Source of the DNA: Pseudomonadota bacterium
GTDB lineage: Bacteria > Pseudomonadota > Gammaproteobacteria > Burkholderiales > Thiobacillaceae
Reading direction: 5' to 3'
Assembly: GCA_021802555.1 (NCBI GenBank)
Contig: JAJZRU010000009.1
Span: forward strand, 1-64,000
DNA: 64,000 nt
Made by a program: the position numbers and the translations under genes. The notes below the pieces were generated by a model. The model saw only the letters and a program-made list of their open reading frames with translations. It had not been told where the DNA came from and searched no databases. Position 1 is the stretch's first letter. Each line of letters opens with the position of its first letter. Below, one piece after another: positions 1-64,000 of this stretch.

Positions 1-63
1 TGAAACGCCTTCGCGCCGATGATAGTGCGGATTACCCGTGTGAAAGTAGGTCATCGTCAGACT
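1..63 (+). rRNA. rrf: 5S ribosomal RNA, 3' part (cut by window edge)
   Basis: The first 60 or so bases read as the conserved 3' half of a bacterial 5S rRNA: the GATGATAGTG segment followed by GTGTGAAAGTAGGTCATCG. The 5' half lies outside the window. The exact 3' end (about 60-65) is estimated. A strong terminator follows, so this is the end of an rRNA operon. Confidence 0.9.
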
Positions 64-74
64 CCCCCTATACC

Positions 75-102
75 CCAAAGCCCGGCCTTCGCCGGGCTTT
101 GG
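75..102 (+). terminator. rRNA operon terminator hairpin
   Basis: A perfect 12-bp stem (75-86 with 91-102) with a CTTC loop lies just after the 5S rRNA. The arms carry AAAGCCCGGC and its complement. No long T-run follows, but position and stem strength fit the end of the rrn transcript. The IS21 element inserted 25 bp downstream and left this hairpin intact. Confidence 0.8.
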
Positions 103-118
103 CGCTTGAGAAACCCCC

Positions 119-127
119 CTCCCGAAC
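119..127. repeat. Target-site duplication, left copy
   Basis: CTCCCGAAC directly precedes the left TG end of the insertion sequence. The identical 9 bp recur at 2726-2734, immediately after the right CA end. Exact identity points to a fairly recent insertion. IS21 elements usually duplicate 4-8 bp, so one of the nine bases may match by chance. Confidence 0.85.
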
Positions 128-179
128 TGTCGGCGCGCGTTTAAAAATACCCAGCGATGCGCGTTGAATTTTACCCAGG
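128..179. repeat. IS21 left terminal repeats (two subrepeats)
   Basis: The left end holds two related subrepeats. The outer one starts TGTCGGCGCGCGTTTAAAAA and runs into TACCCAG; the inner one reads GCGCGTTGAATTTTACCCAG. The outer copy matches the inverted right end in TGT, CGCG, AAAA and CCC. This is the usual IS21 terminal architecture. Confidence 0.8.
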
Positions 180-324
180 GGCTATAGCCACCTGTTGAGA
201 GGGGTGGCTGTGGATAAGTGTATCGCAGTCCTTTGGGTTGCACCTCCAATCTATTGCTGATGTTTGCCCGCAAAGGGCGCCGCGAGGGACGAAGTCCCAA
301 GCGGGCTGCCCTTCGCCCCTCGGT

Positions 325-1128
325 TCAGAAGGGGGCGGCTTCTGGCGGGGGCGTGGAACGCTTGCTCTGCTCCCGCGCCTTGATCCGTGACTTGGACGTG
401 GCGCTGCTATGACGGAATCGGTAGGAGTCGTTGCCCGTCTCCACGATGTGGCAATGATGGGTCAGCCGATCAAGCATGGCCGTCGTCATCTTCGCATCAC
501 CGAAGACGCTCGCCCACTCCGCGAAGGTCAGGTTCGTCGTGATCATCACGCTGGTGTGCTCGTAGAGCTTCGACAGCAAGTGGAACAGCAGGGCCCCGCC
601 AGCCTGGCTGAAGGGGAGGTAGCCCAGCTCATCGAGGATGACCAGATCCACCCGCATCAGCGCAAAGGCCAGCTTGCCGGCACGACCAGCAGCCTTCTCC
701 TGCTCCAGCAGGTTGACCAGATCAACCGTCGAGTAAAAACGCACCCGCCGGCCATGGCGGGTAATGCCCGATACGCCAAGCGCCGTCGCCAGATGGGTCT
801 TCCCGGTGCCGGTGCCGCCCATGAACACGACGTTATGCGCCTTGTCCGTGAACGACAGGTCAGCCAACTCGGCAATCAAGGCGTGGTCCACCTTCGACTG
901 CTCGAAGTCGAACCCGGCCAGATCCCGGTGTACCGGGAACCGCGCCGATTTCATCTGGTAACTGACAGAGCGCATGGCCCGGTCGGTATGCTCGGCCTCC
1001 AGCAGGTGCTCGATCAGCCAGCGCGACGTATCCAGGCCGGCTGATCTCCCCTGGGCTTCGATCTCATCCCAGGAGCCAGCCATGCCGTACAAGCGCAGTG
1101 CCTTGAGTTCAGCGCCGATATCACGCAT
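325..1128 (-). CDS. istB: IS21 family helper ATPase IstB
   Basis: IstB is the AAA+ ATPase partner of the IS21 transposase; it assembles on target DNA and stimulates integration by IstA. The 267-residue protein has an N-terminal helical region, a Walker A motif GGTGTGKT at residues 104-111 and a Walker B VDLVILDE at 160-167, as in DnaC-like ATPases. Length is normal for IstB (about 250-270). Its start overlaps the istA stop by 8 bp, implying translational coupling. Nothing is broken, so the protein should be active. Confidence 0.95.
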
Positions 1129-2620
1129 GGCTCACCTCCTTGCGCAGCTGGTCATAGCGCCCGGTATCGGCAATCGGCGCCTCGGTGACGGTCAGCGCCG
1201 TCTCCACGCTTTGCGGCGGCGACACCGACTTGAGGCGATGAAGCACATTCTCGATATGCTCGACGCTGGGGCGGCCCGATTCCAACACCAGATCCACCGC
1301 CACCAGCACCGCCTCCAGCCCGTGCCGGGGCACGGCAGCCAGTACCTTGGCCATGACCCGGTCGCCGCCCTCGCGCTTGAGCAACAGGACACGCAGCCGT
1401 TGCAGCGGCTGCGGCATGTCGGCGAACGGGGCGCCGTTGCGCAGTGCCCCGGGCTTGCGCTCGATCAATGGGATATAGTGCTGCCAGTCATAGCAGGTGC
1501 GGTTGCGCTCGAAGCTCCTCACGTGGCTGGCCACCACCGCATCATGGGCAACGAAATCAATCCGCTCCGGGTACAGACGGATGCTGACCATCTGCCCCAC
1601 CAGCTCACAGGGCACTGAGTAGCGGTTGCGGTCCTCAATCACCAGGCAGGTGCTGGAAACCTTGCCCAGCGTTTCCACGTAGCCGTCGAATGGCGCAATC
1701 ATGGGCATCAGGCTGGGCTGCTCCTGCTCCAGCATTTCCGCCACGGTCAAGTCGTATTCCGGATGTTTCAGCTCCGACCACAACGCACGACAGCGTCCCA
1801 GCAACCAGAGATTGAGCTCGGTGAAGGAACCGAATCGCTCCTTCGCGGCGTCCTGCCAGAGGCGCCGCCGGCTGTCCTGGACATTCTTCTCCACCACCCC
1901 CTTCTCCCAGCCTGACGCCACATTGCAGAAATCGGCATCGAACAGGTAGTGCGAGGCCATGGCGGTAAAACGCGTGTTCACCACCCGCGCCTTGCCCCGC
2001 TTGACCTTGTCCACGGCGGTCTTCATATTGTCGTAAATACCCCGCCGCGCCACACCCCCCAAGGCAGCAAATGCCCGCGTGTGGGCATCGAACAGCATTT
2101 CGTGGCTCTGGGTAGGATAGGCCAGCACAACGAAGGCACGGCTGAAACAGAGCTTGAGGTGCGCCGCCATAACCTTGCGCCAGACACCCCCGATCATGAG
2201 ATGCTCTTCGCTCCAGTCGAACTGGTGCGCCTCGCCCGGCTCAAAGCGCAGCGGAACATAGGCTTTGACCGCCGCCGCTCCTCCATCTTCGCGCCAGCGC
2301 CGGATGAATTCCGTCACCCTGCTGTAGTCACCGTCAAAGCCTGACGCCCTGAGCTCCTCATGCAGCTTGAGCGCACTGCGCCGGTCCCGCTTCGGGCGTC
2401 GCGCATCCGTCTCCAACATCTGGGTGAGCCGCCCCACAAACGGCGTCAGCTTCGTGTCCCCAGGCCGTCGCCGATACTTCGGCTCGACCCCTTCCGCCGC
2501 CTCCAGCCACCGCTTCACCGTCTTGCGCGTCACCCCCGTCCGACGCTCAATCTCCGACAGCGTCAGCCCGTCCCGATAATACAAACGACGTATCTTCCCC
2601 AGTAAATTCATGGTGATCAT
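1121..2620 (-). CDS. istA: IS21 family transposase IstA
   Basis: IstA catalyses DNA cleavage and strand transfer of the element. The 499-residue protein begins with a helix-turn-helix region (about 17-42, containing [19 protein letters not shown]) that should bind the terminal repeats. The integrase core carries a plausible DDE triad: D135 in HQFDWSEE, D197 in GIYDNMK and E244 in KGVVEKN. It starts about 105 bp inside the right end of the element, so its promoter probably lies in or near the right terminal repeats. Full length, with no frameshift. Confidence 0.95.
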
Positions 2621-2662
2621 CCCCTTCTTTCCCGCTCAACAATTGAGCAGGAGAGTTAATCA

Positions 2663-2725
2663 CCCTGGGTAATTTTCAGCGCGCAGTACCTACAAATTCC
2701 GGGGAATTTTCAGCGCGTACCAACA
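2663..2725. repeat. IS21 right terminal repeats (two subrepeats)
   Basis: Read on the minus strand, this end starts TGTTGGTACGCGCTGAAAAT and continues into a CCCC tract. A second copy follows (GCGCGCTGAAAATTACCCAG). Both mirror the two left-end subrepeats. The outermost bases TGT/ACA fit the 5'-TG...CA-3' rule of the family. Confidence 0.8.
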
Positions 2726-2734
2726 CTCCCGAAC
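2726..2734. repeat. Target-site duplication, right copy
   Basis: CTCCCGAAC follows the right end of the insertion sequence and is identical to 119-127. It marks the chromosomal junction; from here to the Hsp20 stop codon there is only about 23 bp. Confidence 0.85.
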
Positions 2735-2757
2735 CCCCTCGCCGCTTGCGAACGGGG

Positions 2758-3183
2758 TCACTGAATGGAGAGTTTTCTGATATTGGCGCGTTGCTTCTTG
2801 GGCAGCACCAGCTCCAAAACTCCGTCCGTGTACTTGGCAGAAGCGTTGCTTTCATCGATTTCATTGGCCAGCGTGAAACTGCGCGCAACTTTGCCGTAAT
2901 AACGTTCGCGCTTGAGCACCTTTTCCCCTTCTTTTTCTTCGCTCTCCTTTTTCGTTTCGGCACTGATGGACACCGTGTTGCCTTCCACAGACACGTGTAT
3001 GTCATCTTTTTTCACGCCAGGAATCTCGGCGTGCACGCGATAGGCATTTTCTTCTTCCTTGACATCCATTTTGATCTGCGGCGCGTCTTGCTCAAGGCGC
3101 ACAGGGTGGAGAAAGCCCCGAAACAGGTTGTCGAAGGGCTCGAAACCGATGTCGAACGGGTCGTAACGGGTTACATTTGCCAT
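2758..3183 (-). CDS. Small heat-shock protein, Hsp20/alpha-crystallin family
   Basis: This ATP-independent cytoplasmic chaperone should hold unfolding proteins in a refoldable state. The 141-residue sequence has a short N-terminal arm (FDIGFEPFDNLFRGF), an alpha-crystallin domain from about residue 37, the conserved GVLELVLPKK strand at 121-130 and an L-x-I tail motif at 138-140, which normally docks dimers into oligomers. The N-terminal arm resembles E. coli IbpA. A GAGGAG ribosome site precedes the ATG. Upstream lies a convincing sigma-32-type promoter. The IS21 copy lies just beyond its 3' end, so any native terminator may have been displaced. Confidence 0.93.
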   Translation of the reverse strand: MANVTRYDPFDIGFEPFDNLFRGFLHPVRLEQDAPQIKMDVKEEENAYRVHAEIPGVKKDDIHVSVEGNTVSISAETKKESEEKEGEKVLKRERYYGKVARSFTLANEIDESNASAKYTDGVLELVLPKKQRANIRKLSIQ

Positions 3184-3228
3184 TGCTTGCTCCTCATGAG
3201 AGATTCGGGAACATGCCCGACTGATTCC

Positions 3229-3257
3229 TATATAGGAGCAAGGTTATGCTTTTCAAG
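3229..3257 (-). promoter_or_regulatory. Sigma-32-type heat-shock promoter of the Hsp20 gene
   Basis: On the minus strand a -35 element CTTGAAA (3251-3257) and a -10 element CCTATATA (3229-3236) are separated by 14 bp. This matches the RpoH consensus (CTTGAAA, about 11-16 bp, CCCCATnT) and lies about 45 bp upstream of the Hsp20 start codon, as expected for a heat-inducible chaperone. Confidence 0.75.
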
Positions 3258-3313
3258 CCCTTTCAGCGCCGCCTTGAATTCACGGTTCGGCGCGATCCCT
3301 AAGGGAAACCGCT

Positions 3314-3850
3314 GTGGACGGTGAGGCTTGGCTCGACGAGCACGGCGACTACCTGTATCGCTATGCCCGCCGCCGGCTTGCGTCCGAAGAACTGGCGCAG
3401 GACGCCGTGCAGGAAACCCTGCTTGCCGCGCTGGAGGCACGCGCCAATTACGCAGGACTCAGCGCCGTGCGCACCTGGCTGACTGGCATTCTCAAGCACA
3501 AAATTGCCGACTTACTACGGCGCCATGGGCGCGAAAGCGCGCCACCGCAGCGCGAAGACGGCACCGACGACTGGGAAGCGCTGTTTGCCGCGGATGGCCA
3601 CTGGGCGCAGGATTTGCGCGCCTGGCCGACGCCGGAGAGCGAGTTGGAGAAAAGCCGGCTGTTGGCTGCGCTGGAGGAATGCTACCGGCGCCTCAAGCCG
3701 ACGTTGGCGCGGGTGCTGTCGCTGCGTGTCGTGGAAGACATGGAGACGGAGGGCATATGCGAGGAACTGGGCATGACGCAGAGCCACGTCTGGGTCAGCC
3801 TGCATCGTGCACGACTGAGTTTGCGGGAATGCCTGGATGGGAGATTCTGA
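3314..3850 (+). CDS. ECF-like sigma-70 family RNA polymerase sigma factor
   Basis: This 178-residue protein carries only sigma regions 2 and 4, the layout of extracytoplasmic-function sigma factors. Region 2 spans about 10-70 (AQDAVQETLLAALEAR, then TWLTGILKHKIADLLRR). Region 4 spans about 118-175 and ends in a helix-turn-helix (EGICEELGMTQSHVWVSLHRAR). The start is GTG with AAGGGA about 10 bp upstream. A small zinc-finger protein gene follows within a few bases, the usual place of a cognate anti-sigma factor. The signal sensed cannot be read from the sequence. It is divergent from the Hsp20 gene. Confidence 0.85.
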   Translation: MDGEAWLDEHGDYLYRYARRRLASEELAQDAVQETLLAALEARANYAGLSAVRTWLTGILKHKIADLLRRHGRESAPPQREDGTDDWEALFAADGHWAQDLRAWPTPESELEKSRLLAALEECYRRLKPTLARVLSLRVVEDMETEGICEELGMTQSHVWVSLHRARLSLRECLDGRF

Positions 3851-3854
3851 AACC

Positions 3855-4103
3855 ATGCCCCCGATATTCCCGACCTGCAAGGAGACTTCGCGCCTGCTGA
3901 CCCGCGCGATCGACGGACCGTTGTCGTGGCGTGAGCGCCTGAAGATGCGGCTGCACGTCACGGTTTGCCGCAACTGTTCTATATTCGAGCACCAGTTGCG
4001 GCAGATGGCGCAGTGGCTCAAGTGGCGGCGCGAAAAAGAAAACGGGCTCCCGGAGGAAACCCGTCGCCGCATTCGAAAAATGTTGGAGGGAAGGACAAAG
4101 TAA
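3855..4103 (+). CDS. Zinc-finger (zf-HC2 type) putative anti-sigma factor
   Basis: A small basic protein of about 82 residues. The N-terminal part has a Cys in PTCKETSRLL and an H-x3-C-x2-C motif (HVTVCRNC), the zinc-binding pattern of zf-HC2/ZAS anti-sigma domains. There is no transmembrane segment, so it would act in the cytoplasm. It follows the sigma gene directly, which suggests it binds and inhibits that sigma factor. Start choice: ATG 3855 gives the usual family N-terminus; ATG 3837, overlapping the sigma gene, is also possible and adds six residues. The basic C-terminus (RRRIRKMLEGRTK) is typical of these short versions. Confidence 0.75.
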   Translation: MPPIFPTCKETSRLLTRAIDGPLSWRERLKMRLHVTVCRNCSIFEHQLRQMAQWLKWRREKENGLPEETRRRIRKMLEGRTK

Positions 4104-4113
4104 AAGTAACCCC

Positions 4114-6051
4114 CTATGCAGCGTGCTTGCGGTAGGGATAGAACTCGTTGTCCACCCGGTTCATGCGCGATTGCTCGAAGCGTGCGGCGTCGGCGCCGGT
4201 CACTCGAGGGAAAAGGGCGGCATAGGTTTCGGAGGCCCAAGCCGGGTCCTTCAACTCGTCTACCATGCCTTCCACCCAGCGCAGTTTGTCGGCCGGGTTG
4301 CTGAGCCCCTTGCCGCACGCTGCGTAGTATTCCTTGAGGCTGGCGGTGTCGAGGCCGTATTGCTTGAGGCGGATGGCCAGCTGCAAACAGGTTTCGGCAT
4401 TATTGCACGCTGCGGCCGCCTGGCGATAAAGCTCCGCGGCGCCGGCTGCGTCGCCGTTTTGCGCTTTGATGTAGCCGATGTGGGCCAGCGCATAATGATC
4501 ACGCGCACGTTCACGCGCGGCGTCGAGCAGCGCGCTGCCCCAGGCATTGTCATGCAGGTTGGAGAGTACCAGCTGCGCCAGCTTGGTGAAGTCGTAGACA
4601 CCGCTGCCGCCGTCGGCCCTGAGTTGCGCCTCCCGGGCCTGCAGGTAGGCGCGCGCCTTTTCCTGTCCGAGGGCACGATTGCGCCGCAGATTCGCAGCGC
4701 ATTGCACGACTTCCTTGAAGGTGATGAAGTCGCGCCCCTGCGTGATTCCCTCGTCCAGCAAGCGGGTGATCCACGCACTGTCATCCAGATGCTTGTCGAT
4801 CTGCCGGATGAGCACCTCGAAGCGCGAAAACTGGTAGCCTCCCTGGCGCATGAGCGATTCGGTTTTGTCCAGCAACTTGGCGGCGTAGAAAGGATCCTCC
4901 AGTTCGACCATGACCCGGTCGGCCAGGGCAAGCAATTTCTTCACGGTGTCGGCCTGCTCTTCCTGCTTCTGGAATTCGACGTAGCGGGCTTGGTTGGCGA
5001 CGCGCTTTTCCAGTTTGGCGAGGATGCGGGCCACGCGGTCGGCCTGCTCGGAGAAGTATGCTTTCACGCCATCGGCCAGTTTCTGCAAGTCGTCCAGACT
5101 GTTGACGGCATTTTCCGCGCGCGTGATGAGGGTGTCGGCACCCTGCCGGTCGCCCAGGCCGAGCAGCCCTTTGGCCAGATCGATGAAATCCGGCGTGCTG
5201 GAAGCGAGTTCGCCGCCTTTGTTGAGAGCCGCCTGCAGGAAGGCGTTGTCGCCGGCCGCCTTGGCGGCGTCCAGCAGCTTGGCGACGGCTGGGAAGTCCG
5301 CCGCGCTGTCCAGGGCGCGTTGGTACAGGGCCTTGGCGCGCGCCGGGTCGCCCAGGGTCTTGCCCGCCTCGCCGGCAAGAGACAGAAGGTCGGCCACGCC
5401 GGATAATTTTTCCACCGCCTTGTTGAAGATGCTGGCCGCGTAATCCTTGTCCATCAGATCGTTGACCGCCGCGGCGGCCAGCTTGACGTATTCCGGCGCG
5501 CGGCTCACCTTGGATTCGGCCTTGTCGTAGATCTTCTTGGCGAAGCTCCCGTCCTTCAGCACGCCCATGGCGGCGCGGCCCAACTCCAGCAGCGGGTCGA
5601 GATTGCCGGTCTCCTTGAGCGCCTGCTCGTAGGCCATTTTGGCGCCCGCGGCATCACCCAGCACGCGCATCTTGCCCTCGGCCAGATACACCTGCTCTTC
5701 GCCGGTCATGCAATATTCTTCGGCCTGCTGCATCAGTTCTGCGGCCTTGGCGTCATCTCCGGCGATTTCCTTGTAGCCGATGGCGATGGCCACGAGATCC
5801 TTGGTGAACTGGGATTCTGCGGCGGCATCGTCGAGCAGTTTCTGGGCTTGCGCGCCGTCGCCGAATACTTCCTTCCAGCCACGCGCATAAGCCACGGTCT
5901 GCGTCGAGTCGGCGCAATGGCGCGCGGCCTTCTGGTAGGCTTCCTTGGCAAACTCGGGGTCGTCCTTTGCGGCCTCTTCGGCGATGGCGCGGATATCGGC
6001 CACGGATTTGGCGCTGGCGAGGCGGGGTTCAAGATCGGCACGGCTGGGCAT
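4114..6051 (-). CDS. Unknown 645-residue helical-repeat (TPR/SEL1-like) protein
   Basis: I do not recognise this protein. It has no signal peptide or membrane segment and is acidic and helical throughout. Repeats of about 33-36 residues recur along the chain, with patterns such as GDAAGAKMAYEQAL, GDPARAKALYQRAL, DYAASIFNKAVEKL and GDAAGAAELYRQAA. They resemble TPR or SEL1 units, so it is probably a cytoplasmic scaffold or binding protein. It ends in an aromatic/basic tail (NEFYPYRKHAA). It lies alone, convergent with the sigma/anti-sigma pair and downstream of gatB on the same strand, 133 bp away. Function unknown. Confidence 0.8.
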   Translation of the reverse strand: MPSRADLEPRLASAKSVADIRAIAEEAAKDDPEFAKEAYQKAARHCADSTQTVAYARGWKEVFGDGAQAQKLLDDAAAESQFTKDLVAIAIGYKEIAGDDAKAAELMQQAEEYCMTGEEQVYLAEGKMRVLGDAAGAKMAYEQALKETGNLDPLLELGRAAMGVLKDGSFAKKIYDKAESKVSRAPEYVKLAAAAVNDLMDKDYAASIFNKAVEKLSGVADLLSLAGEAGKTLGDPARAKALYQRALDSAADFPAVAKLLDAAKAAGDNAFLQAALNKGGELASSTPDFIDLAKGLLGLGDRQGADTLITRAENAVNSLDDLQKLADGVKAYFSEQADRVARILAKLEKRVANQARYVEFQKQEEQADTVKKLLALADRVMVELEDPFYAAKLLDKTESLMRQGGYQFSRFEVLIRQIDKHLDDSAWITRLLDEGITQGRDFITFKEVVQCAANLRRNRALGQEKARAYLQAREAQLRADGGSGVYDFTKLAQLVLSNLHDNAWGSALLDAARERARDHYALAHIGYIKAQNGDAAGAAELYRQAAAACNNAETCLQLAIRLKQYGLDTASLKEYYAACGKGLSNPADKLRWVEGMVDELKDPAWASETYAALFPRVTGADAARFEQSRMNRVDNEFYPYRKHAA

Positions 6052-6074
6052 GGCTGTTCCTCGAAAAACAACGC

Positions 6075-6092
6075 GGCGCGGAAATCCGCGCC
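6075..6092 (-). terminator. Hairpin between gatB and the repeat protein gene (possible terminator)
   Basis: A perfect 8-bp stem (GGCGCGGA with TCCGCGCC) has a 2-base loop, so its real loop is larger. On the minus strand a GTTGTTTTTC stretch follows it. It could end the gatCAB transcript or sit in the 5' leader of the repeat-protein gene. Confidence 0.4.
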
Positions 6093-6184
6093 TGAAAATG
6101 AAATGCCCGCTAGTGTAGCGGCAAGCGCCCGCGCGGGCAGCAAGGAAGTTTTATGCGGGCATATCGGCGCTTTATTGACGCCCG

Positions 6185-7612
6185 TCAGGCCAGCTTCTTT
6201 TTCAGCAGGTTGTTGACCTGGGCAGGATTGGCGCGCCCCTTGGTGGCTTTCATGACCTGTCCCACCAGGGCATTGAAGGCCTTTTCCTTGCCGGCACGGA
6301 ACTCTTCCACAGATTTCGGGTTGGCGGCCAGCACCTGTTCCACGATCTGCTCGATTTCCGCACCGTCGCTGACCTGGCGCAATCCTCTGGCATCGATGAC
6401 GGCATCGACATCGTCCTCGCCTGCCCACAAGGCTTCGAACACTTGCTTGGCAAGTTTGCCGGAAAGCGTGCCGTCATGGATGCGCGCGATCAGCTTGGCC
6501 AACTGCGCCGCAGAAACCGGGCTTTGGGCGATATCGATGTCGGCTTTGTTCAGAGCTCCGGCCAGCTCGCCCATGACCCAGTTGGCGGCCAACTTGCCTT
6601 GGTTGCAGGCAGCGGCGACCTCCTCGAAATAAGCGGACGGGGCGCGCGAGCCGGTGAGCACGACAGCATCGTAAGGCGACAGACCGTACTGCTGCTGAAA
6701 CCGGGCCTGCATGGCCTCGGGCAGTTCGGGCATTTGCGCCCGCGTTGCCTCGATCCAGTCTTCGCTGATCTCCAAAGGGAGCAGGTCGGGGTCGGGGAAA
6801 TAGCGGTAGTCGTGGGCGTCTTCCTTGCTGCGCATCGTCCGCGTCTCGTTCTTGTCCGGATCGTAGAGGCGGGTTTCCTGGCGTACCGTGCCGCCGTCCT
6901 CGATCAGCTCGATCTGCCTGCGCGCTTCGTAGCGGATGGCCGCTTCCAGAAAGCGGAAAGAGTTGAGGTTCTTGATCTCGCAGCGCGTGCCGAGCTCTGC
7001 CTGGCCCAGCGGCCGCACGGACACATTGGCGTCCACGCGGAAACTGCCTTCCTGCATGTTGCCGTCGCAGATGCCTATCCAGGTCACCAGGGTGTGCAGG
7101 GTGCGCGCGTAGGCCACGGCTTCTTCGGCCGAGCGCAGGTCCGGCTCGGAGACGATTTCCAGCAAAGGGGTGCCGGCGCGGTTGAGGTCGATGCCGGTCA
7201 TGCCATGAAAATCCTCGTGCAGGGACTTCCCGGCGTCTTCCTCCAGATGGGCACGCGTGATGCGTATGGTTTTTTCGCTTTCGCCCACGCGGATTTTCAG
7301 AATGCCGCGCTCCACCACGGGGAGTTCGTACTGGCTGATCTGGTAGCCCTTGGGCAGGTCCGGATAGAAGTAATTCTTGCGCGCGAAAACGGAGCGCCGG
7401 TTGATGGCGGCGTTGACGGCCAAGCCGAAGCGGATGGCCTTGTGCACCGCCTCCTTGTTGAGCACGGGCAGCACGCCGGGCAGCGCGATGTCGATGCCGC
7501 AGGCCTGGGTGTTGGGCGCGGCGCCGAATGCGGTGCCGGCGGCGGAGAAGATTTTCGAGGCGGTGGAGAGCTGGGTGTGCACCTCCAGCCCGATGACGGT
7601 TTCCCACTGCAT
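6185..7612 (-). CDS. gatB: Asp-tRNA(Asn)/Glu-tRNA(Gln) amidotransferase subunit B
   Basis: GatB binds the misacylated tRNA and phosphorylates the Glu or Asp attached to it, so that ammonia from GatA can form Gln-tRNA or Asn-tRNA. The 475-residue protein opens [13 protein letters not shown], the hallmark start of the kinase domain. It continues with [12 protein letters not shown] and [14 protein letters not shown], and ends in the helical tail domain ([16 protein letters not shown]). The frame stays open upstream of the ATG, but family length and the 1-bp gap after gatA fix the start at 7612. It is the last gene of a gatC-gatA-gatB operon. Its presence indicates the indirect route to Gln-tRNA and/or Asn-tRNA. 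Confidence 0.97.
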
Positions 7613-7613
7613 C

Positions 7614-9068
7614 TCAGTATCCTTGCGGCTTGCGTGCGTGCCAGTCGGTTGCCAGCTGGTATTGATGGGCGACATTGAGCATCTTCGCCTCGGAAAAATA
7701 ATCGCCGACCAGTTGCAGGCCGATGGGCAGGCCTTTTGAATCGAAGCCGCACGGCAGCGACATGCCCGGCAGGCCGGCGAGATTGGCGGGGATGGTATAG
7801 AGGTCGTTGAGATACATCTGCACGGGGTCGTCGGCTTTGGCGCCGAGTTTGAACGCCGTGTTGGGCGCGGTCGGGCCGGCGATGACGTCGCAGACTTTGA
7901 ACGCATCGCCGAAGTCGTGCGCAATGAGGCGGCGGATTTTCTGCGCCTGCAGGTAGTAGGCATCGTAGTAGCCGGCGGACAGCACGTAGGTGCCGATGAG
8001 GATGCGCCGCTTGACTTCGGCGCCGAAGCCTTGCGCCCGAGTCTTGCAGTACATGTCGTCCAGGTCGGCGTACTCGGGCGCGCGGTAGCCATAGCGCACG
8101 CCATCGAAGCGCGCGAGGTTGGATGAGGCCTCGGCCGGCGCAAGCACGTAGTACACCGGGATCGCCAAGCCGGCGCTGGCGAGCGTAACTTCGGCGGTGG
8201 TTGCGCCGAGCTTCTTCAACTCATCCACGGCGGCCAGCACCGCGGCGGCGACCTCCGAGTCGAGCCCGGCGGCGAAGAACTCCCTCGGCAGGCCGATGCG
8301 CAGGCCGGACAGCGGCTTATCCAGATCGCGGGCGTAATCTTCGGGAGGCCGCTCCAGGCTGGTCGAGTCCAGCGGGTCGAAGCCGGCCATCGCGTTCAGG
8401 AGCAAGGCGCAGTCTTCCGCCGTTTTTGCCATCGGCCCGGCTTGATCGAGGCTGGACGCAAAGGCGATCATGCCGTAGCGCGAGCAGATGCCGTAAGTGG
8501 GCTTGACGCCGGTGATGCCGCAGAGCGCCGCGGGCTGGCGGATGGAGCCGCCGGTGTCCGTGCCGGTGGCGGCGGGCGCCAGGCGCGCGGCGACGGCGGC
8601 GGCCGAACCGCCGGAGGAGCCGCCGGGCACCATTTGGTCGTTCCAGGGGTTTTTCACCGGGCCGTAGAAGCTGGTTTCGTTGGACGAGCCCATGGCGAAT
8701 TCGTCCATATTGGTCTTGCCCAGATTGACCGCGCCGGCCTGCTTGAATTTGGCGATGACGGTCGCGTCATAGGGGGCGACGAAATTGGACAGCATTTTCG
8801 ACCCGCAGGTGGTGAGCCAGCCGTCGGCGCAGAAGATGTCCTTCTGCGCGAGGGGGATGCCGGTGAGCGGGCCGGCCCTGTCGGCGGCGCGCAGGTCGTC
8901 GGCGCGCCGCGCTTCCGCCAGGGTGCGTTCGCGATCGACGGTAATGAAGGCGTTGATCCTGCCGTTATAGGCGTCGATGCGGCGCAGGAACTCCTGCGCG
9001 AGTTCCGCGGCGGACAGCTTGCCGGCCGCGAGTAGGGAGGACAGCGTTTTGACGGTGGCGTCGATCAT
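7614..9068 (-). CDS. gatA: Asp-tRNA(Asn)/Glu-tRNA(Gln) amidotransferase subunit A
   Basis: GatA is the glutaminase of the GatCAB complex and supplies ammonia to GatB. The 484-residue amidase-signature protein has the Ser-cisSer-Lys triad at K76 (PLAQKDIF), S151 (GGSSGGS) and S175 ([11 protein letters not shown]). The spacing is the same as in characterised GatA proteins. It follows gatC by 4 bp and precedes gatB by 1 bp, so the three subunits are co-translated. Confidence 0.97.
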
Positions 9069-9072
9069 CGTT

Positions 9073-9360
9073 TTATTCGATCACCCTGGGCACGAGATAG
9101 AGGCCCGCTTCCACGGCCGGCGCGACGGCCTGGAACTTTTCCCGCTGGTTGGGTTCTGTGGCCAGATCGGCGCGCAGGCGCTGGGCCAGTTCTCCAGCGT
9201 GGGCCATGGGGGCCACTCCGGCGGTGTCGGCCGCCTGCATTTCCTCGATGAGTCTGAAAATCCCGTTCAATTGGTCGCGCAACGCCGCGGCTTCCGAATT
9301 GGTGACGCGGATGCGCGCCAGGCGGGCGATGCGCTGGACGTCGGACAGGGCAAGGGACAT
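9073..9360 (-). CDS. gatC: Asp-tRNA(Asn)/Glu-tRNA(Gln) amidotransferase subunit C
   Basis: GatC is the small clamp subunit that holds GatA and GatB together. The 95-residue protein begins [13 protein letters not shown] and has the [12 protein letters not shown] and LRADLATEP segments expected of the family, at normal length. It is the first gene of the gatCAB operon and is divergent from mreB. The 101-bp gap must hold both promoters; on the minus strand TATGAT is a candidate -10 box about 30 bp upstream. Confidence 0.95.
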
Positions 9361-9458
9361 ATTTCGGGCATGTTGCGGGGGCTGCTTAGGTTATCATATT
9401 CGTTTATTCCCGTATTAGCGGCGCTCGGCGCCGGATTTTTCCAACTGGCTCGGCGTAA

Positions 9459-10505
<1,047 letters not shown>

Positions 10506-10533
10506 AACCGAGCGTCGGCCGCAGGATCCTGCC

Positions 10534-11370
10534 ATGGCAGCGCCCGGACAGGTAATGTTCGCCCGGCGCTTGTCGCCGGCGCTGCGTCTGATTTTCTGGG
10601 TGGCCTTGTCATTGGCGATCATGGTGCTGGACAGCCGTCTGGATTCGCTGGGCTGGCTGCGCAGCGGCCTGGCGTCCGTCCTCTATCCCGTGCAGGTCGC
10701 TACGCGTGTTCCCTTGCAGTGGGTCGGGACGATAGGGGGGTTTTTTGTCCGCCATGGCGAATTGCTGCGGGACAACCGCCAGCTCGCTCAGGAATTGCGC
10801 CGGGCCCGCGCCGGGCTTCTGCTGCAAAGCCAGTTGGCACAGGAGAACGCTCATTTGCGCGCGCTGCTCGACCTCAAGCGCAGCGCAGCTCACGAGCTGA
10901 TCGCGGTGCGCGTCATCGGCGAAAACAACGACCCCTTTTCCCAGCGCGTGGAGATAGACAAGGGCACCCGCGACGGCATTCGGGCGGGCTGGCCGGTGCT
11001 CGACGAGCGTGGCCTGGTCGGACAGATTACGCGGGCCTATCCGTTCAGCAGCGAGGTCAGTCTCATCACGGATCGCGCCGAAGTGGTGCCGGTGCAGGAT
11101 TTGCGCAGCGGCCTGCGCCTGCTGCTTTATGGCACGGGCTCCGGGGTGGAGCTGCGCTACCTGTCCCAGGGCGTGGACGTCAAACCGGGCGATCGGCTGG
11201 AGACCTCAGGCATGGACGGCGTCTATCCCGCCGGCGTACCGGTCGCCTGGGTGCGGCGCGTGGTGCGCCATGCATCCAGCCCTTACCTGGGCATCGACTG
11301 TGTGCCTTTCGCCGGCCTGGACAGCGGCCGCACCTTTTTCGTCGTCACGCCGGGCGGGAAGAAGCCATGA
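10534..11370 (+). CDS. mreC: Rod shape-determining protein MreC
   Basis: MreC is a bitopic inner-membrane protein whose periplasmic part binds and activates PBP2. The 278-residue sequence has one membrane helix near the N-terminus (LIFWVALSLAIMVLD), a coiled coil (about 70-110, NRQLAQELRRARAGLLLQSQ), then the beta-barrel MreC domain ending in FFVVTPGGKKP. ATG 10534 is chosen; ATG 10555 (MFARRLS) would remove seven residues and is plausible. The mreD start overlaps its stop codon (ATGA). Confidence 0.95.
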   Translation: MAAPGQVMFARRLSPALRLIFWVALSLAIMVLDSRLDSLGWLRSGLASVLYPVQVATRVPLQWVGTIGGFFVRHGELLRDNRQLAQELRRARAGLLLQSQLAQENAHLRALLDLKRSAAHELIAVRVIGENNDPFSQRVEIDKGTRDGIRAGWPVLDERGLVGQITRAYPFSSEVSLITDRAEVVPVQDLRSGLRLLLYGTGSGVELRYLSQGVDVKPGDRLETSGMDGVYPAGVPVAWVRRVVRHASSPYLGIDCVPFAGLDSGRTFFVVTPGGKKP

Positions 11371-11858
11371 TGGGCGCCGGCCAGCGCGGCGAGGGTTCCG
11401 GCGGCTGGGGTGTAATCCTGGCGAGCCTGTTCGTCGCCCTGATCTTGCGCACGCTGCCCTGGTCCGGCTGGGGCTTGTGGCTGCGGCCGGATTTTCTGCT
11501 GGTTGCCGTGCTGTTCTGGGCGCATCGCGCGCCGGCGCGCGTGGGTCTCGGGCTGGCCTGGCTGCTCGGGCTGCTCACCGACTTCCAGCAAGGCATCGTA
11601 CTGGGCCAGTATGCACTGGCCTACGTGCTGGCGGTCTATCTGGTGCAGCTTTGGCAGCGCCGCCTCGCGGTGTTCAGCCTGCCGCAGCAGAGCCTGCATA
11701 TCTTCGCGGTGCTGCTGCTGGTGCAGGTGGTGGCGCTGGCGACGGGATGGATTTCCGGCCGGCCCCCGGTGGACGGCCTGAGTTTTCTTTCAACGATCAG
11801 CGGAGCCCTGCTATGGTACGGGCTCATGCTGGGGAGCCGTACCCGCTTTGCCGCGTGA
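11367..11858 (+). CDS. mreD: Rod shape-determining protein MreD
   Basis: A 163-residue inner-membrane protein with about five hydrophobic segments, of normal length for MreD. The segments WLRPDFLLVAVLFWAHRAP and GLLTDFQQGIVLGQYALAY are typical of the family. It belongs to the elongasome with MreC, RodA and PBP2. The start ATG 11367 overlaps the mreC stop by four bases; ATG 11370 is an equally good start one codon later. The mrdA gene follows after 6 bp. Confidence 0.93.
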   Translation: MMGAGQRGEGSGGWGVILASLFVALILRTLPWSGWGLWLRPDFLLVAVLFWAHRAPARVGLGLAWLLGLLTDFQQGIVLGQYALAYVLAVYLVQLWQRRLAVFSLPQQSLHIFAVLLLVQVVALATGWISGRPPVDGLSFLSTISGALLWYGLMLGSRTRFAA

Positions 11859-11864
11859 TCTGCC

Positions 11865-13769
11865 ATGAACTGGTCCGGCGGCGAACTGAAGAATCTGCGC
11901 GCCGAACTGGCCGCCTTCCGACGCCGCCTGCACGCCGGCGCCATCCTCATCGCGGTGCTGGTGCTGCTGCTGTTGGCACGCCTCTACGACCTGCAGGTGC
12001 GTGACCACGGCCACTACGCCAGTCTGGCGGAAAGCAACCGCACCAGCCTGATACCTGTGGCGGCGCCGCGCGGTCTGATCTACGACGACAAGGGCAAAAT
12101 TCTGGCCGACAACTATTCGGCCTACACCCTGGAAATCAACCCTTCGAAGGCGGGCAATCTCAAACGCACGCTTGGCGAGATCGGCCGCCTCATCGAAATC
12201 ACGCCCGCGCATCTGCGCCGTTTCCGCGAACTGCTGGCGGAAAACCGCTCGTTCGCCACGGTGCCGCTGAAAAGCCACCTCAGCGACAAGGAGGTGGCCA
12301 TACTGGCGGCCAATCTGTACCGTTTGCCGGGCGTGGAAGTGAAGGCGCGCCTGTTCCGCAATTATCCCTACGGGAGCGAGTTCTCCCACAGCATCGGCTA
12401 CATCGGGCGCATCAACGATCGCGAGCTTGCCGCGCTCAAGCGGGAAGGTCGCCTGGACGATTACCGCGGCAGCGAGCATATCGGCAAGACCGGGCTGGAG
12501 CTGCAGTATGAAAACCTGCTGCACGGCAAGCCTGGCTACGAAGAGATGGAGACGGATGCCTACGGCCGCGCGGTGAAGGTGCTGGGGCGCGTGGCGCCCG
12601 TGCCGGGGGACGATTTGGAGCTCAACCTGGACCAGGGCCTGCAGCGCATCGCCGACCAAGCCTTCGGCGACCGCAAGGGCGCGCTGGTGGCCATCAACCC
12701 CAACAACGGCGCGGTGCTCGCGCTGGTCAGCCGGCCGGGCTTCGATCCCAACCTGTTCGTCGACGGCATCGATCCGCAAACTTGGGAGGAACTGCTCGAT
12801 TCGCCTGGGCGCCCGCTGGTGAACCGAGCCGCCTACAGCGTCTACCCCCCCGGCTCCACCATCAAACCTTTCCTCGCCATCGCAGCGTTGGAAATGGGCG
12901 TGCGCACGCCCAGCTACACCATTTTCGACCCCGGCTGGTATTCCCTGCCGGGTTCCAGACATCGTTTCCGCGACTGGAAGGCCGGCGGCCATGGCGTGGT
13001 CGACATGCACAAGGCCATCGTCCAATCTTGCGACACTTATTTCTATCGCGTGGCAGTGGATATGGGCATGAAGCGCCTGGATGCCTATATGCCGCTCTTC
13101 GGCTTCGGCGCCAAGACGGGCATCGACCTGCCGGGCGAGTCCGCGGGACTGGTGCCCTCGCCGGCGTGGAAGGAGCGGCGCTTTCACCGGCCGTGGTTTC
13201 CCGGCGAGACGGTCATCTCCGGCATAGGCCAGGGCTACTGGCAGGTCACGCCCCTGCAGCTGGCGGTGGCCACGGCGGCGCTCGCCAATGGCGGAACCAT
13301 CTACAAGCCCGAACTGCTCAAGGCGGTGCGCAAAGCCGGCAGCCGCGCCTGGCAGCCCGTCGCACCGGTGGTGGTGCGGCATATCCCCATCAGCGCTGCA
13401 GATCTGGCGGTGGTGCGCGATGCCATGATGGATGTAGTCAAGCCGGGCGGCACCGCGCCCACGGCCTTCGCCGGCGTGTCTTATGCCGTTGCCGCCAAGA
13501 CCGGCACTGCGCAGGTGACCGGAGTGGCGCAGAACGCAAGATACGATGCCGGCAAACTCGCCATCCAGTATCGCGACAACGCTTTGTTCATCGCCTTCGC
13601 TCCTGCCGAAAAGCCGCGTATCGCCGTCGCCGTCATCGTGGAAAACGGCGGAGAGGGGGGGGTGGCGGCGGCGCCCATTGCGCGCAAGGTGCTGGACTAC
13701 TATCTTCTCGGAAAGAAGCCGCCGGCCGGCACGACAGGCAAGATCCATGATGCGCTCCCACACGATTAG
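11865..13769 (+). CDS. mrdA: Peptidoglycan transpeptidase PBP2
   Basis: PBP2 is the class B penicillin-binding protein that cross-links peptidoglycan during cell elongation, working with RodA. The 634-residue protein has an N-terminal membrane anchor (about 24-40), a dimerisation/pedestal domain, then a transpeptidase domain. The latter shows the three active-site motifs: S331-T-I-K334, S388-C-D and K545-T-G. Length fits the family. Its end overlaps the rodA start by 23 bp, so the two partners are translationally coupled. Confidence 0.97.
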   Translation: MNWSGGELKNLRAELAAFRRRLHAGAILIAVLVLLLLARLYDLQVRDHGHYASLAESNRTSLIPVAAPRGLIYDDKGKILADNYSAYTLEINPSKAGNLKRTLGEIGRLIEITPAHLRRFRELLAENRSFATVPLKSHLSDKEVAILAANLYRLPGVEVKARLFRNYPYGSEFSHSIGYIGRINDRELAALKREGRLDDYRGSEHIGKTGLELQYENLLHGKPGYEEMETDAYGRAVKVLGRVAPVPGDDLELNLDQGLQRIADQAFGDRKGALVAINPNNGAVLALVSRPGFDPNLFVDGIDPQTWEELLDSPGRPLVNRAAYSVYPPGSTIKPFLAIAALEMGVRTPSYTIFDPGWYSLPGSRHRFRDWKAGGHGVVDMHKAIVQSCDTYFYRVAVDMGMKRLDAYMPLFGFGAKTGIDLPGESAGLVPSPAWKERRFHRPWFPGETVISGIGQGYWQVTPLQLAVATAALANGGTIYKPELLKAVRKAGSRAWQPVAPVVVRHIPISAADLAVVRDAMMDVVKPGGTAPTAFAGVSYAVAAKTGTAQVTGVAQNARYDAGKLAIQYRDNALFIAFAPAEKPRIAVAVIVENGGEGGVAAAPIARKVLDYYLLGKKPPAGTTGKIHDALPHD

Positions 13770-14856
13770 CCACTGGCTGCTCCGCATCCTGCGCCATCTG
13801 GATGGATGGCTGCTGGCGTTCATGATCGCCCTGCTGCTGCTGAGCGCCGCCACGGTATACAGCGCGTCGGGCCAGAGCCTGCCCCGGCTCACCGGGCATT
13901 TCATCAATATCTTCATCGCCCTTTCGGTGCTCGTGGTGGTGGCCAATGTGCCGCCCCACATTCTGGCGCGGCTGGGGCCGCCGCTGTACGCCGCCGCCCT
14001 CGTGCTGCTCATGGTCGTGGCGGTTGCGGGCGAAGTGCGCAACGGATCGAGGCGCTGGCTCAATATCGGCGTGGGTGCCTTCCAACCTTCGGAAATCATG
14101 AAAGTGGCTTTGCCGCTCATGCTGGCTTGGTGGTTCCAGCGCCGCGAAGGTTTGCTCAAGGGGCGGGACTACGCGCTGGCCGCCGTGCTGGTATTTCTGC
14201 CTTTCGCGCTCATTCTGCGTCAGCCTGATTTGGGCACGGCTCTGCTTATCGGCGCGTCGGGTTTTTATCTGCTGTTCTTTGCCGGGCTGTCCTGGCGCGT
14301 GATCGCCCTGATCTTCGTGCTGGCAGGCGCCAGCCTGCCTCTGGTGTGGCATCACATGCACGACTACCAGCGCCAGCGCATCCTCACCCTGCTCAATCCC
14401 GAGGCGGATCCGCTGGGGGCGGGCTATCACATCATCCAGTCCACCATCGCCATCGGTTCGGGCGGGGCGTTCGGCAAGGGCTGGCTGCATGGCACGCAAG
14501 CGCATCTCGGTTTCATCCCCGAGAGCACCACGGATTTCGTGTTCGCGGTGTTCGGCGAGGAATTCGGTCTGCTGGGCGGGGGCGTGTTGCTGGCTTTGTA
14601 TTTGGCCATCGTGGCGCGCGGCTTTTACATCGCGGCCTACGCGCCCAGCCTGTTCTCCCGCCTCATGGCCGCCACCGTGAGCCTTAATTTCTTTACTTAC
14701 GCCTTCGTGAATATGGGCATGGTGTCGGGCATTCTGCCGGTGGTCGGCGTGCCCCTGCCGCTCATGAGCTACGGCGGTACCGCCATGATCACCCTTATGA
14801 CCGGCTTTGGCATCCTCATGAGCGTGGCCACGCACAAAAGCCTCAACAAGACCTGA
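13747..14856 (+). CDS. mrdB: SEDS peptidoglycan glycosyltransferase RodA
   Basis: RodA polymerises lipid II into glycan strands in the lateral wall. The 369-residue protein has about ten hydrophobic helices and SEDS-family signatures: RWLNIGVGAFQPSEIMK, LRQPDLGTALLI, and near the C-terminus GILPVVGVPLPLMSYGGTAM. The start ATG 13747 (or 13750) lies inside mrdA. The upstream part of the same open frame lies wholly within mrdA and is not coding. Confidence 0.96.
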   Translation: MMRSHTISHWLLRILRHLDGWLLAFMIALLLLSAATVYSASGQSLPRLTGHFINIFIALSVLVVVANVPPHILARLGPPLYAAALVLLMVVAVAGEVRNGSRRWLNIGVGAFQPSEIMKVALPLMLAWWFQRREGLLKGRDYALAAVLVFLPFALILRQPDLGTALLIGASGFYLLFFAGLSWRVIALIFVLAGASLPLVWHHMHDYQRQRILTLLNPEADPLGAGYHIIQSTIAIGSGGAFGKGWLHGTQAHLGFIPESTTDFVFAVFGEEFGLLGGGVLLALYLAIVARGFYIAAYAPSLFSRLMAATVSLNFFTYAFVNMGMVSGILPVVGVPLPLMSYGGTAMITLMTGFGILMSVATHKSLNKT

Positions 14857-14865
14857 GAGGGTAGA

Positions 14866-15711
14866 ATGCGCGCCATGGAGAATCGCTACGTCCTCCCGGC
14901 GATGCTGCTGCCTCTGCTGCTGGCCTCCTGCGCAACGCCGGTACGGGGGCCGGTGCCCAGCCCTGCTCCCGGCCTGCCACCGGCACAGGGGGGCGGCTAT
15001 TACATGGACGATGGCCCCGGCGCCCATCCCCCCGCCGATCTCGCCGCCATCCCCAACCCCGTCCCCAAGCCGGAACCCCTCATCGGCCGGGCCAACCAGC
15101 CGTATCGGGTGATGGGACAGACTTTTGTTCCCGAGACGCATCTCAAGCCCTTCGAGCAGGTAGGCGTCGCGTCCTGGTACGGGCGTATGTTCCAGGGCAA
15201 GAAAACCGCCTCGGGCGAGCCCTATGACATGTATGCCATGACGGCGGCGCATCCCACTCTGCCCATCCTGAGCTATGCGCGCGTCACCAATCTGGCCAAC
15301 GGCAAATGGGTCATCGTCAAGATCAACGACCGCGGCCCTTTCCTGCACAACCGCATCATCGATTTATCGTACACTGCCGCCTACAAGCTGGGCATGATCG
15401 GCCACGGCAGCGCGCGCGTGCGCGTGCAAAGCATCGTGCCCGGCGAAGCCCCGGACGACGACGGAGTCCAGGAACTGGCGGCCGGCTACTATCTGCAGTT
15501 GGGCGCTTTCCAGAGTGAACGCGGCGCGCGCAGCCTGTTGCGGAAAGCCACCGCAGCCATGGAAATTGAACCTGGGCAGGCGCACGTTGTCCTCTCCAAC
15601 AATTTGCATTTGGTAAGCCTGGGCCCTTTCGTCGATCGGCGGCAAGCCGAAGCCTGGGCCGCCAAATGCGAACTGGTCCTCAACATTCAACCTCGTACCG
15701 TTCAACGCTGA
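14866..15711 (+). CDS. rlpA: Septal/cell-wall lipoprotein RlpA
   Basis: RlpA is an outer-membrane lipoprotein; in some species it is a lytic transglycosylase acting on peptide-free glycan. The 281-residue protein has a lipoprotein signal ending LLLASC (modified Cys about residue 22) and a proline-rich linker. A double-psi beta-barrel follows (about 98-190) with GVASWYGRMFQGKKTASGE and KINDRGPF, the latter including the catalytic-type Asp. A C-terminal SPOR domain (about 205-281) binds septal glycan. A GAGGG ribosome site precedes ATG 14866; ATG 14875 is an alternative. It fits the operon of wall-synthesis genes. Confidence 0.95.
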   Translation: MRAMENRYVLPAMLLPLLLASCATPVRGPVPSPAPGLPPAQGGGYYMDDGPGAHPPADLAAIPNPVPKPEPLIGRANQPYRVMGQTFVPETHLKPFEQVGVASWYGRMFQGKKTASGEPYDMYAMTAAHPTLPILSYARVTNLANGKWVIVKINDRGPFLHNRIIDLSYTAAYKLGMIGHGSARVRVQSIVPGEAPDDDGVQELAAGYYLQLGAFQSERGARSLLRKATAAMEIEPGQAHVVLSNNLHLVSLGPFVDRRQAEAWAAKCELVLNIQPRTVQR

Positions 15712-15714
15712 CCC

Positions 15715-16872
15715 ATGCAAAGCTCACTTCGCCTGTTTTTGTTCTGCTGCACTCTGTTCACCGCCCTCGCCGCGCGTGCAGACATCTTCAGCAACATCCC
15801 GCCCGGACCGCCGCTGGATGCCAAAGCCTGGATGCTGATCGATGCCCATACCGGCCAGGTACTGGTGCATGACAGCCAGAACCTGCGCGCCGCGCCGGCG
15901 TCTCTCACCAAGCTCATGACCGCCTATCTGGTGTTCAGCGCCCTGCAGGACGGGCGCCTGAAGCTCACCACTCCCCTGCCGATTTCGACCGAGGCCTGGA
16001 AGCAGGGCGGTTCGCGCATGTTTTTGCTGCCCAACACCCAAGTGCCGGTGGAAGAACTGATCAAGGGCATGCTCGTGCCGTCCGGCAACGACGCCGCCTA
16101 TGCCCTGGCGGAAGGCGTGGGCGGCAGCGCGGCGGGCTTCGTCGTGCTGATGAACCGCGAGGCCCAGGCCCTGGGCCTGACCGGAACGCATTACATGGAT
16201 CCGAACGGCCTGCCCGATCCGGGCCACTACACTACGGCACGCGACCTGGCTACGCTGGCGCGCGATTTGGTGCTCAATTTCCCGCAGTATTACCACCGCT
16301 TCTTCCACATCAAGGAATTCACCTACAACAACATCACTCAGCCGAACACCAACGGCCTGCTCTGGGTCGACCCCCAGGTGGACGGCATCAAGACCGGGTA
16401 TACGAAAGAAGCCGGCTACTGCCTGGTGGCGTCCGCCAAGCGCGGCGATCAGCGCCTGATCTCGGTGGTGCTGGGCGCGCCCAGCAACCAGGACCGGGTG
16501 ATGGACAGCCTCAAGCTGCTCAATTACGGCTTTCAGTTCTACAGCGGCGTGAAGCTTTACAGCGCCGGCCAGGTGGTGAAGAAGATCGCCATTTACAAGG
16601 GGGCCGTCGATCATCTGCCCATCGGCTTCCTGCACGATTTCTATCTGACCCTGCCGCGCGGCGGGGAGAAGCGCTTGGGGGTCCAGGTGATCACGCGCGA
16701 GCCTTTGCTGGCGCCCGTGGCCAAGGGCCAGCGGGTGGGCACGCTGCGCCTTACCCTGGATGGCAAGTCCTACGGCGACTATCCGCTCGTGGCGCTCGAG
16801 ACGGTCAAGCCCGCCGGCTTTTTCGGCCGCCTGTGGGACAGCATCAAGCTGTTCTTCATGCGCTGGTTCTGA
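15715..16872 (+). CDS. dacA: D-alanyl-D-alanine carboxypeptidase, PBP5/6 type
   Basis: This enzyme removes the terminal D-Ala of peptidoglycan pentapeptides and so limits cross-linking. The 385-residue protein has a Sec signal peptide (about 1-22, ending AARA) and the catalytic motifs S63-L-T-K66, S123-G-N125 and K226-T-G. The C-terminal domain is followed by an amphipathic helix (FFGRLWDSIKLFFMRWF) that should hold it on the outer face of the inner membrane. Its stop overlaps the ybeD start by one base. Confidence 0.97.
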   Translation: MQSSLRLFLFCCTLFTALAARADIFSNIPPGPPLDAKAWMLIDAHTGQVLVHDSQNLRAAPASLTKLMTAYLVFSALQDGRLKLTTPLPISTEAWKQGGSRMFLLPNTQVPVEELIKGMLVPSGNDAAYALAEGVGGSAAGFVVLMNREAQALGLTGTHYMDPNGLPDPGHYTTARDLATLARDLVLNFPQYYHRFFHIKEFTYNNITQPNTNGLLWVDPQVDGIKTGYTKEAGYCLVASAKRGDQRLISVVLGAPSNQDRVMDSLKLLNYGFQFYSGVKLYSAGQVVKKIAIYKGAVDHLPIGFLHDFYLTLPRGGEKRLGVQVITREPLLAPVAKGQRVGTLRLTLDGKSYGDYPLVALETVKPAGFFGRLWDSIKLFFMRWF

Positions 16873-17135
16873 TGGCCGAAGACACGCTGCTGGAGTTTCC
16901 CTGCGACTTCCCCATCAAGATCATGGGGGAGCGGCGCGACGATTTCGTCCAGTCCATGGTGGAGGTCGTGCGCCGGCACGCCGGCAACTTCGCCGCCGAG
17001 ACCGCGGAGATGCGCGCCTCGCGCGGCGGCAGATATCTCTCTCTCACCTGCACCATACACGCCACGTCCAAAGCCCAGCTCGATGGCCTGTACCGCGAGC
17101 TGAGCGCCCATCCCTGGGTGAAGGTGGTGCTGTGA
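16872..17135 (+). CDS. ybeD: YbeD/DUF493 family protein
   Basis: An 87-residue cytoplasmic protein with the ferredoxin-like fold of the DUF493 family: LEFPCDFPIKIMGERRDDF at the start and HPWVKVVL at the end. The conserved gene order dacA-ybeD-lipB, also known in E. coli, supports the call. Its molecular role is not established; a regulatory role next to lipoate attachment has been suggested from context. The ATG at 16872 shares a base with the dacA stop. Confidence 0.92.
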   Translation: MAEDTLLEFPCDFPIKIMGERRDDFVQSMVEVVRRHAGNFAAETAEMRASRGGRYLSLTCTIHATSKAQLDGLYRELSAHPWVKVVL

Positions 17136-17144
17136 GCCCGCGCC

Positions 17145-17804
17145 ATGGGCCATGACATGGGCGCCGCGAACGCCTGCCGGATTGAGACGGGGCGGGCGGT
17201 GCAGGCGGTGGTCAGGAGCCTCGGACGCCTGGAATACGTCCCCGCCTGGCAGGCCATGCAGGCGTACACCGCGGCGCGCGGGGCGGCCGGCGCGGACGAA
17301 TTGTGGGTGCTGGAGCATCCGGCCGTTTACACCTTGGGCCAGGCGGGCCGGTCCGAGCATCTGCTGGCGGCCAATGACATTCCCCTGGTGCGCTGCGACC
17401 GCGGCGGGCAGATCACCTATCATGGTCCTGGCCAGGCAGTGGTCTATGCGCTGATCGACCTGCGGCGGCGCGGCTACGGCGTCCGCGAACTGGTCCACCG
17501 CATCGAGCAGGCGGTTGTCGATCTGCTGGGCGATTTCGCCATCGCGGGCGAGCGCCGCCCGGGGGCGCCGGGCGTCTATGTGGCGGGCGCCAAGATCGCC
17601 GCGCTGGGTCTGCGCGTCAGGCACGGCTGCACCTACCACGGCGTGGCGCTCAACGTCGACGGCGATCTGGCGCCTTTCGCGGCCATCAACCCCTGCGGCT
17701 ATCCGGGCTTGCCGGTCACCCGCCTGCTCGACCTGGGTGTCACCCTGAGCGTGGCCGAGGCCGGGGTGCGGCTCGCGGCATGCCTGGAGCGGCGGCTGGC
17801 ATAG
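17145..17804 (+). CDS. lipB: Octanoyl-[acyl carrier protein]:protein octanoyltransferase
   Basis: LipB transfers octanoyl groups from ACP to the lipoyl domains of 2-oxoacid dehydrogenases and GcvH, the first step of lipoate synthesis. The 219-residue protein shows the [12 protein letters not shown] motif (about 86-97), the catalytic Lys in [10 protein letters not shown] (K150) and the catalytic Cys in AINPCGYPG (C184). The first 20 or so residues are poorly conserved, so a slightly later start is possible. A lipA gene, often next door, is not in this stretch. Confidence 0.95.
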
Positions 17805-17889
17805 CGCTGATTCGGCACCCCCTGGCAGCCCCGGGGTAAAATGGGGCCTTGATCGGGCGCATGCCCGCAATCCTGCAAGGGCAGCATCC

Positions 17890-19005
17890 ATGGAAACCAC
17901 TCACAACGACGCCAGCCGCGTCATGCATTCCATCATTCAGCGCATCGCCACGGGCCCCGACCTGTCCAAGGACATCAGCCGCGAAGAGGCGTATCTGGGC
18001 ACGCGCGCCATCATCGAAAACCAGATCGACCCGGTGCAGGCGGGCATTTATTTCATCGCCTTGCGCATGAAGCGCGAAACCCAGGACGAGAACCGCGGCG
18101 TGCTCGATGCGGTCGTGGCGACGACGCGACGGGTGACTGCCCAGGTCGACGAGGTGGTGGACATCGGCGATCCTTACGATGGCTACAACCGCTGTTTGCC
18201 GGCGGCGCCATTTCTTGGACCGGTGCTGGCCGAATGCGGGGTGACCGCTGTGGCCCACGGCCTCGACCGTGTGGGGCCCAAATACGGCGTCACCGCCCGC
18301 CATGTGCTCGCCGCCGCGGGCCTGGACGCGGACCTCGATCCGGGGGCGGCGGCGCGACGCCTGGCTGATCCGGACATCGGCTGGACTTATCTGGATCAGG
18401 CGCAATACAACCCCGCCCTGCACGAACTGGTCAGCTTGCGCGCGCGCATGATCAAGCGCCAGGCGCTCACCACCGTGGAAGTGCTGGCCAAGCCCATCGT
18501 CGGCCGCAAGAAAACCCACTTCGTCACCGGCTACGTACACAAGCCCTATCCGCCCATCTATGCCGATCTTGCGCGCCAGGCCGGATTTGACAGCGCACTC
18601 ATCGTGCGCGGCGTGGAAGGGGGCGTGATCCCATCGCTGCGCCAGGCGGGTAAAGCTTATTACTACCGCGACCCGCGCGCGGAAGGCGAGATCGAGCTGG
18701 CCATCGATCCGGCGGCCCTGGGCATCCGGCAGGAAGTGCGCGCCGTGCCTTTCCCCGCGGGCCTGCCGGTGCGCAAGGCGGAGGACGAGGTCGCCATTGC
18801 CGTGGACGTGCCGGCCACCGCCAAAGCGGCAGCCGAAGCTGGGCTGGCGGCACTCAACGGCCGGCAGGGGCCGACCTACGATTCCCTGGTGCTGGGCGCG
18901 GGCCTCATCCTGCATCACCTTGGCCGCGCCCCCGGACTTGCCGAGGCGGCCGAGCAGGTGCGCGCGGCGCTCGATTCTGGGCGCGCCGCGCGGCGGGTGA
19001 AATGA
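17890..19005 (+). CDS. TrpD-fold (glycosyltransferase family 3-like) protein lacking the anthranilate PRT motifs
   Basis: The 371-residue protein has the helical N-terminal domain and Rossmann-like body of the TrpD/nucleoside-phosphorylase superfamily. A true TrpD has GTGGD for PRPP binding; here the same place reads DIGDPYDGYNR (91-101). The KHGNR loop has become HGLDRVGPKYG (123-133), and the DE metal pair of the third motif has become VEGGVIPSL (242-250). These changes resemble the TrpD2/YbiB branch, whose E. coli member binds nucleic acid rather than making tryptophan. The stop overlaps the start of a Rieske ferredoxin gene by 4 bp, so the two should work together. Substrate unknown; not the tryptophan enzyme. 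Confidence 0.8.
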   Translation: METTHNDASRVMHSIIQRIATGPDLSKDISREEAYLGTRAIIENQIDPVQAGIYFIALRMKRETQDENRGVLDAVVATTRRVTAQVDEVVDIGDPYDGYNRCLPAAPFLGPVLAECGVTAVAHGLDRVGPKYGVTARHVLAAAGLDADLDPGAAARRLADPDIGWTYLDQAQYNPALHELVSLRARMIKRQALTTVEVLAKPIVGRKKTHFVTGYVHKPYPPIYADLARQAGFDSALIVRGVEGGVIPSLRQAGKAYYYRDPRAEGEIELAIDPAALGIRQEVRAVPFPAGLPVRKAEDEVAIAVDVPATAKAAAEAGLAALNGRQGPTYDSLVLGAGLILHHLGRAPGLAEAAEQVRAALDSGRAARRVK

Positions 19006-19316
19006 TGGCCGCATACATCGCGGTGGCTCGGGCGGACGAACTCAAGCCGGCGCAGATGAAGCGCGTCGAGGTGGCGGGCCGCAGACTCCTGTTGTGCAAC
19101 AGCGAGGGGCGCTATTTCTGCGTGGACGAGATGTGCAGCCATGAGGACTATTCGCTTTATCTGGGCTGCATCAAGGACGGCAAGATCAAGTGTTCCCTGC
19201 ATGGCAGCTATTTCGATCTGGCGAGCGGCGAGCCTACCTGCGAACCCGCGGACGAGCCCATCCGCACGTATGCCGTAAAAGTCGAAGACGGGCAGGTGTG
19301 GGTGGCGGCGGCATAG
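19002..19316 (+). CDS. Rieske-type [2Fe-2S] ferredoxin
   Basis: A 104-residue soluble Rieske protein. The two cluster-binding boxes are C45-S-H47 (EMCSHEDYS) and C64-S-L-H67 (IKCSLHGSYFDL), followed by the usual ASGEP segment. There is no signal or membrane helix, so it is a cytoplasmic electron carrier like those of dioxygenases or NirD. No oxygenase gene is nearby. It is translationally coupled to the TrpD-like gene (ATGA overlap), which makes that protein its likely partner. ATG 19005 is an alternative start one codon later. Confidence 0.92.
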   Translation: MMAAYIAVARADELKPAQMKRVEVAGRRLLLCNSEGRYFCVDEMCSHEDYSLYLGCIKDGKIKCSLHGSYFDLASGEPTCEPADEPIRTYAVKVEDGQVWVAAA

Positions 19317-19431
19317 GGCGCGGGCGGCGCGTGTTCCGCGTGCAAACGCACAAAGACTCCTGCGCAGGGCATAAATACGCCGGCCTCGAACTTGCTCGCG
19401 CATTCCGCTAAGCTTGCGCGCGGAGGTCATC

Positions 19432-20511
19432 ATGAACGAGCAGGAAATCCGCGAGATCCGCATCAACCCCATCATCCCCGCCGAGTCGGTGCTGGTGGCG
19501 ACGGCGCGCTCCATGCGCCCCAAGAAAGCCGAAGACCTGGCGCCGCGCGATACGCGCAAGCATGTGGACACCTGCCCCTTTTGCAAGGGCAACGAGCACA
19601 AGACGCCGCCGGAGATCTTGCGCCTGCCGGAAGGCGGGGAGTGGGAAGTGCGCCTGGTGCCCAATCTGTACCCGGTGCTGGGAGACGACCGCCAGGAGGC
19701 GAGCTTCGCCTTCGGTTTGCAGCAGGCCATCGACGGCTACGGCCGCCACGAAGTGTTCATCGACCATCCGCATCACGGCGCCGCCGTCCATGAAATGGCG
19801 GAGGCGCATCTTGCCCAGGTCCTGCTGGCCTATCGGCTGCGCATGGCGCAGCTGTTCGCCGCCGACCCGCGCCTCAAGTATGTCCTGGTGTTCAAGAATT
19901 TCGGACCTGCCGCGGGTGCTTCCATCCCGCATACCCACAGCCAGATCATCGCCATGCCGGTGGTGCCGGAAAACGTCGAGGCCGAGGCGCGCAATTCGGC
20001 CGAGTACTTTCGCCGGCATCATCACTGCATCTTCTGTACGCTCATAGATGAGGCGCTGACGTTCGAGGCGGCGATCTACGACCGAACCTCGGGTTCGGTG
20101 CGGCGCAAGATCAGCGTCGGCCAGTACATCGTGGAAAGAGGGCGGCACTTCATCGCCATCAAGCCCTTCGCCAGCCGCTACGAATGGGAGGTGCACATCC
20201 TCCCCTTGCAGCACCAGGCGGATTTTCTCGACGCCACCGACGAGGAACTCGCCGACCTGGCCGCGGTGCTGCGCCGCACCATGGCCCGGCTGGATGCCGT
20301 GATCGGCGGCGCCCAGTACAATTTTTTCCTGCATTCCCTGCCCCATGACGCGCAGCGCGAGCAGCATGGCGCCTCCTATCACTGGCATCTGGAAATCTGC
20401 CCGCGCACATCCATACCGACGGGTTTTGAACTGGGCTCGGGTTTGTTCGTCAATACCATCAGCCCGGAAGCGGCCGCCGAGCGGCTGCGCAGGGCGGAAA
20501 TCACCCTATGA
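19432..20511 (+). CDS. galT: Galactose-1-phosphate uridylyltransferase family protein
   Basis: GalT-type enzymes exchange UMP or another nucleotide between sugar phosphates (HIT-superfamily transferases). The 359-residue protein has a zinc site beginning CPFC (C48, C51) and the catalytic H167-T-H169-S-Q171, with the nucleophilic His second. A second C-x2-C-like HCIFC segment follows at about 205-209. The start ATG 19432 is set by a GGAGG site 6 bp upstream. No galK or galE is adjacent. Its place beside the TrpD-like/Rieske pair and its divergence from E. coli GalT leave the true sugar or nucleotide open. Confidence 0.85.
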   Translation: MNEQEIREIRINPIIPAESVLVATARSMRPKKAEDLAPRDTRKHVDTCPFCKGNEHKTPPEILRLPEGGEWEVRLVPNLYPVLGDDRQEASFAFGLQQAIDGYGRHEVFIDHPHHGAAVHEMAEAHLAQVLLAYRLRMAQLFAADPRLKYVLVFKNFGPAAGASIPHTHSQIIAMPVVPENVEAEARNSAEYFRRHHHCIFCTLIDEALTFEAAIYDRTSGSVRRKISVGQYIVERGRHFIAIKPFASRYEWEVHILPLQHQADFLDATDEELADLAAVLRRTMARLDAVIGGAQYNFFLHSLPHDAQREQHGASYHWHLEICPRTSIPTGFELGSGLFVNTISPEAAAERLRRAEITL

Positions 20512-20690
20512 CCTAAGGGGAATAGGGTCGGCAGCCGCACTATGGCAGACTGGCCTGCGCCTTCGGGAGCTCGCAGTTCGTGCCCCGCAACGGTCGCCCG
20601 GATGCACTACAATGGGCGAAGCAATTAACCCGGATAACAGCCCGGCATGGGCGCCTATGCCGGACACGACGACCAAACAGGAGAGCCAAA

Positions 20691-20927
20691 ATGGCCGGAA
20701 AACCACAATTATTGCAGGACCCTTTTCTCAACGCCTTGCGCAAGGAGCATGTGCCGGTGTCCATTTACCTCGTCAACGGCATCAAGCTGCAGGGACAGGT
20801 CGAATCCTTCGATCAATACGTGGTTTTGCTCAAGAACGCCGTGACCCAGATGGTATACAAGCACGCCATTTCCACGGTGGTGCCCAGCCGTGCGGTGAAA
20901 TACTACGACGAGACGGCGGAAGATTGA
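20691..20927 (+). CDS. hfq: RNA chaperone Hfq
   Basis: Hfq is the hexameric Sm-like protein that pairs small RNAs with mRNAs. The 78-residue sequence carries Sm1 ([20 protein letters not shown]) and Sm2 ([12 protein letters not shown]). The tail is short compared with E. coli (102 residues), as is common in betaproteobacteria. An AGGAGAG site lies a few bases before the ATG. A TACAAT hexamer about 80 bp upstream (20611-20616) is a candidate -10 box. hflX follows after 12 bp. Confidence 0.98.
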
Positions 20928-20939
20928 GGCGGGCGGATA

Positions 20940-22070
20940 GTGTTTGAGCGTCACCAGGGCGGGGAGCGGGCGCTCCTGGTTGCCCTGGATTTCGGCGCAG
21001 CCGAATACGAAGAGAGCCTGGAAGAGTTGGGCGATCTGGCCGCCAGCGCGGGGCTGGATGTGCTGGGCGTGGTGCGCGGCAGGCGCAGCCGGCCCGATCC
21101 GGCTACTTATGCCGGACGCGGCAAGGTCGAGGAAATCGCCGCCCAGGCGGGGGCCGCGGGCGCCGATGTGGTGATTTTCAACCATGAGCTTTCCCCGGCC
21201 CAGGAGCGCAACCTGGAGAGGGCGCTGCAGTGCCGCGTGGTCGATCGCGTCAGTCTTATCCTGGATATTTTTGCCCGTCGCGCGCAAAGCGCGGAAGGCA
21301 AGCTGCAGGTGGAGTTGGCGCAGCTCAAGCACCTGTCCACCCGGCTGGTGCGCGGCTGGACTCACCTGGAACGGCAGAAGGGCGGCATCGGCCTGCGCGG
21401 CCCCGGCGAAACGCAGCTGGAAACCGACCGCCGCCTGCTCGGGGACAGGGTCAAGCTGCTTGCCGCTCGGCTGCAGAAGCTGGAACGCCAGCGCGAGGTG
21501 CAGCGCCGCGCACGCGAGCGGCGGCGCGTTCCCGCCGTGGCCCTGGTGGGCTACACCAACGCCGGCAAGTCCACTTTGTTCAACGCCCTGACCAAGGCTG
21601 GCGTGTACGCGGCCGATCAGCTCTTCGCCACCCTGGACACCACCACGCGGCGACTGCATCTGGGGGAGGGGAGCGACGTCGTGCTGTCGGATACCGTGGG
21701 TTTCATCACCCAGCTGCCGCATGAACTGGTGGCCGCCTTTCACGCCACGCTCGAAGCTACCGCGCGGGCCGATCTGCTGCTGCATGTGGTGGATGCCGCC
21801 AGTCCGCACCGCGACCATCAGGTCGCCGAGGTAGATCAGGTGCTCGCACGCATCGGCGCGGCCGAGGTGCCGCAGATACGGGTGTACAACAAGATCGATT
21901 TGACGGCGCTGGCGCCGGAAGCGGTGCGCGACGAGTATGGTAAGATTCGCAGCGTTTACGTGTCCGCTCGCACCGGCGCCGGGCTCGGGGAATTGCGCGA
22001 CGCCCTGGCCGAGGTGACGGGCGCCGGCAAATCCATCGAGAAAACCGGCGAATTTTCCCTTCTTCACTAA
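20940..22070 (+). CDS. hflX: Ribosome-associated GTPase HflX
   Basis: HflX splits stalled or heat-damaged 70S ribosomes. The 376-residue protein has the HflX N-terminal domain and linker coiled coil (GGIGLRGPGETQLETDRR at about 148-165). The GTPase domain has G1 GYTNAGKST (204-212), the DTVGF G3 motif and NKID as G4. The C-terminal extension is short. It starts at GTG 20940, 12 bp after hfq, in the conserved hfq-hflX-hflK-hflC order. Confidence 0.96.
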   Translation: MFERHQGGERALLVALDFGAAEYEESLEELGDLAASAGLDVLGVVRGRRSRPDPATYAGRGKVEEIAAQAGAAGADVVIFNHELSPAQERNLERALQCRVVDRVSLILDIFARRAQSAEGKLQVELAQLKHLSTRLVRGWTHLERQKGGIGLRGPGETQLETDRRLLGDRVKLLAARLQKLERQREVQRRARERRRVPAVALVGYTNAGKSTLFNALTKAGVYAADQLFATLDTTTRRLHLGEGSDVVLSDTVGFITQLPHELVAAFHATLEATARADLLLHVVDAASPHRDHQVAEVDQVLARIGAAEVPQIRVYNKIDLTALAPEAVRDEYGKIRSVYVSARTGAGLGELRDALAEVTGAGKSIEKTGEFSLLH

Positions 22071-22079
22071 TCCGAGATT

Positions 22080-23288
22080 ATGGCTTGGAACGATCCCCAG
22101 TGGGGGAAAAAAGACAATGGCGGACCGCCTGACCTGGATGAGCTGTGGCGACGCCTGAACAGGCGGCTCGCAGGTCTTTTTGGCGACAAAGGCAAAGGCG
22201 GCGAACCCTCCGGTGCGCCCGCCGGGGCGCCCATGATACCGGGGCGCTCGCTGATCGGATTTGCGCTCGCGGCGGCTGTCGCGCTGTGGCTGGCCAGCGG
22301 TTTTTACATCGTCGATGCTGGCGAGCGCGGCGTGGTGCTGCGCTTCGGCAAATATACGGAAACCACCCAGCCGGGGCCGCATTGGCATCTGCCTTGGCCG
22401 GTCGAGCGCGTGCAGGTGGTCAACGTCGACCAGGTGCGCACCGTGGAGATCGGCTATCGCAACAACGTGCGCAACAAGATTCCCCAGGAATCGCTCATGC
22501 TCACGGATGACGAGAACATCATCGATCTCCAGTTCGCGGTCCAGTACACGGTGAAAAATCCGGAGGACTATCTGTTCAACGATCGCTCTCCCAACGATGC
22601 CGTGAAACAGGTGGCGGAATCGGCCATGCGCGAGATCGTCGGCCGCAGCAAGATGGATTATGTCCTCTACGAGGGGCGCAGCGACATCGCCGCACAGGCC
22701 AAGAGCCTGATGCAGAAGATACTCGACCGCTACGGCACCGGCATCGCCATCAGCCAAGTCACCCTGCAGAATGCCCAGCCGCCAGAACAGGTGCAGGCCG
22801 CGTTCGACGACGCGGTGAAAGCGGGCCAGGACAAGGAGCGGCAGAAAAACGAGGCGCAGGCCTATGCCAACGACGTAGTGCCGCGTGCCAAGGGTTTGGC
22901 GGCGCGTCTGATCGAAGAGGCGCAGGGCTACCGGCAGTCGGTCATCGCCACGGCCAAAGGCGACGCCAGCCGCTTCGACCAGATCGCCGCCGAATACCGC
23001 AGGGCCCCGGAGGTCACGCGCACCCGGATGTATCTTGATACCATGCAGCAGGTTCTGAGTCATACCAGCAAGGTCATCGTCGAGCAGAACGGCAGCCGTA
23101 ATTTGCTTTATCTGCCGCTCGACAAGCTTCAGCAGATGGCTACGCCGCCCGCTGCTCCCCCGGCGCCTGCTGCACCGCCGCCGGCGGTGTCCGACCAGGC
23201 GGCCCCGCCGCCCGCGCCGGCGGCGGGAGACTCGCTGTTCCGCTCGCGCGATGCCTTCCGCAGCCGCGCCCGGGAGGAAAGGCCATGA
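22080..23288 (+). CDS. hflK: FtsH protease modulator HflK
   Basis: HflK forms a periplasmic cage with HflC around the FtsH protease and limits its action on membrane proteins. The 402-residue protein has a Gly/Pro-rich cytoplasmic N-terminus, one membrane helix (about 58-78, IGFALAAAVALWLASGFYIV), the SPFH/band-7 domain (GERGVVLRFGKYTETTQPG), and a long C-terminal helix followed by a Pro/Ala-rich tail. Its stop overlaps the hflC start by four bases. Confidence 0.96.
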   Translation: MAWNDPQWGKKDNGGPPDLDELWRRLNRRLAGLFGDKGKGGEPSGAPAGAPMIPGRSLIGFALAAAVALWLASGFYIVDAGERGVVLRFGKYTETTQPGPHWHLPWPVERVQVVNVDQVRTVEIGYRNNVRNKIPQESLMLTDDENIIDLQFAVQYTVKNPEDYLFNDRSPNDAVKQVAESAMREIVGRSKMDYVLYEGRSDIAAQAKSLMQKILDRYGTGIAISQVTLQNAQPPEQVQAAFDDAVKAGQDKERQKNEAQAYANDVVPRAKGLAARLIEEAQGYRQSVIATAKGDASRFDQIAAEYRRAPEVTRTRMYLDTMQQVLSHTSKVIVEQNGSRNLLYLPLDKLQQMATPPAAPPAPAAPPPAVSDQAAPPPAPAAGDSLFRSRDAFRSRAREERP

Positions 23289-24166
23289 AGCGCAATTGGG
23301 GCAGCATCATCGCCATCGTCGTGGTGGCACTCATCCTCGCCAACGCCAGCATGTTCGTCGTGGACCAGCGCCAGGCCGCGATCGTGTTCCGCCTGGGGCA
23401 GATCGTTTCGGTGATCAAGCAGCCGGGGCTTTATTTCAAGATCCCCTTGCTGGAAAACGTGCGCTATTTCGACACCCGCATCCTTACCCTGGATACGGCC
23501 GAGCCGCAGCGTTATCTCACTTCGGAGAAGAAGAATCTGCTGGTCGATTCCTTCGTGAAATGGCGCGTGGCGAATCCCGAGCAGTACTACGTCTCGGTGG
23601 GCGGCGATGAGGCGCGCGCCATGACCCGCCTCGACCAGACGGTGAACGATCTGATGCGCGCCGAATTCGGCAAGCTCACCATCAACCAGGTGGTTTCCAG
23701 CCAGCGCGGCGAGGTGATGGACGCGATCCGCGCCAAGGCCCAGGCCGACGCCAGCAAGATCGGCGTCCAGGTGGTCGATGTGCGCTTGCAGCGCGTGGAA
23801 TTGCCGCAGGAGGTCAGCGAATCGGTCTATCGCCGCATGGGAGCGGAGCGCAAGCGCGTCGCCAACGAGCTGCGTTCCACCGGCGCGGCCGAGGCCGAGC
23901 AGATCAAGGCCGAAGCCGACAAACAGAAAGACATCATCGTTGCCCAGGCCTATGGCGAAGCCCAGAAAGTCAAGGGTGAGGGCGATGCCCGTGCGGCGGC
24001 CATCTACGCTGCCGCCTATGACAAGGATCCGCAGTTCTATGCCTTCTACCGCAGCATGCAGGCCTATCGGGAAAGCCTCAAGGGCAAGAACGACGTCATC
24101 ATCCTGAGCCCCAGTTCGGATTTCCTCAAATACATGCAGAACCCGCGCGGGGCAGGGAAGCGCTGA
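23285..24166 (+). CDS. hflC: FtsH protease modulator HflC
   Basis: Partner of HflK in the FtsH-regulating complex. The 293-residue protein has an N-terminal signal anchor (about 6-26) and an SPFH domain beginning VDQRQAAIVFRLGQ. An Ala/Glu-rich helix follows (EAEQIKAEADKQKDIIVAQAYGEAQ), then the conserved C-terminal segment DPQFYAFYRSMQAYRESL. Coupled to hflK by an ATGA overlap. Confidence 0.97.
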   Translation: MKRNWGSIIAIVVVALILANASMFVVDQRQAAIVFRLGQIVSVIKQPGLYFKIPLLENVRYFDTRILTLDTAEPQRYLTSEKKNLLVDSFVKWRVANPEQYYVSVGGDEARAMTRLDQTVNDLMRAEFGKLTINQVVSSQRGEVMDAIRAKAQADASKIGVQVVDVRLQRVELPQEVSESVYRRMGAERKRVANELRSTGAAEAEQIKAEADKQKDIIVAQAYGEAQKVKGEGDARAAAIYAAAYDKDPQFYAFYRSMQAYRESLKGKNDVIILSPSSDFLKYMQNPRGAGKR

Positions 24167-24167
24167 A

Positions 24168-24347
24168 GTGGATTGGGTCGCGGCGTTCGCCCTGCTGTTG
24201 CTGCTCGAAGGCATGCTCCCTTTCGCCTTGCCGCAGGTGTGGCGCAGCGCTTTCACGCGCATGACCGCCATGCCCGACGGCCAGCTGCGCCTCATGGGAC
24301 TGATTTCCATGACCCTGGGCCTCGCTCTGCTTTTCTGGGTGCGCTGA
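24168..24347 (+). CDS. yjeT: DUF2065 (YjeT-like) small membrane protein
   Basis: This 59-residue gene starts at GTG 24168, one base after the hflC stop. The protein has two hydrophobic helices (AAFALLLLLEGMLPFALP and LRLMGLISMTLGLALLFWV) separated by a short polar turn, the pattern of DUF2065. In E. coli the homologous gene also lies between hflC and purA, which supports the call. Function unknown; probably an inner-membrane accessory of the HflKC region. Confidence 0.85.
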   Translation: MDWVAAFALLLLLEGMLPFALPQVWRSAFTRMTAMPDGQLRLMGLISMTLGLALLFWVR

Positions 24348-24349
24348 CC

Positions 24350-25318
24350 GTGCGCGCATGGGCTCTGCCGGAGCATCTGGAGGACGTGCTGCCGCCGTTG
24401 GCGTGGCGCATGGAAGAACAGCGCCGCGCGCTGCTGGACTTGTTCCGTGCGCGCGGCTATGAGCTGGTGATCTCGCCCCTCATCGAATACCTGGACTCGC
24501 TGCTCTCGGGCGCCGCAGCCGAACTCGATCTCAAGACCTTCAAGCTGGTCGATCAGTTGTCCGGCCGCCTCATGGGCGTGCGCGCCGACATCACGCCCCA
24601 GGTGGCGCGCATCGACGCGCATCTGCTGGCGCACAATGCGGTCAATCGCCTGTGCTATGTCGGCAGCGTGCTGCATACCACCACCGACAGTTTCCACCGC
24701 AACCGCGAGCCGGTGCAGATCGGCGCCGAATGCTATGGCGTAGCCGGCATCGAGGCCGATGGCGAGCTCGTACAGCTCATGCTGGATGGTCTGGCGGCGG
24801 TCGGCATCGGCGACGTGCAGCTGGATCTGGGCCATGTCGGCATCGTGCGTGGGCTGGCGTGCGCGGCGGGGCTCGACGAAGCGCGCGAGCGCGAGCTTTT
24901 CGCGGCCCTGCAAGCCAAGGACGGGGGCGCGGTCGCGGCCGTTACTGCCGCGCTGGCACCGTCCCTGCGCGACGCTTTCGCCCAGCTCATACGCCTCTAC
25001 GGCGGCGCCGGGGTACTGGCTGAGGCGCGCCGTGCGCTGCCGCCCCTGCCCGCGCTGGGCGCGGCCCTCGACGACCTGGACCGCTTGGCGCAAAGGGTGG
25101 CTGGCATGGCCGCGGATGTGGCCTTCGACCTCGCCGAGCTGCGCGGTTACGGGTATCACAGCGGCGTGGTGTTCGCGGCCTATACGTCCGGCCGCAGCCG
25201 CGCCATCGCACTGGGCGGACGCTACGACGAGGTCGGCAGAATCTTCGGCCGCGCGCGCCCGGCTACGGGCTTCAGCATGGATCTGAGGGAGTTGGCCCAG
25301 GCCAGCCCCGCCTGTTGA
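24350..25318 (+). CDS. hisZ: ATP phosphoribosyltransferase regulatory subunit HisZ (short form)
   Basis: HisZ is a catalytically inactive histidyl-tRNA-synthetase paralogue that activates the short HisG enzyme, the first step of histidine synthesis. The 322-residue protein has the class II synthetase core (DLKTFKLVDQLSGRLMGVRADITPQVARI) and the C-terminal core motif RSRAIALGGRYDEVG. It ends soon after ATGFSMDLREL. Many proteobacterial HisZ proteins run 50-60 residues further, so this one is short. The GTG start lies 2 bp after the yjeT stop. The frame extends upstream without a better start. Confidence 0.9.
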   Translation: MRAWALPEHLEDVLPPLAWRMEEQRRALLDLFRARGYELVISPLIEYLDSLLSGAAAELDLKTFKLVDQLSGRLMGVRADITPQVARIDAHLLAHNAVNRLCYVGSVLHTTTDSFHRNREPVQIGAECYGVAGIEADGELVQLMLDGLAAVGIGDVQLDLGHVGIVRGLACAAGLDEARERELFAALQAKDGGAVAAVTAALAPSLRDAFAQLIRLYGGAGVLAEARRALPPLPALGAALDDLDRLAQRVAGMAADVAFDLAELRGYGYHSGVVFAAYTSGRSRAIALGGRYDEVGRIFGRARPATGFSMDLRELAQASPAC

Positions 25319-25319
25319 C

Positions 25320-25343
25320 GGAAAGTCGAATGTTTGACTTTCC
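25320..25343 (+). terminator. Hairpin after hisZ
   Basis: An 8-bp inverted repeat, GGAAAGTC / GACTTTCC, lies directly after the hisZ stop with an 8-base loop. It lacks a clear T-run, so it may be an mRNA 3' end stabiliser or a weak terminator separating hisZ from purA. Confidence 0.4.
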
Positions 25344-25370
25344 CTTCAATAACGCGCCAAGGTTTAATAG

Positions 25371-27507
<2,137 letters not shown>

Positions 27508-27516
27508 CGCGCCGCC

Positions 27517-29160
27517 TCAGCGCGGCGTGCGCAGCTTCAGATATTGGCGCATCAGGCCCATGGTCGAGGCATCGTGCGCACCGGGCCGGACGCCGCCCAG
27601 TTCGCGGATGAGGGTGCCGGCGAGCTGCTTGCCCAGCTCCACGCCCCATTGATCGAAGGCATTGATGTCCCACACGGCGCTTTGCACCAGCACCTTGTGC
27701 TCGTACAGGGCGATGAGCCGGCCCAGCGTGCGCGGCGTGAGCTGCCCATAGAGCAGGGTATTGCTCGGGCGATTGCCCGGAAAGGTTTTGTGCGGCGCCA
27801 GGCGCCTGACTTCGCGCGCCGGCAGCCCGGCCGCGGCGAGTTCCGCGGCGGCCTCAGCGCGGGTTTTCCCACGCATGAGTGCTTCGCTTTGCGCCAGGCA
27901 ATTGGCCACCAGCATCTGGTGTTGCCCGTCCAGGTCGGCATGGGTGCGCGCCGCCACGAGGAAGTCCAGCGGAATGAAGCGCGTCCCCTGGTGCAGGAGC
28001 TGGAAGAAGGCGTGCTGGCCGTTGGTGCCGGGCTCGCCCCAGACGATTTCGCCGGTGTCACAGGCCACCGCTTGGCCGGCGCGCGTCACCCCCTTGCCGT
28101 TGGATTCCATGCACAGTTGCTGCAGGTAAGCGGGGAAGCGCGCCAGATGCTGGTCGTAAGGCATCACGCCGTGGGCGCTGGCGCCCCAGAAATGCTGATA
28201 CCAGATGGCCAACAGGCCCAGGGTTCCGGGCAGGCTGGCCAGCGGATCGGCGCGGAAATGCGCGTCCATGTCACGGCCGCCTGCCAACAGTTCACGAAAG
28301 CCGTCCATGCCGACGTATAACGCGATGGGCAGGCCGATCGCCGACCACAGGGAGTAGCGCCCGCCCACCCAGTCCCAGAAGCCGAACATATGCTCCGGGT
28401 CGATGCCGAACTTTTCCACCTCGGCCCGGTTTGTGGAGACCGCCACGAAGTGGCGCGCGACGGCGGATTTGTCCCTGAGCGTTTTGAGCAGCCAGCGGCG
28501 CGCGGCCTGGGCGTTGGCCAGCGTCTCCAGCGTGGTGAAGGTCTTCGATGCGACGATGAACAGCGTGCTCTCCGCCTTGAGCGGCGCCAGGGTGTCGCCC
28601 AGATGCTGGGGATCGACGTTGGACACGAAGTGCATGCGCAGCCGCTTGTGGCCGTAAGGCACGAGCGCCCGGCAGGCCATGGCGGGGCCGAGGTCGGAAC
28701 CGCCGATGCCTATATTTACGACATCGGTGATCGCCGCGCCGGTATGGCCCTTCCAGCGCCCGCTGCGCACCGTGCGGGTGAAGCGCTCCATGCGCGCGAG
28801 CACCTGCGCGACTTCCGGCATGACGTTCTCGCCTTGGACGTAAATCGGCACGCCGGGGTCGTTGCGCAGCGCCACGTGCAGCGCCGCCCGCTGTTCGGTG
28901 TTGTTGACGGGCTCGCCGCGGAACATCGCGGCCACGCGCGCCTCGACGCCGGTGGCGCGGCCCAGGTCCCTGAGCAATGTGAGGGTTTCCGCCGAGATGA
29001 GGTTTTTCGAATAGTCCAGCAGGAGGTCGTCCAGCACGGCGGAAAACCGCTCGAAGCGCCGCAGCTCCTGGGCGAAGACATCGCGCAGGTGGCGTCCCTT
29101 CCAGGCCTGGCGGTGCGCCTTGAGCGCCTGCCACTGCGCGAGGCGAGTGAGCCGGTTCAT
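27517..29160 (-). CDS. pgi: Glucose-6-phosphate isomerase
   Basis: Pgi interconverts glucose 6-phosphate and fructose 6-phosphate, linking glycolysis with glycogen synthesis. The 547-residue protein shows the SIS-fold motifs [16 protein letters not shown] and the PGI signatures [17 protein letters not shown] and [19 protein letters not shown]. The frame is open upstream, but MNRLTRL at 29160 is the right start by family length and lies 4 bp after the glgB stop. So glgB and pgi form an operon. Confidence 0.97.
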
Positions 29161-29164
29161 GGCT

Positions 29165-31321
29165 TCATCTCTGGGGGGCGAGGACGATGCTGGCCAGCGG
29201 CGGCAACGTGACCGACACCGACCAGTCCTGGCCCATCCAAGCGGTGGGTTCGGCTTCCAGGTCGGCGGCGTTACGCTGATTCGAGCCGCAGTAGCGCTGC
29301 GCATCGCTGTTGAAAATCTCCATGTAGCGCCCACCCTGGGGCACCCCGGTGCGAAAACCCGTGCGCAGCACCGGGGTGAAATTGAGCAGCACGACCACAA
29401 AGCCACCCGCGCGGTCCCGTCTTATATAGGCGAGAATGGATTGCTCGGCGTCATTGCAGTCCAGCCATTGGAAGCCCGCCGGATCGAAGTCCAGATCATG
29501 CAGCGCCGCTTCGTTCCGATACAGGCGATTGAGGTCGCCCACCAGGCGCTTGATGCCGGCATGCCAGTCGATGCCGCACTGGCCCCAGTCGAGCTCCCAG
29601 CCGGACTGCCACTCACGCCCCTGAGCGAATTCGTTGCCCATGAAATTGAGCTTTTTTCCGGGCGTGGTCATTTGATAGGTGTAAAGCAGGCGCAGGTTGG
29701 CGAATTTCTGCCAGGCATCGCCGGGCATCTTGGACAGCATGGAGCCTTTGCCGTGCACGACCTCGTCATGGGAAAAGGGCAGCAGGAAGTTTTCCGTATA
29801 GGCGTAAAGCTGCCCGAAGGTGAGCAGGTTGTGGTGCCAGCGCCGATGCACCGGATCGTGCTGCATGTAGCGCAGGGTGTCGTTCATCCAGCCCATGTTC
29901 CATTTGATGGAGAAACCCAGGCCGCCCAGATGGGCCGGACGCGACACCATGGGCCAGGCGGTGGATTCCTCGGCAAAAGTGAGCGCGCCGGGAAAGCGTC
30001 CATGCACCATGATGTTCAGCTCGCGCAGGAAGTCGATGGCTTCCAGGTTCTCGCGCCCGCCGTACTTGTTCGGCAGCCATTCGCCGTCCTTGCGCGAATA
30101 ATCCAGGTAGAGCATGGAGGCCACGGCATCCACGCGCAGACCGTCGGCATGGAATTCGTCGAGCCAATAGTCGGCGCTCGACAGGAGAAAGCTTTTTACC
30201 TCGCTGCGGCCGTAGTTGAAGATATGCGTGCCCCAGTCCTGGTGGTAGCCCTGGCGGGGATCCTCGTGCTCGTACAGCGCGGTGCCGTCGAAGCGCGCCA
30301 GCGCCCAGGCATCCTGGGGGAAATGGGCGGGCACCCAGTCCAGGATGACGCCGATACCGGCTTCATGGCAGCGGTCGATGAAGGCCTTGAGGTCGTCAGG
30401 CCTGCCGTAGCGGCTGGTCGGGGCGAAGTAGCCGGAGGTTTGATAGCCCCACGATTCGTCCAGCGGATGCTCGGTGACGGGAAGCAGTTCGATATGGGTA
30501 TAGCCCAGATCCAGCACATAGGGAATGAGGTGCTCGGCAAGTTCCGCATAAGTGTAAAAGCGCCCGTCGGGATGGCGCCGCCACGCCCCGGCGTGGACTT
30601 CGTAGATGCTGACGGGGCCATGCTGCCAGTCCCAACGCGCGCGCGCTTGCATCCATGCGCTGTCGTGCCACGCATAGGCGGACGCGGTCGGCACGCGTGC
30701 CGCTGTGCCGGGGCGGCGCTCGAACCAGCGTGCGTAGGGATCGGTCTTGAGCAACAGATGGCCGCTGTGCTGGCGGATTTCGTATTTGTACAGCGTGCCG
30801 GCGGTCAGGCCGGGAATGAACAGCTCCCATACCCCGCTGTTTCCCCGGCTGCGCATGGCGTGGAGGCGGCCGTCCCACAGATTGAAGTCGCCGACTACCG
30901 AGACGCGCTCGGCATTGGGCGCCCAGAGCGCAAAGCGCACGCCGTCCACGCCGTTGATCTGCAGGGGTTGCGCGCCCAGCACGCGATAGGCCTGAAGGAG
31001 CTTGCCTTCGTTGAAAAGGTACAGATCCCGCTCTGACAGCGTGGGCGGAAAGCAGTAAGGGTCGAACCATTCATTGCGCCCGCGGCCGTAGTCCGCGCGC
31101 AGCCGGTAGGGCAGCTCCGGAGCGAGGCCCCCGCGCCACTCGAACAGGCCCCGTGGATCGGTTTTTTCCATCGGGCCGACACCGAGAATTTCCAATTCCA
31201 GTGCGTGCGGATCGAAAGCACGCACGACGTGCCCATCGCCCTCCGCATGCCAGCCCAGGAACTCGAAGGGATCGTGGCTGCGCGCCGCGGCGATGACGCT
31301 GAAGCGAGCATCGGTATTCAT
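29165..31321 (-). CDS. glgB: 1,4-alpha-glucan branching enzyme
   Basis: GlgB makes alpha-1,6 branches in glycogen. The 718-residue protein has an N-terminal N1/CBM48 region (DPFEFLGWH, then [24 protein letters not shown]). The GH13 catalytic barrel has the nucleophile D398 in [18 protein letters not shown] and the acid/base Glu in FAEESTAWP (about 451). [13 protein letters not shown] and a C-terminal beta-domain follow. It is divergent from glgC and followed 4 bp later by pgi. Confidence 0.97.
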
Positions 31322-31367
31322 CCAGCAACTCGTTTATTTTGTTGCGCCAAAGCGTATCATAGGCGCG

Positions 31368-31399
31368 AAACGGCGCCCAGCCCGCGCTGGGCGCCGTTT
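31368..31399. promoter_or_regulatory. Perfect 14-bp-stem hairpin in the glgB/glgC divergent region
   Basis: Arms 31368-31381 and 31386-31399 are perfectly complementary, with a CCGC loop (left arm AAACGGCGCCCAGC). It lies 21 bp upstream of the glgC ATG, so it is probably in the glgC 5' leader. It may also lie in the glgB leader, depending on promoter positions. Such a strong stem could act as an attenuator or mRNA stabiliser; no experimental parallel is known to me. Confidence 0.6.
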
Positions 31400-31420
31400 G
31401 CCCGATCATCGGTTTCCATC

Positions 31421-32704
31421 ATGAGCGCACGCGAGTACCCCCGTTTCGTGAGTCTGTTGACCAAAAACACTGTGGCGCTCATTCTGGCCGGCGGGCGCGG
31501 CTCCCGACTCAAGCAGCTAACCGACTGGCGTGCCAAGCCGGCGGTGCCCTTCGGCGGCAAATTCCGCATCATGGATTTTCCCCTGTCCAATTGCGTCAAT
31601 TCGGGCATACGCCGGGTGGGCATCGTGACCCAGTATAAGGCGCACAGCCTGATCAAGCACGTGCAGCGCGGCTGGGGGTTCCTGCGCGGCGAATTCAACG
31701 AGTTCATCGACCTGCTGCCGGCCCAGCAGCGTGTGTCCGAGGAGGACTGGTATAAGGGCACGGCTGACGCGGTGTTCCAGAACATGGACATTCTGCGCTC
31801 CTATAAGCCGGACTATGTGCTGATCCTGGCAGGCGATCATGTCTACAAGATGGACTACGGCGAAATGCTCGCCAGCCATGTGCGCCACCAGGCCGACATG
31901 ACGGTGGCCTGCATAGAGGTACCTGTCGCGGACGCGAAATCCTTTGGCGTCATGAGCGTCGATGAAGAAGACCGCATCGTGTCATTCAGCGAGAAGCCCC
32001 TCGATCCCACGCCGGTCCCCGGGCGCACCGATCGGGCGTTGGCGAGCATGGGCATCTACGTCTTCAACACGGCTTTCATGCTGGAGCAGCTCATCCGTGA
32101 CGCCGACGACCGCAAATCCTCGCATGATTTCGGCAAGGATCTGATCCCCTATCTGGTGCCGCGCTACCGGGTGTTCGCCCATCGCTTCGCGGACAGCTGC
32201 GTGGGCAGCCCCAAGGGCGAGGAGCCCTACTGGCGCGACGTCGGGACGGTCGATGCCTACTGGGCGGCCAATCTCGACCTCGCCAGCGTCACGCCGGCGC
32301 TCAATCTCTACGACGAGGATTGGCCCATCTGGACTTATCAGGAGCAGTTGCCGCCGGCCAAGTTCGTGTTCGACGAGGACGACCGCCGCGGCATGGCGGT
32401 GGACACCATGGTGTCCGGGGGCTGCGTCATTTCTGGCGCGCGCGTGCGGCGTTCGGTGTTGTTTTCCAACGTCAAGGTCAACAGCTACGCGCGGCTGGAG
32501 GAGGCGGTGGTGCTGCCCGACGTGAATGTCGGGCGTCATGCTCGGCTGCGCAAAGTCGTGGTGGACAAGGGCTGCCGCATTCCCGAGGGTTTGGTGGTCG
32601 GCGAGGACGCCATCGAGGACGCCAAGCGCTTCTATCTGAGCCCTGGCGGGGTCGTGCTCATCACCCCGCAAATGCTGGGCCAGAATATCCACCAGTTCCG
32701 CTGA
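31421..32704 (+). CDS. glgC: Glucose-1-phosphate adenylyltransferase (ADP-glucose pyrophosphorylase)
   Basis: GlgC makes ADP-glucose for glycogen synthase and is the usual allosteric control point. The 427-residue protein has the nucleotidyltransferase signature [20 protein letters not shown] (about 18-37), [19 protein letters not shown], and the [12 protein letters not shown] segment with its conserved Asp. It has a left-handed beta-helix C-terminus. The frame continues upstream, but ATG 31421 gives the normal family N-terminus. No glgA lies in the window. Confidence 0.97.
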
Positions 32705-32710
32705 CGGATT

Positions 32711-32886
32711 TGGCGATTCGCCGCTTGCATATCATGAAACGCTCCCGCCCCGTCCGTTTCCCCCACCCATCACCCCAGCCCCCCTTCGGGATGGAGAGGG
32801 GCTTGGCCTCTCCGCCCTCCGGGAGAAGATGGCGCGCTGCGCCGGATGGGGGCGACGCGGCAACGCTGCGCGTCGTTTCACGCTAA
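32711..32886. repeat. Intergenic tandem repeat, copy 1
   Basis: This copy starts with a GGCGATTCGCC palindrome. It includes ATCATGAAACGCTC and a CCGTTTCCC / ACCCCAGCC tract, and ends in ACGCGGCAACGCTGCGCG then TTTCACGCTAA. The same blocks recur in order at 32893-33010. This copy has about 60 extra bases with their own hairpins. No open frame is supported. With copy 2 it fills the 308-bp gap between glgC and the GH57 gene. Confidence 0.75.
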
Positions 32887-32892
32887 CGGACA

Positions 32893-33010
32893 TGGCGAAT
32901 CGCCGCCCCAAATCATGAAACGCTCTTATCGCCCTGTCCGTTTCCCTCACCCCAGCCCTCTCCCAGAGGGCGAGGGGGACGCGGCAACGCTGCGCGTTGT
33001 TTCACGCTAA
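32893..33010. repeat. Intergenic tandem repeat, copy 2
   Basis: A shorter copy of the preceding repeat, starting GGCGAATCGCC and ending TTTCACGCTAA. The end of the repeat lies 2 bp before the GH57 start codon, so it forms the whole leader of that gene. No clear Shine-Dalgarno sequence is visible in it. The CACCCCAGCCCTCTCCCAGA tract belongs to a class of intergenic repeats common in proteobacteria (general recollection, not searched). Confidence 0.75.
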
Positions 33011-33012
33011 TC

Positions 33013-34728
33013 ATGGCGGCATCCGAGAATCGCCGGCTCCATCTGATCCTTTGCTGGCACATGCACCAGCCGGATTACCGCGACTATGTCTCGGGCGAGT
33101 TCGAGATGCCCTGGGCGTACCTGCACGCGATCAAGGATTATGCGGACATGGCCGCGCATGTGGAAGCGGAACCGAGGGCGCGCGCAGTGTTCAATTTCGT
33201 CCCCGTGCTGCTGGACCAGCTGGAGGACTATGTCGCCCAGTTCGACAGCGGAACCTTCCGCGACCCCCTGCTGCGCGCCCTGGCCGCGCCGGATTTGAAC
33301 GCCCTGAGCGGCGCCGACCGCAAGCATCTTATCGACGCCTGCTTCCGCTGCGACCACGAGCAGATGATCCAGCCCTATGTGCCCTACAAAAGGCTGTTCG
33401 AACTGTTCCAGAGCGTGGATGCCCTGGGGGAGGCCGCGCTGTCTTATCTGTCGGGCCAGTATCTGGCCGATCTCGTCACTTGGTATCACCTCGTCTGGGT
33501 GGGCGAAACCGTGCGCCGCAGCAATTCCCTGCCGGTACGCCTGATGGCCAAGGGGGCGGGCTTCGAGTACCACGACAGGCAGGCCCTGCTGGCGCTTCTG
33601 GGCGACACGGTACGCGGCATCATTCCGCGCTACCGGGAACTGCTTGCCGAGGGACGCATCGAGATCTCGTGCACCCCGCATTTCCACCCCATTGCGCCGC
33701 TGCTCATCGACTTCCAGGCGGCGCGCGAGGCGGCGCCCGACGCCGCGCTGCCTCATTGCAACCACTATCCCGGCGGTGGCGTGCGCGTGCGCTATCACAT
33801 CAATCTTGCGCTGGAGAGCCATACCCGCCGCTTCGGCGCGGCGCCGGCGGGCATGTGGCCGGCCGAGGGCGGGGTGTCGCAGCCGCTTCTGAGCTTGTTC
33901 AAGGACGCCGGCCTGAGCTGGACGGCCACCGGCACCACTGTGCTTGCCAACAGCCTGCGTCAGGCCGGGCGGCAAGTGGAGCGTCTGGCCGATTATCTGT
34001 ATCGCCCCTACCAGCTCAAGGACCAGAAGGGCGGGCCGGTGATTTTCTTCCGCGATGATGGCCTGTCGGACATGATAGGCTTCGAATACGCCAAATGGGA
34101 CGGCCAGGATGCTGCGCGCCATTTCGTGCAGCAGCTGGAAAATATCTACAATGCGGCGCCGGACGGCGCCGAGCCGGTGGTGAGCGTGATACTGGACGGC
34201 GAGAATGCCTGGGAGTACTACCCTTACAATGGCTATTTTTTCCTCGCCGCCCTGTACCAGGCGCTGGCGGAACATTCCCACATCCACATGACCACGTTCC
34301 GCGACTATCTGCGCGAGCATGCCGCCGAGACCAAGCCCGTGCCGCTGGCGCGCCTGACCGCGGGCAGTTGGGTGTACGGCAACTTCTCCACCTGGGTAGG
34401 CGACCGTTCCAAGAACGCCGCATGGGATCTGCTGTGCGAAGCCAAGCGCGCCCACGATCTGGTGCTCGCCGCGGGCGGGGTAAGCAAGGAGCGCCTGCTG
34501 GAAGTCGAACGCCAGCTTTGCGATTGCGAGAGCTCGGATTGGTTCTGGTGGTTCGGGGATTACAATCCGCAATCCTCGGTCGAAAGTTTCGACCGGCTGT
34601 ACCGAGAAAACCTCATGCGCCTGTATCGGCTGCTCGGCATACAGCCGCCCGCCAGCCTGGGGGCGCCGATCTGCCACGGCTCGACCGCGGCGGTTGAGGC
34701 GGGTGGCGCCATGCGGCGCGCCAGTTGA
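33013..34728 (+). CDS. Glycoside hydrolase family 57 protein (alpha-amylase / glucanotransferase type)
   Basis: GH57 enzymes cut or transfer alpha-1,4/1,6-glucan chains. The 571-residue protein begins LHLILCWHMHQPDYRD, the characteristic first motif of the family. It also carries GRIEISCTPHFHPIAPLL, GMWPAEGGVSQPLL (with the likely nucleophile Glu) and VSVILDGENAWEYY motifs. It has no signal peptide, so it acts in the cytoplasm, probably on glycogen, which fits its place after glgC. Debranching, branching or glucanotransferase activity cannot be told apart here. The ATG has no visible ribosome site and abuts an intergenic repeat. Confidence 0.9.
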   Translation: MAASENRRLHLILCWHMHQPDYRDYVSGEFEMPWAYLHAIKDYADMAAHVEAEPRARAVFNFVPVLLDQLEDYVAQFDSGTFRDPLLRALAAPDLNALSGADRKHLIDACFRCDHEQMIQPYVPYKRLFELFQSVDALGEAALSYLSGQYLADLVTWYHLVWVGETVRRSNSLPVRLMAKGAGFEYHDRQALLALLGDTVRGIIPRYRELLAEGRIEISCTPHFHPIAPLLIDFQAAREAAPDAALPHCNHYPGGGVRVRYHINLALESHTRRFGAAPAGMWPAEGGVSQPLLSLFKDAGLSWTATGTTVLANSLRQAGRQVERLADYLYRPYQLKDQKGGPVIFFRDDGLSDMIGFEYAKWDGQDAARHFVQQLENIYNAAPDGAEPVVSVILDGENAWEYYPYNGYFFLAALYQALAEHSHIHMTTFRDYLREHAAETKPVPLARLTAGSWVYGNFSTWVGDRSKNAAWDLLCEAKRAHDLVLAAGGVSKERLLEVERQLCDCESSDWFWWFGDYNPQSSVESFDRLYRENLMRLYRLLGIQPPASLGAPICHGSTAAVEAGGAMRRAS

Positions 34729-34751
34729 GAAAACTCATCCGGAGCTTCGTC

Positions 34752-35243
34752 ATGCAAGAAAAAACCGTCGGGCCTGGGCAAGTGGCCTATATTACTTATT
34801 CCATCGTGGATTCCGTCGGCACGGTGGTGGAGCAGCACGATATGCCCATCGGCTTCATCGCCGGCGGCCAGTCCGGGCTGCTGGAAAAGATCGAACGGGC
34901 GGTGCTGGGGCAGCCGGAGGGCAGCCGCTTGGAGGTGAGCCTGGCGCCCGAGGATGCCTTCGGCGCGCGCGACCCCAACCTCGCTTTTACCGATGCCATA
35001 GAAAACGTGCCGCCGCAATATCGCCGCATCGGCGCCGAAGTGCTGTTCGAAAACGAGGCCGGCGAGACCCGCAGCTTCTACGTGACCGCGATGGACGACC
35101 GCAGCGTCACGGTGGACGGAAATCATCCCATGGCCGGGCAGACCGTAACCTGCGTGGTGAACGTGGTGAGCGTGCGCGACGCCACGGCGGAAGAACTCGC
35201 AAAAGGGCTCCCGGCCGACGGCGGCAGCCTGCTGATGCACTAG
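34752..35243 (+). CDS. slyD: FKBP-type peptidyl-prolyl isomerase, SlyD-like
   Basis: A 163-residue prolyl isomerase and chaperone. The FKBP core (GTVVEQHDMPIGFIAGGQSG, PEDAFGARDPNL) is split by an insert-in-flap domain and resumes at VDGNHPMAGQTVTCVVNVVS. The C-terminal His-rich metal tail of E. coli SlyD is absent. A CCGGAGC ribosome site precedes ATG 34752; a TTG at 34725 inside the GH57 gene is less likely. The TAG stop codon lies inside the CTAG that borders a MITE-like element. Confidence 0.88.
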   Translation: MQEKTVGPGQVAYITYSIVDSVGTVVEQHDMPIGFIAGGQSGLLEKIERAVLGQPEGSRLEVSLAPEDAFGARDPNLAFTDAIENVPPQYRRIGAEVLFENEAGETRSFYVTAMDDRSVTVDGNHPMAGQTVTCVVNVVSVRDATAEELAKGLPADGGSLLMH

Positions 35244-35405
35244 TACGCCGACCCATAAGTGTGCGTACATGCCGGACGCGCTCCGGGCGCCGAGTGCGCG
35301 AAGCGAACCGCAGCCATAGCCGCAGCTATGGCGAGGATGGGCGACAGAGCAATCGGCGATGCGGGGCGTGTCGAACCATAGCGAATTTATGGGTCGGCGT
35401 ACTAG
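35240..35405. mobile_element. MITE-like element, 166 bp, with 19-bp perfect terminal inverted repeats
   Basis: CTAGTACGCCGACCCATAA (35240-35258) is the exact reverse complement of 35387-35405. The outer CTAG may be a target duplication, leaving 15-bp inverted repeats that start TACGCCG. Target CTAG or TA is typical of IS630/Tc1-type elements. There is no open frame. An inner hairpin (GCCATAG with CTATGGC) lies near the middle. The left CTAG also supplies the slyD stop codon. It is probably a non-autonomous element mobilised by a transposase elsewhere in the genome. Confidence 0.8.
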
Positions 35406-35436
35406 ACCCACCAGGGAGCCTCGGCGCTGCCAGAAA

Positions 35437-35458
35437 AAACCCCGCCTGAGCGGGGTTT
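35437..35458 (-). terminator. Terminator between slyD and the secreted-protein gene
   Basis: A 9-bp stem (AAACCCCGC with GCGGGGTTT) has a CTGA loop. On the minus strand the stem continues into six T residues, so it should end the transcript of the secreted-protein gene. On the plus strand it may also stop slyD transcription. Confidence 0.85.
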
Positions 35459-35489
35459 GCGGTTATTGTTTTTCCACGTGCAGAGGGGT

Positions 35490-36428
35490 TCAGGCACCCT
35501 TTGCGGCTTCTTTCAAAGCCTTCTCGATGGCGCCCGGGGCGCACATGATGCTCATGAAACTGTTGGAGCCCATCATGCTCAGGTCCGGGAAGTTGATGGC
35601 GATGCGGAATTTCGCGCCCAAAGCATAGACCTTGTTGCCGGAAACCAGAATGTCATAGGGCAGGTGGCCGGTGGATTTGACGTTTTTGAAATCGATCCGG
35701 CTCATGATATACCCATCTCCGCTGCAATCATTGCCGCGCGGGCCGGAGAGTGCGACGCCGAAGAGCGTCTGCTCCTTCCCGGGAATCGCTACCTCGTAAA
35801 CCTTGCTAGTCCCGCCTTTGTGGGCCGCCAGGCCGGCGTTGACGGCGTTAACCGCTTCTTGATAGTTCCCGTATTCCGCCAGCTTATTCTGGTCGGTGAA
35901 ATACGGCATCAGGAATTTGTAGTGGTAATCGCGCAAGTGTGAAATGGTTAGGCCATTATTCGACCCATACGCTTCTTCGGCGCCGAGCGCTTTTTGCAGT
36001 TGGGCATCCACGTTTTCCAGATTGCTCTTCAAGCGATACGCGTTGGCCATGTAGACCGGGTTTGTAAACGCGACCTGGACCTGGTTGTTTACCTTGGTTA
36101 CGGTGACCCGTTGCACGGCGGCGTAACCACCGAATTCAGTCTGGCTTGCGGCTTGGGTGAGTGCCGGGCTGGTTACGCCGATGACCTCGGCCGACACCAA
36201 CTCGCCGTTGGAGAACTTCAAATTTGTGTAGGGGGCATAGCTGCCGACGATGGTGAAGCCGTTGGCCGTGAGCTTCTGCTCGACCTGCTTTTCAATTTGA
36301 GCCATGTTCCCGTTGGCAGTAGAGAAAGCCAGCTCGAAAGGCTTCAGACGCTCCGCGGCGGTTGCGTGTCCAACCCCGGCGAACAGCGCTGCGATGATAA
36401 GAAGCGTGTGGGTTTTTTTACTCGGCAT
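35490..36428 (-). CDS. Unknown secreted protein, 312 residues
   Basis: I do not recognise this protein. It has a clear Sec signal peptide (about 1-24: a KK pair, a hydrophobic LLIIAALFAGVGHA core, cleavage near ATAAE). The mature part is soluble, with the segments GFTIVGSYAPYTNLKFSNGE and FGVALSGPRGNDCSGDGY and only two Cys. The early part slightly recalls DUF302-like domains, but I would not assign it. It should be periplasmic. Codon use is visibly less GC-rich than in its neighbours, and it sits next to a MITE-like element, so transfer is possible. It has its own terminator and a 7-bp inverted repeat upstream. Confidence 0.8.
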   Translation of the reverse strand: MPSKKTHTLLIIAALFAGVGHATAAERLKPFELAFSTANGNMAQIEKQVEQKLTANGFTIVGSYAPYTNLKFSNGELVSAEVIGVTSPALTQAASQTEFGGYAAVQRVTVTKVNNQVQVAFTNPVYMANAYRLKSNLENVDAQLQKALGAEEAYGSNNGLTISHLRDYHYKFLMPYFTDQNKLAEYGNYQEAVNAVNAGLAAHKGGTSKVYEVAIPGKEQTLFGVALSGPRGNDCSGDGYIMSRIDFKNVKSTGHLPYDILVSGNKVYALGAKFRIAINFPDLSMMGSNSFMSIMCAPGAIEKALKEAAKGA

Positions 36429-36462
36429 TTTGTTTCCTCCAGGATTATCGTGTAAAGGGTTG

Positions 36463-36480
36463 GTGGTAGTTGTCTACCAC
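36463..36480. promoter_or_regulatory. Possible operator upstream of the secreted-protein gene
   Basis: GTGGTAG TTGT CTACCAC is a perfect 7-bp inverted repeat 35 bp upstream of the secreted-protein start codon. Size and position fit a dimeric repressor site or a short leader hairpin. It is the only such symmetric site in this 123-bp gap. Confidence 0.4.
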
Positions 36481-36551
36481 GCGCGACGTTACTCAGGCCC
36501 GCACACCTTGTCAACTTGAGCGGCGTGCGCGAAGGCGCATTAATTCTGGTT

Positions 36552-37628
36552 TCAGGCAACCAGGCCCAGGAGCTGCTGGTAACTGTCTCTGAAGGAGGCC
36601 AGGCCTTCCTGCTGCAGGGTTTCGCCCACGGTATCGGGCAGCAAGCCCAGCTTTTCCGCCTCCAGCCAGGCCTGCCGGGCGGCATCGTGCGCGAGGCCCA
36701 GGGTGGCCTGCGGGTCGCCGTGATCGAGCAGCGCCGCCAGGGTGGCGTCCGGCAGGGTGTTGATGGTTTCGGCGCCCACCAGGGGGGCCACATAGTGCAG
36801 ATCGGAGTAGTTCGGATTCTTCGTCCCCGTGCTCGCCCACAGCAGATGCTGAGGGCGCGCGCCGGCATTTCGCAAATCGCGGAAGGCGTCGCCGTGGAAC
36901 AGCTCGCGGTAGCGTTCGTAGGCCAGCTTGGCGGTCGCCAGGCTGAGCTGGCCGCGCAACCCCAGCGCCGCCGGGCTGCCTTGAGTTTCGAGCCAGCGGT
37001 CCGCCAAGGTGTCGGTGCGCGACAGGAACAGGCTGGCGACGGCCTTGCCGGCGCCCAGCGGCAGCCCTTGCGCAAGGCGCGCCTTCAAGCCCCGGATGTA
37101 AGCCTCGAAGGTGCGCACCACCTGGCGAACGGAGAACAGCAGCGTGACGTTGACGTTGATGCCGCGCGCGGTGAGCGTCTCGAAAGACTGTATTCCGGCG
37201 GCGGTGCCGGGCACCTTGATGAGCAGATTGGGGCGGGCCACGAGGCCGGCCAGACGCTGGGCCTCGTGCACCGTCGCAGCGGCATCGTCGGCCAGGGCGG
37301 GCGGCACTTCCAGGCTGACATAGCCGTCATTGCCGCCGCTGCGCTGGAATACCGGCAAAAACAGATCGCAGGCGGCGCGGATGTCGGGCAGGATGATTTC
37401 CTCCAGGCGGCGCTGCGCGGAGGTTTCGAGGCCGCGCGCGCGGGCGAGATCCGCGGCATAGCGGGCGTTTCCGGCGATGGCTTTGGCGAAAATGGTGGGA
37501 TTGGAAGTCAGCCCGCTGACGCCCAGGCCGATGAGCTGGGCGAGCCGGCCGCTTTCCAGCAGGTCGCGCGAGAGATTGTCCAGCCAGATGCTCTGGCCCA
37601 GGCGGTTGAGTGCAGCGAGGGAGTCCAT
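36552..37628 (-). CDS. tal: Transaldolase
   Basis: Transaldolase moves a dihydroxyacetone unit between sugar phosphates in the non-oxidative pentose phosphate pathway. The 358-residue protein has GVSGLTSNPTIFAKAI near the N-terminus, the Schiff-base Lys in LLIKVPGT (K138) and ASTGTKNPNYSD. The frame is open upstream, but MDSLAALNRLGQ at 37628 is the correct start. It begins 1 bp after the stop of a lipoprotein gene, so it is the last gene of an operon with MCE transport genes, an unusual partner set. Confidence 0.96.
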   Translation of the reverse strand: MDSLAALNRLGQSIWLDNLSRDLLESGRLAQLIGLGVSGLTSNPTIFAKAIAGNARYAADLARARGLETSAQRRLEEIILPDIRAACDLFLPVFQRSGGNDGYVSLEVPPALADDAAATVHEAQRLAGLVARPNLLIKVPGTAAGIQSFETLTARGINVNVTLLFSVRQVVRTFEAYIRGLKARLAQGLPLGAGKAVASLFLSRTDTLADRWLETQGSPAALGLRGQLSLATAKLAYERYRELFHGDAFRDLRNAGARPQHLLWASTGTKNPNYSDLHYVAPLVGAETINTLPDATLAALLDHGDPQATLGLAHDAARQAWLEAEKLGLLPDTVGETLQQEGLASFRDSYQQLLGLVA

Positions 37629-37629
37629 G

Positions 37630-38337
37630 TCATTCCTTAGGCGAAAAGTTGGGCGAAAAGCTCGATTCCACGAGCCGGATGCGCTGCGCGAGCAGCGCTG
37701 CTTCGCCGGCGTCATTTCTTTCTCTAGCCTCTGCCAGGCGCAGTTTCAACCACGCCAGCAGGGGCCGGCGCCAGCCTTGCTGCGCTGCCGTGTCGCTTGC
37801 CAGGCGCAGGGTGCGGGCGTCGCCCTGGCCGCGTTTGAGCGCCACGCTGGCGGCGATCAGGCGCGACAGCGGGTCGGCGATGGCCGCCAGGGCGCCGTCG
37901 ATGCGGTCAGCGTGGGCTTGATCGAGGCCGGGCAGGGCCGCATACTGCGGCGGCAGGAGAGAGTCTTGCACGCCGGCCCAATCGCCGTCGAGGAAGCGGG
38001 CGTAGGCGGCTTCCTGCGGGGGCAGCGGCGCACTCGGGGCGGCGGCGTCATGGGCGCACGGGCTCCAGTCCAGGGCGGCACGGCGCAGCGCGCATTGCAC
38101 CAGGTAGAGGCGCGCTACCCGCGCAGGGTCGCCGGTTGCGGCGGTGGCCCGGACCGCCAGGGCGAATTCCCGGCGCGCGAGGATTTCGCGGCCCTCCAGC
38201 CAGTCGGCCTGATAGTTCCCCATGAGGCTGGCGGCATTTGCCTGCCAGTGGGGCACCGGCGGTGCGCTGCCGCAGGCGCTCAGCAAGAGCGTCGATGCGA
38301 GCATCGCCATAAGTGCCGCAATGCCGGGGCGCTTCAT
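37630..38337 (-). CDS. Putative lipoprotein of the MCE operon
   Basis: A 235-residue protein with a lipoprotein signal peptide; the lipobox LLSAC puts the modified Cys at residue 22. The rest is Ala/Leu-rich and helical (TPR-like by eye, e.g. LARREFALAVRATAATGDPARVARLYLVQCAL). It follows the MCE gene with a 4-bp overlap. Where known systems have a PqiC/MlaB-type auxiliary protein, this helical lipoprotein is found instead; I do not recognise its family. It is probably outer-membrane or inner-leaflet anchored in the periplasm. Confidence 0.75.
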   Translation of the reverse strand: MKRPGIAALMAMLASTLLLSACGSAPPVPHWQANAASLMGNYQADWLEGREILARREFALAVRATAATGDPARVARLYLVQCALRRAALDWSPCAHDAAAPSAPLPPQEAAYARFLDGDWAGVQDSLLPPQYAALPGLDQAHADRIDGALAAIADPLSRLIAASVALKRGQGDARTLRLASDTAAQQGWRRPLLAWLKLRLAEARERNDAGEAALLAQRIRLVESSFSPNFSPKE

Positions 38338-39290
38338 GGCAGCTTGACCTCCGGCCGCTTGGCGAAGGGCCACTTGCGGTTGATCTGGTCGAGCAGGTCG
38401 TTGGCCTTGCGCACGGAGGCATCGATTTCGCTGCGCAGGAGGTCGAGGTTTTCGGTGCCGCCTTTGACGTTCGCGGAGATGGCGACGGCGTTGTCGAGCA
38501 GCTGGGTGGCCTGGCCGAGGTTGCCGCGCGCCTGCGCAAGCAAGGCATGCAGCTGGCTCAGGTTCTGGCGCGTCGCGTCGCTCACGCCGCCGGGAGCGAA
38601 CAGCCAGCGATCGGTTTTCCGGGTCATGGCATCCAGCCGATCGGTGAGGCGGTTCAGGCGGACGAGGAGCACATGCGTGCTTTCCACCGACTGCTGGAAG
38701 GCGCGCGCCTTGGCCGGCGTGCCGAGCACGCCCTCCATGACGCCGTAGGGGCCCGCCATGCGGCCGGAGATGGTGTCGACGTGCTGCATCGTATTGCTCA
38801 GGGCGCCCCCCGGCGCGGTCAGGCGATCGAGGTTGGCGAGCAGCGTTTTGGTCTGACTCAGCACCTGGGTGATCTGCTGGTTGGGATCGGCGGTTTGCAG
38901 CAGCACTCGGCTGTTTGCGGGCAGCGGCGGCGTGGTGAGATTGGGAGAATCGACGACGATGCTGGCGCCGCCGATGAACGGCTTGTTCAGGACGAACTGG
39001 CTGTCTATGCGCAGCCAGCGAGCGTCTTCGCGGTTGATTTCGGCCTTGATGACGACGCCGCCGGCGCTGTTGATCTCCACCTCCGTAACCTGGCCGATGG
39101 GAATGCCGGAATAGGCAATCGGGATGCCGGGCTGCACGTTGGCGGCATTCACCGAGGCGAGGCTGAAGTGGAAGGGGCGCTCGAAAAAGCCGCGGCTGTG
39201 CAGGTAGTAAAACACGAACGCGACGCCCAGGCCGAGCACGACGAGAAGAAAGCTCCCCACCTTCAGATACAGGGAGCGCATGTCATTCAT
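38334..39290 (-). CDS. MCE-domain (MlaD/PqiB-like) lipid-transport protein
   Basis: MCE proteins form rings that bind lipids between the inner and outer membranes. The 318-residue protein has one N-terminal membrane helix (VGSFLLVVLGLGVAFVFYYL), then a single MCE domain (about 40-118; PGIPIAYSGIPIGQVTEVEI). A long helical C-terminal part follows, as in single-domain MlaD-type proteins with extended tails. The ATG overlaps the end of a degenerate ABC ATPase gene by 8 bp. No MlaE-type permease gene is present beside it. Confidence 0.9.
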   Translation of the reverse strand: MNDMRSLYLKVGSFLLVVLGLGVAFVFYYLHSRGFFERPFHFSLASVNAANVQPGIPIAYSGIPIGQVTEVEINSAGGVVIKAEINREDARWLRIDSQFVLNKPFIGGASIVVDSPNLTTPPLPANSRVLLQTADPNQQITQVLSQTKTLLANLDRLTAPGGALSNTMQHVDTISGRMAGPYGVMEGVLGTPAKARAFQQSVESTHVLLVRLNRLTDRLDAMTRKTDRWLFAPGGVSDATRQNLSQLHALLAQARGNLGQATQLLDNAVAISANVKGGTENLDLLRSEIDASVRKANDLLDQINRKWPFAKRPEVKLP

Positions 39291-39756
39291 AAAGCACCCG
39301 GTTCCATGCGTAGTCGTAGACTTCCCAGTCTTTGTCCCCGCCGGCACGTTGCCGCAACTCGCGCATCAGCGCGGCATAGGGTTCATCGTAAAGCAGCGCG
39401 CCGGGCTGGTCGATCACCAGGCGCGGGCGCTCCAGCATGAGGGCGCGCGCCAGCAGGACGACGAAGCGCTCGCGCGTCGTCATGTCGGCTTCGCGCCTGG
39501 CAGCGACACCCGCCGCGCCGAGCCGCAGCAGCAATTCGCGCGCGGACGTTTCCGCAGCCCGGCTGCCTGCTTGCTTGCGATAAAGCCGGATAAGGGCGAT
39601 GTTCTGCAGGGCGTCCAGATTGACCCGCAGCGGCAGCGCCGGGGACACGCGCGCGCAGGTTTCGTCGGCAAGGCCGGCCACCGCCTGCGCAAGCGCCACG
39701 CGGTCAGGGAAAAAAGTCACCCGCAGGCCGGGGGCCGCGGCAAACTCGTCAGGCAT
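39283..39756 (-). CDS. Degenerate ABC-ATPase-like protein of the MCE operon
   Basis: This 157-residue protein matches only the second half of an ABC ATPase such as MlaF. A region like VNLDALQNIALIRLY follows the Q-loop position. Then, where the signature should be, it reads EADMTTRERFVVLLARALML, followed by the Walker-B-like strand RPRLVIDQPGALL. The Walker A motif is absent, LSGGQ is replaced by MTTRE, and the catalytic Glu after the Walker B Asp is Gln. So it should not hydrolyse ATP. The 278 bp upstream hold no lost N-terminus in any minus-strand frame I can see. First gene of the four-gene operon. Confidence 0.7.
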   Translation of the reverse strand: MPDEFAAAPGLRVTFFPDRVALAQAVAGLADETCARVSPALPLRVNLDALQNIALIRLYRKQAGSRAAETSARELLLRLGAAGVAARREADMTTRERFVVLLARALMLERPRLVIDQPGALLYDEPYAALMRELRQRAGGDKDWEVYDYAWNRVLYE

Positions 39757-39865
39757 GGAAGGGCACTTTGGGACATCGTACTTGCAAGTTTAGCCCGAGA
39801 TGTCTCGGCTCCTGGCATGGCATTGCAAACCAGGCTTCTTCCGGGGGGCGTGAAAAGAGATGGGG

Positions 39866-39970
39866 TGAGCCGCCAAGGGCGGCTCATGGTGTTATGGGCG
39901 CCTTTGAGGCGCTCACCATCTCAAGCCACCGGCTCTGCCGGTGGTATCTGACTAATTGATTTCGGTCAGA
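39866..39970. ncRNA. Highly structured intergenic element (possible ncRNA or IS200/IS605-type end)
   Basis: Four inverted repeats are packed in 105 bp. TGAGCCGCC/GGCGGCTCA is a 9-bp stem (39866-39886). GCGCCT/AGGCGC (39898-39912) is enclosed by ATGGTG/CACCAT. CCACCGGC/GCCGGTGG is an 8-bp stem (39926-39944). TCTGAC/GTCAGA pairs 39947-39952 with 39965-39970. GATGGGGTGAG near 39860 could compete for the CTCACCATC strand. There is no coding potential. Strand is not determined. It could be a folded RNA, an IS200/IS605 or RAYT-type end, or a palindromic repeat element. It lies between the MCE operon and the tRNA-Ser terminator. Confidence 0.5.
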
Positions 39971-40001
39971 GTAATTTTTGTCGGGCGAATGACAAAGACA
40001 A

Positions 40002-40021
40002 AAAGCCGCATAAAGCGGCTT
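40002..40021 (-). terminator. Terminator of tRNA-Ser
   Basis: On the minus strand AAGCCGC TTTA TGCGGCTTTTTGTC forms a 7-bp stem followed by a T-run, 13 bp past the tRNA 3' end. It would end a tRNA-Ser transcript, or a lysC-tRNA-Ser read-through transcript. Confidence 0.85.
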
Positions 40022-40034
40022 GACTCGTAATATA

Positions 40035-40128
40035 TGGCGGAGACGGAGGGATTCGAACCCTCGATACCGGTTTAAGCCGGTATGCTCCCTTAGCAGGGGA
40101 GTGCCTTCGACCTCTCGGCCACGTCTCC
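40035..40128 (-). tRNA. serX: tRNA-Ser(GCT)
   Basis: On the minus strand the gene starts GGAGACGTGGCCGAGAGG and ends in CGTCTCC-G-CCA, so the CCA is encoded. The acceptor arm GGAGACG pairs with CGTCTCC. The anticodon loop CTGCTAA gives anticodon GCT (reads AGC/AGU). A long variable arm (CATACCGG/CCGGTATC region) and a GGGTTCGAATCCC T-arm confirm a class II serine tRNA. Length is 94 nt with CCA. Confidence 0.97.
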
Positions 40129-40203
40129 GAAGCCGCGCATTCTAACGGCTGGGGCGCGGAAAAGCCAGTTGGGCGAACCCTGGGCGGCGCTCGTTGCGCG
40201 GCC

Positions 40204-41430
40204 TCAGGCCGCTTTTTCCAGGTGGAAGGCGTGATGCAATACGCGCACGGCCAGTTCCATGTATTTGTCTTCCACGACCACGGAGATCTTGATCTCGGAG
40301 GTGGAGATCATCTGCAGGTTGATGCCTTCGCGCGAGAGGGCCTCGAACATGGTCTTGGCGATGCCCACATGGGAGCGCATGCCGACGCCCACCACGGAGA
40401 CCTTGGCGATCTTGTCGTCCGCCGTGACTTCGCGGGCGCCGATCTGTGCGGCGGTCTTCCGACAAATGTCGAGCGCCTTGGCGTATTCGTTGCGGTGCAC
40501 GGTGAAAGTGAAGTCGGTGGTGTTCTCGTGCCCCACGTTCTGCACGATCATGTCGACGTCGATGTTGGCGTCCGCGACCGGGCCGAGTATCTGGAAGGCC
40601 ACGCCGGGGCGGTCAGGCACGCCCAGGACGGTGATTTTGGCTTCGTCGCGGTTGAAGGCGATGCCGGAGATGATGGCTTGTTCCATTTTGTCGTTTTCCT
40701 CGAAGGTGATGAGGGTGCCGTCGCCTTCGGCTCCGAAGCTGGACAGCACGCGCAGTTTGACCTTGTACTTGCCGGCGAATTCGACCGAGCGGATTTGCAG
40801 CACCTTGGAGCCCAGGCTCGCCATTTCCAGCATTTCTTCGAAGGTGATGGTGGCCAGGCGGCGCGCCTCCGGGACGATGCGCGGATCGGTGGTATAGACC
40901 CCGTCCACGTCGGTGTAAATCTGGCACTCGTCGGCATGCAGGGCGGCTGCCAGCGCCACGCCGGTGGTGTCCGAACCGCCGCGTCCCAGGGTGGTGATGT
41001 TGCCTTCTTCGTCCACGCCCTGAAAGCCCGCCACCACCACGACGTTGCCGGCATCCAGGTCGGCGCGCATCTTCTGCTCGTCGATGGAGAGAATGCGGGC
41101 CTTGGTGTAGGCGTTGTCGGTGAGAATGCGGACCTGGGCGCCGGTATAGCTTTTCGCCTTGAGCCCGAGGTCTTTGAGCGCCATGCTGAGCAGGGCGATG
41201 GTGACCTGCTCTCCGGTGGACACCATGACGTCCAGTTCGCGCGGGTCGGGGTTCTCCTGGATCTGCTTGGCCAGGGCGATGAGGCGGTTGGTTTCGCCGG
41301 ACATGGCGGAAACCACGACCACCATCTGGTGCCCCTTGGCCTTGTAGCGGGCGACCCGCTCGGCGACGGCGCGCAGGCGCTCGACGCTGCCGACCGAGGT
41401 GCCGCCATATTTCTGGACGATCAGTGACAT
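40204..41430 (-). CDS. lysC: Aspartokinase
   Basis: Aspartokinase phosphorylates aspartate, the first step towards lysine, threonine, methionine and diaminopimelate. The 408-residue protein begins VQKYGGTSVGSVERLR and has VVSAMSGETN, FQGVDEEGNITTLGRGGSDTT (kinase core) and two C-terminal ACT domains (about 265-408; VDMIVQNVGHENTTDFTFTV, MISTSEIKISVVVE) for feedback control. Length and layout match the single-function betaproteobacterial enzyme. Transcription runs towards tRNA-Ser 75 bp downstream. Confidence 0.97.
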   Translation of the reverse strand: MSLIVQKYGGTSVGSVERLRAVAERVARYKAKGHQMVVVVSAMSGETNRLIALAKQIQENPDPRELDVMVSTGEQVTIALLSMALKDLGLKAKSYTGAQVRILTDNAYTKARILSIDEQKMRADLDAGNVVVVAGFQGVDEEGNITTLGRGGSDTTGVALAAALHADECQIYTDVDGVYTTDPRIVPEARRLATITFEEMLEMASLGSKVLQIRSVEFAGKYKVKLRVLSSFGAEGDGTLITFEENDKMEQAIISGIAFNRDEAKITVLGVPDRPGVAFQILGPVADANIDVDMIVQNVGHENTTDFTFTVHRNEYAKALDICRKTAAQIGAREVTADDKIAKVSVVGVGMRSHVGIAKTMFEALSREGINLQMISTSEIKISVVVEDKYMELAVRVLHHAFHLEKAA

Positions 41431-41474
41431 AAGCGTAGGCAGAGTGAAAATCCGTTAATTCTAAAGGATTTCGT

Positions 41475-41503
41475 CCAGCCGGCGGTTTGAAACCTCCGGC
41501 TGG
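41475..41503. promoter_or_regulatory. Hairpin in the lysC / BI-1 divergent region
   Basis: CCAGCCGG (41475-41482) pairs with CCGGCTGG (41496-41503), and inside it GGTTT pairs with AAACC. This makes a nearly continuous 13-bp stem with one mismatch and a tiny loop. It lies 43 bp from the BI-1 gene start and 45 bp from the lysC start, so it could be in either leader or be a symmetric protein site. Confidence 0.45.
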
Positions 41504-41545
41504 AATGGTAGTCTTAACGGCATGTTCAACCGGGAGGATGTACCC

Positions 41546-42238
41546 ATGCAACCCGAAATCGTCAATTATCCGCGCGTCGATACCCTGACGCTTGCCCGCA
41601 ACAAGGTATTGCGCAACACCTACCTGCTGCTGGCACTGTCCCTGGTGCCCACGGTGGTTGGGGCCTACATCGGCACCCACATGGACTTCAGCTTCATGGC
41701 CGGCCATCCGCTGCTCTTCACCCTGGGCATGTTCGCGGTGGTGATGGGCCTGGGCTGGGGCATCTCCGCCAACCGCAACAGCGGACTGGGGGTGGCGCTC
41801 TTGCTGGCCATGACCCTGTTCCTGGGCGTCATGCTGGGGCCCATTCTGCAAGTCGCCCTGCGCTTTGCCAACGGTCCGCAGTTGATCGCGCTTGCCGCCG
41901 GCGGAACCTCGGTGATTTTCTTCGCGCTGGCCGGTCTGGCCACCGTGACCAAGAAGGATTTCAGCTTCCTGGGCAAATTCCTGTTCATCGGCCTGATCCT
42001 GCTGCTGGTGGCCATGGTGGCGAACGCCTTCCTGCACATCCCGGCCCTGGCCCTGACGCTCTCCGTGATAGCCATCCTGATCTTCTCCGGCTATCTGCTG
42101 TTCGACGTCAGCCGGGTGGTGAACGGCGGCGAAACCAACTACGTCATGGCGACACTGGCCATCTATCTGGACATCTACAACATCTTCGTGAACCTGCTCT
42201 ATCTACTGATGGCGCTGGCCGGCAACAACCGAAACTGA
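41546..42238 (+). CDS. yccA: Bax inhibitor-1/YccA family membrane protein
   Basis: A 230-residue inner-membrane protein with seven hydrophobic segments. The late segments SGYLLFDVSRVVNGGETNYV and LAIYLDIYNIFVNLLYLL are the clearest family marks. In E. coli the homologue YccA is an FtsH substrate and modulator; BI-1 proteins also act as pH-sensitive calcium leaks. The start is ATG 41546 after GGGAGG; ATG 41522 would add eight residues ahead of the ribosome site and is rejected. A strong terminator follows. Confidence 0.93.
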   Translation: MQPEIVNYPRVDTLTLARNKVLRNTYLLLALSLVPTVVGAYIGTHMDFSFMAGHPLLFTLGMFAVVMGLGWGISANRNSGLGVALLLAMTLFLGVMLGPILQVALRFANGPQLIALAAGGTSVIFFALAGLATVTKKDFSFLGKFLFIGLILLLVAMVANAFLHIPALALTLSVIAILIFSGYLLFDVSRVVNGGETNYVMATLAIYLDIYNIFVNLLYLLMALAGNNRN

Positions 42239-42255
42239 GCGCAAGGCGCCGGACG

Positions 42256-42282
42256 ACGGGCCCGTGGGGCCCGTTTTTTTTT
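42256..42282 (+). terminator. Rho-independent terminator after the BI-1 family gene
   Basis: ACGGGCCC and GGGCCCGT form an 8-bp stem with a GTG loop, followed by a run of T residues (through 42282). A textbook intrinsic terminator for the plus strand, placed 17 bp after the stop codon and 10 bp before the convergent rlmD stop. Confidence 0.92.
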
Positions 42283-42291
42283 GCCCCGCCC

Positions 42292-43605
42292 TCAGCGCTC
42301 GAACCAGGCGATGGATTCCACGTGCGCGGTGTGGGGGAACATGTTGGCTACGCTCACCGCCTTGAGCCGGAAGCCCTGTACGTGGCAAAGCACTTCGGCG
42401 TCGCGCGCCAGGGTCGCGGGATTGCAGGAGACATAGACGATGCGGCGCGGCCCCGGAATAGCGTCCGGAGTCGGTGGCGGCAGGGACTTCACCAGGGCCA
42501 TGGCGCCGTCGCGCGGCGGGTCGATGAGCAGTTTGTCGAACTGCCCCAGGGCGGCAAATTTCTCCGGCGTCATCTGGAACAGATCGTCCGCTTCGAAGCG
42601 CGCCAGCGCCAGGCCATTGAGGCGCGCGTTTTCCTGCGCGCGCGCCACCAGGGCCGCGTTGCCTTCGATGCCCACCACGGCGGCCCCCAGTCGCGCAATA
42701 GGCAGGGTGAAATTCCCCAGGCCGCAGAAAAAATCGCCGATGCGTTCTCCCGGCCGCGGGGCGAGCCAACGCATGGCGCGGTTCACCAAGGCCTCGTTGA
42801 TGCCGGGATTGACCTGGGTGAATTCGGTGGGGCGAAAAGGCAGCGCCAGATCGAACTGGCTGAGACGAAAATCGAGCTGGGGCGCCAGCGGGGGGAAGAA
42901 AGGGTAGGCGCTGTCGGGGCCTTTGGGCTGCAGCCAGAACTGGATGTCATGTTCGGCGGCGAATTCGCGCAGCAATTCCTCGTCCGCCGCGTTGGGCGGG
43001 TCGAGCACGCGCAAGACCAGGGCGGTCACCCGGTCGCCCACGGCCGCTTCGATCTGAGGCAGGCGGTCGACGATGGACAGGCGGGCGATCAGCCGGCGCA
43101 GCGGCGCGATGAGGGCGCCCACGCGCGGATGCAGCACGGGGCAGCCATCCATTTCCGTGATGAAGCTGCTGCGCTTCTCGTGAAAGCCGACCAGCACGCC
43201 GCCTTTCTTGTCGACACGGCGCACCGACAGGCGCGCGCGGTGGCGATAGCCCCAGGACGGTCCATGGATGGCGGGAGCGATGATGTCGGCGCCCACCTTG
43301 CCGATGCGGGCCAGGTTTTCCTCCAGGGCGCGCTGTTTGACCGCGACCTGGGCGCTGGCTTCGAGGTGCTGCAGGGAGCAGCCGCCGCAGCGCTTGAAGT
43401 GCGGGCAGGCCGGGTCGCTGCGGTAGGGGCTCGCCTTCAGGATGCGCACCGTCTGGGCGGAATCGTATTTGGGGTGGCGGCGGTAGACGCTGATCTCCGC
43501 CTGCTCGCCGGTCAGCGCGCCGTCGACGAACACGACCTTGCCGTCCAGGCGCGCCACGCCATGCCCCTCCTGGTCCAGGGACTCGATGTAGACCACCGGG
43601 TTCAT
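42292..43605 (-). CDS. rlmD: 23S rRNA (uracil-5-)-methyltransferase RlmD
   Basis: RlmD methylates 23S rRNA U1939 using SAM and carries a structural [4Fe-4S] cluster. The 437-residue protein has an N-terminal TRAM domain, cluster ligands C67, C73, C76 (CPHFKRCGGCSLQHL) and C155 (MDGCPVLHP), the SAM site DFFCGLGNFTLPIA, the DPPRDG motif and the catalytic Cys in SCNPATL (C394). Start ATG 43605 (MNPVVYIESL); the open frame above it is the exonuclease gene in another frame. Its start overlaps that gene's stop by 4 bp. Confidence 0.96.
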   Translation of the reverse strand: MNPVVYIESLDQEGHGVARLDGKVVFVDGALTGEQAEISVYRRHPKYDSAQTVRILKASPYRSDPACPHFKRCGGCSLQHLEASAQVAVKQRALEENLARIGKVGADIIAPAIHGPSWGYRHRARLSVRRVDKKGGVLVGFHEKRSSFITEMDGCPVLHPRVGALIAPLRRLIARLSIVDRLPQIEAAVGDRVTALVLRVLDPPNAADEELLREFAAEHDIQFWLQPKGPDSAYPFFPPLAPQLDFRLSQFDLALPFRPTEFTQVNPGINEALVNRAMRWLAPRPGERIGDFFCGLGNFTLPIARLGAAVVGIEGNAALVARAQENARLNGLALARFEADDLFQMTPEKFAALGQFDKLLIDPPRDGAMALVKSLPPPTPDAIPGPRRIVYVSCNPATLARDAEVLCHVQGFRLKAVSVANMFPHTAHVESIAWFER

Positions 43606-44378
43606 GCTTGCCAGAGCGCGAGGAATTCCTGCCAGTGGCGGGCGCCGCTGTCGGCAAGGACGCGGCGCACGAGGTCGATCTCCGCGCCGTAGGCGGCATC
43701 GCCCAGCGCCCCGCGCATCCGCTCGAAGCGCAGGAACAGCAGATAGGTGTTGAGCACGTCGGTTTCGCAGTAATCGCAGATGTCCGCCAGGCGGCCTTCG
43801 TGATAGGCGCGCCATACCTGGCTGCCGTCCATGCCCAGCTTGCCGGGCAGGCCGCACAGTTGCGCAAGGGCGTCCAGCGGCGCGTTGGCGCGTCCCGAAT
43901 ACATGGCCAGCACATCCATGAGATCGAGGTGGCGCGTGTGGTAGCGGTTCAGGTAGTTGTTGTAGCGGAAGTCGCGGTCCTCGTCCCCCCATTCCCAATA
44001 GCGCGCCGCCGCCACGCCGTGGATGAGGCAGCGGTGGTTGAGCACTGGCAGATCGAAGCCGCCGCCATTCCAGGACACGAGTTGCGGCGTGTAGCGCTCG
44101 ATGCCCTCGAAGAAGCGCTGCAGAATGGCCGCTTCGCCCTCGTTCTCGCGTCCCAGCGTCCACACCTTGAACTTGTCTTCGATGCGCAGGGCGCAGGAAA
44201 TGGCCGCCACGCGCTGCAGGTGATGCGGCAGGAAGTCGCTGCCGGTAGCCTGGCGGCGCGCCAGCAGCGCCATTTCCACGACTTCGTCGTGCGGGCTGTC
44301 GGCCGCAAGGCCGTGCAGGCGGATCAGGCCCGCCACATCCGGGATGGTTTCGATGTCGAAGGCGAGAACGGGTTGCAC
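43602..44378 (-). CDS. Predicted 3'-5' exonuclease, PolB/DnaQ-like (DEDDy)
   Basis: A 258-residue stand-alone exonuclease domain. Exo I reads AFDIETIPD (D8, E10). Exo II is SWNGGGFDLPVLNHR. An HTRHLDLMDVLAMYSG segment precedes Exo III YCETDVLNTYLLFL. This Tyr-type pattern is that of the PolB-like predicted 3'-5' exonuclease family found singly in many bacteria, presumed to act in DNA repair or processing. It is co-transcribed with rlmD (4-bp overlap), an association whose meaning is unclear. Confidence 0.85.
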   Translation of the reverse strand: MQPVLAFDIETIPDVAGLIRLHGLAADSPHDEVVEMALLARRQATGSDFLPHHLQRVAAISCALRIEDKFKVWTLGRENEGEAAILQRFFEGIERYTPQLVSWNGGGFDLPVLNHRCLIHGVAAARYWEWGDEDRDFRYNNYLNRYHTRHLDLMDVLAMYSGRANAPLDALAQLCGLPGKLGMDGSQVWRAYHEGRLADICDYCETDVLNTYLLFLRFERMRGALGDAAYGAEIDLVRRVLADSGARHWQEFLALWQA

Positions 44379-44429
44379 GGCGCCCAGGGCGGCAAACGCA
44401 AAGGACGCAATTCTACCCTGTGGCGCCGG

Positions 44430-45767
44430 CTACATCAGGTGGCCGTCCATATCCTCCGCCACCACCAGGGCTTCCATGTGCGCCAGCGCCACCGTCTCCA
44501 GAGGCAGGTTCAGTTCGCCCGCCCAGCGCGCGAGCAAGGCGCCGTCGTTTTTTTCGCAGGCGTGCGCCAGCGCCAGCCAGGCGGCCAGCGGGCCGCCTGC
44601 GCCGCTGAGCGCCGCGCACACTTCCGCGGCCCAGGCGAAGCGTGTCGCCAATTCGGTCACCGGCATGGGAAATACCGCGGCCAGGGGAGAGAACAGCCCG
44701 ACTTCGAAAGCCAGAGGCGCCAGTGCAGACGCCGGCGTGCTGCGCGCCAGCTTGCCCAGAAAGAGGGCGCGGGTGAGGGCGATGCGCGCGTACAGGCGGC
44801 CGTCGGCCGTCGCTGGGGCACCTGCCAGGGCCAGCAGCGTGGCCGCGCGCTGCGCGCGCGCGCGGCCCATGCGCACCAGGGCGTGGGCGCAGGAGTCCAC
44901 CACGTCGCTCAGGCCGCCCGCCGCCGTGGCGGCGATGCGCAGCAGTTGCGCTTCGAGGTCGGGGTGCAGGCGCAGAAAGCCGCTCAACGCATCCAGCGGC
45001 TGGCGCAGCGCAACGGACAGCAGCTCGTAACGCCGGGCCAGATCCTTGCCCAGTTCCGGCGGGGTGGCCGAGCCGGTGAACCAAGGGCCCTGCGCCCACA
45101 GCTGCTCCGGCCAGGCGGCCAATTCGGCGGCGTCGCTGACGCCGGCGGCGATGACGCGCGTGGTTGTCTGCCGCGGCGGAACGCCCACCGGCAGGCGCAC
45201 GGCGTCCCAAAGGCCGAAATCGGCCAGCCAGGGAAGGTTATTGCCGTCGGCTTCCAGGCAGAACCGGAATCCCTGCTGGCGCAGCGCCTGGATGTCCTCG
45301 AAATCGGCGAAGTGGCGCGGCGCCGTGACCCAGATCAGGTTGATGCGGTTGAGCTCGCGGATGAGTTCGCGCGACAGGTTCGCGGCACTGATTTTCACCA
45401 GCAGCGCCTGGCCTGCCGTCATTTCGTCTGCCACCAGGGAATACAAGCCGGTGAGCAGCATGTCTTCATCCAGGTATTGCAGATGGGCGGCGGCCGATGC
45501 GCCGGCCAGGCGCCCGCGCAGCACCAGTTCGCGCGCCGCGACGCGGCCGCGGCGATCGAACAGGGGCTCGAAGGAGAAAAAGCGGTCGCGCAGTTCTTCC
45601 TCGCGCACCGGCGCGGAAGTCTGGCCGTCCACTTTGACGACGCACGCCCTGTCGTCCAGCGCCGAGGTGTCTATGCCGCCGCTGGCGGCGTACGCTGGCG
45701 GACAGGCGCCATCCGCTCCCGTTTCGGGCGGGGATTCTTGCGGCAGGACATCCAACGGGTTGCTCAT
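44430..45767 (-). CDS. HDOD-domain signalling protein with degenerate EAL-like N-terminus
   Basis: The 445-residue protein has two parts. About 65-240 resembles an EAL domain of the YuxH type (FSFEPLFDRRGRVAARELVLRGR) but lacks the catalytic EAL signature and metal ligands, so it should not hydrolyse c-di-GMP. About 250-445 is a helical HDOD domain (LARRYELLSVALRQPLDALSGFL), a non-catalytic HD relative. Such proteins regulate motility or stress responses. ATG 45767 is chosen; an upstream ATG at 45818 would add 17 residues. Divergent from pgl. Confidence 0.8.
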   Translation of the reverse strand: MSNPLDVLPQESPPETGADGACPPAYAASGGIDTSALDDRACVVKVDGQTSAPVREEELRDRFFSFEPLFDRRGRVAARELVLRGRLAGASAAAHLQYLDEDMLLTGLYSLVADEMTAGQALLVKISAANLSRELIRELNRINLIWVTAPRHFADFEDIQALRQQGFRFCLEADGNNLPWLADFGLWDAVRLPVGVPPRQTTTRVIAAGVSDAAELAAWPEQLWAQGPWFTGSATPPELGKDLARRYELLSVALRQPLDALSGFLRLHPDLEAQLLRIAATAAGGLSDVVDSCAHALVRMGRARAQRAATLLALAGAPATADGRLYARIALTRALFLGKLARSTPASALAPLAFEVGLFSPLAAVFPMPVTELATRFAWAAEVCAALSGAGGPLAAWLALAHACEKNDGALLARWAGELNLPLETVALAHMEALVVAEDMDGHLM

Positions 45768-45856
45768 GGGCGGCGCGTCGTCGAGCCGGCGTTGGAGCGG
45801 CTGGCGATAATTTCTCACACTGCACTATCATGCCATCAATCGCGCGGGAGGGAACC

Positions 45857-46549
45857 ATGGCTCAAGCTGTAGTGCAGCCGCGCTGGCAGATCTGCGCCAG
45901 TGAGGAGGGTTTGGCGGATGCGGCGCTCGCCAGGGTGCTCCAGGCGCGAAAAGAGTGCGGCGGCGCGTTTCGTATCGTGCTGGCGGGCGGGCGTACGCCG
46001 CGCACTCTTTACGAGCGCTTGGCGCGATCGCCCCTGGACTGGCGCGGCTGGCAATTTTATTTCGGCGACGAGCGCTGCCTGCCGCCGGGTGACGGCGAGC
46101 GCAATTCCACGCTTGCCAGGGAAACCTGGCTGGATCACATCGAACACGACCCTGCTGCCGTGCACGACATTCCCGCGGAAGCCGGCGCCGAGGCCGGCGC
46201 GCGCCGTTATGCCGAGATGTTGGCCGGCATGCCGGACTTCGATCTCGTGTTGCTGGGGCTGGGGGAAGACGGGCATACCGCAAGTCTTTTTCCGGGCAAC
46301 GATTGGGGGGAGGGCCCCGCCGCGCCGGATACGCTGGCAGTGCGCAATTCCCCCAAGCCGCCGCGGGAGCGCGTGAGCTTGTCCGCCGCGCGCCTCAATC
46401 GTGCCGCGCGCGTGCTGTTCCTGGTCAGCGGCGCGGACAAGCGCCCGGCCTTGGCGCGCTGGCGCGCCGGGGAGCGTCTGCCGGCAAGCGTCGTCCATGG
46501 CCGCGGCGGCGCCGAGGTGCTGGCGGACGCGGCCGCCTGGCCGGAGTGA
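45857..46549 (+). CDS. pgl: 6-phosphogluconolactonase
   Basis: Pgl hydrolyses 6-phosphogluconolactone in the oxidative pentose phosphate pathway. The 230-residue SIS-like/NagB-fold protein shows IVLAGGRTPRTLYERL, FYFGDERCLPPGDGERN and LGLGEDGHTASLFPG, the three family signatures. A GGAGGG site precedes ATG 45857; the upstream ATG at 45830 is less likely. No zwf or gnd lies alongside. A gene for a DUF4139 protein follows after 11 bp. Confidence 0.95.
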   Translation: MAQAVVQPRWQICASEEGLADAALARVLQARKECGGAFRIVLAGGRTPRTLYERLARSPLDWRGWQFYFGDERCLPPGDGERNSTLARETWLDHIEHDPAAVHDIPAEAGAEAGARRYAEMLAGMPDFDLVLLGLGEDGHTASLFPGNDWGEGPAAPDTLAVRNSPKPPRERVSLSAARLNRAARVLFLVSGADKRPALARWRAGERLPASVVHGRGGAEVLADAAAWPE

Positions 46550-46560
46550 GGGAATCCATC

Positions 46561-47919
46561 GTGCGCACGGCCAGATGCAGACGCTGGTTTTTCTTTGCGC
46601 AAGGTTTGCTGGCCTGCGCGTGCGCGCGGCCCGCCTGGGCGGAGATTCATTTGACGCTTTATCAGAGCGCCCCGGGCCAGGTATCGGAGGAGCGTGAATT
46701 CGATCTCAAGCGGGGGGTCGACACCCTCATGTGGAAACCCGTCGCCGCGCGCATGCTGCCCGCAAGCGTGTGGTTGGACGCTCCTCGGAAGGTGGCTCTG
46801 AACGGCTTCGAAATGCGTGCCGAGCGGCTCGATCCCGCGGCGCTGCTGCGCGCTTACGTCGGCAAGACCGTTGAAGTGCGTACTCGCGATGACGCGGGGC
46901 ATGCACGGCTGGGCGGCGCCCGGGTATTGTCGGCCGAGGGGCCGCTGCTGGAAATCGACGGGCGAGTGGAAAACGTGCCCGTCGGCCGCATCGTTTTCCC
47001 TGCCGTCCCCCCGTCCCTGGGGCTTGGCCCCGCTCTCGCGCTACAGTTGCGCACCCGCCGCGGCGGCCGCATGACACTGGAGCTGAACTACCTCAGCGAC
47101 GGCCTGGCCTGGCGCGCCGACTATCTCGCGCGCCTGTCCGAGCGCGGGAGCGAACTGACCGTCGAAGGCCGCGCCGCGCTGATCAATGAGAGCGGGATGG
47201 CTTACGAAAATGCGCGCGTGGCGCTGGTTGCCGGGCAACCGCATCGCACCGCTTTCGGCGCATCTTTTGCCTCGGCCAGGGGTGTGGTGGCAGCGGAGCC
47301 GGCCGGCGTGCCGGCGCAGGCCTGGCAGGACTATCAGCGCTATGTCTTGCCACGCCCGCTGAACCTTCCCGACGGCGCCATGCGCTGGGTGGAGTTCCTT
47401 CCCCGCACCACATTGCCGGTGCGGCGCGAGTATGTGGTGGACGATATGGCCGACTACGCGAACGATGCGGGGGCGGCGCGGGCGCTGCCGGTCGCCGTGC
47501 GGCTGCGCCTGCCGGGGATAACCCGGCCGCTGCCAACCGGCGTGCTGCGCGTATACGGCGGCGCGCACGGGCAAACAGCGTTTCTGGGCGAGGACCGGCT
47601 TGCGGCCATGCCGCGCGGCACGCCCTTCAGCATCAGCCTCGGTCGGGCTTTCGACGTGACGGCCGACAGCAGGCAGACCGAGTTTCGCCGTCTAGGGGGC
47701 ACGCCGCCGGCGTATGAAAGCGCGTGGCGCGTCGTGCTGCGCAACACCAAGCCCCGACCCGTGACGGTGTCGTTGCGCACGCGGCTTCCCGGCGACTGGC
47801 AGATACCGCAGGAGTCCGCGCCGCACGAGAAAATTTCGGCAGGCCAGATCGAATGGCAGGTGTCCGTGCCCGCCGGCGGCGAGGCGGTGCTCAGCTATCG
47901 CGTGCGCACGCGCTATTGA
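46561..47919 (+). CDS. DUF4139-domain secreted protein
   Basis: The 452-residue protein starts at GTG 46561 and has an Arg-rich n-region, a hydrophobic core and an AWAEI cleavage region, so it is exported. The body has the DUF4139 layout: an N-terminal beta domain, LELNYLSDGLAWRADYLARL (typical of the family), and the closing strand EWQVSVPAGGEAVLSYRVRTRY. The function of DUF4139 proteins is unknown. The long open frame upstream of the GTG lies inside pgl and is not coding. Confidence 0.85.
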   Translation: MRTARCRRWFFFAQGLLACACARPAWAEIHLTLYQSAPGQVSEEREFDLKRGVDTLMWKPVAARMLPASVWLDAPRKVALNGFEMRAERLDPAALLRAYVGKTVEVRTRDDAGHARLGGARVLSAEGPLLEIDGRVENVPVGRIVFPAVPPSLGLGPALALQLRTRRGGRMTLELNYLSDGLAWRADYLARLSERGSELTVEGRAALINESGMAYENARVALVAGQPHRTAFGASFASARGVVAAEPAGVPAQAWQDYQRYVLPRPLNLPDGAMRWVEFLPRTTLPVRREYVVDDMADYANDAGAARALPVAVRLRLPGITRPLPTGVLRVYGGAHGQTAFLGEDRLAAMPRGTPFSISLGRAFDVTADSRQTEFRRLGGTPPAYESAWRVVLRNTKPRPVTVSLRTRLPGDWQIPQESAPHEKISAGQIEWQVSVPAGGEAVLSYRVRTRY

Positions 47920-48058
47920 GCCGCGCGGGACTTGCGTTGCGGGGCATATGTCTGTATACCCCAGCAACGTGCTGCCACATTCTTCCCCTCGTTGCCCCGT
48001 TTTTTCCCTGCCGGGCCGGCTGCACCGCGCATATGGCTGGGCGCCGGGGGCGGCAGGC

Positions 48059-48084
48059 AAAAAAAATCCCGACGCCGTCGGGAT
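48059..48084 (-). terminator. Terminator of tRNA-Leu
   Basis: On the minus strand ATCCCGAC GGC GTCGGGAT makes an 8-bp stem followed by a T-run of eight, 12 bp past the tRNA-Leu 3' end. Strong intrinsic terminator. The rest of the gap 47920-48058 shows nothing recognisable. Confidence 0.9.
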
Positions 48085-48096
48085 CTGTGCTTTTCG

Positions 48097-48183
48097 TGGT
48101 GCCCAGGAGAGGACTCGAACCTCCACAGTGTTGCCACCGCTAGGACCTGAACCTAGTGCGTCTACCAATTCCGCCACCTGGGC
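48097..48183 (-). tRNA. leuT: tRNA-Leu(CAG)
   Basis: On the minus strand the gene reads GCCCAGGTGGCGGAATTGGT at its 5' end and ends CCTGGGC-A-CCA with the CCA encoded. The anticodon loop TTCAGGT gives anticodon CAG (reads CUG). A class II variable arm and GAGGTTCGAGTCCTC T-arm are present. 87 nt. Confidence 0.97.
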
Positions 48184-48195
48184 CGCGAAGGCGAG

Positions 48196-48224
48196 AATAT
48201 ACTGACCGGGATTTCCATTGTCAA
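48196..48224 (-). promoter_or_regulatory. Consensus sigma-70 promoter of tRNA-Leu, overlapping the rnr start
   Basis: On the minus strand TTGACA (48219-48224) is a perfect -35 box and TATATT (48196-48201) a near-perfect -10 box, 17 bp apart, just upstream of the tRNA-Leu 5' end. The -35 box covers the rnr start region (48218-48220 TTG plus the next codons). Very likely the tRNA promoter. Confidence 0.85.
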
Positions 48225-50476
48225 CGAAACAACGCCCCCGCAAGGCCGCAAACGCGGCTGCCGCATCCGCCCGCAAAGCCTCTTCTTTGCGCGCTCAAGA
48301 CCCTTTTCTGGAGCGCGAGAAAACGCGCTACTCCCACCCGTTGCCGAGCCGTGAATGGATTCTGGAAATCCTCGCGCGCCAGGGGGCTCCCGTGGAACTC
48401 GACGGACTTTGCCATCTGCTCGACATCGCTTCCGCGGAGCGCGAATTGTTCGAGCGCCGCATCGGCGCCATGCAGCGCGACGGCCAGGTCATGGTCAACC
48501 GCCGTGGCCAGGTCTGCCTGCCGGACAAGCTCTCGCTTATCAAGGGGCGCATCGAGGGCCACCCGGACGGCTTCGGCTTCGTCATTCCCGATGACGGCAG
48601 CGCCGATCTGTTCCTGTCGCCGCGCGAGATGCACCAGGTGCTGCACGGCGACCGCGTGCTGGCACGGGAATCCGGCGTCGATAGGCGCGGGCGGCGCGAG
48701 GGCAAGATCGTGGAAGTGCTGGAGCGCGCCAATGCCCGCATCGTCGGCCGTTACTTCATGCAGCATGGCGTCGGCTTCGTGGTGGCGGAGAACCGCCGCA
48801 TCAACCAGGACATACTGATCCCTCCCGAGGCCATGGCGGGTGCGCAGACCGGGCAGGTGGTGGTGGTGGAGCTGGTCGCCTCGCCCAGCAAGCACTCGGA
48901 AGCGGTGGGACGCATCGTCGAGGTGCTGGGCAATTACGCCGACTCGGGCATGGAAATAGAAATCGCCCTGCGCAAGCACGCCCTGCCTTTCGATTTTTCG
49001 CCGCCGGCGCTGGCGCAGACCGGAAAGCTGCCCAAGACCGTGCGCAAGGCCGACAAGGAGGGGCGCGAGGACGTCACCGCCCTGCCACTGGTGACCATCG
49101 ACGGCGAGACCGCCAAGGATTTCGACGACGCGGTCTACTGCGAGAGGCAGGGGCAGAATTTCCGCCTGGTGGTGGCCATCGCCGACGTGTCGCACTATGT
49201 GCAAAGCGGTTCGCCGCTGGATGGCGACGCTTACGAGCGCGGCAATTCGGTGTATTTCCCGCGCCGCGTCATTCCCATGCTGCCCGAGGCGCTGTCCAAC
49301 GGCCTGTGCTCCATCAATCCGCGCGTGGAGCGCCTGGCGATGGTGTGCGACATGGTGGTGACGCGCCAGGGCAACATTAAATCCTATCGCTTCTACTCCG
49401 CAGTCATGTATTCGCATGCGCGGCTCACCTACAATCAGGTATGGGATTGGCTCTCCGGCATCGCCGCGCCCCCTGCCGAGCAGGCGCCGCTCATGCCCCA
49501 TCTGCAAAACCTGCACACGGTGTTCCAGGCGCTGCTCAAGGCACGGCAGAAGCGCGGCGCCATCGATTTCGAGAGCGTCGAGACGCGCATGGTGTTCGAC
49601 GACGCCGGCAAGATCGAGCGCATCGTGCCGGTGGTGCGCAACGACGCCCATCGCCTGATCGAGGAGTGCATGCTGGCGGCCAACGTGTGCGCCTCCGACC
49701 TGCTCAGGAAGCACAAGCAGCCCGCCCTGTATCGCATCCACGAAGGCCCGACGCCGGAAAGGCTGGAAGCGCTGCGCGAATTTCTGCGCGAGTTCGGCCT
49801 CGGCCTGGGCGGCGGCGACGACCCCACCGCCAAGGATTACGCGGCGCTGCTGGGGCAGGTCAAGGGCCGTCCCGATGCCGGCCTGCTGCAGACGGTGATG
49901 CTGCGCTCGCTCAAGCAGGCGGTGTACAGCCCCGACAACGTCGGCCATTTCGGCCTGGCCTACGAGCAATACACCCACTTCACCTCCCCCATACGGCGCT
50001 ATCCCGATCTGCTCATCCACCGCGCCATCAAGGCCGTGCTTGTCGGGGAAAAACTACCCAAGCTCAAGCTGGAAGAAGTGGGCGCGCACTGCTCGATGAC
50101 CGAGCGGCGCGCGGACGAGGCCAGCCGCGACGTGGAAGCCTGGCTCAAGACCTATTTCATGCGCGACCGCATCGGCGAGGCGTTCAGCGGCACGGTCAGC
50201 GCGGTGGTCAGCTTCGGCCTGTTCGTGGCGCTCGACGAGGTGTTCGTGGAGGGACTGGTGCACGTCTCCGAGCTGGGTCAGGACTACTATCGCTTCGACG
50301 CGGCGCACCATCGCCTGCTGGGCGAGCGCTCCGGCCGGAGTTTCCGCCTGGGCGACCGGCTGCGCGTGCGCGTCATGCGCGCGGACATCGAGGCCAGCAA
50401 GATCGACTTTGCCCTGGCCGAAGGCGATGTCGCGCCGCGCGCCCAGGCCTCCGGCAGGAAGCGCAAGAAGCCGTGA
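48218..50476 (+). CDS. rnr: Ribonuclease R
   Basis: RNase R is a 3'-5' exoribonuclease that degrades structured RNA. The 752-residue protein has an N-terminal winged-helix region, cold-shock domains (about 105-240), the RNB catalytic domain with TAKDFDDAV (Asp cluster about 301-304), a C-terminal S1 domain (GTVSAVVSFGLFVALDEVFVEGLVH) and a basic tail. No ATG suits the start; TTG 48218 is the longest choice, and TTG 48287 is an alternative that removes 23 Ala/Arg-rich residues. Only 34 bp separate it from divergent tRNA-Leu, so its own promoter must lie within or beyond that tRNA gene. Confidence 0.95.
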   Translation: MSTKQRPRKAANAAAASARKASSLRAQDPFLEREKTRYSHPLPSREWILEILARQGAPVELDGLCHLLDIASAERELFERRIGAMQRDGQVMVNRRGQVCLPDKLSLIKGRIEGHPDGFGFVIPDDGSADLFLSPREMHQVLHGDRVLARESGVDRRGRREGKIVEVLERANARIVGRYFMQHGVGFVVAENRRINQDILIPPEAMAGAQTGQVVVVELVASPSKHSEAVGRIVEVLGNYADSGMEIEIALRKHALPFDFSPPALAQTGKLPKTVRKADKEGREDVTALPLVTIDGETAKDFDDAVYCERQGQNFRLVVAIADVSHYVQSGSPLDGDAYERGNSVYFPRRVIPMLPEALSNGLCSINPRVERLAMVCDMVVTRQGNIKSYRFYSAVMYSHARLTYNQVWDWLSGIAAPPAEQAPLMPHLQNLHTVFQALLKARQKRGAIDFESVETRMVFDDAGKIERIVPVVRNDAHRLIEECMLAANVCASDLLRKHKQPALYRIHEGPTPERLEALREFLREFGLGLGGGDDPTAKDYAALLGQVKGRPDAGLLQTVMLRSLKQAVYSPDNVGHFGLAYEQYTHFTSPIRRYPDLLIHRAIKAVLVGEKLPKLKLEEVGAHCSMTERRADEASRDVEAWLKTYFMRDRIGEAFSGTVSAVVSFGLFVALDEVFVEGLVHVSELGQDYYRFDAAHHRLLGERSGRSFRLGDRLRVRVMRADIEASKIDFALAEGDVAPRAQASGRKRKKP

Positions 50477-51207
50477 AGGAGCAGTGGATCTACGGCTTTC
50501 ATGCCCTGCGCGCGCGCCTCAAGCTGGATGCCGCGAGCGTGCTCGAAGTGCTCCTGGACGAGGCGCGCCGCGATGCGCGCGCGCGCGAATTGCAAGCCCT
50601 GTGCGACCAGGCTGGCGTGCCCTGCCGGGCGGTGGCAGGCCAGCGCATCGACGGCCTGCTGGGCCAGGCCCGCCATCAGGGGGTGGCGGCGCGCGTGCTG
50701 CCGCGGCCCAAGGGCGCGGGACTGGAGGAACTGCTCGATGGCATTGCCGGCCCGGCGCTGCTGATCGTATTGGACGGCGTGACCGATCCCCACAATCTGG
50801 GTGCGGTGCTGCGCTCGGCCGATGCCTTCGGCGTGCATGGCGTGATCGCGCCCAAGGACCGCGCCGTGGGCCTCAACGCCACGGTCGAGAAAGTGGCGTG
50901 CGGGGCTGCGGAAAGCGTGCCCTACGTCATGGTGACCAATTTGGCGCGCGCCTTGGAAACGCTGGCCGAGCGCGGCATATGGACGGTGGCGGCCGAAGCC
51001 GGCGCGGCCAAGACTCTGGCCCAGGTGGATGCGCGCGCGCCGCTGGCCTGGGTGCTGGGGGCGGAAGGTGCCGGCCTGCGTCGCCTTACGCGCGAGCACT
51101 GCGACGAGGCGGCGCGCATACCCATGGGGGGGGCGGTGGCAAGCCTCAACGTCTCGGTTTCGGCGGCTCTCTGCCTGTATGAAACGCAGCGCCAGCGCCG
51201 GCCATGA
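50473..51207 (+). CDS. rlmB: 23S rRNA (guanosine-2'-O-)-methyltransferase RlmB
   Basis: RlmB methylates the ribose of G2251 in 23S rRNA. The 244-residue SpoU-family protein has an N-terminal substrate-binding domain (IYGFHALRARL). The knotted SAM domain follows with DPHNLGAVLRSADAFGV, WVLGAEGAGLRRL and IPMGGAVASLNVSVSAAL. It starts at GTG 50473, overlapping the rnr stop. The pairing rnr-rlmB also occurs in E. coli. Confidence 0.96.
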   Translation: MKEQWIYGFHALRARLKLDAASVLEVLLDEARRDARARELQALCDQAGVPCRAVAGQRIDGLLGQARHQGVAARVLPRPKGAGLEELLDGIAGPALLIVLDGVTDPHNLGAVLRSADAFGVHGVIAPKDRAVGLNATVEKVACGAAESVPYVMVTNLARALETLAERGIWTVAAEAGAAKTLAQVDARAPLAWVLGAEGAGLRRLTREHCDEAARIPMGGAVASLNVSVSAALCLYETQRQRRP

Positions 51208-51746
51208 CGCACGCGGACCCGAACCGGCTGCTGCAGGACGCGGAATTGGTGGCCGCAGCCGAGGATGTCCAGGCCTGCCTCGACCGCGTGGGCGTCGAGA
51301 TCGCCGACCGGCTGGCGACCGAGTGCCCTCTGGTCATGCCGGTGATGGGCGGCGCGGTGGTTTTCGCGGGACAGTTGCTGCCGCGCCTGGGATTTCCGCT
51401 GGAATTCGATTACCTGCACGTCACCCGCTATCGCGGCAAGGCGCGGGGCGAGGCGCTGGAATGGGTGGTGATGCCGCGCCAGTCGGTGCACGGCCGTACC
51501 GTCCTCGTGCTGGACGATATCCTCGACGAGGGCGAAACCCTGGCGGCGATACGCGACAAGCTCGTGGAAATGGGCGCCCGCCGAGTGTATTGCGCGGTGC
51601 TCGCCGACAAAGACAATGGCCTGAACAAACCCATACGCGCCGATTTCGTCGGCCTCAGCGTGCCGGACCGCTTCGTCTTCGGCTGCGGCATGGACGTCTA
51701 CGGCTGGTGGCGCAATCTGCCGGCCATTTATGCCGTCAAGGAGTGA
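51204..51746 (+). CDS. Hypoxanthine-guanine phosphoribosyltransferase
   Basis: A type I phosphoribosyltransferase of 180 residues that should salvage hypoxanthine and/or guanine with PRPP. The PRPP-binding motif is VLVLDDILDEGETL (about 105-118), preceded by VMGGAVVFAGQLLPRL and the flexible loop region LHVTRYRG. The C-terminal FVFGCGMDVYGWWRNLPAIYAV matches HPRT-type enzymes. It overlaps rlmB by 4 bp and is followed by a purine nucleoside phosphorylase gene, which supports purine salvage. Confidence 0.9.
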   Translation: MTHADPNRLLQDAELVAAAEDVQACLDRVGVEIADRLATECPLVMPVMGGAVVFAGQLLPRLGFPLEFDYLHVTRYRGKARGEALEWVVMPRQSVHGRTVLVLDDILDEGETLAAIRDKLVEMGARRVYCAVLADKDNGLNKPIRADFVGLSVPDRFVFGCGMDVYGWWRNLPAIYAVKE

Positions 51747-51801
51747 TGGCGGCGTTGCCCTGCGGTAAACTTGCCCCTCTTCAAAGCGCAGGGTTTTCAC
51801 C

Positions 51802-52563
51802 ATGCTAGGCATCATCGGCGGAACCGGACTCACCCGCCTGGCGAATCTCGAAATCACGCGTCGCGAGGTCGTGCGCACGCCCTTTGGCGAGCCCTCGGGG
51901 GCGCTTACCTTCGGCCAGATCTGCGACCAGGAGGTGGTGTTCCTTGCGCGCCACGGCTACGGCCACACCATCCCGCCCCACGAAGTGAACTATCGCGCCA
52001 ATATCTGGGCGCTGCGCGAGGTAGGCGTGGACCGCATCGCCTCGGTGGCCACGGTGGGCGGCATAGATCCGGAACTGGCGGCCGGCACCTTGGTGGTGCC
52101 CGACCAGGTCATCGACTACACCTGGGGCCGCGCGCATACGTTTTTCGTCTCCGGCGAACGCACCGTGGCGCACCTGGATTTCACCCATCCGTATTGCCGG
52201 GGCATGCGCGACGTGATCCTCGCGGCGGCGCGCGAAGCCGGCGTCGTGGCGCGTGATGGCGGCACCTATGCCTGCGTCCAGGGGCCGCGTCTGGAGACCG
52301 CCGCAGAGATCGACCGTTTCGAGCGCGACGGCGCCCATATGGTGGGCATGACCGCCATGCCGGAAGCCTATCTGGCCCAGGAGATCGGCATCTGCTATGC
52401 CAGCATCGGCGTGGTCGCCAATGACGCCGCCGGGCGCGGCGCGGCCAGGCAGGGCATACGCCCCCAGCAGATCGAAACCGTGCTGGAGCAAATCATGCCC
52501 AAGGTGCGGCTTTTGCTCGAACGCCTGGTGACGCAGGATGCGCCGAGTTGCGATCTGTATTGA
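51802..52563 (+). CDS. mtnP: S-methyl-5'-thioinosine phosphorylase (MTAP/PNP family)
   Basis: This family splits methylthio-nucleosides phosphorolytically in methionine salvage. The 253-residue protein opens IIGGTGLTRL and has ARHGYGHTIPPHEVNYRANI and YACVQGPRLETAAEI. GMTAMPEAYLAQEIGICYA fits the trimeric PNP/MTAP fold. Its sequence is closer to the S-methyl-5'-thioinosine phosphorylases of Pseudomonas type than to human MTAP, but the base preference cannot be proved here. With the neighbouring HPRT it forms a complete salvage step: base release and re-ribosylation. Confidence 0.85.
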   Translation: MLGIIGGTGLTRLANLEITRREVVRTPFGEPSGALTFGQICDQEVVFLARHGYGHTIPPHEVNYRANIWALREVGVDRIASVATVGGIDPELAAGTLVVPDQVIDYTWGRAHTFFVSGERTVAHLDFTHPYCRGMRDVILAAAREAGVVARDGGTYACVQGPRLETAAEIDRFERDGAHMVGMTAMPEAYLAQEIGICYASIGVVANDAAGRGAARQGIRPQQIETVLEQIMPKVRLLLERLVTQDAPSCDLY

Positions 52564-52572
52564 GGCCTTGCC

Positions 52573-53106
52573 GTGGCGCTGCGCGAGGTCTTGAAAATGG
52601 GGGATGCGCGCCTGCTGGCGCCGAGCGCGCCGGTGTGCGAATTCGACACGCCGCAGCTGCACGCCCTCGTCGCCGATCTTTGGGACACGATGGCGGCGCA
52701 CGATGGTGCGGGGCTCGCCGCGCCGCAGATCGGCGTCAATCTGCAGGTGGTCGTATTCGGTTTCGAATCGAACGCGCGCTATCCTGAAGCGGAACCGGTG
52801 CCCCATACCGTGCTCGTCAACCCGGTGCTGACGCCTCTGGGGGATGAGCACGAGGAAGGCTGGGAAGGGTGCCTGTCCATTCCCGGCATGCGCGGCCTGG
52901 TGGCGCGCCACCCCCGGTTGACTTACCGGGGCCATGATGCTTTCGGCCATGCCTTCGAGCGCACCGTGAGCGGTTTCCACGCGCGCGTAGTGCAGCACGA
53001 GACCGATCATTTGCGGGGCGTGCTCTACCCCATGCGCATGGCCGACTTGCGCAATTTCGGCTATGCCGAGGCGCTGTTTCCCCCAGGTGCTGCGGACACC
53101 CGCTAG
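52573..53106 (+). CDS. def: Peptide deformylase
   Basis: Removes the N-formyl group from new proteins. The 177-residue metalloenzyme has all three motifs: [10 protein letters not shown] (46-54), EGCLSIPG with metal ligand C100, and QHETDH with H142 and H146 as ligands and E143 catalytic. It starts at GTG 52573, 9 bp after mtnP. It is not beside fmt, so it may be a second deformylase copy; that cannot be told from this window. Confidence 0.95.
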
Positions 53107-53216
53107 GCGCCGCCGAAGCAACCGACGAACGGCCTAAAGACGTCGCTCCCTGCCACCGCTAAGCAGAACGAGGGGAACGCCGTGTTCCCGAAGAAAAACA
53201 AGGAAGAGCAAGGGGA

Positions 53217-53585
53217 ATGCCCATGCAGGACAGAATACCGGGAAACCCTGGCCAACCATGGCAAGCCGATGCGGAGCGGCTGAATCGTGTGGTGGGCCAG
53301 CTCATGGATTGCCAGTCGCGCTGGCGGGAAGTGGGCCATGAAGCGCGCCTCGCCGATGCGCTCAAAGCCAGCCGCCGGTTGTGGGGCGAGCTGCAGGATG
53401 CCCTGGGATGCGGCACGGAGCGCTACCCGCTCGAGATCCGCCAAAACATCCTGATACTCTCCGTTTATGGGCTCAGCCGGCTGGAGGCCGTGGAGCGCGA
53501 ACCCAGCCGTGCTGCGCTGGGGGGTCTGATTGCGCTCATGCGCAGTCTCGCGGTGAGCTTGCAGCCTTTGGCGCAGGCGGCGTGA
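53217..53585 (+). CDS. FlaF-like protein
   Basis: A 122-residue all-helical protein. The pattern LADALKASRRLWGELQDALG, then PLEIRQNILILSVYGLSRLEAV and ALIALMRSLA-like closing helix follows the FlaF family closely. FlaF is a flagellin-linked regulator best known in alphaproteobacteria, working against FlbT. No flagellar gene is near. An AAGGGGA ribosome site precedes the two in-frame ATGs (53217, 53223). The assignment rests on pattern resemblance only. A small basic protein gene follows after 11 bp. Confidence 0.55.
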   Translation: MPMQDRIPGNPGQPWQADAERLNRVVGQLMDCQSRWREVGHEARLADALKASRRLWGELQDALGCGTERYPLEIRQNILILSVYGLSRLEAVEREPSRAALGGLIALMRSLAVSLQPLAQAA

Positions 53586-53596
53586 ATGGCGGGATC

Positions 53597-53797
53597 ATGA
53601 CTGCCGACCTGAACCGTGCGGCGGCCGAGCGCCCGGTGGATGGCATACAGCCGACGCCGCCGGTAAGGCCCGGGCGCGCTCGCATCACTCCACCCGCCAA
53701 ACGCAAGGAAAAAAAACCCGGCGACGCCCAGCCGCATGCCCGCAAGGCGCCCGCGCGCGGCCGCTACGTCGATGAATATGCGCGCGCTGCGATCTGA
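53597..53797 (+). CDS. Unknown small basic protein, 66 residues
   Basis: I do not recognise this. ATG 53597 follows the FlaF-like stop by 11 bp with GCGGGA upstream. The protein is rich in Pro, Arg, Lys and Ala (ITPPAKRKEKKPGDAQPHAR), probably disordered, and ends YVDEYARAAI. Context suggests a partner of the FlaF-like protein. A longer open frame on the opposite strand is less convincing, being very Arg-rich and without a start signal. Confidence 0.45.
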   Translation: MTADLNRAAAERPVDGIQPTPPVRPGRARITPPAKRKEKKPGDAQPHARKAPARGRYVDEYARAAI

Positions 53798-53808
53798 AAC
53801 GACCGAGC

Positions 53809-54294
53809 TCAGCGCCGTCGTGACGGGCACTGAGCGGCGACGCGCGTGCCCGTAAGCGTCATGTCCGTGGTGGTGGTGTAGACGCTGGGAAGGTTCAGCG
53901 TGCTGACCATCTGCCATGCGCTGGTAAAGTGGTCTGTCGCCGTTTTCACCGTGCCGTCGCCTTGGGTCGCGCCATGGAGGATGGTGCAGGTCCACCTCCA
54001 GTGCATGGTGCCGTCGCTGTCGGTGTCTTCCCGGGTTTTGCATTGTCCGGCGGTTTTGGGCATGAACAGTTTTTTCTGCGCATCTCCGGGTCTCAGGCAG
54101 ACGTGGTTGATGCGGTTGATGGGGACGTCGAAATTCGGCGTATGCGTAGTGCCCACCATGTGCATTTTCCAATAGCCGGGCCGCAAGCCGGTCACGTTTT
54201 GCAAAGACGAGGGGTCGGCGGTGGAGGCGGCGCCGGCGGGCGCCGCGGCGGCCAGCAGGAATGCAAGGCTTAACGGGCCAAGAAGCTGTCGCAT
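53809..54294 (-). CDS. DUF3617-type secreted protein
   Basis: A 161-residue exported protein: a signal peptide (LLGPLSLAFLLAAAAPAGAAS) is followed by a body typical of DUF3617. GLRPGYWKMHMVGTT near the start gives way to HVCLRPGDAQ with a conserved Cys, TAGQCKTRED, MHWRWTCTILHGATQGDG and a final variable stretch. Three Cys may form a disulfide. Function of the family is unknown; periplasmic. It is convergent with the small basic protein gene and lies 130 bp downstream of the glnD stop on the same strand. Confidence 0.8.
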   Translation of the reverse strand: MRQLLGPLSLAFLLAAAAPAGAASTADPSSLQNVTGLRPGYWKMHMVGTTHTPNFDVPINRINHVCLRPGDAQKKLFMPKTAGQCKTREDTDSDGTMHWRWTCTILHGATQGDGTVKTATDHFTSAWQMVSTLNLPSVYTTTTDMTLTGTRVAAQCPSRRR

Positions 54295-54424
54295 GTGGAT
54301 TTTCCGGTGTGAGATTGCCGTTGGTATGCAGCACGCCTGGCATTTTCCGCGCAAGCCTACGGGCGCGAAAGGGGCAAAGGCATACCCGTGCTTTGAACCG
54401 CCGCGCCGGGCGAAGGTTCCCGTC

Positions 54425-57004
54425 TCAGACCGACGCGCCGTCGAGGCCTTGCACGAGATCTTGCTCGATGGCCCCCTGGGTGGCCGGTTCGACGAGGCGT
54501 TCCGCCTGCAAAAGAAAGGTGTCTTCCGCCCTTTCTCCGAGGGTGTGTATTTTCGCGCTGATGAGCTTGACGCCATGGCGCTGGAAGATGCGCGCAATGT
54601 CGTATAACAGGCCGGCGCGATCGGCGCAGCCGACGGTCAGGACGTAATAGCGCCCGCGATCGTCCGGCGCCAGGTGCACATGGGGCGGATAGGGGAAGTG
54701 CCGCTGATGCCGGCTCATGCGGCCGCGCGGCGCCGGCTCGACGGGGCGGCCGGGATCGATGGCGCGCGCCAGTTCGTATTCGATGAAACTGAGGAAGTCG
54801 CGGTAATGGACGTCGCGGTCCGCTTCGTCCTGCACCAGGAAATTGTCCAGCGCGTAGCCATGGCGGGTGGTGTGGATGCGGGCTTCCAGCACGCTGTACT
54901 GCACGCGCGCGAACAGGCCGCAGACGCGCACGAACAGATCCGGCTGGTCCGGCGCATATACCAGCACCTGGATGCCCTCGCCCTGGGGCGCCAGGCGCGT
55001 GCGTACCACGGGTGCCGCGTCGTTGGCCCGGTCCCACAACATGCGGGTGTGCCAGGCGAGGTCTGCCGCCTCTGTGCGCAGGAAGTAGGCATCGTCGAGC
55101 AGGCCCCAGAGTCGCCGCTCGCAGCCCGGCGCCAGGCGATAGAAGGAAAGCAGGCCGCGCGCCGCCTCCTGGCGTGCTTCGATCGTGCCCGTGGTGCGGC
55201 CGTCGTCGCCGCTCAAGCGCGCCAGGCTCAACTGATACAACTGGTCCAGCAGGCGGGCTTTCCAGGCATTCCAGACCTTGGGGCTCGTGCCTCGGATGTC
55301 CGCGGTGGTGAGCAGATAGAGCGCGGTCAGGTGCTTTTCGCTGCCCACCCTGCGGGCGAAGGCGGCAACCGCGTCGGGATCGCTCAAATCCTCTTTTTGG
55401 GCCGTGCGCGAGAAACTAAGATGCTCGCGCACCAGCCAGCTCACCAGCTCCGTGTCTTCCCTGGAGAAGCCATGGGCGCGGCAGAAACGGCGCGCGTCCT
55501 TTTGCCCGAGTTCGGAATGGTCGCCGCCCCGCCCCTTGGCGATGTCGTGGAACAGGGCGGCGACATAAAGCAGTTCCGGCCGCTCGAAGCCGCTCATGAG
55601 GCGCGCGGCCAGGGGGTATTCATGCGCCAGCTCGGGCACGGTGAGGCGGCGCAAATTGCGCAGCACGATGAGAATGTGTTCGTCCACGGTGTAGACGTGA
55701 AAGAGATCGTGCTGCATCTGGCCGACGATGCGGCCCCAGGCCGGCAGATAGCGCCCGAGTATGCCGTAGCGGTTGAGCGCGCGCAGCGTGCGGGTGACCC
55801 CCTGGGGCTGGCGCAGTAGATCGAGAAAGGCGCGGCGGTTGCGCGGGTCGGCACGAAAGCGCGCATCCACCCTGCGACCCGCGCGCCACAGGCTGCGCAG
55901 GGTGGCGGGGGCGAAATCGGTCAGGCCCGCCTCGCGGTGCAGCACGAGGAAGGCGCGGAACAGCGCGGCGGGATCGCGCTCGAACAGGCCGCCGTCGCGC
56001 GTTTCCAGGAGAGGGCCGCGGCGCGCGAACTCCTCATTGATGATTTCCGCAGGTCCGCCATCGCCGTACAGCAGGGATTTCAGGCTGGGGATGATGATTT
56101 CGCCGGCCAGGCGCACGTCCTGCGCGGCGCGGTAGAAGCGCTGCATGAGTACTTCGCTCGCCAGACGGTGGCGGGTGGCGGTGATGTTCTGGCTCTGCGC
56201 CAGTTCGGTCTGCAAGTCGAAGGCCAGGCGATCTTCGCGCCGCCTCGCCAGCAGGTGCAGACGGATGCGCAGGCGGCTCAGGATGGCCTCGTCCTCGCGG
56301 ATGCGGCGCGCCTCCGCGGCGCTCAGGATGCCGGCCTGCACCAGGCCGCGCCAGGCCGGCGCGATGCCGCAGGCGCGTGCAAGCCAATGGATGGTGTGCA
56401 GATCGCGCAGGCCGCCCGGACTTTCCTTGAGGTTGGGTTCCAGGTTGGACGCCGTGTCGGCATGGCGGTTGTGGCGGTTGGCCTGCTCCAAGAGCTTGGC
56501 TTCGAAGAAGCGGCGCGCCTCGAAGCGCGCCGCAAAATGCTGCCGGAAGCGCGTGAACAGGGCTTGCTCGCCCCATACCAGGCGCGCTTCCAGCAGGTTG
56601 GTCTCCACTGTGACGTCGCGCTCCGCCTCCACCATGCAGGCGTCCACGGTGCGCACGCTGTGGCCGATCTCCAAGCCCACGTCCCAGCAGGCCTGCACCC
56701 AGCTTTCCAGGGCGCGTTCGAGGGAAGGGGCGGGCGGCGCCGGCAGCAGCAGGAGCACGTCCACATCGGAGGCGGGAAACAGCTCGCCGCGTCCGTAGCC
56801 GCCTACCGCGGCGAGCACGGGGCCGGAAGGGAGCAGGCGCTGGCACAGCGTCGCCAGCAATCGATCGACGGCATGGGCGTGGCCGTGCAGATAGGCCGCG
56901 GCGCTGGGGCGTGCGAGGAATCGGCGCGCCAATTCCTCGCGCCCCTGTTTGAGCCCCTCGCGCAGGCCGGTGAGGGCGGGCGGCTGCGGGGCGGGGAGAG
57001 TCAT
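54425..57004 (-). CDS. glnD: Bifunctional [protein-PII] uridylyltransferase/uridylyl-removing enzyme
   Basis: GlnD senses glutamine and adds or removes UMP on the PII protein, controlling nitrogen assimilation. The 859-residue protein has the nucleotidyltransferase motif GGYGRGELFPASDVDVLLL (about 68-86), a GlnE-like linker, an HD domain (LFHDIAKGRGGDHS, H486-D487) for UMP removal and two C-terminal ACT domains (about 680-760 and 785-859). All key residues are present. Its start overlaps the map stop by 4 bp, the same gene pair as in E. coli. Confidence 0.97.
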   Translation of the reverse strand: MTLPAPQPPALTGLREGLKQGREELARRFLARPSAAAYLHGHAHAVDRLLATLCQRLLPSGPVLAAVGGYGRGELFPASDVDVLLLLPAPPAPSLERALESWVQACWDVGLEIGHSVRTVDACMVEAERDVTVETNLLEARLVWGEQALFTRFRQHFAARFEARRFFEAKLLEQANRHNRHADTASNLEPNLKESPGGLRDLHTIHWLARACGIAPAWRGLVQAGILSAAEARRIREDEAILSRLRIRLHLLARRREDRLAFDLQTELAQSQNITATRHRLASEVLMQRFYRAAQDVRLAGEIIIPSLKSLLYGDGGPAEIINEEFARRGPLLETRDGGLFERDPAALFRAFLVLHREAGLTDFAPATLRSLWRAGRRVDARFRADPRNRRAFLDLLRQPQGVTRTLRALNRYGILGRYLPAWGRIVGQMQHDLFHVYTVDEHILIVLRNLRRLTVPELAHEYPLAARLMSGFERPELLYVAALFHDIAKGRGGDHSELGQKDARRFCRAHGFSREDTELVSWLVREHLSFSRTAQKEDLSDPDAVAAFARRVGSEKHLTALYLLTTADIRGTSPKVWNAWKARLLDQLYQLSLARLSGDDGRTTGTIEARQEAARGLLSFYRLAPGCERRLWGLLDDAYFLRTEAADLAWHTRMLWDRANDAAPVVRTRLAPQGEGIQVLVYAPDQPDLFVRVCGLFARVQYSVLEARIHTTRHGYALDNFLVQDEADRDVHYRDFLSFIEYELARAIDPGRPVEPAPRGRMSRHQRHFPYPPHVHLAPDDRGRYYVLTVGCADRAGLLYDIARIFQRHGVKLISAKIHTLGERAEDTFLLQAERLVEPATQGAIEQDLVQGLDGASV

Positions 57005-57810
57005 GCCGCCTGGGCGATGAAGGCGGGGGCGGGGGGGCAGCCCGGCGACAGGGTCAGCACCTCATAGCCGGTTTCGGTGACGAGGACGGTGTGCTCCCAC
57101 TGCGCCGACAGGCTGTGGTCCTTGGTGACGATGGTCCAGCCGTCGCCCAGTTGGCGGATGTCTCTGCGGCCCGCGTTGATCATGGGCTCGATGGTGAAGA
57201 TCATGCCGGGCAGGAGCTTCACGCCGGCGCCAGGCCTGCCGTAGTGCAGCACCTGGGGGTCTTCGTGGAAATTGCGCCCGATGCCGTGGCCGCAGAACTC
57301 GCGCACCACCGAATAGCCCTGCCCTTCAGCAAGCTTCTGGATGGCATGGCCGATGTCGCCCAGATAGGCGTCGGGCTTGACCGCGGCGATGCCTGTCCAC
57401 ATGGCGTCGAAGGTGACCTGCACCAGGCGGCGGGCCTGTATGGAACCCTCGCCCACCATGAACATGCGGCTGGTGTCGCCGTGCCAGCCTTCCTTGATTA
57501 CTGTGATGTCCAGGTTGACGATATCGCCGTTCTTGAGAGTCCGTTCACCGGGAATGCCGTGGCAGACCTGATGGTTGACCGAGGTGCAGATGGACTTGGG
57601 ATAAGGGCTGTGCCCGGGTGGCTGGTAATGCAGCGGCGCGGGCACCACGCCCTGCACGTTCACCATGAAGTCGTGGCACAGCCGATCCAGCTCGCCGGTG
57701 GTGATGCCAGGCCTCACGAATGGCGTGATGTAATCCAGCACATCGGCCGCCAGGCGGCCGGCGATGCGCATTTTTTCTATATCTTCGACGGATTTCAGGG
57801 TAATGGACAT
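57001..57810 (-). CDS. map: Methionine aminopeptidase, type I
   Basis: Removes the initiator Met. The 269-residue pita-bread enzyme shows the five metal ligands: D101 and D112 ([20 protein letters not shown]), H175 ([12 protein letters not shown]), E208 (FTIEPMI) and E239 (QWEHTVLVT). The positions are four higher than in the E. coli enzyme. Divergent from rpsB across 244 bp, as in many proteobacteria; co-transcribed with glnD. Confidence 0.98.
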
Positions 57811-57984
57811 GGAGCGGCCGCAACTTGGTCAAGGTGGGATTCTCGCGCCTCGCCACGGCCCTGGCAATCCGCCAGCCGACACGGCGGTATCGGCCGGGCC
57901 GGGAAATTATGGTATCCTCCACAAGCTAACTCCGGAGGAGGGGCGCGGCAGGAGTGGCTGCGCCGTCGCCGGGGTCAACTCACA

Positions 57985-58028
57985 CACCCGCCCTATCTTG
58001 GGTGGCGCGATGCGCTCGCTGGCGGGTG
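57985..58028 (+). promoter_or_regulatory. Structured leader of rpsB
   Basis: CACCCGCC (57985-57992) pairs with GGCGGGTG (58021-58028), enclosing a smaller GCGC-GAT-GCGC stem, 26 bp before the rpsB start codon. Ribosomal protein S2 is known to control its own operon through the leader in E. coli, so a regulatory role is plausible. This fold is only my pairing by eye. The remaining 57811-57984 holds the divergent promoters of map and rpsB. Confidence 0.45.
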
Positions 58029-58054
58029 GCGGCTCAACCCTAGAGGAGAATTTC

Positions 58055-58798
58055 ATGTCCGTGACCATGCGTCAAATGCTGGAGGCCGGGGTGCACTTCG
58101 GCCACCAGACCCGCTACTGGAATCCCAAGATGGCTCCCTTCATCTTCGGCCATCGCAACAAGATACACATCGTCAATCTGGAAAAATCGCTGCCCATGTT
58201 CGAGGAGGCGCTCAAGTTCGTGCGCCAACTCGCCGCCAACAAGGGCACGGTGCTGTTCGTGGGCACCAAGCGCCAGGCGCGCGAGATCGTGGCGGAAGAA
58301 GCCGCCCGCGCCGGGATGCCTTTCGTAAGCCAGCGCTGGTTGGGCGGCATGCTCACCAATTTCAAGACCGTCAAGCAATCCGTCAAGCGCTTGAAGGAAA
58401 TGGAGGCCAGCCTGGCCGAGGCAGGCCGGCTGTCCAAGAAGGAAGCCCTGCTGCTGGAACGCGAGGCCGAGAAGCTGCGCCGCAGCCTGGGCGGCATCAG
58501 CGAGATGAACGCGCTGCCCGATGCGCTTTTCATCATCGATACCGGCTACCAGAGAGGCGCCGTGACTGAAGCGAACAAGCTGGGCATCCCCGTGATCGGG
58601 GTGGTGGACACCAACAACTCGCCGGAGGGTGTCGGCTACGTGATTCCCGGCAACGACGACTCGGCGCGCGCCATCCGCCTGTATGCGCGCGGCGTGGCCG
58701 ATGCGATCCTCGAAGGGCGCGCCCAGATCATCCAGGAAATCGTGGCGGCCGACGAATTCGTCGAAGAGGCCGCCGAAGAGGCCGGCCCGGCGCAATAA
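58055..58798 (+). CDS. rpsB: 30S ribosomal protein S2
   Basis: S2 binds the 30S head near S1. The 247-residue protein begins [22 protein letters not shown] and has [51 protein letters not shown] and [15 protein letters not shown], all typical. An AGAGGAG site lies 6 bp before ATG 58055. The frame is open upstream but not coding. First gene of the rpsB-tsf-pyrH-frr-uppS-cdsA-dxr-rseP run. Confidence 0.98.
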
Positions 58799-58818
58799 AT
58801 CCTGCGCGGCTGGCCGGG

Positions 58819-58839
58819 GGGCGCAAGCCCCTCTTTTTG
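58819..58839 (+). terminator. Attenuator between rpsB and tsf
   Basis: GGGGC GCAA GCCCC followed by TCTTTTT is a compact 5-bp stem with a GNRA loop and a T-run, 20 bp after the rpsB stop. A partial terminator here would set the S2 to EF-Ts ratio, as the rpsB-tsf intergenic attenuator does in E. coli. Confidence 0.75.
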
Positions 58840-58894
58840 TATTGTCGGGGCGCGGCCCGCAGGGTGCGCGCACGAGAGATTTGAGGAGCAGAGC

Positions 58895-59776
58895 ATGGCG
58901 GAAATCACCGCAAGCATGGTGCGCGACCTGCGCGAAAAGACCGATGCGCCCATGATGGACTGCAAGAAGGCGCTCACCGAGGCGGGCGGCGATATGGCGC
59001 GCGCAGAGGAAATCCTGCGCGTCAAATTCGGCAGCAAGGCCAGCAAGGCAGCCGGGCGCATCGCCGCCGAAGGCGTGGTGGGGATGGCGCTGACGGACGA
59101 CGGCAAGCGCGGCGCCATGATAGAAGTCAATTGCGAGACCGACTTCGTCGCCAAGAACGACGACTTCCTCACCTTCGCGAAGAATCTCGCCGCCCTGGTG
59201 AGCCAGCAAAACCCTGCCGATGTGGCCGCGCTGTCCGCCCAGAAACTGGGGGACGAGTCGGTCGAGGGGGTGCGCACCCGCCTGGTCGGCAAGATCGGCG
59301 AGAACATGAGCCTGCGCCGCTTCGTGCGCATCGAGGCCAGGGGCCGGCTGGCGAGCTATGTGCACGGCGGTTCCAAGATCGGCGTGCTGGTGGATGTCGA
59401 GGGCGGCGATGAGCAGCTCGCCAAGGATCTCGCCATGCATATCGCGGCCTCCAAGCCCAAGGCGCTCGACGCCTCGGGCGTGGCGCAGGAGCTGATCGAG
59501 GCGGAACGCCGCGTGGCTGCGCAGAAGGCCGCCGAATCCGGCAAGCCGGCCAACATCGTGGAGAAAATGGTGGACGGCGCCGTGCAGAAGTTCCTCAAGG
59601 AAATCACCTTGCTGTCCCAGCCCTTCGTCAAGGACGACAAGCAGACCGTCGAACAGCTGCTCAAGGCCAGGAACGCCAAGGTGCACGGCTTCACCCTGTA
59701 CGTGGTGGGCGAGGGCCTGGAAAAGAAAAAAGACGACTTCGTCGCGGAGGTCATGGCCCAGGTGGGCAAGAGCTGA
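58895..59776 (+). CDS. tsf: Translation elongation factor Ts
   Basis: EF-Ts exchanges GDP for GTP on EF-Tu. The 293-residue protein starts with the UBA-like domain [20 protein letters not shown], then has the core segment [15 protein letters not shown] with the TDF motif that contacts EF-Tu, and the dimerisation/coiled region. Length is normal. GAGGAG precedes the ATG. Confidence 0.98.
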
Positions 59777-59794
59777 ACCGCGGGGGAATCTTCC

Positions 59795-60514
59795 ATGACT
59801 GCGCCGGTCTACAAGCGTATCCTGCTGAAGCTCTCCGGCGAGGCCCTGATGGGCCCGGACAGCTACGGCATCCATAAGCAAACCCTGGACGGCATGGTCG
59901 CCCAGGTGCGGGAAGTGGTGGAGCTGGGCGTGCAGGTCGCCGTGGTCATCGGCGGCGGCAACATTTTCCGCGGCGTCTCCGGCGCGGCATCCGGCATGGA
60001 CCGGGCCACCGCCGATTACATGGGCATGCTGGCCACCGTCATCAACGCCATGGCCCTGGCGGATGCCATGAAGCGCGCCGGCCTGGACGCGCGCGTGCAG
60101 TCGGCACTGGATCTGGAACAAGTAGCCGAGCCCTACATCCGCGCCAAGGCTTTGCGCTATCTGGAGACGGGCAAGGTGGTGATTTTCGGCGCCGGCACCG
60201 GCAACCCCTTCTTCACCACCGATACTGCGGCTGCCCTGCGCGGCATGGAGATGGGTTGCGACATCGTGCTCAAGGCCACCAAGGTGGACGGTGTGTACAG
60301 CGACGACCCGAAAAAGAACCCGCAGGCCACGCGCTATCGGCGGCTCACCTTCGACCGCGCCATCCAGGACCGCCTGGGGGTGATGGATGCCACGGCGCTG
60401 ACCCTGTGCCGGGACCAGAACATGCCCATCGGCGTGTTCAGCATCTTCAAGCAGGGAGCGCTCAGGCGCGTGGTGCTGGGAGAAGACGAAGGCACGCAGG
60501 TGACCGTCAACTAG
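59795..60514 (+). CDS. pyrH: UMP kinase
   Basis: PyrH makes UDP from UMP and is the bacterial, amino-acid-kinase-fold enzyme. The 239-residue protein opens [15 protein letters not shown] and has [33 protein letters not shown] and [18 protein letters not shown]. It follows tsf by 18 bp. Confidence 0.98.
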
Positions 60515-60524
60515 GAGACGAGGT

Positions 60525-61094
60525 ATGGCTGAAGCCAGCATTGCGGACATCAAGAAATCTGCCGACGCCAAGATGCACAAGACCGTCGAGGCGCTCAGGA
60601 ACGACCTCGGCAAGGTGCGCACGGGGCGTGCCCATACCGGCATCCTCGACCATGTGACGGTGGATTATTACGGCAACCCGACGCCCGTCCCCCAGGTCGC
60701 CAACGTCATCCTCGTGGACGCCCGCACGCTGGGCGTCACGCCTTGGGAAAAGAAGATGCTCGCCATGGTGGAAAAAGCCATACGCGATGCCGATCTGGGC
60801 CTCAACCCCGCGAGCCAGGGCGACATGATCCGCGTCCCCATGCCGGCGCTCACCGAGGAGCGCCGCAAGGATCTCATCAAGGTGGTGCGCGGCGAGGCCG
60901 AAAATGCCCGCGTGGCGGTGCGCAACGTGCGGCGCGACGCGAACAATGCGCTCAAGGACATGGTCAAGGCCAAGACCGCCAGCGAAGACGAAGAACGCCG
61001 GGCCCAGGACGAAGTCCAGAAGCTGACCGACAAGGCCATCGCCGAAATCGACAAGCTGCTGGCCGCCAAGGAAGCCGATCTCATGGCCATCTGA
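60525..61094 (+). CDS. frr: Ribosome recycling factor
   Basis: RRF splits the post-termination ribosome with EF-G. The 189-residue protein shows [47 protein letters not shown] and the hinge/tail helix [26 protein letters not shown]. Family length is about 185. ATG 60525 follows AGGAG. Confidence 0.98.
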
Positions 61095-61111
61095 ACGGGC
61101 GGGCGCGCGGC

Positions 61112-61879
61112 GTGACCCGAGCCACCAGTTCCACCATCGGCATTCCCGCCGTCGGGGATGTGCCGCGCCATATCGCCATCATCATGGACGGCAACGGGCG
61201 CTGGGCGCGCGCCCGCCACCTGCCGCGCGTGGCAGGCCACCGCCAGGGGGTGGAAGCGGTGCGCGCGGTGGTCAAGGCCTGCGCCGAACGCGGGGTGCAG
61301 TATCTCACCCTGTTCGCCTTCAGTTCGGAAAACTGGCGCCGCCCTCGGGAAGAGGTCTCCCTGCTCATGGAGCTCTTCGTGCGCGCCCTGCAGTTGGAGG
61401 TGAAAAAGCTGCACAAGAACGCGATCCGCTTCCGCGTCATCGGCGACCTGGGCTCTTTCAGCGAGCGCATCCGGGAACTGGTGGCCGACAGCGTGGCCCT
61501 GACGCGCGACAACCGGGGGCTCACGCTGACGGTGGCGGCCAATTACGGCGGCCGCTGGGACATCCTGCAGGCGGTCAATCGCCTGCTGGCGGAACGCGGC
61601 TCCGGCAGCGGTCCGCTGAGCGAAGACGAACTGGCCAGTCGCCTGAGCATGAGCGAGGCGCCCGAGCCGGATTTGTTCATCCGCACGGGCGGCGAGCAGC
61701 GCATCAGCAATTTCCTGCTCTGGCAGCTGGCCTATACGGAGCTTTATTTCACCGACACCCTGTGGCCGGACTTCGATGCCGCCGCCCTGGACGCCGCCAT
61801 CGCATCCTATCGCCGGCGCGAGCGCCGCTTCGGCCGAACCAGCGAACAGCTTGCGCAGCAACCCGTTCCCCAGCAATGA
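61112..61879 (+). CDS. uppS: Isoprenyl (undecaprenyl) diphosphate synthase
   Basis: UppS builds undecaprenyl diphosphate, the lipid carrier for peptidoglycan and polysaccharides. The 255-residue protein has [13 protein letters not shown] with the catalytic Asp at residue 26, [14 protein letters not shown], and the C-terminal [19 protein letters not shown] and [14 protein letters not shown]. It starts at GTG 61112; the open frame upstream runs inside frr. cdsA overlaps its stop by four bases. Confidence 0.97.
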
Positions 61880-62661
61880 TCCGCATTGCCACGGCGGTCT
61901 TGTTGCTGGCGCTGTTCTTTCCTGCCTTGCTGTGGGCGCCGGCGCGGTGGTGGGCGCTGCTCGCGGGCGCCGTCCTGGTGCTGGGCGCGCGCGAATGGGG
62001 GCATCTGTCCGATTTTCCGCGCTTGTCCGGTTGGCTTTACGCCCTGGCCTTGGGCGGCTGCGCCTACTTGCTGCAGCTGCCCGCGGCCCGGCCGCTGGGG
62101 CATGTGCTGCTCGCGCTGGCGGCGGGTTTCTGGACACTCGTCGCGCCCTTGTGGCTGCATAGAGGGTGGCCGCGCGGGGCCGCCTGGCTGCGTGCCCTGA
62201 CCGGCGCCGTCGTGCTGTTGCCCACCTGGCTTGCGCTGGTCGAGTTGCGCTCCCGCGGGCCGGGCGTGCTGCTGGCCATCCTCGCGGCGGTGTGGCTGGC
62301 GGACAGCGCGGCCTACTATTGCGGGCGCGCTTGCGGCCGCCACAAGCTGGCGCCCCACGTCAGCCCCGGCAAGACCTGGGAGGGCGTGGCCGGCGCGGCG
62401 CTGGCGCTGGTCATTTATGGCGCCGTCTTGTCGCGCTACGCAGTCCATGTCAGCATGGACGCTTTGATTTTTTTGCTGCTCGCGCTCATGTACTTTGCCA
62501 TTCTGGGCGATTTGTTCGAATCCTGGATGAAGCGCCAGGCCGGCCTCAAGGACAGCGGCCATCTCCTGCCCGGCCATGGCGGCGTGCTCGACCGGGTGGA
62601 CGCGCTCACTGCGGCGCTGCCGCTGGCGGCGCTGGCGGTATGGGGCTTGCGGCTCGCATGA
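61876..62661 (+). CDS. cdsA: Phosphatidate cytidylyltransferase
   Basis: CdsA makes CDP-diacylglycerol for phospholipid synthesis. The 261-residue inner-membrane protein has about seven hydrophobic segments. The C-terminal family signature is present: [20 protein letters not shown] followed by GVLDRVDAL, with the metal-binding Asp residues. [18 protein letters not shown] is also typical. ATGA overlaps at both ends (uppS and dxr). Confidence 0.96.
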
Positions 62662-63845
62662 AGGCCTTGCAGCAAGTCTGCGTGTTGGGTGCCACGGGCA
62701 GCATCGGCACCAGTACCTTGGATGTCCTGGCGCGCCATCCGGAGCGTTTTTCCGTCTTCGCCTTGAGCGGCGCGCGCAGCGTCGAGCGCCTGTTCGGGCA
62801 GTGCCATGCTTTCCGGCCGCGCTATGCCGTGATGGTGGACGAGGCGGCGGCCGGCGATTTGCGCGTGCGCATCAAAGCCGCCGGCCTGGCGACCGAAGTC
62901 CTGAGCGGCGCGCAGGCGCTGGTCGAGGTGGCCGGCCATGCGGATGCGGACATCGTCGTGGCCGCCATCGTCGGGGCGGCGGGCCTGCCCTCCGCGTTTG
63001 CCGCGGCACGCGCCGGCAAGCGCATTCTGCTGGCTAACAAGGAAACCCTGGTGGTGGCGGGCGGCATTTTCATGGAGGCGGTGCGCCAGGGCGGTGCCAC
63101 TCTCCTGCCGGTGGATTCCGAGCACAACGCCATCTTCCAGGCCATGCCGCGCGAATTCAGCGGCGACCTGGAGGCCGTGGGCGTGCGCAGCCTGTGGCTC
63201 ACCGCTTCCGGCGGCCCATTCCGCACCCTGGCCAAGGAGGCCATGGAACGCGCCACGCCGGAGCAGGCCTGCGCGCATCCCAACTGGGTCATGGGGCCGA
63301 AGATTTCGGTCGATTCGGCCACCATGATGAACAAGGGCCTGGAAGTCATCGAGGCGCACTGGCTCTTCGGCGCGTGCGCCGGTCAGATCCGCGTGCTGGT
63401 CCACCCGCAGAGCGTGGTGCACTCCCTGGTGGAATACCGCGACGGCTCCGTGCTCGCGCAACTTGGCACGCCGGACATGCGTACGCCCATCGCCTATGCC
63501 CTGGGCTTTCCCGAGCGCATTGCCGCGGGCGTCGACGGGCTGGATTTGTTCAAGCGGGGGCTCAGTTTCGAAGCGCCCGATCTGGAACGCTTTCCCTGCG
63601 TGCGGCTGGCCTTCCAGGCGCTGGACAGCGGCGGTGCGGCCGCGGCGGTGCTCAACGCCGTCAACGAGGTGGCGGTGGAAACCTTCCTCGCCCGGCGCTG
63701 CGGCTTCGGCGCCATTGCCGCCACCATCGAAGCGGTGCTCGGGCGCCTGGCCGGGCACGCGGCCGGCAGCCTGGAAGACCTGCTTGAGGCCGACCGCGCG
63801 GCGCGCGCCGCGGCGCGCGAACTCCTGGACGCCGTGCGCTCATGA
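62658..63845 (+). CDS. dxr: 1-deoxy-D-xylulose 5-phosphate reductoisomerase
   Basis: Dxr (IspC) makes methylerythritol 4-phosphate, the first committed step of the MEP isoprenoid pathway, feeding UppS. The 395-residue protein has the NADPH motif [15 protein letters not shown] (10-24), [10 protein letters not shown], the metal-binding DSEHNAIFQ (D153, E155) and [16 protein letters not shown]. The ATG overlaps the cdsA stop; rseP overlaps its own stop. Confidence 0.98.
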
Positions 63846-64000
63846 GCGGTCTCGTGACTCTCCTGGCCTTCCTGCTCGCGTTGGCGGTGCTGGTGGTGTT
63901 CCATGAACTGGGGCACTTCCTCGCCGCGCGCCTGGCGGGCGTGAAGGTACTGCGCTTTTCCGTGGGCTTCGGCCGCCCCCTGCTGCGCCATGTCGCAAGC
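63842..64000 (+). CDS. rseP: Site-2 protease RseP, N-terminal part (cut by window edge)
   Basis: RseP is the inner-membrane zinc metalloprotease that cleaves anti-sigma factor RseA and signal-peptide remnants. The 53 residues in the window have the first membrane helix with the HELGH zinc motif (about residues 21-25) and the family segment [13 protein letters not shown]. The gene is coupled to dxr by an ATGA overlap and continues past the window. Confidence 0.95.

Follow-up and report, generated by a model that had tools for sequence, protein, structure and literature searches.

The TrpDL–Rieske gene pair

The window, the whole stretch of 64,000 nucleotides analysed here, comes from a member of the Thiobacillaceae and contains two genes that encode a protein with a phosphoribosyltransferase fold, TrpDL, and a soluble Rieske ferredoxin (Table 1). 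The TrpDL reading frame starts with an ATG at 17890 and ends with a TGA at 19003–19005, while the Rieske frame runs from an ATG at 19002 to a TAG at 19314–19316. Bases 19002–19005 (ATGA) are common to the stop of the first gene and the start of the second, and both reading frames and this four-base overlap agree with the original prediction. The base composition of the pair resembles that of the neighbouring genes.

Table 1. Features of the TrpDL–Rieske locus, in coordinates of the window
Feature	Position	Strand	Description	Basis
lipB	17145..17804	+	Upstream of TrpDL by 85 bp; outside the conserved unit	
TrpDL	17890..19005	+	Class III phosphoribosyltransferase-fold protein, 371 aa	Pfam, tree, alignment, structure model
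TrpDL residues 92-110 IGDPYDGYNRCLPAAPFLG	18163..18219	+	Replaces TrpD PRPP motif GTGGD..(N)IST	Alignment
TrpDL residues 121-139 VAHGLDRVGPKYGVTARHV	18250..18306	+	Replaces KHGNRSVSSKSG	Alignment and conservation
TrpDL residues 209-226 THFVTGYVHKPYPPIYAD	18514..18567	+	Clade-specific, without TrpD counterpart; xHPxY in YbiB	
TrpDL residues 238-254 IVRGVEGGVIPSLRQAG	18601..18651	+	Replaces TrpD metal-binding ..DGLDEIS	Alignment and conservation
Rieske protein	19002..19316	+	Soluble [2Fe-2S] Rieske ferredoxin, dioxygenase-ferredoxin type, 104 aa	ORF, Pfam, sequence comparison

A TrpD fold without the TrpD motifs

Pfam recognizes two domains in TrpDL, Glycos_trans_3N and Glycos_transf_3 (PF02885 and PF00591), which score 39 and 35 bits and are both above their cut-offs (26 and 27 bits, respectively). 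An AlphaFold2 model made with 41 aligned sequences (pLDDT 86, pTM 0.89) matches crystal structures of TrpD with TM-scores of 0.70–0.77 by query length and 0.77–0.84 by target length, at E-values of about 1e-18 to 1e-15. In this model, TrpDL is predicted to have the helical bundle and alpha/beta domain of the class III phosphoribosyltransferase superfamily, and it shares its overall fold, including an N-terminal helical bundle, with TrpD (TIGR01245).

At the level of NCBIfam, every match of TrpDL and of the Rieske protein lies below the model's own cut-off. The trpD model gives TrpDL 71.7 bits (cut-off 199) and the YbiB model 87.9 bits (cut-off 185), which makes it doubtful that annotation pipelines would call the gene trpD, as had been supposed. 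The best score, 142.8 bits, comes from the PRK07394 TrpD-like family (NF005635), which may have a cyanobacterial nitrite-assimilation protein as a relative, but this is half of the cut-off of 287. As ordinary TrpD proteins obtain about equal scores with this model, the match is not specific for TrpDL, and PRK07394 was rejected as its parent family.

Alignment of TrpDL with YbiB and TrpD from E. coli, and with several representatives of both from other genomes, shows that the three substrate and metal motifs of TrpD are all lost, as originally described, and that near-invariant new motifs occupy the old active-site positions. The PRPP motif GTGGDGxxxxN aligns with DPYDGYNRCLP, the loop KHGNRSVSSKSG (KHGNRxxSSxxGS) aligns with AHGLDRVGPKYGVT (in its longer form AHGLDRVGPKYG), and the metal-binding DGLDEIS aligns with EGGVIPS, which lacks the adjacent Asp-Glu ligands. 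Among 115 homologues, mean conservation is 0.85–0.90 in the four blocks of Table 1 and 0.73 elsewhere in the protein. Residues 92–110 reach 0.90, with 9 of their 19 columns at least 97% constant, a level also found in 11 of the 18 columns of residues 209–226. In the 41-sequence alignment, the invariant residues of these blocks include polar, acidic and aromatic residues as well as basic ones.

Judged by its motifs, TrpDL would not be an anthranilate phosphoribosyltransferase, and it is hardly credible that it is an ordinary TrpD that has been misread. Although Pfam finds the same domains in both, the active-site motifs are all gone, TrpDL forms a clade of its own in the tree (see below) and its gene lies outside the trp operon. 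Furthermore, a second, full-strength Glycos_transf_3 gene (310 bits) is present elsewhere in the genome and, from its match to E. coli TrpD, is the true trpD; ordinary trpD was rejected on the basis of this second gene, the motif alignment and the tree. It is also improbable, in our view, that TrpDL transfers a phosphoribosyl or related group from another donor to another acceptor, with the Rieske protein performing a redox step on the same substrate. The fold is kept at full length, Arg184 occupies the column of a conserved TrpD arginine, and the cleft motifs still contain conserved acidic residues, all of which would suit such a transferase. However, the pyrophosphate-binding GTGGD and the Asp-Glu metal ligands are gone, the alignment with TrpD and YbiB revealed no recognizable substitute motif for metal or PRPP, and the constant neighbours include no biosynthetic gene.

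A sister clade of TrpD2/YbiB

In a maximum-likelihood tree of 42 proteins, 22 of which are TrpDL, the TrpDL proteins form one separate clade (support 99/99). This clade is sister to the TrpD2/YbiB group and apart from TrpD (99/90), and the YbiB group itself (97/94) excludes TrpDL. Due to the long branches in this tree, the sisterhood of TrpDL and TrpD2 is supported, yet not beyond doubt. The original placement in the TrpD2/YbiB branch therefore holds for the side of the tree, although TrpDL falls next to TrpD2, as its sister clade, instead of within it. TrpD2/YbiB proteins (NF006005; PDB 8bfr, 4muo) have the fold family and the absence of TrpD motifs in common with TrpDL, together with Y-[DN]-G, the R..R at the anthranilate-site helix, H-x-x-Y and EG. 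TrpDL differs from them in its other cleft motifs, its identity of about 24% to E. coli YbiB, its near-obligate Rieske partner and its distribution among sulfur oxidisers.

The kinship with YbiB gives rise to the main rival of the redox module that we propose below: TrpDL may be a TrpD2/YbiB-type binder of nucleic acid or ObgE under redox control, with the Rieske protein acting as a switch that tunes ribosome assembly or a stress response. We consider this unlikely, even though the tree places TrpDL together with YbiB and apart from TrpD, and YbiB is its best PDB match by sequence. In addition, one genus has the gene order rplU-rpmA-obgE-Rieske-TrpDL (L048, about 9859–12412, and L049), and YbiB is an ObgE interactor (PMC10123104). 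This obgE neighbourhood was nevertheless seen in that one genus, and the TrpDL branch is long and separate. The groove arginines of YbiB that matter for ObgE binding, Arg92 and Arg123 (PMC10123104), are not kept either, their columns being occupied by Asn100 and Lys131 in TrpDL; Arg101, the neighbour of Asn100, is invariant in the 41-sequence alignment. Moreover, conservation as strict as that of motifs such as DPYDGYNR and HKPYPPIY goes well beyond what nonspecific polyanion binding would appear to demand. Net charge, with a mean of -5.8 for TrpDL versus 0 to -3 for YbiB-like proteins, was discarded as a test for nucleic-acid binding, as it does not discriminate between the two.

A YbiB-type TrpD2 gene was also observed inside an apparent nitrate-assimilation operon in a genome of the same order (G035; L050, about 6665–13071), where the order is molybdopterin nitrate reductase, TrpD2, NirB-like protein and NirD-like Rieske protein. 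A Rieske gene close to one for a TrpD-fold protein is thus also seen in a different clade.

A near-obligate Rieske partner

The Rieske protein scores 65.5 bits in Pfam (cut-off 20.3); it is soluble, about 100 aa long, and has an intact cluster motif, C-x-H-(16)-C-x2-H (CSH..CSLH). Its nearest sequences are the ferredoxins of ring-hydroxylating dioxygenases, such as those for toluene, naphthalene and biphenyl (PDB 4emj, 2qpz, 1fqt), which are likewise soluble [2Fe-2S] proteins of about 105 aa with the C-x-H / C-x2-H motif. In contrast to these, the partner of TrpDL has no terminal oxygenase or reductase nearby, is tied to TrpDL and carries the clade-specific sequence C-S-H-E-D-x-S-L-x-x-G-C...I-K-C-S-L-H-G-S.

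Linkage was compared across 19 loci from the first 41 genomes, 80 from GTDB genome contigs and 20 from one purple-sulfur order; the resulting 118 loci represent about 108 distinct contigs, as about ten contigs were reached twice. All 19 loci of the first set have a Rieske neighbour. Overall, a Rieske gene adjoins TrpDL on the same strand in 114 of 118 loci, with one further locus ending at a contig edge and three lacking the gene. Of the 109 pairs measured, 80 have an overlapping stop and start; in one genus, g6 of the window's family (L048, L049), the Rieske gene comes first and TrpDL second. An apparent natural fusion of the two proteins (L127) was rejected, since an assembly gap (a run of N) joins the two frames. 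Plasmid carriage was also rejected, the only match being a distant haloarchaeal TrpD.

The two genes also come and go together. In the purple-sulfur order, TrpDL is present in 113 of 170 genomes, and the specific Rieske gene is found in 104 of these, each time beside TrpDL, and in none of the 57 genomes without TrpDL. Among the remaining nine TrpDL-positive genomes, at least two have incomplete TrpDL matches (G546, G616). In the window's family, 47 of 59 good genomes carry TrpDL, and the specific Rieske is absent from all 12 good TrpDL-negative genomes examined, in which the best other Rieske protein scores 70 bits versus at least 158 for the true partner. TrpDL and its partner are thus jointly gained and lost, and their pairing is close to obligate, far beyond chance. 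The three loci without the Rieske gene lie on intact contigs (L142, L146 and L151, in genomes G585, G626 and G527). None of these genomes has the specific Rieske elsewhere (the best other one in G527 scores 56 bits), which means that they can do without the partner or replace it. The claim that the Rieske protein is the only constant partner of TrpDL is borne out by these counts, and the opposite pattern, homologues that mostly lack a Rieske neighbour, was looked for and not found.

Ferredoxins are often shared between enzymes, and it could be that the two genes are merely co-transcribed, with the Rieske protein serving an oxygenase or reductase encoded elsewhere. Its resemblance to dioxygenase ferredoxins would fit such a role. 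We nonetheless find it quite improbable, given the absence of the specific Rieske from TrpDL-negative genomes of both order and family, and a linkage that holds while gene neighbourhoods change completely.

Changing gene neighbourhoods

No third constant gene was found around the pair among the compared loci. The neighbours vary between lipB/lipA, a sigma-54 regulator with truncated haemoglobin, agmatine genes, ccm and obgE, which indicates that the pair itself is the unit. In Thiobacillus and the window's genus, the pair follows lipB in an mreB-rodA-dacA-lipB block, and lipA comes directly after it in several Thiobacillus genomes. In other Thiobacillaceae, it is located after a PAS-sigma-54 activator and often opposite genes for a truncated haemoglobin, a Tll0287-like haem protein, a SLAC1 channel, cytochrome bd and peroxiredoxin. 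A DsrE2 gene lies just upstream in three Thiobacillus-like loci. In the purple-sulfur order, the pair is often located downstream of aguB (carbon-nitrogen hydrolase) or upstream of the ccm operon. Around the pair, redox and sulfur genes are frequent without being constant, and the surroundings suggest a redox, haem and sulfur character.

The genes lipB and galT, originally named as shared neighbours, turned out to be local: lipB accompanies the pair in Thiobacillus-like genomes only and galT only in the window's own genus. Both were rejected as functional partners and reflect local synteny. The GalT/DUF4921-like gene of the window's genus (19414–20511 in the window) follows the pair at the place where Thiobacillus has lipA; its start is uncertain, owing to a TTG start with an in-frame ATG at 19432. 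Further away, at 325–2620, two minus-strand ORFs (267 and 499 aa) apparently form an IstB/IstA insertion-sequence pair.

The sigma-54 activators upstream of TrpDL (L034, L041, L103 and others) contain a PAS domain. In L034, the activator includes a segment rich in cysteine and histidine, CYEVSHHFDRPCDQCGESCP, a possible binding site for metal, Fe-S or haem. No sigma-54 promoter (-24/-12) upstream of the pair stood out convincingly from background.

Distribution among reverse-Dsr sulfur oxidisers

TrpDL is rare at large, with 2 carriers among 398 genomes sampled across the phylum. It is found in Thiobacillus, Sulfuriferula, Gallionellales, Chromatiaceae, Thiohalocapsa, Sedimenticola and Thiogranum, as well as in many metagenome genomes, and the TrpDL–Rieske pair occurs in more than 100 bacteria with reverse Dsr. 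The reverse (oxidative) type of dsrA is presumed here from the organisms. Among TrpDL-positive genomes, dsrA is present in 51 of 53 from the window's family, in 112 of 113 from the purple-sulfur order and in 24 of 30 others, mostly metagenome assemblies. The pair is thus confined almost entirely to dsrA-bearing lineages. Conversely, TrpDL occurs in 1 of 16 dsrA-negative genomes of the purple-sulfur order, and the co-occurrence within this order gives a Fisher p of 2e-7, uncorrected for phylogeny, by which the link between dsrA and TrpDL is confounded. Inside the family, dsrA is uninformative as a discriminator, since 66 of 68 genomes have it, including all 12 high-quality genomes without TrpDL. 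In the phylum sample, only 2 of the 53 dsrA-bearing genomes carry TrpDL. Because many genomes with dsrA lack TrpDL, the pair does not belong to the core Dsr components but accompanies Dsr-type sulfur oxidation in some lineages of beta- and gammaproteobacteria.

Sulfur-oxidation genes had been expected among the neighbours. No such operon flanks the pair in the window, but the genome does carry dsrA. The link between the pair and reverse-Dsr sulfur oxidation is new and goes beyond the first reading, whose underlying observation is confirmed and whose interpretation is partly supported.

A putative redox module

As the most likely explanation, we propose that reverse-Dsr sulfur oxidisers may possess, in TrpDL and its partner, a dedicated redox module of two proteins in which a remodelled cleft accepts a specific ligand; from the sequences, we give this an even chance of being correct. 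The proposal builds on the same-strand, mostly overlapping genes, their near-obligate linkage and joint loss, the replaced TrpD motifs, the intact Rieske motif and the confinement to dsrA lineages. In place of phosphoribosyl transfer, TrpDL would now bind or convert another specific and probably anionic ligand, putatively in the same interdomain cleft that formed the old TrpD active site. The Rieske protein may dock on TrpDL either as a carrier that gives electrons to TrpDL alone or takes them from it, or as a redox switch, and the activity of the cleft could then follow the cytoplasmic redox state during sulfur oxidation. More tentatively, the pair could be a new kind of redox enzyme or redox-gated sensor built on a phosphoribosyltransferase fold with a near-obligate Rieske partner, serving cytoplasmic sulfur oxidation by reverse Dsr. 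The TrpD fold carries no redox cofactor, which leaves the need for an electron carrier unexplained and counts against a redox module; the three Rieske-less TrpDL loci and the phylogenetic confounding of the dsrA link weigh on the same side.

Both folds, the TrpD type and the Rieske type, are already known, while the pairing, the clade and its distribution appear new: no description of any of these was found in the open-access literature searched, a scope that leaves subscription journals aside. This agrees with the original view of the pair as apparently undescribed, and suggests an unstudied two-protein redox module. If our proposal is true, it would be a case of a TrpD fold gaining a redox partner, and TrpDL would bear on the role of the poorly understood TrpD2 branch. 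The pair is present in well-known sulfur oxidisers (Thiobacillus thioparus, T. denitrificans and Chromatiaceae) and may constitute an unrecognized component associated with reverse-Dsr sulfur oxidation in these organisms.
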